Assembly (NCBI GenBank): GCA_016125385.1
Contig: WGLV01000009.1
Location: 1 to 43,791, forward strand
DNA length: 43,791 nucleotides
Direction of reading: 5' to 3'
Source of the DNA: a bacterium
GTDB taxonomy: Bacteria > Hinthialibacterota > Hinthialibacteria > Hinthialibacterales > Hinthialibacteraceae
Positions 1-43,791 of this stretch are shown piece by piece. Within the stretch, counting starts at the first letter, position 1, and each line of letters begins with the position of its first letter. The position numbers and the translations under genes were made by a program. Below the pieces are notes generated by a model that saw nothing but the letters and a program-made list of their open reading frames with translations, was not told the DNA's origin and did no database searches.

Positions 1-137
1 CACCTTTGGGGACTCGCGATTCAACCCAAGAATTTCTCCCGCTTCGTGCACCTCGCGTCCCAAAAGCAAACCATGCAAAAAATCAAAAACTCATTGCATC
101 ACGCTGTTTTCTATGCCCACGGATAGCCAAACTAAAG
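1..137. other. Left-edge non-coding stretch
   Basis: No supportable gene is seen before the glyQS terminator. A short open frame runs through this stretch but its codon use and residues look random, and it continues across the terminator hairpin. The region probably belongs to the intergenic space downstream of glyQS. Confidence 0.5.
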
Positions 138-169
138 AAAAGAGCGGACGAGAAACCGTCCGCTCTTTT
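138..169 (-). terminator. Rho-independent terminator of glyQS
   Basis: A perfect 13-bp inverted repeat (138-150 and 157-169) with a 6-base loop lies just past the glyQS stop. On the minus strand the stem ends in a T-rich run, as an intrinsic terminator should. Confidence 0.85.
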
Positions 170-196
170 ACGTTTTGAGGAAATAATGAGCCGTCG

Positions 197-1573
197 TCAG
201 GCGCGGGGCTTGGACATCTCTTTCAACTGGTCGGCGATGGCGGAGCGCAGCTGATCGACGCTGACGCGAATCTGGCTCATGTCGTCGCGATTGCGGATGG
301 TGACCGAGTTGTCCTGCAACGAGTCGTGATCGACGGTGATGCACAGCGGCGTGCCGATTTCATCCTGGCGGCGATAGCGCTTGCCGATGTTGCCCGCGTC
401 GTCGTAGTTGGTTTTATAATCGAGGCGCAGATCGTCTTCGATCTTGTGGGCCAGCTCGACCATCTCGGGCGGCTTTTTGAACAATGGAAACACCGCCAGC
501 GTCACCGGCGCGACCTTGGGCGAAAAGCGCAACACGTTGCGTTCTTCCATCTCGCCCTTGTCGTTCGGCGCCTGGTCGATGTCGTAGGCGTCGGAGAGCA
601 ACGTCAACACGGTGCGGTCAACGCCCGCCGATGACTCGACGACGTAAGGAACATACTTCTCGCCGGTCAGGTCGTCGCGGTACGACAAGTCTTTTTTCGA
701 ATACTCCATGTGACGCTTGAGGTCGAAATCGGTGCGGTTGGCGATGCCCTCCAGCTCCTGCCACCCCATCGGGAACTGATATTCGACGTCGTAGCAGTCG
801 TCGGCGTAATGCGCGAGTTCGTCTGCGTCGTGCTGGCGCAGACGCAGGCGGCTGGCGCGCACGCCCAGCGAAATGTACCACTCCTTGCGTGCGTTCACCC
901 AATGCTCGAACCACTGTTTGGCTTCGTTGGGATGGGTAAAGAATTCGAGTTCCATCTGTTCGAACTCACGCTGGCGGAAGATAAACGACTTGGTGGTGAT
1001 CTCGTTGCGGAACGACTTGCCGATCTGGGCGATGCCGAAAGGCACGCGCTGGCGGGTGGTGGTCAGTACGTTCTTGAAATTGGGGAAAATGGTCTGGCAC
1101 GTCTCGGGGCGCAGGTAGGTGAACTGTCCCGCGTCTTCGACCGGCCCCCAATGGACTTTGAACATGAGGTTGAAGTTTTTGGGTTCGGTCAGCTCACCGC
1201 CGCATTCGTGCGGCTTTTTGCTGGGCTTCTGCGGGCATTGTTCTTCGTTGATCTTGTCGGCGCGGAAGCGGTGGCCGCAGGTCTTGCAGATAATGAGCGG
1301 ATCGTGAAAACCCTCGACGTGGCCGGAGGCCTCCCACACACGCGGGTGGGTGGTGACGGCGCCGTCCATGCCCACCACGTTCGGGCGGCTGGTGACGGTG
1401 TCTTTCCACCACGACTGTTTCACGCTGTTCTTCAGTTCGACGCCCAGCGGGCCGTAATCCCACGAGGCGGCGAAACCGCCGTAGATCTCGCTGGATGGAA
1501 AGATGAAGCCGCGCCGTTTGCACAGCGAGACGATTTCGTTCAACGAGGGTTGTACGGAGGGGGCGTCACTCAT
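197..1573 (-). CDS. glyQS: Glycyl-tRNA synthetase, single-chain dimeric type
   Basis: Charges tRNA-Gly with glycine in the cytoplasm. The 458-residue protein is of the usual length for the bacterial/archaeal/eukaryotic-type homodimeric enzyme, not the alpha2beta2 type. Class II signatures are visible: LRPETCQTIF near 154-163, motif 2 around FRNEI (188-192) with FRQREFEQMELEFF following, and motif 3 as ESSAGVDR (313-320). Cys96, Cys99, Cys113 and Cys124 form a probable zinc site in the insertion domain. The C-terminal anticodon-binding domain follows about residue 360. The ATG start at 1573 has an AAGGA-type ribosome site about nine bases upstream. It is transcribed alone and ends at a strong terminator. 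Nothing unusual is seen; identification is secure. Confidence 0.97.
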   Translation of the reverse strand: MSDAPSVQPSLNEIVSLCKRRGFIFPSSEIYGGFAASWDYGPLGVELKNSVKQSWWKDTVTSRPNVVGMDGAVTTHPRVWEASGHVEGFHDPLIICKTCGHRFRADKINEEQCPQKPSKKPHECGGELTEPKNFNLMFKVHWGPVEDAGQFTYLRPETCQTIFPNFKNVLTTTRQRVPFGIAQIGKSFRNEITTKSFIFRQREFEQMELEFFTHPNEAKQWFEHWVNARKEWYISLGVRASRLRLRQHDADELAHYADDCYDVEYQFPMGWQELEGIANRTDFDLKRHMEYSKKDLSYRDDLTGEKYVPYVVESSAGVDRTVLTLLSDAYDIDQAPNDKGEMEERNVLRFSPKVAPVTLAVFPLFKKPPEMVELAHKIEDDLRLDYKTNYDDAGNIGKRYRRQDEIGTPLCITVDHDSLQDNSVTIRNRDDMSQIRVSVDQLRSAIADQLKEMSKPRA

Positions 1574-1733
1574 GACCGTTCGTCCTTCGGGGCCGCCGCG
1601 CGGCCCGCATGGTTAAGTTTTTTCTTCATTTTGCTTGAGATGCGGCGATAATGATGGATAACGTCCATATTACGTTCGCTGAAAATGGAATGGTATCTCC
1701 ACGGCGGACGCTCGCAAAGAGGGAGAGGGTATC

Positions 1734-2054
1734 GTGAGTTTAAAGCAGGAACTCGAAGCGCTGTTCGGCGAAGAAACCGTGCGGATGGCGATGATCCAGG
1801 AGATTCTGGCGCAGCGCTACATTCAGCAGAACCCGGCGAAGGTGCGGGAGAATCTGCAACGCTTCGAAAAACTGAAGACGTTCGACAAGCAGAAGGCGTT
1901 CGTCGCCTCGTTCACCCCCGAGATGAGCCGCGCGATCATCTGCGCCCTGCTGTGCAACTCCGCCTCGAAGGTGGTGGCCGATCTGGGCGCGCACGCCGTG
2001 CTCGACAAGCGCATGGGCCGCGCCGTTCTGGGCGGCAAGATCATATCGCGCTGA
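1734..2054 (+). CDS. Small conserved-looking protein of unknown function
   Basis: A 106-residue, mostly helical, soluble protein that I do not recognise. The GTG start at 1734 is supported by a GGGAGAGG ribosome site at 1721-1728. The sequence is rich in charged helices in the N-terminal 60 residues (KQELEALFGEE, RFEKLKTFDKQKAF), followed by a more hydrophobic segment with two cysteines (ICALLCNSASKVVADLG). There is no signal peptide and no membrane helix. It lies divergent from glyQS and 20 bases upstream of the next gene, so the two are probably cotranscribed. A longer open frame that starts at 1685 overlaps it in another frame, but only the part after 2075 of that frame looks like real protein. 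Function is unknown. Confidence 0.7.
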   Translation: MSLKQELEALFGEETVRMAMIQEILAQRYIQQNPAKVRENLQRFEKLKTFDKQKAFVASFTPEMSRAIICALLCNSASKVVADLGAHAVLDKRMGRAVLGGKIISR

Positions 2055-2074
2055 CCGCGCGGAAACCGAGACGC

Positions 2075-2521
2075 ATGTTCTGGAAAAAGAAAACCACCCG
2101 CGCCAAACCGAAACCAGCCGCCGCGCAATCGCCCGTCAAACCCAACAAACCGCGCGAAACGCGCGATGATGGCAAGCGCATCGAGCTGGTGATGAACTGC
2201 TACGTGTACGTCGTCGACACCGAAGAGCTGGTTCAGTGCAAGACGGTGAACGTCGCCAAAAGCGCCATGCTGCTCAAGTCGATCCATCCGCTGGCGGCGG
2301 GGCAGGACGTGGTGTGCCTGTTGTCGGAAAAGAAACGTCTATCCAAAATCGCCGTACAGGCCGACAAAAACGCGCTCAAGGGCCGCATCGCCCGCGTGGA
2401 AAAAGAACCCTACCTCTTTCTGATCGACGTCGAGATCACCTTCGGCCGCATCGACCCCACCTCGATCTTTGACATCAATACTGAATTCACTAAATTCTGG
2501 TGGTCCCGCCACTGGTCGTGA
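2075..2521 (+). CDS. Small basic protein, possibly PilZ-like
   Basis: A 148-residue protein with an N-terminal Lys/Pro/Ala-rich basic tail (about residues 1-35) followed by a beta-rich domain. The domain has alternating hydrophobic strands (RIELVMNCYVYVV, PYLFLIDVEITFG). The open frame extends upstream to 1685, but that part only shadows the preceding gene; the ATG at 2075, 20 bases after its stop, is the sensible start. The strand order, a turn reading NVAKSAMLL, and length resemble a PilZ domain, but the RxxxR and D/NxSxxG c-di-GMP residues are not clearly present, so this is only a weak guess. It is probably cotranscribed with the gene before it. No export signal is seen. Confidence 0.65.
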   Translation: MFWKKKTTRAKPKPAAAQSPVKPNKPRETRDDGKRIELVMNCYVYVVDTEELVQCKTVNVAKSAMLLKSIHPLAAGQDVVCLLSEKKRLSKIAVQADKNALKGRIARVEKEPYLFLIDVEITFGRIDPTSIFDINTEFTKFWWSRHWS

Positions 2522-2560
2522 TGGATTGATTTTTCCCCTGTCAGTTCTGTTCCGCCTCGT

Positions 2561-5209
2561 TCACGCGGTGAGGACGACCGTCACCGATTCGCCGCGCGGG
2601 ATCAACAGCGGCGTTTCCAGTTCCACCACGCCGCGTTCGCCCTCCAGCGCGGCGGCGCGCACGGGCAGTTCGTTCTCTCCGGCGAAGACCTTCGCCTCGA
2701 TTCGCTGGCGGCGGATGGCGTCGCCCGGCGCGGGCAGGGTGAAGCGCACCAGCTCGGCCTGCCCGTAATGCACCTTGATCTCGCCCTGCAGGCGGCGTCC
2801 ATTCAGCGCCTGTTCATAGACGCCCCAGCCCGGCCCCGCCGACCAGAAGCAGGTGAAGTTGGGCTTTTTGACGCGCGGCTGAAAGCCGATGGCGCGCGCG
2901 GGCGCGTCGAACTCAAAGCCCGACAGCGCCAGTAACACCGACCAGCTCGCCATGGCGCGGGCGTAGTGGTGTCCGCATTCGACCTCGTTCCACGGGTTTC
3001 GGCGCTCGCCGTCGTAACGGTTGCGCACCGCTTTGACGACGTTCATGCCCTCTTCGACGAAGCCCTCGTAGATCAGGTGAGCGGCGACCTGGTACTCGAT
3101 GCCCGTCCATACTTCATCCGAGTAGACGAAGGGCAGCGCGGGGCGGTTGCCGCGCGGCCACGAACAGAGCAGCAGCCCGCCCTCGTCGCCCAGCGCGTAA
3201 ATGCGCTGGGGGTTGTAGTGATGAGAGAGCGTCTCTTTAAAGTTGTATTGATAGACCGCATGGATGGCGCTTTTGACGCGGTCTTCGGGCAGGTGATAGC
3301 CCAGCCCGGCGACGTGCGACATCCATTGCCCCAGCAGCTGGTCGCTCAGACAGCCGTCGCCCAGCTGATACTTGGTGTGCTGATCGGGGTCGTAAACCTG
3401 AATGTAATACTCGCCGTTCCATGTTTTTTCGTCGAGCGTCTTCGAGCCCTTGTCATACACCGCGCGGTATTCATCGGCGGAGGCGTCGTCGCCCAGCGCG
3501 CGCGCCATCTCTTCGCCCGCGCGCAACGCGCACAGATAGATCGCGCCCATCATCGGGTTGGGCCCGTAAAACTCGATGTCATAGGTATTGTGCTGGCGTT
3601 CTGTCATCACGCCCGATTTTTCCGGGTCCCATTCGGTCCAGGCGAATTCGAGCGCTTTTTTGGCGTTGGGCCAGACCTTTTTGAGAAAGTCCATATCGCC
3701 CGAGAGTTTCCACTCGCGGTAGAGTTTGACGACCGTGCCCATCTGGCCGTCGGCGGCGGGGCCGAACCACCAGAACGCCTTGCCCAGAGGCAGCAGGGTG
3801 CGGAACGCCATGCGCCCCACGCCGGAGGTGTTTACGTTGAAATCGACGACGCGCATGGTGCGTTCGAGGCTGGGGAATAGATGAGCCAGCGCCTGTTCAT
3901 AGTTCCAGACGTGGGTGCAGTTAAGCGGACAGCAACCCCCGGTGTCGTGCGTGCCCTCGAAGGCGAAGAAGTTTCCGTTATGGTCGCGGAAACAGGTCTG
4001 CGTGCGGATGATCGACATCTGGCTCGAAATCGCGTCGAGCGCTTCGGGCGGCAGGCTGCTTGAAAACAGCGCTTCATGAAAAAGACGGGTTTCGTCTTCA
4101 AGCCGTTCGAGGTTTTTGACGGTATACTCCGCCGCGTTCCACGCGCTGGTGAATCGCGTCGCGTAATGGTTGCCGACGAACGGATCCGAACCGTCCTTCT
4201 CTTTGAGTTCTTTCTCCGAGTTCCAGTAATTGACGCGATTGGGGAACCGCCACGTAATGAAAAACGGAACCGAGGCGCGTTCGCCCGGCGCCAGCCGAAG
4301 ACGCGCGCCCAGCGAGGCGGTGTCGTGCTGACCGTCGGGGCTGGGGTCCGATTTCGGCAGCGGCTCCAGCAGGCCGTCTTCAGAAAAGTCGTTCCAGAAC
4401 AGGCTCTGTGCGTCGAACCATCCGCCCCGGTCCCAGCGCGCGGCGTAGGTGACCGATTCGGCGGTGGTGACCAGCGCCATGCTTCCCCAGTTTTCGTCTC
4501 GATGATCGAGTTTGACGTTGGTCATGCGGATGCCGCGAAACGCGCCTTCATCCACGTATTCGTTCACGCCGCCGCCGCGCTTGTCTTTGCCGATGACGTT
4601 CTGCAGCGACCCCATGACCGTCAACGTGACCGGTTTTTTCGCTTTGTTTTCGATCTGCCAGTAGAAAATCGCGGCGGGGATGCCGCTGTCTTCGGGGTTG
4701 CCGGGAATCATCGGGTTGAAGCATTCCAGCGAGACGTCGAGCGGGACCTCGTCATCGACGAATTCGACGCGCGCGAAGGGGTATGAGCCCAGAAACTGCG
4801 CCGAGGCAAAGCGTGGCATGCCCGGCATCGAATCGCGGCTCAGGCCGAAGCCGCCGCGAAACGGCGGGCTCAGGCGCGATTCAAGAATCATCGCGCGCGA
4901 TTCTTCGCCGTCTTGCTGAAACCACAACGAAAAGCAGGTGTTTTCTAGCGTGGAGCGCTTGTTGGGCCGGTTGAAGATTTCCCAGTCGCGCAACTCGCCG
5001 CGCCCGCCGACCGAGACGCAGCCCGTGCCGATTCCACCCAGTGGAAACGCGATCTCCGAGAGATGGGGCTCTTCAAAAACGCGCCACACCGATTCGGTGC
5101 GGACGCGGGGCCGCCGCCGTCCGGGCTGAGCCGAAGCCTCGCCGCCGTAGAGACCCGCGAATGAAGCCGCCGTCATGATCTTTAACACGTCGCGCCGCTG
5201 CATCGTCAT
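2561..5209 (-). CDS. Tat-exported GH116 (DUF608) family glycoside hydrolase
   Basis: Probable exported glycosidase of the GBA2/GH116 type, a family acting on beta-glucosides or beta-xylosides. The 882-residue protein begins with a twin-arginine signal (QRRDVLKIMTAASFAGL, cleavage near residue 28), then an N-terminal beta-sandwich domain starting at PLGGIGTG (56-63), then an alpha/alpha-barrel catalytic domain from about residue 380. By comparison with human GBA2, Glu418 in FAFEGTHD is the likely nucleophile position and Asp623 in CLSDQLLGQ the likely acid/base. The stretch HDTGGCCPLNCTHVWNYEQA (421-440) is typical of the bacterial DUF608 branch. The ATG has a GGGAGA ribosome site. It diverges from a sugar isomerase-like gene, suggesting a shared role in glycoside use. 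Substrate cannot be told from sequence. Confidence 0.88.
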   Translation of the reverse strand: MTMQRRDVLKIMTAASFAGLYGGEASAQPGRRRPRVRTESVWRVFEEPHLSEIAFPLGGIGTGCVSVGGRGELRDWEIFNRPNKRSTLENTCFSLWFQQDGEESRAMILESRLSPPFRGGFGLSRDSMPGMPRFASAQFLGSYPFARVEFVDDEVPLDVSLECFNPMIPGNPEDSGIPAAIFYWQIENKAKKPVTLTVMGSLQNVIGKDKRGGGVNEYVDEGAFRGIRMTNVKLDHRDENWGSMALVTTAESVTYAARWDRGGWFDAQSLFWNDFSEDGLLEPLPKSDPSPDGQHDTASLGARLRLAPGERASVPFFITWRFPNRVNYWNSEKELKEKDGSDPFVGNHYATRFTSAWNAAEYTVKNLERLEDETRLFHEALFSSSLPPEALDAISSQMSIIRTQTCFRDHNGNFFAFEGTHDTGGCCPLNCTHVWNYEQALAHLFPSLERTMRVVDFNVNTSGVGRMAFRTLLPLGKAFWWFGPAADGQMGTVVKLYREWKLSGDMDFLKKVWPNAKKALEFAWTEWDPEKSGVMTERQHNTYDIEFYGPNPMMGAIYLCALRAGEEMARALGDDASADEYRAVYDKGSKTLDEKTWNGEYYIQVYDPDQHTKYQLGDGCLSDQLLGQWMSHVAGLGYHLPEDRVKSAIHAVYQYNFKETLSHHYNPQRIYALGDEGGLLLCSWPRGNRPALPFVYSDEVWTGIEYQVAAHLIYEGFVEEGMNVVKAVRNRYDGERRNPWNEVECGHHYARAMASWSVLLALSGFEFDAPARAIGFQPRVKKPNFTCFWSAGPGWGVYEQALNGRRLQGEIKVHYGQAELVRFTLPAPGDAIRRQRIEAKVFAGENELPVRAAALEGERGVVELETPLLIPRGESVTVVLTA

Positions 5210-5531
5210 TCCATTCTCCCTGTTTCACGTGATCGAACCCAGAGTGGCATCGCGACGCCGTTTTACCATATTTCATGGTGAAAAACAATTTCAGTGCGAT
5301 TCGCGGCGGAGATTTATCGCTTTACCGCCCTGTCGCGGAAAAACGACTTCCCCCGGCTTTGACATCGGCAAAACCTTGAAGCGGCGTGAAATTCACGGTA
5401 GGTTGGTGTACTTGTCAATTTGATGGGTCGGCGAGCGTCTCCGGCGTTTCGCGGGGAACGGTATCGCCTGAATCCACTGGTTGCGAATTATCGATTCACC
5501 ATTTCCTTGGAGGAAGAAGGAGTTACGAATC
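5210..5531. other. Divergent intergenic region between glycosidase and TIM-barrel genes
   Basis: About 320 bases without a gene, separating two divergent starts, so it must hold promoters for both. A TTGACA-like hexamer is present at 5359-5364 but no good -10 hexamer follows at proper spacing. I see no riboswitch fold or operator palindrome that I can support. Confidence 0.4.
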
Positions 5532-6572
5532 ATGGCACAAGCCTGTTTTCATCCAAGTATTGAAGGCGCTCAGCATGGCCCGAAAGGGCTGGAAGGCTTG
5601 CTCGACTTCGCCAAACAATCCGGCGCGGGCGGCGCGCAGCCCTCGAACTTCATGCTTGAAGACGGTAAGGGCGGCTTCAAGAGCGCGGCTGAGATTAAGG
5701 GCGCGTTTGAAAAGCGCGGTCTTCACCTCGACGGCATCTCGATGCACTGCCCCTTCTGGGTACACACCTCGGCCTGGACGGGCACCAAAAGCATGATTCC
5801 GTTCATCCCGGGCGACGTGGCCAAAAAGTCGACGGCCGAGATCGAAGCCTGGGCCGAAAGTTACATTCTCAAAGCGCTCGACCTGGCCGCCGAACTGGGC
5901 GTCAAGATCGTGCCCATGTTCTGGGGCGTCGCCTTCGGCTGGGAACTCGCCACCGGTTATCCCTGGGGCTTCTGGGCGGGACCGGGCTTCGACCTGTTGA
6001 AAGAAGGTCAGGAGCGCTTCGTTTCCAAAACCGCCAAAATCCGCCAGCACGCCAACTCGCAGGGTCAGTATCTCTGCCATGAGATTCACCCCGGCACCGG
6101 CGCGATGTGCGCGGACGACTTCAACATGCTGGTCGACATCTGCGACGGCGACAAATGCCTCGGCGTCAACGTCGACCCCTCCCACTGCTGGGAAGGCGAG
6201 AGCTGGGAAACCCGCTTTCTGAAAGTCGCCGATCGCTGCTACGGCTGCCATATCAAGAATCACGTGATTCGCCCCGGCTTCCCGCTTCGCGCCATGCAGC
6301 CCGGCTGGCAGCAGCGCGGCATGCAGTTCTGCGACTTGCCCACCGGCGACATCAACATGACGCGCTTCGTCGAGTTGATGATCACCATCGGCTATCCGCA
6401 GAAGTATTGCAGCGTGATGGGCACGGCGACCGCTCCGATGGTGGTTGAGGCCGAAAGCGCCCATCGCGACGTCGACGCCACCAGCGCCAACGGCATCGCG
6501 TACGTTCGCGACAACTGCTGCTTCCCCGTCGCCACCGGTTCGTTTGAAGACGGCATGGGTTCTGAAAAGTAA
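5532..6572 (+). CDS. Sugar phosphate isomerase/epimerase-like TIM-barrel protein
   Basis: A 346-residue member of the xylose isomerase-like TIM-barrel (AP endonuclease 2) superfamily, whose members isomerise or epimerise sugars and inositols with a divalent metal. The probable metal ligands are Glu184 (CHEIHPGT), Asp215 and His218 (VNVDPSHCW) and His240 (CHIKN), in the family's expected order. There is no signal peptide, so it acts in the cytoplasm. The open frame can be extended to 5481, but the ATG at 5532 is preceded by AAGGAG at 5517-5522, nine bases away, and fits best. It diverges from the GH116 gene and ends at a strong terminator, so it is a single-gene unit. The exact substrate (for example inosose, hydroxypyruvate or a keto-sugar) is not determined. 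Confidence 0.85.
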   Translation: MAQACFHPSIEGAQHGPKGLEGLLDFAKQSGAGGAQPSNFMLEDGKGGFKSAAEIKGAFEKRGLHLDGISMHCPFWVHTSAWTGTKSMIPFIPGDVAKKSTAEIEAWAESYILKALDLAAELGVKIVPMFWGVAFGWELATGYPWGFWAGPGFDLLKEGQERFVSKTAKIRQHANSQGQYLCHEIHPGTGAMCADDFNMLVDICDGDKCLGVNVDPSHCWEGESWETRFLKVADRCYGCHIKNHVIRPGFPLRAMQPGWQQRGMQFCDLPTGDINMTRFVELMITIGYPQKYCSVMGTATAPMVVEAESAHRDVDATSANGIAYVRDNCCFPVATGSFEDGMGSEK

Positions 6573-6598
6573 GCGGCGTCAACATTCAGCCACACACG

Positions 6599-6631
6599 AC
6601 CGGGGCGTCATCGTGGCGCCCCGGTTTTTTT
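6599..6631 (+). terminator. Rho-independent terminator of the TIM-barrel gene
   Basis: Perfect 9-bp stem (6599-6607 with 6617-6625), 9-base loop, followed by seven T. It lies 27 bases after the stop codon. Confidence 0.88.
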
Positions 6632-6674
6632 GTATGCGCCGCTTTCGTTACGTTCAATCAGAGCGCCTGACAAA

Positions 6675-6702
6675 AACAGGGCCTCGCAATCGAGGCCCTG
6701 TT
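6675..6702 (-). terminator. Terminator of the three-module secreted protein gene
   Basis: Perfect 12-bp stem (6675-6686 with 6691-6702) and a CAAT loop. On the minus strand it is followed by a T run (CCCTGTTTTTG), 38 bases beyond the stop of the gene that ends at 6740. Together with the plus-strand hairpin just before it, it insulates two convergent genes. Confidence 0.85.
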
Positions 6703-6739
6703 CCGTAGGGTTGAACGAGTGATTACTGAACGATCGGGC

Positions 6740-8731
6740 TTAGAACAACTCCCACGCCCCGATGCTGGATGACGCATTCGCGTTGACTACGCGCAGCCCG
6801 GCGTAGGCGGTGCGGTCGTCGGCGTTGGGGCCGTCCTGTTCGACGTCGTCGATTTGAACCGCGATGGTTTCGCCGGCCGTTACGGTGACCGTCCCGATCT
6901 TCTTTTCCCACAACTCCCGTGAGCGCGTCGCGCCGTAGAAATGTTGAAGAATCGAGCCGTCGGCCGATTTGGTCGCGCCTTCTTCGGCCACCAGCCTCAA
7001 CACGACCGGGTCGCCGTCGTTCAGCGAATACTGAATATCGTAGCGGTTATCGGCCGCCAGCCCATTGGCGTAACGCAGCCATACGTCATAGGTTCCCGCT
7101 TCGGCGAGGGTGATTTCAGAGCGGATGGGGTAGGCGTCTTCATCGGGCGGCCCGCCGCTCTCGATCAAGCCGATGCTCGAAAAGCGGGTTTTGATGCCGA
7201 GCGGGCCCGCTTCAATGGTGTCGCGCCGTCCCCACCAGAATGAATCGAAGCGATCGTCCGTGCCGATGGGTTCTTCGAATTCGTCGATAGGCGAAAAGGT
7301 GCGCCAGGTGGTTCCCTTGCCGTCGCCGCCGTCACGCAGAAAAGCGGAAGAGCCGTTGAGCGGATCGACCTCATAGCCAATGGCGTCGACCACCTGCCCG
7401 CCGCCCAGACCGCCGCCGGTGACGCGCAGACCCGCGTAGACGGAACGGTCGTTGGTGTTGGGGCCGTCCTGGATTACGTCGTCGACGTAGACGTCGATGG
7501 TTCCGCCCGCCGCCACGTCAAACGTGCCGATGTTGCGTTCCCAGATTTCAAACCCCGCCAGCGAGATATACTCCGCGCCGTCCCAGGCGTCGCCCTCGAG
7601 GGCTTCGTCGTAATTGAGGCGGGTGATGTACCAGGTTGAGCCATCGAACGAATATTGAATGTCATAGCGTTCATTCGCGCTGCCCCGGCCGGTTCCGTAA
7701 CGCAGGTACAGCGTATAGGTTCCCGCCTTGGCGAAGGTCAGGGCGGTGTGTACGGGAGGCGCGTCTTCGGTTCCATCGCCGATCTTGCTCTCCAGCACGC
7801 CGAAATCGGTCCGATTGGTGAGTAGAAGACCGTGCAACGCGGTCGGGCCCGCGCCGAAGCGCCGGGGCCGCCACTTGTTATCCGTGCCGCTGTCAACGGT
7901 TGTGAGTCCATCGGCGTCGCTGACGCCCACGGTTTCGCTGGTCCACGTGTTGCCCGCGCCGTCCGCGCCGGCTTTTTCGAGTCCGGTGGTGTCGGCGTTG
8001 ACGATGTCGACTTCCAACCCCATTGAGGGCGGGTCGAGGTCGAGATTGGCGCCAGTCACGCGCAACCCGGCGTAAACGCTGCGGTCTCCGCTGCCGGGGC
8101 CGTCCTGAATGATGTCGTCGGCGATGATGGTGATCGAATCGCCCGCGTTGACCTCGAACGAGCCGATGAACTTCTCCCAGATTTCAAATCCAGCGACGAA
8201 GATATACACGCTGCCGTCGACCGAATCGCCTTCGGTGGCTTCATCGTAATCGAGATGGATTTCCTGAAAGTCGCCGTCGTTCACCGCGTATTGAATGTCA
8301 TAGCGTTCAGTACTGCTTCGCCCGTCGCCATAGCGGAAAAACAGCGTATATACGCCAGCCTGTGAAAAAGTGACGGTGGTTTTCACCGCGGGCGCGTCTT
8401 CGGTTCCGCCGGTTCCGGTCTTGCTTTCAAGAACGCCGATGTTATCGAGGTTGGTGACTTTTTTCGAACTGGTGACTGTTTTTTCCGCGCCGAAGCGGCG
8501 GGCGCGCCACAGGTTATCGGAATTGCTGTCGACGGTGGTGACGGTTTCGGCGTCGGTTCCCGAGACCGGCTCGGTGATCCAGGTTAATCCACCGCCCGAA
8601 CCGTTTTTCTCAAAGCCGTTCGTCTCGGTGTTCACCGGTTGGATCTCGACGCCGCGCGTCTCGGCCCAGGCGGCGGCTGAAATCGCGAGACAGGCGAAAA
8701 GCATAAATCCCATTCGTATTTTTCCAGACAT
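6740..8731 (-). CDS. Secreted protein of three tandem ~200-residue beta-sandwich modules
   Basis: A 663-residue exported protein with a Sec signal peptide (hydrophobic core about 8-20, cleavage after AWA near 23) followed by three homologous modules at about 27-226, 238-437 and 450-650. Each module begins with a VEIQPVN / VDIVNAD / YEVDPLN strand, contains W-R-x-R-R-F or W-G-R-R, AG-x-Y-x-L/V-x-R-Y-x-x-G, R-Y-D-I-Q-Y, a W-E-K/R-x-I-G strand, and ends in QDGP-x(4)-DR-x-x-YAGLRV. The pattern of strands looks like a galactose-binding or carbohydrate-binding fold (CBM-like), but I do not recognise a named family. There is no catalytic domain, membrane anchor or sorting signal. GGGAGG precedes the ATG. 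It stands alone between terminator and promoter region. It could be a surface carbohydrate-binding or adhesive protein. Confidence 0.82.
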   Translation of the reverse strand: MSGKIRMGFMLFACLAISAAAWAETRGVEIQPVNTETNGFEKNGSGGGLTWITEPVSGTDAETVTTVDSNSDNLWRARRFGAEKTVTSSKKVTNLDNIGVLESKTGTGGTEDAPAVKTTVTFSQAGVYTLFFRYGDGRSSTERYDIQYAVNDGDFQEIHLDYDEATEGDSVDGSVYIFVAGFEIWEKFIGSFEVNAGDSITIIADDIIQDGPGSGDRSVYAGLRVTGANLDLDPPSMGLEVDIVNADTTGLEKAGADGAGNTWTSETVGVSDADGLTTVDSGTDNKWRPRRFGAGPTALHGLLLTNRTDFGVLESKIGDGTEDAPPVHTALTFAKAGTYTLYLRYGTGRGSANERYDIQYSFDGSTWYITRLNYDEALEGDAWDGAEYISLAGFEIWERNIGTFDVAAGGTIDVYVDDVIQDGPNTNDRSVYAGLRVTGGGLGGGQVVDAIGYEVDPLNGSSAFLRDGGDGKGTTWRTFSPIDEFEEPIGTDDRFDSFWWGRRDTIEAGPLGIKTRFSSIGLIESGGPPDEDAYPIRSEITLAEAGTYDVWLRYANGLAADNRYDIQYSLNDGDPVVLRLVAEEGATKSADGSILQHFYGATRSRELWEKKIGTVTVTAGETIAVQIDDVEQDGPNADDRTAYAGLRVVNANASSSIGAWELF

Positions 8732-8983
8732 ATCTACCTCCCGAAATAGAAACAGTTCAAATACAAGGGTGCGGAGACATGGAGAACTTCATTCGCGCGG
8801 GGTTGTAAATAGCAGCGGGCGAATCATCATTCGGGTATATCCTGTCCATAGTCACGCTCGGGCGGGATATATTCCGCGACATATTAACAGGCCATTACTT
8901 TAAAACAGTTTTCAGAAAAAGTAAACAATCCGTCTATCGAATAACATATCTTTCAACCGAAACAGGCATCCGAGAACTGAACT

Positions 8984-10036
8984 ATGCACAATCCTTTACC
9001 GCCTCGAAAAGACACTCCCTCGTTCTGGCGTGAGGGCCATGAGGGCAAGGCCTTTCTTCATCTGGGCGAGAATCCCTTCCCGCCCAGCACCCACGTGCAG
9101 AACGCCATTGCCCGCGCGGCCGCTCACGTCAATCGCTACCCCGACACCAACTGCCTCGCCCTGCGCGAGAAGCTGGCGGAGTATATCGGCCACGGCGCCA
9201 CGGCGCAAAACGTCATCTGCGGAAACGGCTCCGACGATCTGATCGATCTCTCCGTCGTTGCGCTGACTCGGCCTGGCGAGACGGTGGGATTTTTTCCGCC
9301 CAGCTTCTTTTATTACCACTTCGTGCCCGAACGGCAGGGCCGCGCCGTCAGGCGATTCGCCCGCGTTGATGGATTCGCCCTGCCCTCGCGCGGTGATATT
9401 GAACGCGAACCCGGCGCGCAGGACGTGGCGCTCTGGTTTATCGCCAACCCCAACAACCCCACCGGTTCGTTAACGCCGCGCGCGGAGCTGCTCGAGCTGA
9501 CCGCCAGCCTGCCTGGCGTCGTCGTTGTCGATGAGTGTTATTTTGAATTCGGGGGCGAAACGGTGGCCGACTGGGCGATGGAACGCGAGGGCCGCGTGGT
9601 GTTACGCAGTCTGTCGAAGTGTTTTGGTCTGGCGGGGGTTCGGCTGGGGTACGCCGTGGCGCATCCCGCCACAATCGACGTGTTGGAACGATTCGCGCTG
9701 ACTTTTCCCGTCAACGCGCTCGCCCAGGCGGCGGGGCTGGCCGCGCTGGATGAAATCGACGCCAACCGGCTGCGCATCGAAGCGCTGATCGCGCGGCGCG
9801 GCCGCTTCGCTGAAAAGTTAGCGGCACTGGGCGCGGAGGTGATTCCATCGCGCACCAACTTCATCCTGAGCCTGTGGCCGGAGGGGTGCGACGCCATGCA
9901 GCGCCTCGCCTCGGCGGGAATACTGGTTTCCGATCAGACCGCCGCCGTGGGGGCGGGCCGCCTGGCGCTGCGCATCGCGATCGGAACCGAGGAAGAGATG
10001 GACCGCGCCGCCGCCGCGCTGGGATACGCGGGTTGA
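8984..10036 (+). CDS. hisC: Histidinol-phosphate aminotransferase-like enzyme
   Basis: PLP-dependent class I/II aminotransferase of 350 residues, the usual HisC length. In histidine synthesis HisC converts imidazole-acetol phosphate and glutamate to histidinol phosphate. Visible features: LGENPFPP (27-34), the phosphate-site GNGSDDLI (80-87), NPNNPTG (155-161), Asp183 and Tyr186 for the cofactor ring, the Schiff-base lysine Lys212 in SLSKCFGLAG, and Arg220. The ATG at 8984 has only a weak ribosome site. It converges on the sugar kinase gene with 25 bases between. There is no his operon here. The related CobD-type or aromatic aminotransferases remain possible, but the LGENPFPP and NPNNPTG pattern favours HisC. 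Confidence 0.85.
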   Translation: MHNPLPPRKDTPSFWREGHEGKAFLHLGENPFPPSTHVQNAIARAAAHVNRYPDTNCLALREKLAEYIGHGATAQNVICGNGSDDLIDLSVVALTRPGETVGFFPPSFFYYHFVPERQGRAVRRFARVDGFALPSRGDIEREPGAQDVALWFIANPNNPTGSLTPRAELLELTASLPGVVVVDECYFEFGGETVADWAMEREGRVVLRSLSKCFGLAGVRLGYAVAHPATIDVLERFALTFPVNALAQAAGLAALDEIDANRLRIEALIARRGRFAEKLAALGAEVIPSRTNFILSLWPEGCDAMQRLASAGILVSDQTAAVGAGRLALRIAIGTEEEMDRAAAALGYAG

Positions 10037-10061
10037 ACGAGACCGGCGGCTGAATCCGCGC

Positions 10062-11099
10062 CTAGGCGCTGGCGTAAAGCGCCTTGTGTTTGTTCCACGC
10101 TTCCATTACCTGCTCGGGCGAGGCCTGGCCGGTAGTGCCCAATTGACGAATCGTAACCGACGCCACCAGGTTGCCGATCACGGCGGCCTGGTTGGGCGTC
10201 GCGCCCGCGCACAGGGCCGAGACGATGCCGGCCGACACGCTGTCGCCCGCTCCGACGATGTCGATGGGGCCGTCGACCGGCGGGCAGGGCAATACGTCCT
10301 GAGTTTCCGGCGTGGTGGGGCAGATGCCCTCTTTGTCGAGCGTGAGAAAGACCGTGCGCCCGGTGCGCTCCATCAACTCGCGGGCGCATTGCCGGGCGAG
10401 ATCAGACGGCGGCTCGGCGGGCGGATCTTCCCGCATCGCTTTGACGCATTCGAAGCGGTTGGGTTTGACGATCACGTTGCTGAACTCGCCGATGCGCACC
10501 CGGCTGTCGGCGTAAAACAGGGTGTTGGGGCAGCGCTCGGGCAGTTCGGCCAGCACCTCGCGCACCCGGCTGGTGATTACGCCGCAGTCGCGCTCTTCCA
10601 CCTGATCGGCGACGATGATCGCGTCGAAATCGGGCGCGAGTTCCTTCAGTTTGGCGATGATTTCGCCTTCCAGCGTTTTCAGCAGCAGGCGGCGGTTTTT
10701 GGTATCCTGCCGTTCGAGCTCGACCTCGCCGCCGGGCTGGCGCGACATGGGCTTGGTATACGTGGGGGTGAATCGTTCCGCCGATTCAATCAGCAACGGT
10801 TCGATGCGGCGGGCGCGCAAGGCTTTTTTTAACTCATAGCCTTCGCCGTCGTCGCCGATGATCGAGATCACGCCCACCCGGCCGACGCCCAGCGCGGCCA
10901 GGTTGTTGCAGACCGTGCCCGCCGCGCCGGGCTGGGTGCGCTTGCCCACGATCTGGTGAGCGGGTTTTCCGGTTTCGATCGAGATTTCTTCGAGCGCGGG
11001 GTCGATTTCGAGATACTTGTCGAGAAACAGGTCGCCGAACACGGCGATGCGCAACGTCCCGAACTTCTCCAGCAACGCCTTCACTCTTGCGTCATCCAT
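10062..11099 (-). CDS. PfkB-family sugar kinase, HldE N-terminal (heptose kinase)-like
   Basis: A ribokinase/PfkB-fold kinase of 345 residues resembling the D-glycero-D-manno-heptose-7-phosphate kinase half of HldE (RfaE1). Visible are the N-terminal strand FGDLFLDKY (21-29), the substrate region QPGAAGTVCNNLAALG (56-71), KPNRFE (212-217) and the catalytic GAGD at 283-286 with Asp286 as base. There is no cytidylyltransferase domain, so it is a stand-alone kinase. An upstream ATG at 11123 is in frame, but the ATG at 11099 has GGGGAG twelve bases upstream and gives the better start. It is the last gene of a minus-strand set with a GT2 glycosyltransferase and a radical SAM protein, which supports a role in envelope sugar assembly. 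Another sugar substrate is possible. Confidence 0.83.
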   Translation of the reverse strand: MDDARVKALLEKFGTLRIAVFGDLFLDKYLEIDPALEEISIETGKPAHQIVGKRTQPGAAGTVCNNLAALGVGRVGVISIIGDDGEGYELKKALRARRIEPLLIESAERFTPTYTKPMSRQPGGEVELERQDTKNRRLLLKTLEGEIIAKLKELAPDFDAIIVADQVEERDCGVITSRVREVLAELPERCPNTLFYADSRVRIGEFSNVIVKPNRFECVKAMREDPPAEPPSDLARQCARELMERTGRTVFLTLDKEGICPTTPETQDVLPCPPVDGPIDIVGAGDSVSAGIVSALCAGATPNQAAVIGNLVASVTIRQLGTTGQASPEQVMEAWNKHKALYASA

Positions 11100-11163
11100 G
11101 TCAGATCGTCTCTCCCCGTTCATGATTCGAAACGCGCTGGTTTCAACGCGTTCGGCGAATAAG

Positions 11164-12060
11164 TTAAATCCACTTTTTTGAGCGGCGCAGGCGGATGAGA
11201 GGAAAGGCGAAAAACATCAGCGCCGCGCGCAGGTAATAGATATCGATGTACCGCCACAGCGGCAGATAGGGAAAACGGGGGCGGTAGCGCAACGTATCGG
11301 CGATCTTGAGCCGCCACGAGGCGAGAAACATCGCCAGCCCCCAGTTTTTGAGCAGGTAATACATCCGGATGCGCTCGTGATAGTAATGATAATCGACCTG
11401 CCCCCGCGCGGTGCGGCCCGGTGTGGCGTAATGATGGACGATTTTCACCTCGGGATCGATGACGAAGCGATAGCCGCGCTTGCGCATCCGCTGGCAGAGG
11501 TCGCCGTCTTCAAACAGATAGAAATAAAATTCGTCGAAGCCGCCCGTCTCGCGCACGGCGGCGGTTTTGAACAGGCAGAAACAGGTGGAGAGAATGTGCG
11601 GATCGTCCGTCATCGCCACCGACGCGGCGGGGTCGTAGTTGCCTTCCCAGTCGGTGGTGGGCGAGACGCACCACACCTGGGTGAGTGCGTCGTCGCCATA
11701 GATCACGCCGCCCGCTCCAGCGAGAGCGTCATCGCCGCGCAGGGTTTCGATCAACCGCGCCGGGCCGCCGGGCGTGACCAGTTCGGCGTCTGAATCCATG
11801 TAGAGCACAAACTCGCCGCGCGCGGCGCGCGTGCCCTGGTTGCGGGCGCGGCAGGCTCCGGCGTTGCGCTTGTTTTCGATCAACGCGACGTCCGGCTGTT
11901 TGCGCAGCCACTCCAGCGAGCCGTCGCTGGAACCGTTGTCGGCGACAATGATCTCCAGACGAACGCCCTCCGCGCGGCGCAACGAATCGATGGCCTTTTT
12001 GAGATAGTCGAGCCGGTTCCAACTGACCAGCACGGCGGAAACGAGCGGTGCGTCGTTCAT
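11164..12060 (-). CDS. Family 2 glycosyltransferase
   Basis: A GT-A fold inverting glycosyltransferase of 298 residues, similar to rhamnosyl/galactosyl transferases that act on surface glycans. Residues 7-16 form the first strand (VSAVLVSWNR follows), ADNGSSDGS is at 40-48 and the metal-binding DSD at 89-91 in LYMDSDAE. The acceptor-side motif FYFYLFEDGDLCQRMRKRGY contains the ED catalytic-base pattern. The C-terminus has aromatic and basic residues with a hydrophobic stretch (LRAALMFFAFPLIRL) likely to touch the inner membrane. A GTG at 12090 offers a 10-residue longer start; the ATG at 12060 lines up with family N-termini. It lies 64 bases before the HldE-like kinase, on the same strand, and is probably cotranscribed. 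Confidence 0.88.
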   Translation of the reverse strand: MNDAPLVSAVLVSWNRLDYLKKAIDSLRRAEGVRLEIIVADNGSSDGSLEWLRKQPDVALIENKRNAGACRARNQGTRAARGEFVLYMDSDAELVTPGGPARLIETLRGDDALAGAGGVIYGDDALTQVWCVSPTTDWEGNYDPAASVAMTDDPHILSTCFCLFKTAAVRETGGFDEFYFYLFEDGDLCQRMRKRGYRFVIDPEVKIVHHYATPGRTARGQVDYHYYHERIRMYYLLKNWGLAMFLASWRLKIADTLRYRPRFPYLPLWRYIDIYYLRAALMFFAFPLIRLRRSKKWI

Positions 12061-12171
12061 GAGCGTTTCATCGAATCGCAACGAATTCACAAACCGGTCC
12101 GCGCGCGTCGGGCGCGTTCATCCAAAATAAACTCTGACGAAAAATAGGAAAGGCTTGCGGAAAGTGAGCCG

Positions 12172-13263
12172 TCAGACGGCGGCCGCGGCGGCTTTGCGCT
12201 CCTGCATCTCCTGCAGGCTGGTAAGAACAAAGCAGGTGTGGGTGCAGACGCACCCGGTGATGCGGGCGCGGCGCGCCTCGGCCTCGGGCGAGGCCCACAA
12301 GCGGCCCAGATCGTAATCGTAATCGCGCAGGTGGGCGAACGGCGTGGTGAACTCGCAGGCGGCGACGGAGCCGTCGCTGTAGATCACGCCGATGGTGCGG
12401 CCCGCCGAGAGGCATTTGAAGGGCGTGGGCTTGCCGAGGTAGAGATCGGTCTGAATCTGCAGCTGCTCGACGAACTGATCGAAATGACCGCCCTCGCGCC
12501 GGTTGATCGAGCGGATAGTTTCAACAATCCCGTCGAGTTCTTCACGCGGCGGCAGCCCGCAGTCGCGCGGGTCGTCGGGCTGATATACGTCTTCGGGGAT
12601 GCCCCACGCCGAAAAACTGGCTCCGCGCACGAGGTCGTAGGCGTGCTGTACGCCGACTTCATCCCACAGAATGCGAGCCAGCGGATCGATTTCGTGGTAG
12701 TTGCCCTTGTTGACGTTGGTGAGCACAACCACGCGGAAATACGGATGCTGTTCGGCGAGTTTGACCAGCTCTTTCAGGTTCCGGGTGATTTTCGTAAAAC
12801 TGCCCGGCAGGCGGCGTACACGGTCATGCGTCTCGGCCAGCCCGTCGATGCTGACCTGAAACGATAGAAACTTCTGATACTTCGCGGCCAGGTCGCTCTC
12901 GACCAGCGCGCGCATGCGTTCCATCAACAGGCCGTTGGTATTGACCTGAACGTTGTGGGTCTGGTTATCGCGGAAGAAGTTCTCGACGATATCGGCCACG
13001 TCGTTGCGCAGAAAAGGCTCGCCGCCGGTCATGGCGACGGTGCGCAAGGAAGGCGTGGTGGAGGCGAGGCGGCCCAGCTGTTCGCGCGTCATCTCGTCGC
13101 CGGGATCGTCGATGCGCTCCCAGAACATGCAGTGATCGCAACGCATGTTGCAGCGATCGGTCAGAAAGAGAATGACGTCCTTGAGGCGCGATTCGGGGTA
13201 GCCCTCCCAGTAATTGGGCTCGGCGCCGGAAAAAGGACGCAACCAGTTCGACAGAAACCGCAT
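12172..13263 (-). CDS. Radical SAM protein with Cys-rich (SPASM-like) C-terminus
   Basis: A 363-residue radical S-adenosylmethionine enzyme. The [4Fe-4S] motif is CNMRCDHC (Cys38, Cys42, Cys45), followed by the SAM-binding GGEP at 79-82 and a TIM-barrel core with VNTNG and QVSIDG strands. The C-terminal Cys set (Cys284, Cys303, Cys338, Cys340, Cys344) suggests a SPASM- or twitch-type auxiliary cluster. The last residues are poly-Ala. There is no signal peptide. It is first in the minus-strand cassette with GT2 glycosyltransferase and PfkB kinase, so a sugar- or lipid-linked substrate is plausible; no peptide precursor gene is visible next to it, which argues against a peptide-maturase role. 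Substrate unknown. Confidence 0.88.
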   Translation of the reverse strand: MRFLSNWLRPFSGAEPNYWEGYPESRLKDVILFLTDRCNMRCDHCMFWERIDDPGDEMTREQLGRLASTTPSLRTVAMTGGEPFLRNDVADIVENFFRDNQTHNVQVNTNGLLMERMRALVESDLAAKYQKFLSFQVSIDGLAETHDRVRRLPGSFTKITRNLKELVKLAEQHPYFRVVVLTNVNKGNYHEIDPLARILWDEVGVQHAYDLVRGASFSAWGIPEDVYQPDDPRDCGLPPREELDGIVETIRSINRREGGHFDQFVEQLQIQTDLYLGKPTPFKCLSAGRTIGVIYSDGSVAACEFTTPFAHLRDYDYDLGRLWASPEAEARRARITGCVCTHTCFVLTSLQEMQERKAAAAAV

Positions 13264-13374
13264 GTTCTTTCCTTTACCAAAATTACAGGCCTGAACTCAA
13301 TCAACCATGATAGCAAGCCCGCCGTTCCGTGCAACGGAGCGCATCCCGAAGCCGGATGGCCTCAACCGGTTAAT
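13103..13374 (+). promoter_or_regulatory. Probable extended -10 promoter for the antitoxin-like gene (13374-13403; see 13398 entry)
   Basis: Listed with its precise position in the entry that begins at 13374 and ends at 13403. Confidence 0.05.
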
Positions 13375-13403
13375 TCGCCACGAAACAGAAATAATGGTAT
13401 ACT
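13374..13403 (+). promoter_or_regulatory. Probable sigma-70 extended -10 promoter
   Basis: TATACT at 13398-13403 is preceded by TGG, giving an extended -10, and a weak -35 (TTCGCC, 13374-13379) lies 18 bases upstream. It faces the small gene that starts at 13445. Confidence 0.45.
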
Positions 13404-13444
13404 GACAACAAGCAGAACCATGTCTTATTCGTTTGAGAATACCG

Positions 13445-13687
13445 ATGACTCATACCTTTAAAGAGACGGTTACGATCAAATCAGGCGGTCTTATCGAAAT
13501 TCGGCGGCCCGATCTTCCTGAAGGCGCGATCGCCGATGTTGAGTTAACCGTTCATCTCTCCGATTCGTCTGAAAAATTCCCCCGTTTTTCTGATTTTTTC
13601 GGCCAGATCAAAAACTGTTTCGTCAGTGGAGATGAAATGGAATTGTTTTTTCGCGCGGAGCGGGATTCATGGGAGAGACGATTCTAA
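13445..13687 (+). CDS. Small antitoxin-like protein, orphan
   Basis: An 80-residue protein. The N-terminal half is beta-rich (KETVTIKSGGLIEIRRPDLPEGAIADVELTV would span two strand pairs), as in AbrB/VapB-type or similar DNA-binding antitoxins, and the C-terminal part (FFGQIKNCFVSGDEMELFF, then ERDSWERRF) resembles the toxin-binding tail GKGxxxSxEEVDxFIRxERDxWE seen in small antitoxin-like proteins. No toxin gene is next to it: the 200 bases after it hold no open frame resembling a PIN or RelE protein. The ATG at 13445 is preferred over one 12 bases upstream. Family assignment is inference from pattern only. Confidence 0.6.
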   Translation: MTHTFKETVTIKSGGLIEIRRPDLPEGAIADVELTVHLSDSSEKFPRFSDFFGQIKNCFVSGDEMELFFRAERDSWERRF

Positions 13688-13890
13688 TCTTAATCCTATT
13701 GATGGCGTCAAGATTGTGTCATTTCATGATCTAAGTCTGATTTGATCCCACCCTTCTTTCTCCTCGAAACGGATCGTTCCCCTGAATCAGTTTATTCCCC
13801 TTGCGCCAGATCAATTTTTTTGATGTCTTTTTCTATCGAATTAGTCATAATTGAATAGTTCGCTTTCATGCTCTCCCGGGGAGAACGACC

Positions 13891-14568
13891 ATGAAAAAAG
13901 GTTTCACGCTGATTGAATTGTTGATCGTGGTGGCGATCATCGGCATTCTGGCCGCGATCGCCGTGCCCAACTTTCTGAACGCGCAGTCGCGCGCCAAAAT
14001 CGCGCGGTCGTACGCCGATATCCGCACTATCATGACCGCCATCGAGTCGATGCGCGTCGAACGGAACCTGTTGCCGGTCGATTTCTGGGACGACGACACC
14101 GACTGGGGCCAGAAACGGTTGCGGGAGGATTTTAACGGCGTCGGCGGCGATCATAACGATCGCGGCGGCACGACGGGCATTCTTGCGCCGCTCACCACGC
14201 CTATCGCGTACATGAGTTCCGTACCGCTCGATCCCTTCGCCGCGTTTAACGGGCAGGCGATCAACGGCATGAACGACACCACCACCACGCTGATCTCCGC
14301 CGACCAGTTGCCTCCGGTCACCTACCTCTACATGGACGAAGAAGCGCCCGCCAGCCAGAGCGATCATAGCGGCGCGCTGGTGTTCGGCGCGGCTCAGTTT
14401 CCGTATATCCGCCCCTTGCAGGCGGGCGAATACGTGCTGATCGCCTACGGGCCCGACTCGCGGCGCAATAATCCGCCCGGGTACGGGTATCCGTATTCAT
14501 CCAGCAATGGACTGATCAGCCTGGGCGATATCTGGATGCGGTCGGGCGGGCAACAGAACGACAACTAG
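13891..14568 (+). CDS. Type II/IV pseudopilin-like protein
   Basis: A 225-residue prepilin-type protein. The leader MKKG is followed by the mature N-terminus FTLIELLIVVAIIGILAAIA, with the Glu5 of the mature protein present, so a prepilin peptidase should cleave after Gly4 and methylate Phe. The helix continues to about residue 55, and the C-terminal globular part carries WDDDTDW and LAPLTTPIAYMSSVPLDPF, shared with the paralogue at 40465-41118. Such G-like pseudopilins occur as many dispersed orphans in Planctomycetota-related lineages. GGGAGA precedes the ATG. No pilus or secretion gene adjoins it. The role, structural surface filament or pseudopilus, cannot be told. Confidence 0.9.
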   Translation: MKKGFTLIELLIVVAIIGILAAIAVPNFLNAQSRAKIARSYADIRTIMTAIESMRVERNLLPVDFWDDDTDWGQKRLREDFNGVGGDHNDRGGTTGILAPLTTPIAYMSSVPLDPFAAFNGQAINGMNDTTTTLISADQLPPVTYLYMDEEAPASQSDHSGALVFGAAQFPYIRPLQAGEYVLIAYGPDSRRNNPPGYGYPYSSSNGLISLGDIWMRSGGQQNDN

Positions 14569-14585
14569 CCGCCGGTTCGCGGTGG

Positions 14586-15089
14586 TCAGGGGTTTGAGTG
14601 AAGCGAGGCGTATTCCTGTACGGCTTCTTCCTGCCAGAAGGTTTCGACGGCGCTGGGGCGGTAGGTTCTGACGGTCTGGATGGCTTGTTCGGCGTTCATG
14701 CCTTTGCTGACGAGGTAACAGGAGATCATGGTCCCCGTTCGGCCCGAGCCGCCCAGGCAATGCGTGGCGACGGGGCGGCCTTCTTCCACGCACTGGCGCG
14801 CGAAGGCGACGAAGTTTTCGATCTGCGAGGGGGTGGGGGCGGTCATATCGGGCACGGGGATGTGAAGATAACGGAAGCCCGCTTCTTCAAACACGGCGCG
14901 GGGCAGCGGCGCTTCGGTGAGCGAGACGATGGCGCCGACGCCGAGTTCTTTCAGCTGGTTGATCTCATGGTTCATTTCTTCGCGGGCCGCCTGATCGGCG
15001 TCTTCGAGGTAGAGCCAGGCGCGCAGGGCGGTGGGCATACCCATGCCGCCGACTTCGTTCTCGATCACCCAGTAAAAATTACTCAGCAT
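14586..15089 (-). CDS. Dual-specificity / tyrosine-type protein phosphatase
   Basis: A 167-residue Cys-based phosphatase of the DSP/PTP fold. The P-loop HCLGGSGRTGT carries the catalytic Cys111 and Arg117, and Asp81 in PVPDMTAP is the likely general acid. This kinetic scheme hydrolyses phosphotyrosine, phosphoserine/threonine or other phosphate monoesters. An N-terminal NFYWVIENEVGGMGMP segment is typical of compact bacterial and archaeal members. The ATG has GGAAGG upstream. It follows the rmlA-like gene on the same strand, but a terminator separates them. There is no export signal. Substrate is unknown. Confidence 0.88.
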   Translation of the reverse strand: MLSNFYWVIENEVGGMGMPTALRAWLYLEDADQAAREEMNHEINQLKELGVGAIVSLTEAPLPRAVFEEAGFRYLHIPVPDMTAPTPSQIENFVAFARQCVEEGRPVATHCLGGSGRTGTMISCYLVSKGMNAEQAIQTVRTYRPSAVETFWQEEAVQEYASLHSNP

Positions 15090-15144
15090 AACGCCATCCC
15101 TTCCAACGTGTTCCCGAAATACGAATCAATAAAACAAATCAGAA

Positions 15145-15172
15145 CCGCCGGGCGTCACACGAAACCCGGCGG
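15145..15172 (-). terminator. Terminator downstream of the rmlA-like gene
   Basis: An 8-bp GC-rich stem (15145-15152 with 15165-15172), 12-base loop; on the minus strand it is followed by a T-rich stretch (TTCTGATTTGTTTTATT). It ends the rmlA transcript before the phosphatase gene. Confidence 0.65.
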
Positions 15173-15261
15173 CGATATCGTTCTTGCTGAAGACCCACTC
15201 GGATTCACCGCGTTCAACCCGAAATGGATTAACCAATCGATCTTATTGTAACCGGCTCGCG

Positions 15262-16335
15262 TCAGCGCAGAATGGCTTCGCTCTCGTCCGAGATCACCAG
15301 CTTGTACGAACGCGGGCGGCGCTCGCTGCAACTGATGGTGACGTTGCGGCCCAGAATGCTGTGGTCGATGCGCTCGCCTACGTCGCGGATGACGCAGTTC
15401 TGCATGATGACGCTGTACTCCACCTCGCAGTTGGTCAGGCGCGAGTCGTCGCCGATCGAGGTGAAGCTGCCCACGAATGAATCCTGAATCGTACAGTTTT
15501 TGCCGATGACCACTGGCCCGCGAATGGTGCTGTTGACGATCCGCGCGCCCTTGCCGATGATCACGTCGCCGCGCACGTCCGACTCGGCGTCGACCTCGCC
15601 CTGAACGTCGCCCTCGATTCCACCCAGAACCAGGCGGTTGGCTTCGATCATGTCGTCGGGGTTTCCCGCGTCGATCCACCAGCCTTCGAGCACGTGATGG
15701 GCGACGTCGTAGCCTCCGTCGATCAGGCCCTGAATCGCGTCGGTGATTTCATATTCGCCCCGCGCGGAGGGCTTTAGCGATTCAGTGACCTTGTGAATGA
15801 CCGGCGAAAAGACGTAGATGCCGATGGCGGCGAGGTTGGTGGGCGGGTCTTTGGGTTTTTCGATCAGTTTGACCACGCGGTCGTTTTCCATCAGCGCGAT
15901 GCCGTACAACTCGGGTTTATCGACGCGGCGCAGGCAGATCAGTGCGCCGGGATCGGCGGATTTGAACTTCTCGACCGCGCCCTCCAGCCCTTCTTCGAGC
16001 AGGTTGTCGCCCAGGTACATTACAAAGGGCGAGTCGCCCAGAAATTCACGCGAGACCATGATGGTGTGGGCGATGCCCAGCGGCTGTTCCTGCTGAATAT
16101 ACGAGATGGAGACGCCGAATTCGCCGCCGTCGCCCAGCACGTCGGCCATGTCGCGCGTATTGTCGCTGACCACGATGCCGATCTCGCTAACCCCGACCCG
16201 TTTCAGTTTTTCGATGGCGTATACAACCAACGGCTTATTGGCGATGGGGATGAGCGGCTTGGAATTGGTGAACGTCAGCGGACGGAGGCGCTTGCCCCGG
16301 CCCGCGCAGGGAATAATCGCTTTCAGTCGGCTCAT
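15262..16335 (-). CDS. rmlA: Sugar nucleotidyltransferase, long RmlA type (glucose-1-phosphate thymidylyltransferase-like)
   Basis: Activates a sugar 1-phosphate with a nucleoside triphosphate, most likely dTTP and glucose-1-phosphate, for envelope polysaccharides. The 357-residue protein has the nucleotide-binding loop AGRGKRLRPLT (11-21) and SKPLIP, the metal site LGDN near 108-111, the sugar-site EKPKDPP and EITDAIQ, and WWIDAGNPDD. From about residue 240 onward there is a left-handed beta-helix of hexapeptide type (VIIGKGARI, VVIGKNCTI), which marks the long archaeal/bacterial form. It lies 145 bases downstream of cca on the same strand. Uridylyl or acetyltransferase-fused variants are less likely. 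The ADP-glucose family differs in its N-terminal loop. Confidence 0.88.
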   Translation of the reverse strand: MSRLKAIIPCAGRGKRLRPLTFTNSKPLIPIANKPLVVYAIEKLKRVGVSEIGIVVSDNTRDMADVLGDGGEFGVSISYIQQEQPLGIAHTIMVSREFLGDSPFVMYLGDNLLEEGLEGAVEKFKSADPGALICLRRVDKPELYGIALMENDRVVKLIEKPKDPPTNLAAIGIYVFSPVIHKVTESLKPSARGEYEITDAIQGLIDGGYDVAHHVLEGWWIDAGNPDDMIEANRLVLGGIEGDVQGEVDAESDVRGDVIIGKGARIVNSTIRGPVVIGKNCTIQDSFVGSFTSIGDDSRLTNCEVEYSVIMQNCVIRDVGERIDHSILGRNVTISCSERRPRSYKLVISDESEAILR

Positions 16336-16480
16336 GCTCTCCTCGTCTTTTTTTACGAATAAGATGAACAGTGGTGATTCGCCGAAATCCGGTTTTGCAT
16401 AGAGGGATCATTCAAAACGAAGTGAACCGGATCGCCCTTATGATAGCACGACGGGCGTCAAAACCAGCCTCTCGCCCGGG

Positions 16481-17995
16481 TCAGGCTGAAGGCTCAACCT
16501 CCGCCCCATCTTCTTTTCTTTCGATCCGCGCCGCCTGAATCGCGCCGGTTTCACGGTATTCGCGCACGTATTCGCCCGCCTTTTCCAGCAGCCAGCCGCG
16601 CCGGTTGAGCGCGGGATCGTCAAGCACGCTCTCCAGCAGCAGGTTGAGAATGACCGCGTATACCGGCCCGGGCCGAACGCCCATGTGCTTGAGGTCGTCG
16701 CCGCTGAAATGAAGGTCGGTCACCTTGAGGGCGTCGTCGTCGCGCTCGATGCGGCGCAGGGTCCGGACGAAATGAAAAAGGCCCTTTTCATACCCGTCGT
16801 CGTTGAGATGGTTTCCGCGCCGGTCGGCCATGCGCATGCGCAGAAAGTTGGGGACGTACTCACGCCCCAGTTTGCGCACGAAGCGCCTCACCGCGCCGTT
16901 CGACATGCCGGGCTGAAGGTTGTACATGTGGTTTTCGACAATGGAGAGCGTTTCTTCGATCTCTTTGTTTGAAAACCGCAGGCGCTTCATGATGCGAGCC
17001 GCCATGCGCTTGCTGGCGAACTGGTGGCCGTAAAACACGTAGTCGCCTTTCTCTTTGCGGTACATCTTGCAGGGCGTCTTGCCGAGGTCGTGCATCAGCG
17101 TGGTGAAGCGCACCTTGGGGAACTCCGGCGAAACCGCGTCGACCGAATGCAGGGTGTGCATGGCGACGTCGTCGGCGTGAAACCGGTTCTGCCCCACGCC
17201 GAAGCCGTGTTCCAGCTCAGGTAAGACGTACAGCAGCAGGCCGGTCAGGTGCATCAGCACAAAACCGTGCGACGGCCTGTCATACGCCAGCATCTTGACG
17301 ATCTCGTCGCGAATTCGCTCGGCCGAGATCAGGCCGATGCGATGGGCCAGTTTACGGATGGCGGCGAAGGCCTCCGCGTCGATCCCGCCCTCCAGCTTGC
17401 AGGCGAAACGCGCCGCGCGAAGCATGCGCAGGTAGTCTTCGCCGAAACGCGATTCCGCCTCGCCCACCGTGCGAATCCGGCGCTCGCGCAGGTCGCCGAG
17501 GCCGCCGTACAGGTCGATGATCTCGCCGCCGTCGAGGTCCATGGCGAAGGCGTTGATGGTGAAGTCGCGGCGTTGAAGGTCTTCTTCGAGCGAATCGGCG
17601 AATCGCACCACCGGGTGGCGGCCGTCGGCGTATTCGACGTCGTAGCGAAAGGTGGTGATCTCATACTGAACGGCGTCGATCACCGCCGCCACGGTGCCGT
17701 GTTCGATCCCGACCGGTATGGCGGTGACGCCCGCCTTGCGCAGGCGCGACATCACCTCGCGGGGACGCAAGGCGGTCGCGAGGTCCCAGTCAGACCCGAC
17801 CGCGCGGCGCAAAACGCCGCCGGCGGGGACCGGCCCTGACGCCAGCGAATCGCGCAACAGCCCGCCCACCACGTATACTTTTTCGGGACCGAGAATCTCG
17901 CGCAGCCGCGAGACCGGTTCTGGAATCAGAGTTGAATCGAGACGCATACCGTTTTCACACGCCGGCTCACGCGCGGCTGATGGAATCGAACTCAT
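16481..17995 (-). CDS. cca: CCA tRNA nucleotidyltransferase / poly(A) polymerase family with HD domain
   Basis: Adds or repairs the CCA end of tRNA (or adds poly(A); the two are not separable by eye). Head domain: GG at 44-45 (VVGGLLRD), the catalytic SDWDLAT with Asp69 and Asp71, and the base-recognition RRDFTINAFA (142-151) with EDYLRMLRAARFA (186-198). A C-terminal HD phosphohydrolase domain follows, seen in TTLMHDLGK and later VENHM, giving a 504-residue protein like the E. coli-type long enzymes. A TTG at 18019 extends the frame, but the ATG at 17995 is preferred. No clear ribosome site precedes it, and a TATTAT hexamer lies only a few bases upstream, so a leaderless transcript is possible. 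Confidence 0.9.
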   Translation of the reverse strand: MSSIPSAAREPACENGMRLDSTLIPEPVSRLREILGPEKVYVVGGLLRDSLASGPVPAGGVLRRAVGSDWDLATALRPREVMSRLRKAGVTAIPVGIEHGTVAAVIDAVQYEITTFRYDVEYADGRHPVVRFADSLEEDLQRRDFTINAFAMDLDGGEIIDLYGGLGDLRERRIRTVGEAESRFGEDYLRMLRAARFACKLEGGIDAEAFAAIRKLAHRIGLISAERIRDEIVKMLAYDRPSHGFVLMHLTGLLLYVLPELEHGFGVGQNRFHADDVAMHTLHSVDAVSPEFPKVRFTTLMHDLGKTPCKMYRKEKGDYVFYGHQFASKRMAARIMKRLRFSNKEIEETLSIVENHMYNLQPGMSNGAVRRFVRKLGREYVPNFLRMRMADRRGNHLNDDGYEKGLFHFVRTLRRIERDDDALKVTDLHFSGDDLKHMGVRPGPVYAVILNLLLESVLDDPALNRRGWLLEKAGEYVREYRETGAIQAARIERKEDGAEVEPSA

Positions 17996-18128
17996 GTCAT
18001 CTATAATAAAGATTGGCAAATAAATAATCGAATGAATAAATCGTGATCTTTATCCGTTGTTATGATAGTGTAGGCTTCCCCGGGGACAACCAGTGGAACC
18101 CGCTGAACGGCGGGAAAGGCGAATGGCG

Positions 18129-18776
18129 ATGACTACGGCGAAGGCGAAATACATCAATGTATGGGCCGCGTGGGCGGCGGCGGCGATATTGGGCGCCGGT
18201 CTGTCGGGTTGCGCCTCTTCTCCGGGAGAGACGGGCGGTTTTTCTGAATCGTTTTCGCGCCCCGCCACGGGACGCCCGATGACGGCGGCTGAGATCACCC
18301 GCCACCCCGATCCGGTCAAAGGAACCCTGCCGCTGGGCATCGGCGCCAGCATCAACGTCTTTATGGCTGAAACCTATGACGACGCCGAGATGGTTTATAC
18401 CGAAGTGGTCAAACCGATGAGCAAGGGGCGCATCTTCGCCAACAAACCTTATGCCCTCGATTACGCCGTGCGCGACCGGGGCGACGCGTTTTCAGAAGAC
18501 GTCAAACTCTCACGGCTTGAGATACAGTCGAACTACGACATCCGAATCGGCATGAGCCGCCGATTTCATGATTTCAACGATTTTCTTAACCCTTCCTTCT
18601 GGCTGGCGGAAGGGCGTTTCGCGCCCGTCGGCCCCCGGCCTCACAAAAAAGCGCGATCACTGTGGAACCCACTGTTTGACAGCGAGGCGGATGGCGGCGA
18701 AATCGGCTTCGGCGACGCGTGGATCGATTACGACGCCGTGCTGGGCGCCGGAGACCTCACGACGGATTCCCGCTGA
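18129..18776 (+). CDS. Lipoprotein of unknown function
   Basis: A 215-residue protein with a lipoprotein signal peptide: basic start, hydrophobic stretch WAAWAAAAILGAG and lipobox LSGC with the acylated Cys near residue 28. The mature part is soluble, with a disordered Ser/Gly/Pro segment up to about 60 and a mixed alpha/beta remainder (MAETYDDAEMVYTEVVKPM, SRRFHDFNDFLNPSFWLAEGRF). I do not recognise a family. ATG at 18129 has GAAAGG nine bases upstream; an ATG six bases earlier is too close to it. It converges with the histidine kinase gene, seven bases apart. It is probably held at the cell envelope. Confidence 0.72.
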   Translation: MTTAKAKYINVWAAWAAAAILGAGLSGCASSPGETGGFSESFSRPATGRPMTAAEITRHPDPVKGTLPLGIGASINVFMAETYDDAEMVYTEVVKPMSKGRIFANKPYALDYAVRDRGDAFSEDVKLSRLEIQSNYDIRIGMSRRFHDFNDFLNPSFWLAEGRFAPVGPRPHKKARSLWNPLFDSEADGGEIGFGDAWIDYDAVLGAGDLTTDSR

Positions 18777-18782
18777 ACCCGG

Positions 18783-19994
18783 TTACGCCTCCCGTTCTTC
18801 GTCGGTTAAGGGAAAGCGCATGGTAAAGGTCGTCCCATGCTTGGGGATGCTGTGCGCGTCGATGGCTCCACCCATGCTTTCGATCAGCGTGCGGGTGATG
18901 TAGAGGCCCAGGCCGGTCGATTCGTTCTCGCCGCGCGTGGAAAAAAACGGCTCGAAGATGCGCGAGAGCACTTCAAAGGGCATACCGGGGCCATCGTCGG
19001 AGAAAGCGATCTCCAGCCACGCGCCGTCATCGGTTTCGATGGTGGTCGAGCTGACGCGGATGCTCCCCTCGCCTTCCAGCGCCTGGTAGGCGTTGAGCAG
19101 AATGTTCGAAAAAATCTGGATTAACTGGTGGCGCTGGCCAAACAGAAACGGCAGATTATCCGGTAGTTCAAATTCGACCTTCACGTTTTTCTGCGCGTAG
19201 CGCACCAGCCTGAGCGAGCGCATCAGCGTTTCGCCCACGTCGAGAAACTCGGCGCGCTCTTCATCGCGGCGCAGAAAACTCTCCAGCCGCAGTTCCCGCA
19301 ACAGGTTGAGAAACAGGTCGGTCTCTTCGACGATGGTCCGTTTCGCTTCACCCTTCAGGTTATCCGCCTCGGCGCGGATGTTCAGCACCGGTTTTTTGAG
19401 GTCGTGCAACAGGTTGGCGGTGATCTGGCCCACCAGCGCCAGCCGTTCAAGCCGGATGAGTTCGCGTTGTTTTTCTTCGAGCAGCGAGGTGGTTTTGCGG
19501 ACCTGTTGTTCTTTACTGCGCAGGGTGTAAACCGAGAGCACGCTGATGACCAGCAGCGCGGCGATGCTGCCGTTGATCGCGCCTTGAAACCACTGGCTGC
19601 GGCGCGCGTCGATCTTGATAAGCATGGTTCCCAGCGTGCGGCCGTCATCCAGCGCCAGCCGAGTGACGAAGCCCGCGTCGCGCGGCGGCCCGTTGGGGTG
19701 GTCGAGGTCGTAGGTCAGGGGATAGAGGGTGCGCTCGACGCCGTTGGCGTCTTCCTTACGGATGATGATCTCTTCGATGTAGCGGTATTCTTTCTTCAGT
19801 TCTTCAGCGCGGGCCGCGAGCTGACCGAGGTTAATATCGAGTATCCGGCTCGTTTCAAGAAAAGGGCGAAACTCGCGCAACAGAATGTTGGGCAGACCGC
19901 GCACGGTTTCCTGATGCGTCTTGGCCGCCCACAACAGCGCGGCCAGGATGCAGGTCATCAATACGCCGGAAAAGAAGTAAAAAAAACGATTCAT
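18783..19994 (-). CDS. Membrane sensor histidine kinase
   Basis: A 403-residue two-component sensor kinase. Transmembrane helices at about 5-23 and 138-157 bracket an extracytoplasmic sensor of about 110 residues. A coiled coil (160-185) leads to the phosphoacceptor helix with His197 in LLHDLKKPV, then the ATPase domain with an N box (NILLNAYQAL), G1 (FSDDGPGMP), F box (FEPFF) and G2 (GLGLYI). The H-box sequence HDLKKP is of the HPK4/NtrB-like type rather than HExxTP. There is no receiver domain and no response regulator gene nearby, so it is an orphan. It converges with the lipoprotein gene. Its signal is unknown. Confidence 0.92.
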   Translation of the reverse strand: MNRFFYFFSGVLMTCILAALLWAAKTHQETVRGLPNILLREFRPFLETSRILDINLGQLAARAEELKKEYRYIEEIIIRKEDANGVERTLYPLTYDLDHPNGPPRDAGFVTRLALDDGRTLGTMLIKIDARRSQWFQGAINGSIAALLVISVLSVYTLRSKEQQVRKTTSLLEEKQRELIRLERLALVGQITANLLHDLKKPVLNIRAEADNLKGEAKRTIVEETDLFLNLLRELRLESFLRRDEERAEFLDVGETLMRSLRLVRYAQKNVKVEFELPDNLPFLFGQRHQLIQIFSNILLNAYQALEGEGSIRVSSTTIETDDGAWLEIAFSDDGPGMPFEVLSRIFEPFFSTRGENESTGLGLYITRTLIESMGGAIDAHSIPKHGTTFTMRFPLTDEEREA

Positions 19995-20099
19995 GCTTTC
20001 TTCACGGGCGAACCCACCCGATTTATTGATTTCATGGTAATTCGTATGTTCGTAATTCCAGACAAGGTAATAGTACCCTCACACGATCACGCTCACCGC

Positions 20100-20124
20100 A
20101 GGGGCGGGTTTCAAGCCCGCCCCT
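20100..20124. repeat. 25-bp palindrome (AGGGGCGGG type)
   Basis: Arms AGGGGCGGG / CCCGCCCCT with a TTTCAAG centre. One of five family members; the others are at 20299-20323, 24268-24292, 24577-24601 and 43716-43738. Confidence 0.85.
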
Positions 20125-20298
20125 ACATCCCGCTCGCTTCAGCGACAAGCGGATTGGCTTTTGATTCTCCCCCCGAAGACCGGGGGGAGTTAGAGGGGGG
20201 TTGAGACAATTGCGCAATCGTCGCGGTTTTTCCGCCAACCCCCTCCTGAGCCTCCCCCAAACTTTGGGGGAGGAATTCCGCTCGATCGAACCCACCAC

Positions 20299-20323
20299 AG
20301 GGGCGGGTTTCAAGCCCGCCCCT
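20299..20323. repeat. 25-bp palindrome, second copy in cluster I
   Basis: Same sequence as at 20100-20124, followed by the same CATCCCGCTCGCTT tail. Confidence 0.85.
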
Positions 20324-20399
20324 ACATCCCGCTCGCTTTAGCAACCAGCGGGCGCGCTTGGTACGCAAAATCCAAAGACCGGGCAGCCGGCACTGTCGG

Positions 20400-21248
20400 C
20401 TAGAGTTCGTCAACGGCTCGCGTCTCCCAGCGGCGGAGAAAAACATACCCCACCGCCAGCATGACGATTGAAGCGGCGGCGGCGTAAGGAATCGCGAAAT
20501 AAAACGTCATGTGGTTGAACGCGGCCATTTCGCCGCCGGTTTGCAGCCGTGAAGCCAGCAAGCTGTAGCGGTACCACTCCAGAATCCCCGCCATCGGGTT
20601 GAGAAAATACAACCAGGCGCGTGCGCCGAAGCGGTCGTAGGCCTCGAATGAATCATACAGAACCGGCGATAGATAAAACCAGACGAACACCACGAATTCG
20701 GTGATCTGGGTCAGGTCGCGGTAAACCACGTTGAGCGCCGAAAGCATAAAACAGAGGCCGAGCAGAAACGCGGTGTGAAACGCGACCACCAGCGGCAACT
20801 GCAACAGCGCCCATCCAGGCCGCGCCTCAAAGGCGATATAGAGCAATGGAATCAATACCGCCATCGCCAGGGCGAAATTGATCAGGTTCGCCAGCACCAC
20901 CGCGCCGGGAAAAACCGCGCGCGGGCAATAAACTTTTTTCACCAGGTGGGCGTTGGCCAGCAGCGACTGAACGCCCTCCAGCAACGCCGCCGAAAAATAA
21001 AACCACGGCATGTAACTCGCCAGCAACAACGCCGGAAAAGCGACCTCGTACCGTGTACTCTTCAATCCAAGCATGATGAATACGGCGGCCAGCACCGCGA
21101 TGGTTAACAGCGGTCGTAACAGGCTCCAGAAAAAGCCGAGCACGGATACCTTGTAACGCACCTTGAGATCGCGCGCCGCCAGCTGGCGCACTACGCCCCG
21201 GTATCGCCAGAGCGGATGAGATGAAATCATGCGGGGTATCGGGCTCAT
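20400..21248 (-). CDS. ABC-2 type polysaccharide export permease, orphan
   Basis: A 282-residue inner-membrane permease of the Wzm/TagG/RfbA family, which with an ATPase exports undecaprenyl-linked glycans. The N-terminus carries LAARDLKVRYKVSVLGFFWSLL, which includes the family's interface helix, then six membrane helices, with the conserved FYLSPVLYDS and LNPMAGILEWYRYSLL segments before the last two. The partner ATPase (Wzt/TagH-like) and glycosyltransferases normally lie next to it, but here the neighbours are an extracytoplasmic protein upstream and repeats then a histidine kinase downstream. Its stop codon lies directly against repeat cluster I. The ATG has no strong ribosome site. Assignment is secure at family level. 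Confidence 0.88.
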   Translation of the reverse strand: MSPIPRMISSHPLWRYRGVVRQLAARDLKVRYKVSVLGFFWSLLRPLLTIAVLAAVFIMLGLKSTRYEVAFPALLLASYMPWFYFSAALLEGVQSLLANAHLVKKVYCPRAVFPGAVVLANLINFALAMAVLIPLLYIAFEARPGWALLQLPLVVAFHTAFLLGLCFMLSALNVVYRDLTQITEFVVFVWFYLSPVLYDSFEAYDRFGARAWLYFLNPMAGILEWYRYSLLASRLQTGGEMAAFNHMTFYFAIPYAAAASIVMLAVGYVFLRRWETRAVDEL

Positions 21249-21434
21249 GAATAATCCGTTTAAATCAGAACGGCGGTCCGCCGCGCTGTGGATACGCCAG
21301 TGTACATGGGAAACGGGTTCGGGTGGAGTAACGCGGGCGCAAGCGGGGGCTCATCGTGAATTGAGCGAAACAGCGCTAAAGATTCAGCCTAAAATGAACG
21401 AAAATAGGCATGTAGAACTCTGTGTCCAGCGAGG

Positions 21435-23933
21435 ATGGTTTTGAACCGAGTCATCGCCCTGGCGGCGTTTTGTTCGTGGATGATGCTGGCGAGTCTGACG
21501 CCTTCGGCCCATGCGCTGGAGGCCGCCGCCGATCCGTGGCCGTTTTTCGACCCGGACGCCATCGTCATCGCGCCCGCCACACCCGCGCTGACCATCAAAC
21601 CCGCCACCAGCGTCACCGTGTTTGAAAACGAACCGGTGATTCTTCAACTGACCGCGACGGGCGGCTCGTCGGCTCAGCCATACATCTATCTTGTTTCGCC
21701 CACGATCGCCAATGCGTCGCTCGACTCACAGAACGGCATTTACCGTTTTACGCCGAATTTCGTTCAGGCCGCGACCTACACGCTTGAGTTCACCGCCGAC
21801 AACCTGGTCGACCGGGTCACGCAGGAAGCGCAAATCGTCGTTAAAGACAAAAACCGTCCGCCGTCGATGCAGATCAGTTTTAACGATACTCTGACCGTTC
21901 GCGAAGGCGAGTCGGCCTCGTTTTTCGCGGCGGCGGTCGACCCCGATCCCGACAACACGCTGATTTTCAGCGTCTCGCCCGCCATCGCCAACCTGCATCT
22001 CGCCACCGACACCGGCGAATTTCTCTTTCAGCCCGATTATTTTCAGGCGGGGGCGTATTCCATCGTCATCAGCGTCACCGATGGAACCGCCGAGGTATCC
22101 ACTACCCGCCTGCTTCAGGTACAGAACGTCAACCGCTCGCCGGTGTTGCTGCTCAATCCATCCGAACCGCAGGTGGTGAAGGCCGGCAACGAGTTCGACA
22201 TGCTCGCGTACGCGTCCGACGCCGACCTCGAATCGATCACCCTGACGGCGAAGGGGCTGCCCGCCAACAGCACGTTTGACCCGTCTACGGGGCGGATGTC
22301 GTTCACGCCCAAACTCGATCAGTTCCGCGAACAATACGTGGTGGAGTTTACCCTCAGCGACGCGGTTGACACGATCACGAGGTCGATTCAACTACAGGTC
22401 GACGCCGACGTCGACCCGCTGTTTGACTTTAACAATCCGGTTAATTTTGAAGGCTGGCGGGCCGTTCAGCAGGTCCAGAATCTTCAGATTAATAATGGCT
22501 ATCTCGAAGGCGACGTCACGGGCGGCGATCCGATTCTGTTCCGATCCGGTCTTGGCATCGACAGTTTTTCACGCTTTCAGGTGGTGATGCGCATCCTGCT
22601 GGTTCCCGCTTCGCCGATCGACGTGTTCGCCCTGACCGAAGACGGCGAACATCTTGGTCCGGTCACGATCACCAACGTCGATTCATCGGGCTATCTCACC
22701 CTGTCGGCCGACCTCGGCGGATTGTTCAAGACTCCCAAAACCATCGACACGATCCGCATCGATCCCGGCTATATCCCCGGCTCGAAGTTTTCAATCGATT
22801 TCATCGGCGTGGCGCGCAGCGTGTTCCCCGAACGGACGCCAACGCCCCCGCCGACGCTGACGCCCACCGCGACGCCGACGCGAACGCCGTCTCCGACTCC
22901 GACGCGGGTTCCGCCGACGCTGACGCCGACGCCCGGTCCACCCACGCCGACCCCGACGGCGACGCCGATTCCCGAGCCCTATCTGGCGAATTATGAATTC
23001 GAGAACGACGCGTCATTAACGGACAATTTCACCTTGTCTCAACCGCAGGGCTACCGCCCCGCCACGGTGATCATCGCCGATGGCCCCGGCGGAGAAGGCT
23101 TCAGCGGAAAGGCATTGAAGATTCAGGCGAATCCGGGCGAGGCCGCGCTGATTTTCGCCCGGAAACCTTCGCGTACCAGCAGCGCGCCGATGCTGATTTC
23201 GGCGGCGGCGCAGGCCGATTCATCGTTGACCACCATCGCCCTGTTGGCGTTCAACTGGCCGATCGATAACCAGTTCGCTTACAACATGGCGATCGACGGC
23301 GCGTTGCCGGTGTTCACGCCGCGCGTGATGAAAACGATTTACAACCCGGACGGCGATTCGGTTCTGCTGGGGTTGCAGGTGGCTCAGCGCCACAACGCGC
23401 CCGGTCCGGCGGTGGTGTATTTCGATAACCTGCGGGTCGAGGAGCTCGGCTCCGTCACCCGATCCGCCTTGCCGATGGCGCCGGACGGTTCGCTCAATGG
23501 AAATTTGCAGGGATTAATCACCAACCTGAGCGGAAATACGGGAACGGTTCAATCGCGGGTGGCTGGCGGAGATACGTCGATGATTCTCTCGGCTCAGTCG
23601 CCTTCTCAATCGGCGAACATCGGCGTCTCGAGCGCGGCGAATCTTGACGCGCTGGCGGGGCTGCTGTCGGCGCAGGTCGATCTGCAGCGTATCGGCGGCG
23701 GCGATGGAACCCTCGACTTTATCTTTACCGATGGGCGCAGCGCGTTCGGCCTCGTCGCTAAAGGCGACACGATCAACGCGCAAACGCCCACCCGGCTGTC
23801 GGTTGGCGGAAACTTCATTGTCCGGGATCCGTTTATCTCGCCGATCCTGCTGATTCAGGCCGCCGCCGGACCTTACCTGCCAACGATCATCGAAGCCGAC
23901 GACCTGGTTCTGCAGGGCCTGCAGCGGCGATAA
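21435..23933 (+). CDS. Large secreted cadherin/Ig-like and CBM-like protein with Thr-Pro linker
   Basis: An 832-residue exported protein. The signal peptide ends near residue 27 (SAHA). Three Ig- or dystroglycan-cadherin-like domains follow (about 45-125, 135-225, 230-325), recognised from NRPPSMQISF, NRSPVLLLNP and PANSTFDPSTGRMSFTP, as in putative Ig domains. A first jelly-roll/CBM-like domain is at about 335-465, then a linker rich in Thr-Pro (467-513), then a second CBM-like domain (515-670) and a beta-rich C-terminal part. No catalytic residues are seen. The ATG at 21435 lies right against GAGG; a TTG at 21441 sits at better spacing, so either may be used. It is divergent from the export permease. 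It is probably a surface glycan-binding or adhesive protein. Confidence 0.82.
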   Translation: MVLNRVIALAAFCSWMMLASLTPSAHALEAAADPWPFFDPDAIVIAPATPALTIKPATSVTVFENEPVILQLTATGGSSAQPYIYLVSPTIANASLDSQNGIYRFTPNFVQAATYTLEFTADNLVDRVTQEAQIVVKDKNRPPSMQISFNDTLTVREGESASFFAAAVDPDPDNTLIFSVSPAIANLHLATDTGEFLFQPDYFQAGAYSIVISVTDGTAEVSTTRLLQVQNVNRSPVLLLNPSEPQVVKAGNEFDMLAYASDADLESITLTAKGLPANSTFDPSTGRMSFTPKLDQFREQYVVEFTLSDAVDTITRSIQLQVDADVDPLFDFNNPVNFEGWRAVQQVQNLQINNGYLEGDVTGGDPILFRSGLGIDSFSRFQVVMRILLVPASPIDVFALTEDGEHLGPVTITNVDSSGYLTLSADLGGLFKTPKTIDTIRIDPGYIPGSKFSIDFIGVARSVFPERTPTPPPTLTPTATPTRTPSPTPTRVPPTLTPTPGPPTPTPTATPIPEPYLANYEFENDASLTDNFTLSQPQGYRPATVIIADGPGGEGFSGKALKIQANPGEAALIFARKPSRTSSAPMLISAAAQADSSLTTIALLAFNWPIDNQFAYNMAIDGALPVFTPRVMKTIYNPDGDSVLLGLQVAQRHNAPGPAVVYFDNLRVEELGSVTRSALPMAPDGSLNGNLQGLITNLSGNTGTVQSRVAGGDTSMILSAQSPSQSANIGVSSAANLDALAGLLSAQVDLQRIGGGDGTLDFIFTDGRSAFGLVAKGDTINAQTPTRLSVGGNFIVRDPFISPILLIQAAAGPYLPTIIEADDLVLQGLQRR

Positions 23934-24015
23934 GCGATCGCCTCCCCCTTCATCGCCCATTCTTTTGGATTCTACCCACTATATTTGTTGCCAAAGTTAT
24001 TTTCAGATTAACCGA

Positions 24016-24047
24016 GCCGAAAATCACGTTTCCTTGTGATTTTCGGC
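24016..24047 (+). terminator. Hairpin after the secreted cadherin/CBM-like gene
   Basis: A perfect 12-bp inverted repeat (24016-24027 with 24036-24047), 8-base loop, 80 bases past the stop. It is not followed by a strong T run, so it may be a transcript-protecting hairpin rather than a true terminator. Confidence 0.5.
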
Positions 24048-24137
24048 GATTGTGCCAAGTTCCAATACGAACGTTATTCTGACAACCGCAATAACCACTC
24101 GCGTTGATCGCTGGCGGGCAGTGCCCGCGGCCCTATA

Positions 24138-24297
24138 TTTGGACTGTGCGTTTCAAGCGCTCCCGTTGTCGCTGACGCGATCGGATGGAGAAACGGTTTC
24201 GGAAATTTGATATTTCAGTGACGCTTGGCACACTCGAACGATTCGTGAAAGAGAAATGGCGCATTGTAGGGGCAGGTTTCAAACCTGCCCCTGCGGT
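24138..24297 (+). repeat. 160-bp direct repeat, copy 1
   Basis: Identical to 24447-24606 apart from two substitutions, which I found by aligning the two by eye (offset 309). It ends in the palindrome at 24268-24292. Confidence 0.9.
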
Positions 24298-24446
24298 AAG
24301 ATCGCTCAGCGTTTCCTCCCCCAAAGTTTGGGGGAGGCTCAGGAGGGGGTTGGCGGAAAAAATCACAATGGTCGCATGAGGCGCTCAACCCCCCTCGAAC
24401 TCCCCCCGGTCTTCGGTGGGAGAACGGCCAGCAGCCGTGGCGAGTC

Positions 24447-24606
24447 TTTGGACTGTGCGTTTCAAGCGCTCCCGTTGTCGCTGACGCGATCGGATGGAGA
24501 AACGGTTTCGGAAATTTGATATTTCAGTGACGCTTGGCACACTCGAACGATTCGTGAAAGAGAAATGGCGCATGGTAGGGGCAGGTTTCAAACCTGCCCC
24601 TACGGT
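24447..24606 (+). repeat. 160-bp direct repeat, copy 2
   Basis: Second copy of the repeat at 24138-24297; ends in the palindrome at 24577-24601. The near-identity suggests a recent duplication. Confidence 0.9.
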
Positions 24607-24682
24607 GGAATCAAGCGAGAATTCCTCCCCCAAAGTCTGGGGGCGAAAAAGTCTGTGGAAAAAAGAATCCAGCTCGCCCGCT

Positions 24683-26074
24683 TCAGTCTTTATCGATAAA
24701 AATCTTGCCAGGGTTGAGGATGCCGTCGGGGTCGAACGAGCGCTTGATGCGGCGCATGACCTGCATGCCGGTCTCGCCCACCATCATCGGCAGATACTTG
24801 CTCTTGATACAGCCCACGCCGTGCTCGCCGGTGACCGTCCCGCCCAGCTCGATCGCTTTTTTGAAGATCTCGTCGAAGCAATGTTCGACGCGCTCCATCT
24901 CTTCTTTATCTCGTTCGTCGGTGAGGCAGGTGGGGTGCAGGTTGCCGTCGCCAGCGTGGCCGAAGGTGCCGATGTCGAGTTTGTACTTGTCTCGCACCTG
25001 CTCGATAAAGGCGAGCATTTCGGGCACCTTGTTGCGCGGCACGGTCGCGTCTTCGAGAATGGTGGTGGGCTTGCGCCGGGCGAGCGACGAGAGCGCCATG
25101 CGCCGCGCCTGCGCCAGTTGTTCGGCTTCTTCGGCGGTCTGAGCGGTTTTAAAACCGGACGCGCCGCACTGGTTGCAGATGGTTTCGATGGCGGCCGATT
25201 CCTCCTCCACCTGGGCGGGGTGGCCGTCGGTCTGAATCATCAGCAGCGCGCCGATGTCGCGCGGCAGCCCGATATGAGCGTGGTCTTCGACGCAGTTGAT
25301 CGTGACGTTGTCGAGAAACTCCAACGCGCATGGAATAATTTTGCCCGCGATGACGCCCTTTACGGCGTTGCCCGCTGAAACCATGTCGGGAAAATACGCC
25401 AGCATGGTTTTTGAGGCGGCGGGTGGCGGAATCAGGCGCAGCAGCACCTTGGTGATGACGCCCAGCGTGCCTTCTGAACTGACGAGTATCTTTTTGAGGT
25501 TATACCCCGCCACGTCTTTCTTCGACTTACTGCCCGTCCAGAAGATTTCGCCATTGGGCAACACGACTTCCAGCCCCATCACGTAATCTTCGGTCACGCC
25601 GTATTTCAGGCAGCGCAGGCCGCCTGAGTTTTCAACCACGTTGCCGCCGATGGTCGAGATTTTCATCGAGCCCGGGTCGGGCGGATAAAACAGGCCTTTC
25701 TTGCCAACTTCTTTCGCCAGATCGGCGGTGACGACGCCGGGCTGACAGAGCACGGTCAGGTTTTCTTCGTCGATTTCGAGAATTTTGTTCATGCGCACCG
25801 TGCAGAGCACAACGCCGCTCTGGATGGGCACGCATCCGCCGGAGAGGCCGGTTCCCGAGCCGCGCGGCACGACTTTGACCTTCTTCTCATAGGCCCATTT
25901 CATCAGGGCGGAGATTTCTTCGGTTGTTTCAGGGTACACAATGGCGGCGGGCGCGGCGTTCAGGTTGGGGGTGCCGTCAAACGAATAGGTGGCGATATCG
26001 ACCGGGTCGGTGGCGACGCGGTCCGGGGGAAAAATCTTTTTCAAACTCTGAGCGACGTCGAGCGTGGATGTCAT
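24683..26074 (-). CDS. glcD: FAD-linked glycolate/lactate oxidase subunit GlcD-like
   Basis: A 463-residue FAD-dependent 2-hydroxyacid dehydrogenase of the GlcD / D-lactate dehydrogenase type (VAO/PCMH fold). The FAD-binding part shows PRGSGTGLSGG (70-80) and PPDPGSMKISTIGGNVVENS (131-150); the C-terminal FAD-oxidase domain has GHAGDGNLHP and GEHGVGCIK. It oxidises glycolate, D-lactate or a similar 2-hydroxyacid and passes electrons to a partner. The GlcE and GlcF subunits of E. coli glycolate oxidase are not next to it, so it may be a single-subunit D-lactate-type enzyme. An upstream ATG at 26110 exists, but the ATG at 26074 has GGGGAGG at good spacing. Confidence 0.9.
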   Translation of the reverse strand: MTSTLDVAQSLKKIFPPDRVATDPVDIATYSFDGTPNLNAAPAAIVYPETTEEISALMKWAYEKKVKVVPRGSGTGLSGGCVPIQSGVVLCTVRMNKILEIDEENLTVLCQPGVVTADLAKEVGKKGLFYPPDPGSMKISTIGGNVVENSGGLRCLKYGVTEDYVMGLEVVLPNGEIFWTGSKSKKDVAGYNLKKILVSSEGTLGVITKVLLRLIPPPAASKTMLAYFPDMVSAGNAVKGVIAGKIIPCALEFLDNVTINCVEDHAHIGLPRDIGALLMIQTDGHPAQVEEESAAIETICNQCGASGFKTAQTAEEAEQLAQARRMALSSLARRKPTTILEDATVPRNKVPEMLAFIEQVRDKYKLDIGTFGHAGDGNLHPTCLTDERDKEEMERVEHCFDEIFKKAIELGGTVTGEHGVGCIKSKYLPMMVGETGMQVMRRIKRSFDPDGILNPGKIFIDKD

Positions 26075-26119
26075 GGATGCGTTCCTCCCCTGGCGGCGGC
26101 TCATATCCACGGCGCTCGA

Positions 26120-28981
26120 TCATTGCGCGCCCAGAACGACCGCCTGCCTGCTTTTCCGCCCATATCGTATCACGCTTTCGCCGCATTCAAAACCAACCAG
26201 CTCAGGCGCGTAAAAAACGCCGCCGGTTTTGGGGGGCCGGGTCACGTAGACCCGCCGGTCAGACCACGCCGCGGTGATCTTCTCGCCCTTGTTGTCGGCC
26301 AGCAGATAGGGCGTGATCTGGTTCGGAGAGAATTTGACCTTGAGGTATGAGCCGTTGACCATCAGATAAAAAACCCCCTTCATGGCGCTGTCGCGGGTGG
26401 CGACCACCAGGTCGGCGTCCGACTCGATGAAGGGGTTGTCGATCTTGTCCTCTTCCGCGACGGCGATCACTTCGACGCCGTCGCGCCACTCCAGCACGCG
26501 AAGACCGGGAAACGGCAACGAGGCGTATTTGGGCGCGATGGGCTCGCGGCCCTTCTGTTCGAGAAAAACGAGGTAGAAAAACGGGAGGACCGGTTCAGTC
26601 AACCTCATCTCCATCAGATCGCCCAGCACGCCGCTGGTTGCGCGGACGCCCGCCATCGATTCCGGTGAAAAAATAAAATGCAGCTTGCCCGACGGGTTGG
26701 GGGCGTACTTGCCCATGCGCTCCATGCGGCGCATGACCTGAAAGTCGCGCACGTTATAAATCTCGTCGCTGAGTTCATCGCCGGGTTTATCCATATAGAC
26801 CCATTCCGGAAATTCACCGCGCTGGGTTTGCGCGCCGGAAGGAATGGAGGCGATGACGTAGGTCGCGCCCACCACCGGGCTGGCCTGAGCGGGGTAATGA
26901 GCAATCACGCTGAAGGGGCTGCCGATGGTGGCGCCATGCCGCCGCACGATGACGGTTTTGCCCTGCGGCGCGTAGTCTTCCCACACGGTGTAGATCGATG
27001 TCTGAAGCGACTTCGTGATGGCGGGCGCCCAGGGGGGGGCGATTACGGGCTGCGCGCCGCCCCCCGCTTCCGGCGAAACGTTTTCCACCGTCGCATTCGC
27101 GATCACGCCGGTGGCGGATTCGAGCAACCCGGCGGGCGCGGCTTCGCCGCTGACGGGTTCGATATCGCTGGCGGCGGCGATCGCCCCGGCCGAGACGGCG
27201 CCGCTGGATGACGCTACGCCGCTGGCGGCCTCCACCGTTTCCGTCGCCGGTTCAACCGTTTCGGTGGCGGCGTGCAGCGCGGAAGGCGCCACGCCCTCGC
27301 GCGCGATTTCGTGAAACCAGCGCCACTGCATGCCGCCCTCGACCATGAGAAAACTTTCATGCGTCAGCGTAATGGTGGAGGCCAGCACGGTATCGGTGGC
27401 GGATTGGGTGGCGAGGAAAAACTCCTCACGCGGTTCATGCACCGACAGCGCGGTGATGTTGGAATCGGGATAGCGAACCAGCGCCGCCTGATCGAGGGCG
27501 TTGGCGTAGCCGTTGGCGGCGGGCCGGTAATAGAGAAAGGCGTAGGGGTGGTTGTCAGACTCACCCGCGATCTGGTCCCAGAGTCCGGCGAAACCGAGCT
27601 GGGGGTTCTCAACATCGGCGAGGCGGTATACCACGCCCCACATCGGCGGCACGGGCGGATCGCTCCTGCGCGTCCAGCCCGCAGCACGCCGCTGTTCGAC
27701 GGATGGTTGAGGCGTGGGTTCAGCGGCGGGGGGCCGAGGCAGGCCGAAGCGCTCCAGCTGCTCGCGCAGGGTCATGCGTTTGCCGGGGTGTTCGATGTCG
27801 ACGCTGAGCGAGTTGGCGGGTTGCTGAATGATGGGCAACTCGCCGGGTTCGGTGTCGCCGGGCGAGAGCGGCAGGCTGGCGGCGGTTTGTCCGGTTTGAG
27901 CGTCGTACAAGTCTTCAGATACTGAAACAACCAGCGAATGAGTGGCGGGAACCCACGCGGTCGTCACTGGCTCGGAGGGATTGGGCGCGATGATATCGGT
28001 CTTACCGGGGATGCGATGCACCTCCAGCGCGGCGGCCAGCCGCGACCAGGCGTTGGGCGGCGCGGCCTGCGCGTAGCCGAGGCGGGAGAGCGTTTGAGTG
28101 AACGGCGCGGCCAGTAACAGGCGCGTTTCGAGATCGGTCAGGTTGAGAGCGAACTGCCGATCCGCTCCCTCCGCGCGGTCGAGGCCCGCGCTGGTGAGAG
28201 CGGCGGCGTTATACAGATCGGGCAGCAGCGACGACGCGCTCTGGTTTCGGTCTTTACCCCATTCGTTGTCGAAAATAGAGATACAGAACAATGACGACAG
28301 CCCCAGCCCGGCGCCGTACGCCAGGCAATCGCCGGGGGGCGTATCGGCGGGCGACAGGGTGCGCACGTGCGCGGCCAGCCTCTGGCGCGCGGCGTCGAAG
28401 CGGCGCGAGGGTTCGTGGCGGTCGATGGTGTCGATGCGGAAATACGCTTCATCGAACAGCATGGCGGCCAGCCCCAGCATCAACGCGCGGCGCGGGGTGA
28501 AATCGGTCTCGGGCAGACCGTTAACGCCGATGGAGGGCGCGCGGTCGATCTCGTCGAGCAGACGGTTAAATTCGACGCGCACGGCGCTCAACCCCCAGCG
28601 TTCGTGCTTGAGACAGACGTAAGAATACATCTCGATGACGATACGGCTGTAGAGCAGAAAATCCGCATCGCCCAGCATGCCGGGGTGAAACTCAACGTCT
28701 TTCTGAAAAGGGCCTTCACCGATATAAAACGGCGAGTCTTCATGCATGAAGCCTTCAACCCGCGTCAGAAATTCTTCACCGCGCGCTTTTACCGGGCCGT
28801 AGCGGGTGAGACGTTCCGATTCGCGGGCCTGATCGCGGCTGATGGCCAGCATTGGGCGGCCCGCTTTTTGCGCCTCGCCGATCACCCCGTTGGGGATCGG
28901 GGGCAGGACCTGCGCCGCCGCGCTCAAAGAGCAGGCGAGCACAAACAATAAACCGATCGATAAACCGCGTGGTTTCATCAT
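26120..28981 (-). CDS. Large secreted protein of unknown function
   Basis: A 953-residue exported protein. The open frame extends to 29137, but the signal peptide MMKPRGLSIGLLFVLACSLSAAAQ starts at 28981 and the extension has no plausible signal, so 28981 is taken as start (the next ATG, 28978, is equally possible). Residues about 30-330 are helical and contain many aromatic and charged residues (FLLYSRIVIEMYSYVC, ALMLGLAAMLFDEAYFR), resembling an alpha/alpha toroid such as in polysaccharide lyases; the rest is beta-rich. A low-complexity Ala/Glu/Val/Ser linker lies at about 570-650. I do not recognise a family; comparison with lyases is only an impression. It ends 45 bases before glcD and is divergent from pcm. 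GC-rich like its neighbours. Confidence 0.78.
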   Translation of the reverse strand: MMKPRGLSIGLLFVLACSLSAAAQVLPPIPNGVIGEAQKAGRPMLAISRDQARESERLTRYGPVKARGEEFLTRVEGFMHEDSPFYIGEGPFQKDVEFHPGMLGDADFLLYSRIVIEMYSYVCLKHERWGLSAVRVEFNRLLDEIDRAPSIGVNGLPETDFTPRRALMLGLAAMLFDEAYFRIDTIDRHEPSRRFDAARQRLAAHVRTLSPADTPPGDCLAYGAGLGLSSLFCISIFDNEWGKDRNQSASSLLPDLYNAAALTSAGLDRAEGADRQFALNLTDLETRLLLAAPFTQTLSRLGYAQAAPPNAWSRLAAALEVHRIPGKTDIIAPNPSEPVTTAWVPATHSLVVSVSEDLYDAQTGQTAASLPLSPGDTEPGELPIIQQPANSLSVDIEHPGKRMTLREQLERFGLPRPPAAEPTPQPSVEQRRAAGWTRRSDPPVPPMWGVVYRLADVENPQLGFAGLWDQIAGESDNHPYAFLYYRPAANGYANALDQAALVRYPDSNITALSVHEPREEFFLATQSATDTVLASTITLTHESFLMVEGGMQWRWFHEIAREGVAPSALHAATETVEPATETVEAASGVASSSGAVSAGAIAAASDIEPVSGEAAPAGLLESATGVIANATVENVSPEAGGGAQPVIAPPWAPAITKSLQTSIYTVWEDYAPQGKTVIVRRHGATIGSPFSVIAHYPAQASPVVGATYVIASIPSGAQTQRGEFPEWVYMDKPGDELSDEIYNVRDFQVMRRMERMGKYAPNPSGKLHFIFSPESMAGVRATSGVLGDLMEMRLTEPVLPFFYLVFLEQKGREPIAPKYASLPFPGLRVLEWRDGVEVIAVAEEDKIDNPFIESDADLVVATRDSAMKGVFYLMVNGSYLKVKFSPNQITPYLLADNKGEKITAAWSDRRVYVTRPPKTGGVFYAPELVGFECGESVIRYGRKSRQAVVLGAQ

Positions 28982-29135
28982 TTTGAGCTGAATCGAAGAA
29001 TCCCGCCGGGGGGAATGTAAAAAAGTCATGGTGAAAGTGTGCCCGATGCGCATTACAATGGAAGAGTAACACAACTCGGCTCCGGCCGCCCATCGGAACG
29101 GGGGGCGAACCGGAACGGCGCGAAGGGAGCCGATC

Positions 29136-29897
29136 ATGACGCATGAGCGATATTGGCGTTCGTGGGGTTATTCGATCCTGAACGGCGCGGCCGTGTTCGC
29201 GGCGGCGGGGCTTCTCGCGCTGGCGGGGGGGTTGTTTGGCTTCGCGAGCGTGGACGAAAACGCGCTGGCGGTGAAACGCGCCGAAATGGTGCGCGATCAG
29301 ATCGTCGCGCGGGGAATCCGTAACGAGCGCGTGCTGGAGGCGATGCGTTCGGTTCCGCGTCACCGTTTCGTACCGCGCGGCATGGAAGCCGCCGCCTACA
29401 GCGACGGCGCGCTGCCCATCGGCGAAGACCAGACCATCTCTCAACCGTATATCGTCGCGCTGATGACGGCGCTGATCGAACCGCGCGAAGATGACCGCGT
29501 ACTCGAAATCGGTACGGGATCGGGCTACCAGGCGGCGGTGCTCGCTGAACTGGTCAGCGAGGTGTACTCCATCGAAATTCTTGAACCGCTGGCCCGGCGC
29601 GCGAAGCGTGTGCTGATTGATGACTTGAATTACTCCAACATTCATTTGCGCACCGGCGACGGCTATCGCGGCTGGCCCGAACACGCGCCCTATAACGGTA
29701 TTCTCGTGACCGCCGCGCCCGATCACGTACCTCAGCCGCTCAAAGATCAGCTGGCGGTGGGCGGGCGGCTGGTGATTCCAGTCGGCGACAGCGATCAGAA
29801 ACTGCTCGTTATCGAAAAACTGGAGAACGGATTCAAACAGCGCACCGTGATCCCCGTCCGCTTCGTGCCGATGACCGGCGAAGCGGAACGCCGTTAA
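29136..29897 (+). CDS. pcm: Protein-L-isoaspartate O-methyltransferase, membrane-anchored
   Basis: Repairs damaged proteins by methylating L-isoaspartyl residues with SAM. The catalytic domain (about 45-253) has MVRDQIVARGI, the family motif AYSDGALPIGEDQTISQPY (88-106), SAM motif I VLEIGTGSGYQ (122-132) and the later GGRLVIPVG strand. Unusually, the N-terminus has a hydrophobic helix at about 14-37 ahead of the domain, which is absent from cytosolic Pcm; it suggests anchoring in the membrane or export, probably with the enzyme facing the periplasm. GGAG precedes the ATG six bases away. It is divergent from the large secreted protein gene and converges on the HicB-like gene. Confidence 0.92.
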   Translation: MTHERYWRSWGYSILNGAAVFAAAGLLALAGGLFGFASVDENALAVKRAEMVRDQIVARGIRNERVLEAMRSVPRHRFVPRGMEAAAYSDGALPIGEDQTISQPYIVALMTALIEPREDDRVLEIGTGSGYQAAVLAELVSEVYSIEILEPLARRAKRVLIDDLNYSNIHLRTGDGYRGWPEHAPYNGILVTAAPDHVPQPLKDQLAVGGRLVIPVGDSDQKLLVIEKLENGFKQRTVIPVRFVPMTGEAERR

Positions 29898-29912
29898 GCG
29901 CGCTGGATGGAT

Positions 29913-30110
29913 TTAATTCAGATCGGCTTCTCCACGCTCGTGACAAAACGCAAGATAATCGTCGACCGACTCCCGAAAGGCCCGTTGCGCCTCTTCGACG
30001 CTGACGCCTTCGAAGGTGATCACGTCGCGAACATTGATGACTTCGCCGTAAAAAACGCCCGCTTCGTCGTCGATCTCTATTTTTCCAATATACCCTTTGT
30101 ATTCCATCAT
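29913..30110 (-). CDS. HicB-like antitoxin domain, short and without partner
   Basis: A 65-residue protein matching the N-terminal HicB fold: YKGYIGKIEIDDEAGVFYGE, then VRDVITFEGVSVEEAQRAF, then ESVDDYLAFCHERGE. Usual HicB antitoxins are about 100-140 residues and carry a C-terminal ribbon-helix-helix or HTH DNA-binding domain, which is absent here. No HicA toxin gene (with GSHxxF-type motif) is found before or after it. It starts 74 bases after the hybrid kinase gene on the same strand. It is either a degenerate antitoxin or a free-standing HicB-fold regulator. Confidence 0.75.
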   Translation of the reverse strand: MMEYKGYIGKIEIDDEAGVFYGEVINVRDVITFEGVSVEEAQRAFRESVDDYLAFCHERGEADLN

Positions 30111-30184
30111 GGCCTGATACCCGCCGCTTCGAGAAATCTTCGAATGGATCGAACCGTGCTTCTTAAACCCAGGGAACGGCTGAC

Positions 30185-33100
30185 TCAGCCCAAAACGGAA
30201 CGGATGATTTTGCGCAGATTATCGCCGAGAAATTCGTCTTTGCTGAACACGAACGGGACCTTGAAATCGCTGAGCAGCAGTTCGGGCGGCGGGCAGGCCT
30301 CGTCGGTGAAGAGAATCACCGGCGGCCTGTGGGGCTGGGCCTTGGTGCGCACCGTCTCCCAGAACGCCTTGCGTTCGGGCACCTCGGCGGAGGCGTTCAG
30401 AAAGATCAGCTCCGGTTGAAACAACTCGTACATGCGCAGGGCGGTTTTTCCATCCAGCGCGAAGCGCAGATCGTAGCGCCCGTCGCTGAACGCCTCGCGC
30501 AGACGGCTCTGGCTGTCTTCGATCGGGTCGACCGCCAACACTTTATACTGATCGGGCCGCATGTTGCGCTGCGCCGCCAGCAGAATCTGTTCAGCGGTGA
30601 AGTCATACGGAACGCAGTCGACCACGCCGTAAAACGATCCCCGGTTTTCATTCGCGACCACGCTGACGATCACCACCGGAATGGAGCGCAAGGCGGGATC
30701 GGAGCGCAACTGGTTAAATACGTCCCACCCCGAAACGTCGGGCATGAGCAGATCGAGCGTGATCAGGTCGGGCTGACTCTGACGCGCGAGGCGCAGGCCT
30801 TCCGGACCCGACTCGGCGTCGATCACGCGGCAGCCCAGGTCTTCAAGCTGTTCTTTCATCAACAGGCGCGAGTCGGGTTCGTCGTCAATCACCAGAACCA
30901 GCGTACGGTCTTTATCGCGCGTCTCGCCGGATGAGGCTTCCAATAACGGCTCCACCGGCAGGGTGGTGAGAAACGCGGGCGTCTCGCGGGTCTCCGTCTG
31001 GGCCGGGTTGAGGTGAATGGTAAACACCGAGCCTTCGCCTAACTGGCTCTCGGCGGTGAGCCGATACCCCAGAAGCCCGCACATCGAGCGCGAGATCGCC
31101 AGCCCGAGCCCGGTTCCGCCGAAACGCCGCGTCATGCTGCTGTCCGCCTGCTGAAAGGCGTCGAAGATCGAGTCGAGCTTATCGACCGGGATGCCGATGC
31201 CGGTGTCGATCACCTGAATCGCGCTGGGTTCGCCGCCGTCGTGGCTGAGCAGAACGCGCACGGTAACGTATCCATGCTGGGTGAATTTGACGGCGTTGCC
31301 CAACAGGTTGATGAGGATCTGTTTGAGCTTGGCGGGGTCGGTCTGAATCTCAAGCGGATCGGGCGGCGCGTCGAGCCGCAGTTCGACCGGTTTATCGCGG
31401 CACTGGCTCTCCATCTGAGAGAGCGTTTCTTCAATCAGGCCGGTCAGCGAGACCGGAGACCAGTCGATGTCCATGCGGCCCGCCTCCACCTTGGAGAGGT
31501 CGAGCACATTGTTGATCAGGCCGAGCAGGTGGCGTCCGTTGTCGCCGATGCGGTCGAGATAGTTGATATCTTTTTCGCTCAGATTATTCGCCTTGTTTTT
31601 GAGCAGGATGTTGCTGAAACCGATGATCGAGTTGAGCGGGGTGCGCAGCTCGTGGCTCATCTTGGCGAGAAAATCGCTCTTGGCATGGTTGGCCCGTTCG
31701 GCCGCTTCTTTGGCGAGGCGCATCGCCTGTTCGGCCTGTTTGCGTTCGGTGATGTCGCGGAACGCGCCGGTCAGCAGAACGCGATCGCCGATTTCCATCT
31801 CGCTGACGCCCATTTCCATGGGGAAGGTCTCGCCGTTTTTGCGCAGGCCCACCACCTCGCGCTCGACCCCCGCGATGATCTGTGGATCGTCATCCGGCGC
31901 GGCGAATACTCGCAGCGGACCCGATTCATATTCAGGCGGCATCAGCATCTCGATGTTGCGGCCGATAACCTCGGCGGCTTCGTAACCGAAAATACGTTCG
32001 GCGGCGGGATTAAACGAAGTGATCGCGCCGGATTCATCGTAGGTGATGATTCCATCGACCACGTTATTGAGAACCGCCTGCAGGCGCGACTGGCTTTCAT
32101 GCAGGCGTGAAAACATCCGCTTTTGTTCGGTGAGATCGGTCGCGATGCCGAGAAAGCCGATCAGCTCGCCGCGCTCGTTGCGCTTGGCGGTGACCGCCAG
32201 GTTGACGGCCAGCCGCCGCCCATCCTTGCGGATATACGTCCACTCGCGTTCGTCAAAACCGCCGCGCCGCGCGCGCTCGACGAAGGCGTCGAAGCCCGAG
32301 ATCGTCCGGCCGAACTCGGAGGAGAGAAATTCGGCGTATTCAAAAACCTCGTCGGAATCGTGAAAGATTTCCGGCGTGCATTTTCCGATGACTTCATCGG
32401 CCCGATACCCCAGCATGCGCTCGGCACCGGTGTTGAATACGTTGATCACGCCGTTTTCGTCCGAGCCGATAATCGAGGTTTCGGTCGCGGCCTTCAAAAC
32501 CGCTTCAAGCCGGGCGTTGACCAGCGAAAGTTCGGCGCTGGTATGCAACTGTTTGCGCACCGATTCGCGGATCTCTTCGGTGGCCGCCTCGATCTGCTGA
32601 TTGCGTTCGGTCAATTCGCGCCGCGAGGTCTCCAGCTCGCCGACCACGTTGATAAAACGAGCGTACGAGCAGATGCGAACCCACTGCACCAGCACCGCCA
32701 GCATGATCGATTCGATCATCAGAAAGGCGAAATGAAGCCATTCGCCGGCGAAATGCGCATGAAACGCCACCCATAACCAGGAGAGCGAACAGGCGGCGAT
32801 GACCAGCGCCATCCAGCCGTATGAAAGCAGAAAGCAGCTCGCCCCGACGATCAGAATCGCCAGGTTGGTGCTGTCGCGGGGTTGTTGCAACAGAACGAGA
32901 TGAAGGGTCGAGTTCAGCCACGCCAGCCCGGCGTACCCCGCCGCGATGGGATGAACCCAGCGATCGGAAACGGACCAGCGCCACATGGCGGCTGACGCGG
33001 CGAATAAAACCAGCGCGGTGAGCGCCGCCGCCGTGACCATGATCGCCTGGACCGGCGGTTGAAGAAAACGCCAGTGCGCGAGAGCGAAAAGCAGGTACAA

Positions 33101-33229
33101 CGCGCCCAGACCCGCCGCAAGCGGGCGCAGACTGGGGGCTACGATGGCGTCAAACGCATCGTGCGGCAGCGCCTTTGAAGAAGACCTGTTTTGCACCGGC
33201 TTCGTGAATGGATTCTGACGATCCATCAT
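30185..33229 (-). CDS. Hybrid sensor histidine kinase with two PAS and two receiver-like domains
   Basis: A 1014-residue membrane hybrid kinase. The N-terminal 195 residues hold about six membrane helices, followed by a coiled coil, two PAS domains (about 250-375 and 380-500; each with the GYxADEVIGK or GYEAAEVIGR signature), the HisKA domain with His526 in KMSHELRTPLNSII, the HATPase domain (GIPVDKLDSIFDAFQQ, GGTGLGLAIS), and a receiver with Asp826 in LDLLMPDVSGW. The last 125 residues resemble another receiver but the phospho-acceptor is Asn945 (IFLNAS), so it is likely non-phosphorylatable. No cognate regulator is adjacent. The first ATG, 33229, and a second three bases later are both possible. 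It is downstream of the hydrolase gene on the same strand. Confidence 0.92.
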   Translation of the reverse strand: MMDRQNPFTKPVQNRSSSKALPHDAFDAIVAPSLRPLAAGLGALYLLFALAHWRFLQPPVQAIMVTAAALTALVLFAASAAMWRWSVSDRWVHPIAAGYAGLAWLNSTLHLVLLQQPRDSTNLAILIVGASCFLLSYGWMALVIAACSLSWLWVAFHAHFAGEWLHFAFLMIESIMLAVLVQWVRICSYARFINVVGELETSRRELTERNQQIEAATEEIRESVRKQLHTSAELSLVNARLEAVLKAATETSIIGSDENGVINVFNTGAERMLGYRADEVIGKCTPEIFHDSDEVFEYAEFLSSEFGRTISGFDAFVERARRGGFDEREWTYIRKDGRRLAVNLAVTAKRNERGELIGFLGIATDLTEQKRMFSRLHESQSRLQAVLNNVVDGIITYDESGAITSFNPAAERIFGYEAAEVIGRNIEMLMPPEYESGPLRVFAAPDDDPQIIAGVEREVVGLRKNGETFPMEMGVSEMEIGDRVLLTGAFRDITERKQAEQAMRLAKEAAERANHAKSDFLAKMSHELRTPLNSIIGFSNILLKNKANNLSEKDINYLDRIGDNGRHLLGLINNVLDLSKVEAGRMDIDWSPVSLTGLIEETLSQMESQCRDKPVELRLDAPPDPLEIQTDPAKLKQILINLLGNAVKFTQHGYVTVRVLLSHDGGEPSAIQVIDTGIGIPVDKLDSIFDAFQQADSSMTRRFGGTGLGLAISRSMCGLLGYRLTAESQLGEGSVFTIHLNPAQTETRETPAFLTTLPVEPLLEASSGETRDKDRTLVLVIDDEPDSRLLMKEQLEDLGCRVIDAESGPEGLRLARQSQPDLITLDLLMPDVSGWDVFNQLRSDPALRSIPVVIVSVVANENRGSFYGVVDCVPYDFTAEQILLAAQRNMRPDQYKVLAVDPIEDSQSRLREAFSDGRYDLRFALDGKTALRMYELFQPELIFLNASAEVPERKAFWETVRTKAQPHRPPVILFTDEACPPPELLLSDFKVPFVFSKDEFLGDNLRKIIRSVLG

Positions 33230-33345
33230 GGTTCCCAATTCAGATCAGAGTGGAGCGGCATTGCATTGGAAGGGCTATTTTAACACCGGACCGGCGCGAA
33301 AACATCAATCCAAACGGGAAAAGCCGCTTTCCACCGTAAAAAACG

Positions 33346-34383
33346 TCATTTGCATTCAAAGGTTTTTGGATATTCGCCGCCGCCCAGCGTCATGGTGAAC
33401 GTGTTTCCATCCGGAGCGATCGACGCTTTCAGATAACGCCCGCCCGGTTCAGGCGATGGATTCGCGACGAACTCATCGGCGATCGGGTCGGGACCGCCAA
33501 GCTGGACGCTTTTATGAATCTGGTAAACCGCCTTCAAGTCCGGAACCTGATGGAGCTGCTCCATTACCGCTTGTGCGCGTCCTTTTTCAGGTCCGTTGCA
33601 GAACACCGCCACGGTTGGATTGAGCGTTTGCAACAGGACGGGGTTGTTGCTTGAATCGAAGCCGTGGTGATCGAGCGGCAACAGGTCGGCCTCGCCCAGA
33701 ATATCGAATGGACAGACCAGTTTCGCTTCCACGTTCCAGGTCAGGTCGCCGCCCAGAAAACATTGAAAATTTCCGTAGCTGAGCCAGAGGGCGATGCTGT
33801 TGGCGTTGTCGGATGCGTCGTACCCGCGCATCTCACACGCCTGACAATGAGGGTTGAGGCTCTGCCCCGGCGAAGAAGCCAGCACCGTGCGGTTCACCGC
33901 CACGCAGACGATCGTCAGCTCGGGCGCGCCGGGCGCCTGTTCGAGCGGCAGGGCGTCTCCGGCGTGCAGTTCGGTGGCCTGGCCCCGCGAGGCGGTGACG
34001 TATTTTTCACGCAACGCGGGAAAGTGTTCAGGGTCGTCGGCGAAGGTCTCGGGCAGGCCCTTGTCGTAAAACGATTGAATGGGCGTCATGCGGTTCAGCG
34101 CGCCGATGGCGCCGAAGTGGTCGCGATGCCAGTGAGTAATGACGCAGTGATCGATCTGCTCGCGCCCCGCGTCCATCAACGCCTGAAAGATGCGGCGCGC
34201 GTCGCGGTTGTCGTCGGTGTCCCACCCGGCGTCGATCAGAATGCTCTCGCCCGCCGGGGTGACGATCAGGGTTGCTCCGCCGCCCATGACGTCGATGAAG
34301 TACAGATCGAGACGGCCCGGTTCGCTCCACGCCGCGCCGACCGCGAGTGCGGCGATCAACAACCATCCCCAATAAATGCGCAT
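33346..34383 (-). CDS. Exported metallo-beta-lactamase-fold hydrolase
   Basis: A 345-residue protein of the MBL fold, close to the periplasmic ComEC-type/competence-related hydrolase branch. The signal peptide covers the first 20 residues (MRIYWGWLLIAALAVGAAWS). The metal motif is HWHRDH (His84, His86, Asp88, His89), with LIDAGWD before it and later GGDLTW and LPLDHHGFD providing more ligands. Substrate is unknown; related domains hydrolyse phosphodiesters or esters. The open frame extends upstream to 34584, but the ATG at 34383 follows GGGAGG and begins the signal peptide. Several Cys pairs (CQACEMR) suggest an oxidising compartment. Confidence 0.85.
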   Translation of the reverse strand: MRIYWGWLLIAALAVGAAWSEPGRLDLYFIDVMGGGATLIVTPAGESILIDAGWDTDDNRDARRIFQALMDAGREQIDHCVITHWHRDHFGAIGALNRMTPIQSFYDKGLPETFADDPEHFPALREKYVTASRGQATELHAGDALPLEQAPGAPELTIVCVAVNRTVLASSPGQSLNPHCQACEMRGYDASDNANSIALWLSYGNFQCFLGGDLTWNVEAKLVCPFDILGEADLLPLDHHGFDSSNNPVLLQTLNPTVAVFCNGPEKGRAQAVMEQLHQVPDLKAVYQIHKSVQLGGPDPIADEFVANPSPEPGGRYLKASIAPDGNTFTMTLGGGEYPKTFECK

Positions 34384-34455
34384 GATGCAAAACCTCCCTG
34401 ACGCTGGATCATCCGCGTTTTTACCGGAGCGGTTTTTAACGCGCGGACGAGATAA

Positions 34456-34484
34456 GGTATATATGACAATCGCTTTCAGGTCAA
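34456..34484 (-). promoter_or_regulatory. Candidate sigma-70 promoter of the MBL-fold gene
   Basis: On the minus strand TTGACC (34484-34479) is followed after 17 bases by TATACC (34461-34456) or after 15 by TATATA. It lies about 75 bases upstream of the ATG at 34383. The rest of the stretch to the repeat cluster at 34661 shows no gene. Confidence 0.4.
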
Positions 34485-34660
34485 ACACCAGCGCCGCCAG
34501 CCGCGACCTGGGGCCAACACTTGAGAAAATGAGAAATGGAGTAAAAAAGGCACTGTTGAAGGGAGAAAAAATAGTGGAAACCATGTGGCTGGCCCAAAAC
34601 GTAAACCATGCGCCCGGTCATTCAATGGAGAGTTGAACGTATCGCGCGGACATTAAGAAT

Positions 34661-34944
34661 AACCTCCCCCAAACTTTGGGGGAGGAAATGTTTCTCGATC
34701 TCGCCGACATCAGCGGCCAACGGGAGCGCTTTTTATTCTCCCACCGAAGACCGGGGGGAGTTAGAGGGGGGTTGAGCGCCTCTCGCGGCCATTGAGAATT
34801 ATCGGCCAACCCCCTCCTGAACCTCCCCCAAACTTTGGGGGAGGAAATGTTGCTCGATCTCGCCGACATCAGCGACCAACGGGAGCGCTAAACGCGCACA
34901 ACCCAAAAAATGGGCAGCCGGCACTGCCGGCAGGGCGCTGCCCG
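34661..34944. repeat. Composite palindromic repeat cluster III
   Basis: Holds a B hairpin (34661-34685), module A (34735-34776), module B (34806-34844) and a final GGGCAGC-type hairpin (34912-34945) that runs into the stop codon of the symporter gene. A 70-base direct repeat (34661-34730 and 34820-34889, offset 159) with two mismatches lies inside it. Composition matches clusters I, II and IV. Confidence 0.87.
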
Positions 34945-36501
34945 CTAGCCGCGCTTCCATGTCCAGGCGGTGAGATTGTCGATCTGTTCGTCGGCGGGTT
35001 TCGCGAAGAGAAAACTGGCGAAATAGCCCACGACGAACGCGGCGAAGTTGCTCACCACGCCGATCATGAACTTATGCAGCGGCGCGCCCCCCTCCGCCGA
35101 TGGGTTCAATACGCCGTATGAAAGCCACAGCGTAACGATCACCGCCAGAATCGCGCCGGTCAGCGCGCCCTGCGCGTTGGCCCTCTTCGAGAAAAAGCCG
35201 AGAAAGAACAGGCCGCCGACGCCGCCCGCCAATACCGCGTAGAAGAAAAACGTCATATCGAGCACGGTGTTCTGCTCGATCAACTGATGTTCGACGATAA
35301 AGTTGAGCCCCCACGAGCTGAGAATCATCCCCACGCCGCAGGCCAGCGTCAGGATGCGCGCCATGTTGAGGTAATGGGCGTCGTCGCGATCTCTGACCAG
35401 AAAACGCCGGTAGATGTCGGTGGTGAGCACGGCGGAGGTTCCGTTCAGGCTGGAGTCGATCGACGACATCGCCGCCGCCAGCACCGCCGCGATGACGAAG
35501 CCCGACACGCCGATCGGCAGTTCGGTCAGGATAAAATGAGGAAACACCTGATCTTTGGCCACGCCCACCGGCAGCAGTTCGGTGAAATGCTGGTAATACA
35601 CCCACAGGCAGGTTCCAACGAACATGAAGATCGCCCAGGTCGGGATGCACCCGACGCCGCCGATCAGCGCGGCGTCGATCGCCTTGCGGTTGGTCGATGG
35701 GGCGCAAAAGCGCTGAACCTTGGTTTGATCGGCCGCGAATTCCTGAAGGTTCTGATTGAGGCCGTAGAGCAATAACACCCACAAGGTGCCCGAGGTGAAG
35801 TCAAAATTCAGCGAGGCGGAAAGATCGAATTTTGAATTCGCCCACGCCTCGGAAAACACGGTTCCCATCCCGCCCGGCACGTCGAAAAAGACGGTGACGA
35901 TACACACCACGCCGCCCAATAGCAACACGATGGTCTGAATCACGTCGGTCCAGATGACCGCCTCAATGCCGCCCAGAACGGTGTATACCACGATCAACAC
36001 GCCCATAAACAAGATGATGGCGTCGATGCTGTAGCCCGACATGGCGTTGATGGCCAGCGCGACCAGGTAAAGAATGATGCCCATGCGGAAAAACTGCATG
36101 ATCGACCACGCCACACAGCCATACGCCCGCGCCCACGGCGCGAAACGCATCTCCAGATACTCGTTGACGCTGACCAGGTTGGCGCGGCGGTAATAGGGAA
36201 TAAAGAGGTAGATCGCCAGAATCACAGCGAGCGGCACGGTCAGACCGGGGACGATCAGGCTCCAGTTGCCCTCGAACGCCGAACCGGGGTACGCGAGAAA
36301 GGTCACCGAGCTGATGGCCGTGCCCAGCATCGAGATGCCCACCGCCCAGCCGGGCATGCGGCGTCCGCCGACGAAGTACCCTTCGGTGCCGGTCATGCGC
36401 TTGCCGCAATACACCCCGATGGCCAGCATGGCGGCGAAGTAGACGAACAGCGTAAACAGATCGCCCGTTCGGATCCCTGAAATCGGTTCCATGGCATCCA
36501 T
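34945..36501 (-). CDS. Sodium:solute symporter (SSS) family transporter
   Basis: A 518-residue inner-membrane transporter of the SSS family, taking up a sugar, amino acid or organic acid with Na+. Thirteen or so membrane helices are visible, with the N-terminal GYFVGGRRMPGWAVGISMLGTAIS and VSVNEYLEMRFAPWAR, WTDVIQTIVLL, and AAVLAAAMSSIDSSLNGTSAVLTTDIYRR that carries the Na+-site serines. A longer frame to 36642 exists, but the ATG at 36501 has GGGGAG at good spacing. No catabolic gene adjoins it, so the substrate is open, although related proteins often take up sugars. The stop codon abuts repeat cluster III. Confidence 0.9.
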   Translation of the reverse strand: MDAMEPISGIRTGDLFTLFVYFAAMLAIGVYCGKRMTGTEGYFVGGRRMPGWAVGISMLGTAISSVTFLAYPGSAFEGNWSLIVPGLTVPLAVILAIYLFIPYYRRANLVSVNEYLEMRFAPWARAYGCVAWSIMQFFRMGIILYLVALAINAMSGYSIDAIILFMGVLIVVYTVLGGIEAVIWTDVIQTIVLLLGGVVCIVTVFFDVPGGMGTVFSEAWANSKFDLSASLNFDFTSGTLWVLLLYGLNQNLQEFAADQTKVQRFCAPSTNRKAIDAALIGGVGCIPTWAIFMFVGTCLWVYYQHFTELLPVGVAKDQVFPHFILTELPIGVSGFVIAAVLAAAMSSIDSSLNGTSAVLTTDIYRRFLVRDRDDAHYLNMARILTLACGVGMILSSWGLNFIVEHQLIEQNTVLDMTFFFYAVLAGGVGGLFFLGFFSKRANAQGALTGAILAVIVTLWLSYGVLNPSAEGGAPLHKFMIGVVSNFAAFVVGYFASFLFAKPADEQIDNLTAWTWKRG

Positions 36502-36708
36502 ATTAAGTGACTCCCCAAAACAAAGTTCCACCAAGATACCCAGCCCGCGCGTGAAAGCCAAGGGCGGAAAATTTCGCGCCGGATCGCGAGTCCGGGGAAA
36601 AATCTGCCCGGGGTCGAACCCCCTTTTCATGAGCCATTCCATGACTCGATTGACGTAATGGCCTGAAATTACAGTGGATAAAACGTAACGCGGATCATTG
36701 GAATCTCA
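36502..36708. other. Intergenic region upstream of the sigma-54 site
   Basis: About 300 bases separate the two divergent genes. The left part includes the ribosome site of the symporter gene and a CCCGGGGTCGAACCCC palindrome-like stretch near 36606-36623; no other element is supportable. No gene is seen. Confidence 0.4.
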
Positions 36709-36723
36709 TGGCACGGCCCTTGC
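36709..36723 (+). promoter_or_regulatory. Sigma-54 (-24/-12) promoter
   Basis: TGGCACG-GCCC-TTGC matches the RpoN consensus TGGCACG-N4-TTGC exactly, with 12 bases from the GG to the GC. It faces the small gene that starts at 36809, giving a leader of about 70-75 bases. This would need an enhancer-binding activator, probably upstream, which I cannot identify. Confidence 0.7.
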
Positions 36724-36808
36724 CCATTGCTTGCGTGGAGCAAGACGCCTCCGCCTTATCGCGCGAAGGTTTTCGCGCACGACTTCACACGCGATTCATG
36801 GGACCGCA

Positions 36809-37072
36809 ATGGCGCTCGATCAGGTAGCCAACAATTCGTTGTATCGCCCCGTGCCGTCTTCGACGCTTCAACAGAATCTGGCGCGGTATTACAAACGAAC
36901 CGCCGAGTTCGTGAATGAAAACTTTCACGAACTGCGCAACATGGCGTCAGACCGGAACCCCGGCGCGACCGACCAGCCACAAGACCCTCAGCAACCCGCC
37001 GAGGTTTCGTCGCCGTTCCGCGAACGCGTGCGCCCCGTCGGCCTGGGCGGCAACCTCGACATCTTCGTGTGA
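36809..37072 (+). CDS. Small protein of unknown function downstream of a sigma-54 promoter
   Basis: An 87-residue soluble protein. Residues 8-45 form a charged helical segment (LQQNLARYYKRTAEFVNENF), followed by a Pro/Gln/Asp-rich disordered stretch (50-70) and a distinct C-terminal tail ending GLGGNLDIFV. There is no signal peptide. A longer frame to 36698 overlaps the promoter and is not plausible. GGGA precedes the ATG. A strong hairpin terminator follows 41 bases after the stop, so it is a one-gene unit under RpoN control, if the promoter is real. I do not recognise a family. Confidence 0.6.
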   Translation: MALDQVANNSLYRPVPSSTLQQNLARYYKRTAEFVNENFHELRNMASDRNPGATDQPQDPQQPAEVSSPFRERVRPVGLGGNLDIFV

Positions 37073-37113
37073 GACGGCGTCACGGTTTATCGATCTCCCG
37101 AACCGATCGAAAC

Positions 37114-37142
37114 AAAAGCCCATCCAGTGGATGGGCTTTTTT
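37114..37142. terminator. Bidirectional terminator
   Basis: An 11-bp stem (37114-37124 with 37130-37140), 5-base loop; T run on the plus strand to 37142 and on the minus strand TTTTGTTTC. It ends both the sigma-54 gene and the aldo/keto reductase gene. Confidence 0.85.
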
Positions 37143-37181
37143 CGTTTCAGGTGAAAGTAAATTTCAGAGCGCGGATCAGTA

Positions 37182-38150
37182 TCAATGCTTTGGAACGGGA
37201 AACAACTCGAGCAGGCGGCGTTCGAGATCGCTGGTGACGTCGACCTCCAGCGCCTTGAGATTGTCGCGAAGCTGGTCGATGCGCGTCGCGCCGGTGATGA
37301 CGCTGCTCACGCCCGGCTGATTGAGAGTCCACGCCAGCGCCAGTTGGGCGCGGGTGCAGCCCGCTTCGTCCGCCAGCGGCTTCATGCGCCTGACCTGTTC
37401 GACGAATTCGGGTTTATACCATCGTTCGCGGATGAAATCGATCTTGGCGAGGCGTGAATCGGTGGGGATTCCCTCATCGTACTTGCCGGTGAGAAAACCC
37501 GAGGCCAGCGGGCTCCACGTCACCATGCCCATGCCGTAGTCGGCCGCCGCCTGACGCACGCCGCCGTCGATGATATGACGCACCAGCAGGCTGTATTGCG
37601 GCTGCTCGACCTGGGGGCGGTAGAGGTTGCGCTCGTTGCAGAGTTCGTTGACGGCGCGCAGTTGTTCGGCGCTCCATTGGCTGGTTCCCCAGTAGAGCAC
37701 CTTGCCCTGATGGACGAGGTCGTCCATGGCGCGGGCGGTTTCTTCGAGCGGGGTGTTGGGGTCGGGCCGGTGACAGAAATACAGGTCGAGATACTCGACG
37801 CCCATCCGTTTCAGGCTTCTGTGGACCGATTCCATGATGTGTTTGCGCGACAGCCCGCGATCGTTGACGTCGTCGCTCATGGGGAAGAAGACCTTGCTGG
37901 AGATCACCAGTTCATGCCGGGGAAACTGGCGCAGCACCTTGCCCATCACTTTTTCGCATTCGCCTTTTTCATAGATGTCGGCCGAGTCGAAAAAGTTGAT
38001 TCCCGCGTCGAAGGCGGCTTTGAGAATGCTTTCGATCAGCGCCTGATCCTGCACCGAGCCGCCGTAGGTCGTCCAGCCGCCGAGGCTGAGCGCGCTGACT
38101 TGCAGACCGCTGTGACCCAGCGGCCGGTAGGTCATATCGGGTTTTGACAT
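37182..38150 (-). CDS. Aldo/keto reductase
   Basis: A 322-residue NADPH-dependent oxidoreductase with a TIM-barrel fold, close to the YghZ/voltage-gated K+ channel beta-subunit branch (AKR6/AKR14). Catalytic tetrad: Asp55 (FFDSADIY), Tyr60, Lys86 (VISSKVFF) and His127 (YFCHRPDP). The cofactor site includes SPLASGFLTGKY and SSVITGATRIDQLRDNLKAL. It is cytosolic. AAGGA precedes the ATG. It lies 54 bases downstream of the AI-2E transporter gene on the same strand and is probably cotranscribed. Substrate is an unidentified aldehyde or ketone. Confidence 0.9.
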   Translation of the reverse strand: MSKPDMTYRPLGHSGLQVSALSLGGWTTYGGSVQDQALIESILKAAFDAGINFFDSADIYEKGECEKVMGKVLRQFPRHELVISSKVFFPMSDDVNDRGLSRKHIMESVHRSLKRMGVEYLDLYFCHRPDPNTPLEETARAMDDLVHQGKVLYWGTSQWSAEQLRAVNELCNERNLYRPQVEQPQYSLLVRHIIDGGVRQAAADYGMGMVTWSPLASGFLTGKYDEGIPTDSRLAKIDFIRERWYKPEFVEQVRRMKPLADEAGCTRAQLALAWTLNQPGVSSVITGATRIDQLRDNLKALEVDVTSDLERRLLELFPVPKH

Positions 38151-38204
38151 GGCGATGGTTCCTTCTTGTAATGGAGCGATTCACACGAGAGAGAGGCGGT
38201 GAAA

Positions 38205-39422
38205 TCAGTTTTCTTCCGCCCACTGTTTCAGTTCATCGAATACCACATCATACAGGAGGATTTTGATGCAGGAAGCAATGGGGATGGCGAGCAGCAGGCC
38301 GTACAACCCCGCCAGCGAACCGCCGATCATCATCACGATGATGATGGTGACGGCGCTGAGGTCGTTGGTCTTGCTCTGAATGTAGGGCGTCAGAATCCAC
38401 CCTTCGATGAATTGCCCGCCCTGAAAGACCACCGTGGGCCACACCACCACCGCCAGCCAGGTGAATTCTTCCGGCCCTGAAAGCACGTCGAGATACTTGA
38501 ACAGCATGGCGAAAGGCCAGCCGATGCCCGAGGCGAAGGGGATGATGTTCAACACGCCGGTGATCATACCCAGCAATAGCCAGTAGGGTACGCCCGCGAG
38601 CCACCAGCCGACGGAGAAAAACGTCCCGAGAATCATCGCGATCAGCAAGCGCCCGCGAAAGAAATTGTTGAACGCGGCGTCCATGCGTTTGATCAGGCCG
38701 ACCACGCGCTCGCGCTGGCTTTTGGGGATGTATTGCTCCCAGCCGCGAAAGATGTTGTCGAACCGCCATGAGAAGAAAAAGAAATAGATAGGGATGAGTA
38801 CGCCGCTTACGGCGAGATACAACATCAGCCCGAAGACGTCGCCAATAAAGCCCAGCGCGCCGGAGGTGCCTTTAAACACAGCCTTCACCGCGGTGTAGAG
38901 GCTTTTGACCGCCGTGCCGAAGTAACTCTGCGCCGTCTGGGCGAGCTGTTCCCGGTTGTCGATCAGGTTTTGCGGGTCGTATCCGCTGTCGCGTAAAAAC
39001 TGGTTGACGCCGTCGATCGAACTGTTGATTACGCCCTGCATCCACGAGTCGGATTCAAACTGCTTGAGCAATACTTCTTTGTATGGCTTCAGCTTGACCA
39101 CCAGGTTGGTGGTTTGCTGGTAAATGATCGGCCCCAGCCAGCATGAAAACAAAACGATGAACAGAACGCCGCCCATCATGACCAGCATGACGGTCAACAC
39201 GCGCGGCATGCGCAGGTAGCGCCGCGCGAAGTCGATCAGCGGGTTGACCACGTAGGCCAGCGCCATTGCGATCAACACCGGCAGAATCACGCTCTGCAGG
39301 TAGTAACCGAAGACGATCACGCCCGAGATCATCGCGATCCAGACCAGGTCGCGCACCGGCTTGAGCTGCCACAGGTGGCGATCGGCCCAGGGGGCGGCGG
39401 ATTGGGATTGGTTATCGCTCAT
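38205..39422 (-). CDS. AI-2E family transporter (PerM/YdiK-like)
   Basis: A 405-residue membrane protein of the AI-2 exporter family (PF01594). Family members have about eight membrane helices and have been linked to AI-2 export, permease or sodium-proton roles, so the substrate is open. The N-terminal pair of helices (LVWIAMISGVIVFGYYLQSVILPVLIA split by short loops), the family stretch YVVNPLIDFARR, FFSWRFDNIFRGWEQYIPKSQR, and IPFASGIGWPFAM, and C-terminal GGSLAGLYGLLLAIPIAS are recognised. GGAAGG precedes the ATG. It begins a two-gene unit with the reductase. Confidence 0.9.
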   Translation of the reverse strand: MSDNQSQSAAPWADRHLWQLKPVRDLVWIAMISGVIVFGYYLQSVILPVLIAMALAYVVNPLIDFARRYLRMPRVLTVMLVMMGGVLFIVLFSCWLGPIIYQQTTNLVVKLKPYKEVLLKQFESDSWMQGVINSSIDGVNQFLRDSGYDPQNLIDNREQLAQTAQSYFGTAVKSLYTAVKAVFKGTSGALGFIGDVFGLMLYLAVSGVLIPIYFFFFSWRFDNIFRGWEQYIPKSQRERVVGLIKRMDAAFNNFFRGRLLIAMILGTFFSVGWWLAGVPYWLLLGMITGVLNIIPFASGIGWPFAMLFKYLDVLSGPEEFTWLAVVVWPTVVFQGGQFIEGWILTPYIQSKTNDLSAVTIIIVMMIGGSLAGLYGLLLAIPIASCIKILLYDVVFDELKQWAEEN

Positions 39423-39659
39423 CCGAACATCCTTCCCGTTTTAATGACCGGGGACAAGAGATTCCGTTTCTGAAAACTCAATTATGATACGAAACGGAAT
39501 TCCAGAATATTTCATAACAGTGAAATGAAAGCGTCCGCCGCTGTCAAGCATAAATTCCCGCGCGGGTATTTCATCGCTCGCGCGGGAGGGGCGATGTTGC
39601 TATAGTGGCCTACAACGATACTGACCAATGAAACCACTCGCCGCACGGGGATATTACGC

Positions 39660-40424
39660 ATGAAAGAACTGTACGATTTCGCGCTTGAACTGGCGGGCGC
39701 CGCCGGAAAAAACACCTTAAAATACTTCCGTCAGGAATTCGAGATTGAGAAAAAAGCCGACAGCTCGCCCGTCACCATCGCCGACCGATCCACAGAGGAG
39801 CTGTTGCGGACCGAAATCGAAAAGCGCTTTCCCGACGATGGAATCGTGGGCGAAGAATTCGGCGTGAAAGAGGGCCGCAGCGGCCGCCGCTGGATTCTCG
39901 ACCCTATCGACGGCACCAAGTCGTTCGTGCGCGGCTTCCCGTGTTACGGCAACATGATCGCGGTGGTCGATGGCGACGAACCGGCGATCGGCGTGGTGAA
40001 TTTTCCCGCGATGAGCGAAATGGTATCGGCGATGGTTGGCGAGGGCTGTTATTACAACGGCGAACACTGCCAGGTGTCTGATGTGAGCTCGGCGGCGGCC
40101 GCCACCGTACTCAGCTCAGACTTTCGCGACATCGCTCGCCGCTGGGGCGAAAAACCGCTGATCGAACTGTTTGAGCGCACCGGCCTGCAGCGCACCTGGG
40201 GCGACTGTTACGGCTATATGATGCTCGCGGTGGGGCGCGCCGACGTGATGATCGATGCCTACCTGCATATCTGGGACGTGGCCGCGTTGATTCCGGTCGT
40301 CACCGAGGCGGGCGGGCTTTGCACCACTCTCGAAGGCGAATGCAAACTCGAAGCCGACCACCTCTTCGCCTCCAACGCGCTGATCCACGCCGAACTGCTT
40401 GAGATCATGCAATCAAACATCTGA
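39660..40424 (+). CDS. hisN: Inositol monophosphatase-family phosphatase, HisN (histidinol-phosphatase)-like
   Basis: A 254-residue metal-dependent phosphatase. Metal ligands are Glu65 in VGEEFG, Asp81 and Asp84 in ILDPIDGTKSF, and Asp206 in IWDVAAL. The segment WGDCYGYMMLAVGRADVMID (180-199) is characteristic of the HisN histidinol-phosphatase subgroup rather than CysQ or SuhB. It dephosphorylates histidinol phosphate to histidinol; the hisC-like aminotransferase elsewhere in the window makes its substrate. GGGGAT precedes the ATG. It converges on the second pseudopilin gene. Confidence 0.88.
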   Translation: MKELYDFALELAGAAGKNTLKYFRQEFEIEKKADSSPVTIADRSTEELLRTEIEKRFPDDGIVGEEFGVKEGRSGRRWILDPIDGTKSFVRGFPCYGNMIAVVDGDEPAIGVVNFPAMSEMVSAMVGEGCYYNGEHCQVSDVSSAAAATVLSSDFRDIARRWGEKPLIELFERTGLQRTWGDCYGYMMLAVGRADVMIDAYLHIWDVAALIPVVTEAGGLCTTLEGECKLEADHLFASNALIHAELLEIMQSNI

Positions 40425-40464
40425 ATCGCGGGCCGGTTTTCAGGCGGATATTCTTCTTCCCGCG

Positions 40465-41118
40465 TCATCCGCTGCGGACCACCAGCTCGCCGTTCGAGGT
40501 AAGTCCGTTGGTGGCGTCATACGGAACGCCCCAGGTCGCGGTGGGCATGTCTCCATCGGGGCCGAACCCCAGCAGAACCCATTCATTGGTGCGCAGAGGG
40601 CGGACGCCGAACATTTCCGTCGTGTTCATCTTGGGGTTGTACGCGGGGATGTAAAACCCGCCTTCGGCGGCGTCGAGCACTTCCAGATCGCCATAAATGT
40701 ACGAGCGGAACGTGACCTGGTTTCCACCATGCACCGCCACGCCGAACTTCTCGATGAACGGATCGTTGGGGATGGACGTCATATAGCTGATCGGCGAGGT
40801 CAGCGGCGCCAGCACGTCGGTCGCGGTGCGCTGCAACTGGTTCTGAACGAAGCCCACGTTGTTGAAGACGTTTTTGAGGCGGTCGGTCGCCCATTCGTGG
40901 TCGTCGTCCCACAGGTCGACGAGCATCACGTTTTTATCGAGGCGCAACATCTCAATAGCCGTGCCGACGTTTTTCATATCGGCGAGGCTGCGCGCCGCCT
41001 TGGCGCGGATCTGGGCGTTAAGAAAATTCGGGACGGCGATGGCGGCGAGGATGCCGATGATCGCAACGACGATCAGCAGTTCAATCAGAGTAAACGCGGA
41101 ACGGTTCTTTCTTCCCAT
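40465..41118 (-). CDS. Second pseudopilin-like protein with non-standard cleavage site
   Basis: A 217-residue prepilin-type protein related to the one at 13891-14568. The leader MGRKNRSA is followed by FTLIELLIVVAIIGILAAIA with mature Glu5, but the residue before the cleavage site is Ala, not the usual Gly; prepilin peptidases tolerate Ala. The globular part has LWDDDHEWA and the shared LAPLTSPISYMTSIPNDPF, then GFGPDGDMP. The start at 41118 is better than 41151 because the leader is then short. No pilus or secretion genes adjoin it. It is divergent from hflK. Confidence 0.88.
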   Translation of the reverse strand: MGRKNRSAFTLIELLIVVAIIGILAAIAVPNFLNAQIRAKAARSLADMKNVGTAIEMLRLDKNVMLVDLWDDDHEWATDRLKNVFNNVGFVQNQLQRTATDVLAPLTSPISYMTSIPNDPFIEKFGVAVHGGNQVTFRSYIYGDLEVLDAAEGGFYIPAYNPKMNTTEMFGVRPLRTNEWVLLGFGPDGDMPTATWGVPYDATNGLTSNGELVVRSG

Positions 41119-41323
41119 CGTCAATTCACTCACATTGTAAAGTCGACTCATTTAGTGAGGATAATCTTACTCCGGCGTGAAACCGATTACAAAAAGAATT
41201 TTTCGGGTCGGATTTGTCGTATGATGCGGAGAGGTTCGCTGAAAAGCGAAGCGTCCCGTTCATCCCGGGCGCGAAAAAAGGTACAACGTAGAGAACCTCA
41301 GGCGAAAAAAGGAGTCTTGCTTC

Positions 41324-42394
41324 ATGGATAACAATTTTCAAGACTGGTTCGAAAAGATCCCGACGAAAAACGGCGGCCCGCCCAAATCGCCTTCCGACCC
41401 CAACCGGCCCGAATTCAACCTGCCCATTCGCAAGATCGGGCTGGCGGCGTTGTTGATCGTGGCGTTTTTTCTTTTTCTCGCGTTTCGCCCCTGGGTTCAG
41501 GTGGAAGCCGATGAACTGGGAGTCGTGTTGCGGCTGGGCAAGTACAACCGCACGCTGACGCCCGGTCTGAGTTTTCGCCTTCCGCCGCCGATCGAGATCG
41601 TCTACACCCCCAAGGTGACGCAGATCCGCCGCATCGAGATCGGTTTCCGCTCCAGCCAGACCAGCCGAACCCCCGCCGAACAGATTCCGGAAGAGAGCCA
41701 CATGCTGACCGGCGATGAAAACATCGTGGTGGCCAAGCTGGCGGTTCAATACATCATCGTCGATCCGCTGAAATACCTGTTTAACTCCGAAAACGTCGAC
41801 GGCGCGGTGAAAGACATCGCCGAAGCGGCCTTTCGCCAGGTGGTGGGCGACTACCCCATCGACGCCACCCTGAAAGACCGGCGCACCGAGATCGCCGCCC
41901 AGATCAAAGAGAGCATTCAGGCGGTGAGCGATCTGTATGAAATGGGCGTCCAGATCAATCAGGTGCAGTTACATGGAACCGACGTGCCCGCCGAAGTCAA
42001 ACCCGCGTTCCGCAGCGTGGTCAGCGCGCGCGAAAACATGGTGCGGTACGTCAACGAGGCTGAAGGCTATCGCAACAGCGAGATTCCCAAAGCGGAGGGT
42101 CAAGTACAACAGATGCTGCAGGAGGCCGAAGCCTACCGCGCCAAGCGCATCGCCGAGTCGCAGGGCGAAGTCGAGCGCTTCGCCGCCGTGTTGAGAGAAT
42201 ATGAAAACGCGCCCGAAGTCACGCGCGCCCGGCTTTATTACGAAACGATGGAGAAAGTGTTGCCCGGCAAGCCCAAGGTGATTCTCGGCGTCGAGAGCGG
42301 AAACGATCTGCTCAAGTTTCTGAACGTCGCGCCGCCGGGCGGTCCGGCGCCGCTTCCACCCGCCCAGCCGGAGAATGGAGGGCAGCGGCCATGA
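41324..42394 (+). CDS. hflK: FtsH-associated membrane protein HflK
   Basis: A 356-residue SPFH/prohibitin family protein. With HflC it forms a membrane ring around the FtsH protease and limits degradation of membrane proteins. The N-terminal 37 residues are Pro-rich, then one membrane helix (about 38-56), the SPFH domain (VQVEADELGVVLRLGKY to about 230) and a coiled coil with the EAEGYRNSEIPKAEGQ and AEAYRAKRIAESQGE sequences. The C-terminal part is Pro-rich. AAGGAG at 41309-41314 gives a perfect ribosome site. Its TGA overlaps the ATG of hflC by four bases, so the two are translationally coupled. FtsH is not in the window. Confidence 0.93.
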   Translation: MDNNFQDWFEKIPTKNGGPPKSPSDPNRPEFNLPIRKIGLAALLIVAFFLFLAFRPWVQVEADELGVVLRLGKYNRTLTPGLSFRLPPPIEIVYTPKVTQIRRIEIGFRSSQTSRTPAEQIPEESHMLTGDENIVVAKLAVQYIIVDPLKYLFNSENVDGAVKDIAEAAFRQVVGDYPIDATLKDRRTEIAAQIKESIQAVSDLYEMGVQINQVQLHGTDVPAEVKPAFRSVVSARENMVRYVNEAEGYRNSEIPKAEGQVQQMLQEAEAYRAKRIAESQGEVERFAAVLREYENAPEVTRARLYYETMEKVLPGKPKVILGVESGNDLLKFLNVAPPGGPAPLPPAQPENGGQRP

Positions 42395-43455
42395 AGACCA
42401 AACTGACAGTCTCAGGCGTTTCGGTTCTGATCTTGCTGATTCTGATCGGGCTTTATTCTTCAGCTTTCATCGTGACTGAAGTCGACCAGGCGGTGGTAAC
42501 CCAGTGGGGCAAGCCGGTGCGCGTCATCGTGGGCGACTCGCCCTTCTCAATGCCCGATGCGCTGAAAGAAAACATCGCCGCGTTTAATGAGGAAAACGAC
42601 TCCAACGTGCGCGTCAGCCAGGGGGCGGGGCTGTATTTCAAGGTCCCTTACCTGCAGACCGTCGAGTTTTTCGATGACCGCGTGCTTGAGTATGACGCCC
42701 GGCCCGAAGTCATCGTCACCGGCGATAAAAAGAACCTGGTGGTCGATAATTTCGCGCGCTGGTACATCTACGATCCGTTGCGCTTCCGCCAGCGAATTCA
42801 GAGCATCGATCTGGTGCGCGCGCGGCTCGACGACATCATTTATTCGGCCATGCGCGACGTGTTGGGGCAAAACGAATTCATCGAGATCATTCGCAGCACC
42901 AACAACATGCTCAACGACCCCGATCTCGACATCCCGACGCAGAAACGCACCGCCATCGACAATGGCCGTGAAAAAATTATGGAGCAGGTGACCGCCATCA
43001 GCCGCCGTGAGGCGCTCGACATGGGGGTTTACGTCATCGATGTGCGCATCAAGCGCGCCGACGTCCCCGAGGAAAACCTGCAAGCCATCTATCAGAACAT
43101 GAGCGCCGAACGCGACCGGATCAGCAAAAAGTACGAGGAAGAAGGCCAGCGAGACGCCTCCATCCTGCGCGCTGAAACCGACCGCACCGTCAAAACCATG
43201 GTCGCCGAAGCGGAACGCAAGGCGCAGGTGATTCGCGGCGAGGCCGACGCCGAGGCGGCGCGGATTTACGCTCAGGGCTACGTCAAAGAAGCCACCGGCG
43301 GTGCGGTGACGATTCCCGGGTATGAGAGTAATCCGGAATTTTTCCGATTCATGCGCTCGCTGGAGGCGCTGGAAAAGAGCCTCGACGGTCAGACGACGCT
43401 GATTCTCGACGAGCGCAACGAGTTGCTCCGCGCGCTCAATCAGTCAGAGGAATGA
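42391..43455 (+). CDS. hflC: FtsH-associated membrane protein HflC
   Basis: A 354-residue partner of HflK. The membrane helix is at about 5-27, then the SPFH domain (FIVTEVDQAVVTQWGKPVR), with PYLQTVEFFDDRVLEYDARPE and VDNFARWYIYDPLRFRQ typical of HflC, then a coiled coil (RAETDRTVKTMVAEAERKAQ, RGEADAEAARIYAQGY). The C-terminus ends near FRFMRSLEALEKSL as usual. Start overlaps hflK by four bases. It is slightly longer than E. coli HflC because of extra residues near SMPDALKENIAAFNEENDS. Confidence 0.94.
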   Translation: MKTKLTVSGVSVLILLILIGLYSSAFIVTEVDQAVVTQWGKPVRVIVGDSPFSMPDALKENIAAFNEENDSNVRVSQGAGLYFKVPYLQTVEFFDDRVLEYDARPEVIVTGDKKNLVVDNFARWYIYDPLRFRQRIQSIDLVRARLDDIIYSAMRDVLGQNEFIEIIRSTNNMLNDPDLDIPTQKRTAIDNGREKIMEQVTAISRREALDMGVYVIDVRIKRADVPEENLQAIYQNMSAERDRISKKYEEEGQRDASILRAETDRTVKTMVAEAERKAQVIRGEADAEAARIYAQGYVKEATGGAVTIPGYESNPEFFRFMRSLEALEKSLDGQTTLILDERNELLRALNQSEE

Positions 43456-43461
43456 GACAAC

Positions 43462-43488
43462 CCGGCGGCGGACACTGTCCGCCGCCGG
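43462..43488 (+). terminator. Hairpin after hflC
   Basis: A near-perfect GC-rich stem (43462-43472 with 43478-43488), 5-base loop, seven bases after the hflC stop. There is only a short T tract after it, so it could stop or stabilise the transcript. Confidence 0.6.
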
Positions 43489-43524
43489 ATCTTTGAACTC
43501 TGTGTACCAACCGCTCCTGCTGGT

Positions 43525-43791
43525 CTCTGGCGGGTAGTGCCCGCAGCCCGGTCTTTAGGTACTACACGTCAGCGACCAACGGGCGCGCTTTAATTTCTCC
43601 CACCGAAGATCGGGGGGAGTTAGAGGGGGGTTGAGCACCTTGCACAGCCTTTGCGATTTATCGGACAACCCCCTCCGTGAATGACCGGGAGCATGATGGA
43701 CTGATCGCACCATAGGGGGCAGGTTTCAAACCTGCCCCTACATCCCGCTCGCTTCAGGGACCAACGGGAGCGCTAAACGTGCAGATCCCAA
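43525..43791. repeat. Composite palindromic repeat cluster IV (runs off the edge)
   Basis: Contains a GCGGGTAGTGCCCGC-type palindrome (about 43529-43545), module A (43593-43635), a shortened module B start (about 43665-43680) and the palindrome GGGGCAGGTTTCAAACCTGCCCC (43716-43738) with the same ATCCCGCTCGCTTCAG and ACCAACGGGAGCGCT tails as the other clusters. The end of the window cuts it. Confidence 0.83.

Follow-up and report, generated by a model that had tools for sequence, protein, structure and literature searches.

A conserved 87-residue protein encoded by a one-gene sigma-54 unit, a probable flagellum-assembly helper in an uncultured bacterial lineage

The locus described here lies in a 43.8-kb stretch of bacterial DNA (43,791 nucleotides, referred to as the window in the following) and centers on a short gene for a protein of 87 residues, P0001, which is equipped with its own promoter and terminator. 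On its upstream side, it is flanked by a divergently oriented sodium:solute symporter gene, and on its downstream side by a convergent aldo/keto reductase gene (37182-38150). The features of the unit are, in the order of their positions:

36566 to 36578, + strand: weaker second candidate activator site, GGAAAATTTCGCG (score 10.7; position about -143)
36596 to 36608, + strand: candidate activator (enhancer-binding protein, EBP) site, GGAAAAATCTGCC (score 15.1 with a matrix built from flgK sites only; shuffle p 0.005)
36709 to 36723, + strand: sigma-54 (-24/-12) promoter core TGGCACG-GCCC-TTGC, TGGCACGGCCCTTGC, an exact consensus match
36735, + strand: predicted transcription start, 12 nt past the C of the -12 element, as expected from sigma-54 promoter geometry
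36809 to 37072, + strand: gene for P0001 (eight homologues; dN/dS 0.16-0.20 in a trio from a sister family)
36857 to 36952, + strand: part of the gene that encodes the only predicted helix (residues 17-48; AlphaFold2, three sequences)
about 37114 to 37142, + strand: intrinsic terminator, probably bidirectional (hairpin of 12 bp with a T run behind it; z -3.0 vs shuffled sequences)

An initial annotation of this DNA had proposed a one-gene unit, and the divergent and convergent orientation of the two neighbors is in line with a monocistronic transcript. The 87-codon frame closes with ...GLGGNLDIFV at 37072, the very ending that had been described; a longer frame in the same register (36698-37072) was disregarded, since its start precedes the promoter. 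As had been claimed, the ATG at 36809 follows the sigma-54 site, but the spacing, given there as about 70 bases, amounts to 85 nt when counted from the last base of TTGC and to about 74 nt when counted from the predicted transcription start. The strong terminator was likewise recovered in the form of the hairpin and T run listed above, and it is probably common to this gene and the convergent aldo/keto reductase gene. The 5'-untranslated region is no better structured than shuffled sequences, and a comparison with Rfam yielded no match. Elsewhere in the window (40465-41151, - strand) lies the gene for a protein that resembles type II secretion/type IV pilins and has a methylation motif at its N-terminus; similar pilin-like genes turn up near other loci of related genomes.

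The promoter core had been called an exact RpoN match with correct spacing, and this holds in every position: all 11 specified bases of TGGCACGGCCCTTGC are identical to the consensus, and the GG-N10-GC distance is correct. It is the sole core without mismatches in the window, where simple arithmetic predicts about 0.02 perfect cores by chance in 2 x 43.8 kb, and it scores best within the 200 nt 5' of the start codon (shuffle p 0.002). Matches with up to two mismatches are not enriched in the window (8 observed vs 18.8 expected), and the lone site at 36709-36723, taken by itself, is weak evidence.

Searching the own genome and 145 relatives with P0001 returned eight homologues, with single-sequence E values of 8e-20 to 1e-6. 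Five are from genomes of the same family (G001 to G005, the own genome being G000), and the three further carriers belong to a sister family within the order. The orthologues that the initial annotation had advised to look for in related genomes thus exist. A profile search over 14 genomes of the phylum and 386 relatives retrieved the same nine proteins (E 2.5e-29 to 1e-35, these being the profile's own members) and no other credible match; about 375 genomes outside the nine carriers gave no credible homologue. Weak matches outside the order (E 0.002-0.1) were dismissed as short or interrupted by stops, and a candidate in G009 (L185) as a 40-codon open frame that lacks the motif. In the sister-family trio, the gene has a dN/dS of 0.16-0.20, and P0001 is, as judged from these substitution rates, under purifying selection. 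The family alignment has an N-terminal motif, S-L-[FY]-[RQ]-P-x-P followed by LQxNLA-x-Y-x-x-T-x-x-V, which a variable linker separates from a conserved C-terminus, G-x-x-[LIV]-D-[IV]-x-[VA] (G-L-G-x-x-L-D-I-x-V in P0001). Searches of Pfam, NCBIfam and the PDB with the family gave no credible match; a hit to GvpQ (NCBIfam, E 4e-4), obtained with one member only, was taken as a helix artefact. At the level of sequence comparison, this is a new protein family that is restricted to one order.

This family also decides how the promoter is to be read. In nine of nine members, the highest-scoring sigma-54 site among the 200 nt that precede the gene is the -24/-12 element, with individual shuffle p values between 0 and 0.011 and at a distance of 51-100 nt from the start codon; the -12 element of the G004 homologue reads GT, not GC. 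It is this conservation across homologues that places the site at 36709-36723 above chance. The own genome encodes one sigma-54 factor (Sigma54_DBD, E 7e-61) and about 22 strong enhancer-binding proteins (Sigma54_activat). Both the retention of the site at the orthologues and the presence of rpoN had been marked for checking in the initial annotation; the former is seen in all eight homologues and the latter in the same Sigma54_DBD match. The view that a consensus-like sequence happens to precede a spurious reading frame can draw on the eight loose matches in the window, but nine conserved proteins with nine conserved promoters, together with the low dN/dS, refute it, and we assign it practically no probability.

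AlphaFold2 models based on three sequences reach a mean pLDDT of 62, with a block of 80-92 for residues 11-40 and values below 50 from about residue 52. The protein is accordingly predicted to consist of a single amphipathic helix that a disordered linker joins to the conserved C-terminal tail. C-termini of the type hydrophobic-Asp-x-x-[AVI] tend to recur in FlaG (L132-L143), FlgN (L215-L218) and the 87-residue family, and an Asp in the fourth position from the end, preceded by a hydrophobic residue, is common to the family and to FlaG and FlgN of the phylum. As this likeness was spotted post hoc, we treat the shared ending as a lead only for a possible common docking partner. The FliS tail, too, is conserved in the phylum, mostly as RLN[IL]xG (L120-L130, L073-L075), and four genomes of the same family have a similar RL[NK]P-x-G near the C-terminus of the 87-residue protein.

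In the sister genus g7, the homologue is situated directly upstream of a glycosyltransferase-fliD-fliS cluster on the same strand, with a weak hairpin in between; adjacency to fliD is limited to this one genus. Just 3' of the homologue (L009-L011), about 80 nt are near-identical in three species and more conserved than their flanks. This block is rich in hairpins (AGTAGCGCTAAGAGTAGGCGCTATTTC... then GGCCGCAG...CTGCGGCC), and may be a terminator or an RNA element between the homologue and the glycosyltransferase-fliD-fliS genes. Within the own family, the gene does not stand beside flagellar genes; its usual neighbors are the symporter and the aldo/keto reductase, and the divergent symporter is kept beside it in G000, G001, G002 and G005.

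Because the sister-genus homologue adjoins glycosyltransferase-fliD-fliS, we examined the own genome for its flagellar genes. FliD and flagellin are present in 14 of 14 genomes of the phylum. In the own genome, a sigma-54-like site lies just before the first gene of the flgB rod operon and of the flgK-flgL operon, and upstream of flgB there is a gene (G000:C74:46385-47794) for a response-regulator EBP with a Fis HTH, which resembles NtrC-family regulators, FlrC among them. A PF00460 rod motif was noticed in a short frame of 107 codons (G000:C42:85465-85554; L191, L196), other matches to this family being confined to flgB, flgC, flgE and flgK-like genes; in this assembly, FlgF/FlgG seem to be absent, or else diverged or interrupted. 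Five other flagellated genomes of the class have no detectable homologue of the 87-residue protein. Since these relatives build flagella without a detectable copy of it, the protein is dispensable for flagella generally and, on its genomic distribution, an accessory or replacement part rather than a universal one.

The decisive test of a connection to these genes uses a palindrome. In the five same-family genomes examined, flgK is invariably preceded by a sigma-54 site (5/5), and these five promoters share a 13-bp palindrome, GG(C/A)AA-N3-TTGCC, at +53/+54 from the first -24 base. Its likeness to sequences upstream of the 87-codon gene was initially spotted by eye and then scored with a matrix trained on the five flgK sites alone, the homologue sites being left out of the training. 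Upstream of P0001, the top match is GGAAAAATCTGCC, which precedes the -24 element by 113 nt, and the weaker GGAAAATTTCGCG is spaced 30 bp (about three helical turns) from it; the G001 and G002 homologue promoters also have a second, weaker palindrome, with a pair spacing of about 31-34 bp. Sites for enhancer-binding proteins within 200 bases upstream, for which the initial annotation had proposed to look, are therefore present as two candidates, one strong and one weaker. The top matches in the six homologue promoters of the family are at -113 in G000 (shuffle p 0.005), -113 in G001 (0.012), -79 in G002 (0.018), -79 in G003 (0.013), -89 in G004 (0.001) and -112 in G005 (0.008). With the same matrix, the flgB promoter has a palindrome at -87 (p 0.007). 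Among the sister-family homologues, GGAACTTTTTGCC is unchanged at -250/-251 in all three species, differing from the palindrome at one base and lying far upstream (-250), and the sister-family flgL has a palindrome at +55, in the same layout as flgK. In the published literature, a search turned up no clear precedent for a flagellar activator site of the form CGGCAA-N3-TTGCCG. An inverted repeat of another kind, CAGTA-N3-TACTG, is located 5' of the sister-genus homologue promoter (L073:10336, L074:5491) and is degenerate in the third species; it is possibly the site of a second regulator.

By the flgK-only matrix, no palindrome is present at seven further sigma-54 promoters of this genome (p 0.14-0.99), among which are those of amtB, hypA, a kinase-EBP operon and a chemoreceptor-like gene. 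Strong sigma-54 sites of this palindrome-free kind lie on contigs C73, C35, C8 and C31 of G000 (L026, L021, L019, L020); the genes behind them are an apparent ammonium transporter gene (amtB), hypA-like genes, a chemoreceptor-like gene and an operon for a sensor kinase and an EBP, names that we assigned by reading the translations. Over 1.05 Mb of this genome, 19 palindromes, GGAAAAATCTGCC being one of them, and 94 sigma-54-like sites exceed the threshold, and six close pairs of the two are found vs about 0.5 expected by arithmetic from these counts. The six pairs precede the 87-codon gene, flgB, flgK, a gene for a CheY-like receiver and a 101-residue helical reading frame, and one is probably a chance pair. 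The CheY-like gene (L207:4082-4486, + strand; G000 contig C73, about 28081-28485) encodes a single receiver domain behind a sigma-54-like site and a palindrome and is probably in the same regulon. The lone 101-residue frame (L226:11000-11305, + strand; G000 contig C42, about 50999-51304) has a sigma-54-like site, TGGCACGCCTGTTGTT, and the palindrome 102 nt upstream; it has no Pfam match, is not detectably FlgN, and is possibly a second unnamed small protein of the flagellar regulon.

These data also bear on a reading in which the gene serves the adjacent sodium:solute symporter or some other process, with a palindrome that is shared by chance or serves a global activator. The symporter is indeed kept alongside in the four genomes named above, and sigma-54 sites in the own genome are not confined to flagellar genes, as those before amtB and hypA, among others, show. 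Yet the homologue has flagellar neighbors in the sister genus, and the palindrome occurs at flgB and flgK and is lacking at the seven other sigma-54 promoters, so we consider this reading very unlikely. From the palindrome and sigma-54 sites shared by flgK, flgB and the homologues, and from the layout in the sister family, we infer that the gene belongs to the sigma-54 flagellar regulon, an assignment that is well supported at the level of sequence. The proposal of a new small regulator or structural protein in the initial annotation is thereby narrowed to a flagellar-regulon protein, by way of the palindrome shared with flgK and flgB.

Our preferred reading, to which we assign a probability of roughly 0.62, is a one-gene unit of the sigma-54 flagellar regulon that encodes a small assembly adaptor or checkpoint. 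The activator would be of the NtrC type, and the most likely candidate is the response-regulator EBP whose gene immediately precedes flgB. Bound to the palindromes near -113 and -143, it would fire the -24/-12 promoter jointly with those of the rod operon (flgB) and the hook-filament junction operon (flgK-flgL). The mRNA would stop at the terminator and yield the 87-residue protein, most likely a small cytoplasmic flagellar assembly factor. Its helix may hold the activator, a substrate exported late or the chaperone of such a substrate, and its C-terminal tail may dock on a second partner such as the export gate, so that the protein would link the rod-hook and filament stages as an adaptor or checkpoint. 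It is, in short, probably a new flagellum-assembly helper.

A regulatory function within the same regulon would look similar in several respects. A disordered anti-activator or anti-sigma peptide, akin to FlgM or to FliX acting on FlbD, could feed back to the EBP or to sigma-28; the small size, the single helix and the disorder predicted by the models are reminiscent of FlgM, and both the lone transcription unit and the regulon shared with middle flagellar genes would be in keeping with this role. However, a separate FlgM scores above the family cut-off in nine of nine carriers, and neither FlgM nor any other known regulator matches the protein in sequence, which makes a regulator of this type unlikely. 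Alternatively, the product could be a small component associated with the filament or the junction and exported by the flagellar type III apparatus. Its apparent co-regulation with rod and hook-filament junction genes, its place next to the filament cap gene in the sister family and its disordered termini, which are common among export substrates, would be compatible with such a role; but it is without the terminal motifs of rod, hook or flagellin proteins, has no match to solved flagellar proteins and offers a single short helix only, and we regard an exported component as distinctly unlikely. A bolder version of the preferred adaptor reading, tentative and on balance rather unlikely, is that of an order-specific, mostly disordered checkpoint or export adaptor that docks via its G-x-x-h-D-x-x-V tail and partly replaces the job of FlgN or FliT. 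If true, it would mean that an adaptor with a tail resembling those of FlgN and FlaG arose in, or survived only in, this lineage.

For a poorly known lineage without cultured members, these results bring a conserved protein family that has no name yet into the programme of flagellar assembly and turn a lone hypothetical small protein into a testable flagellar hypothesis. The predicted activator site, GG(C/A)AA-N3-TTGCC, could further be used to find the remainder of the sigma-54 flagellar regulon in this lineage.

Among known flagellar proteins, three invite comparison. Like the anti-sigma-28 factor FlgM, P0001 has about 90 residues, is largely disordered and is assigned to the flagellar regulon, but it has no sequence relation to FlgM; identity with it is rejected on the basis of a Pfam scan that was negative for all nine members (PF04316) and of the FlgM that each carrier has of its own. 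With FlgN, the export chaperone of FlgK and FlgL, it shares the co-regulation with flgK seen here and, in the FlgN of the sister families, the C-terminal hydrophobic-Asp-x-x-[VAI]; it is, however, half as long and has one helix, and homology is rejected, with PF05130 unmatched in Pfam and a profile comparison probability of 0.2%. With FlaG, which controls filament length, it has the C-terminal pattern [LM]-G-x-x-h-D-x-x-[VA] in common. The homology that this pattern suggested is rejected as well (PF03646 unmatched; profile comparison probability 0.4%), and eight of the nine carriers have a separate FlaG gene above the cut-off, G002 having a weak match only.

On the level of the regulon, the closest counterparts are the RpoN-dependent middle flagellar genes under FlgSR in Helicobacter and Campylobacter, FlrBC in Vibrio and FleSR in Pseudomonas (PMC3930126). 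As in these cascades, we find sigma-54 promoters together with an NtrC-type response regulator, a regulon that takes in rod and hook-filament junction genes, and FlgM for the late stage. Unlike in them, the target is a protein family that is not known from these systems, encoded in the window's family by a single-gene unit away from the flagellar operons. The gene is thus of a kind that is already known, an RpoN-dependent middle flagellar gene, and it is the protein family that is new.
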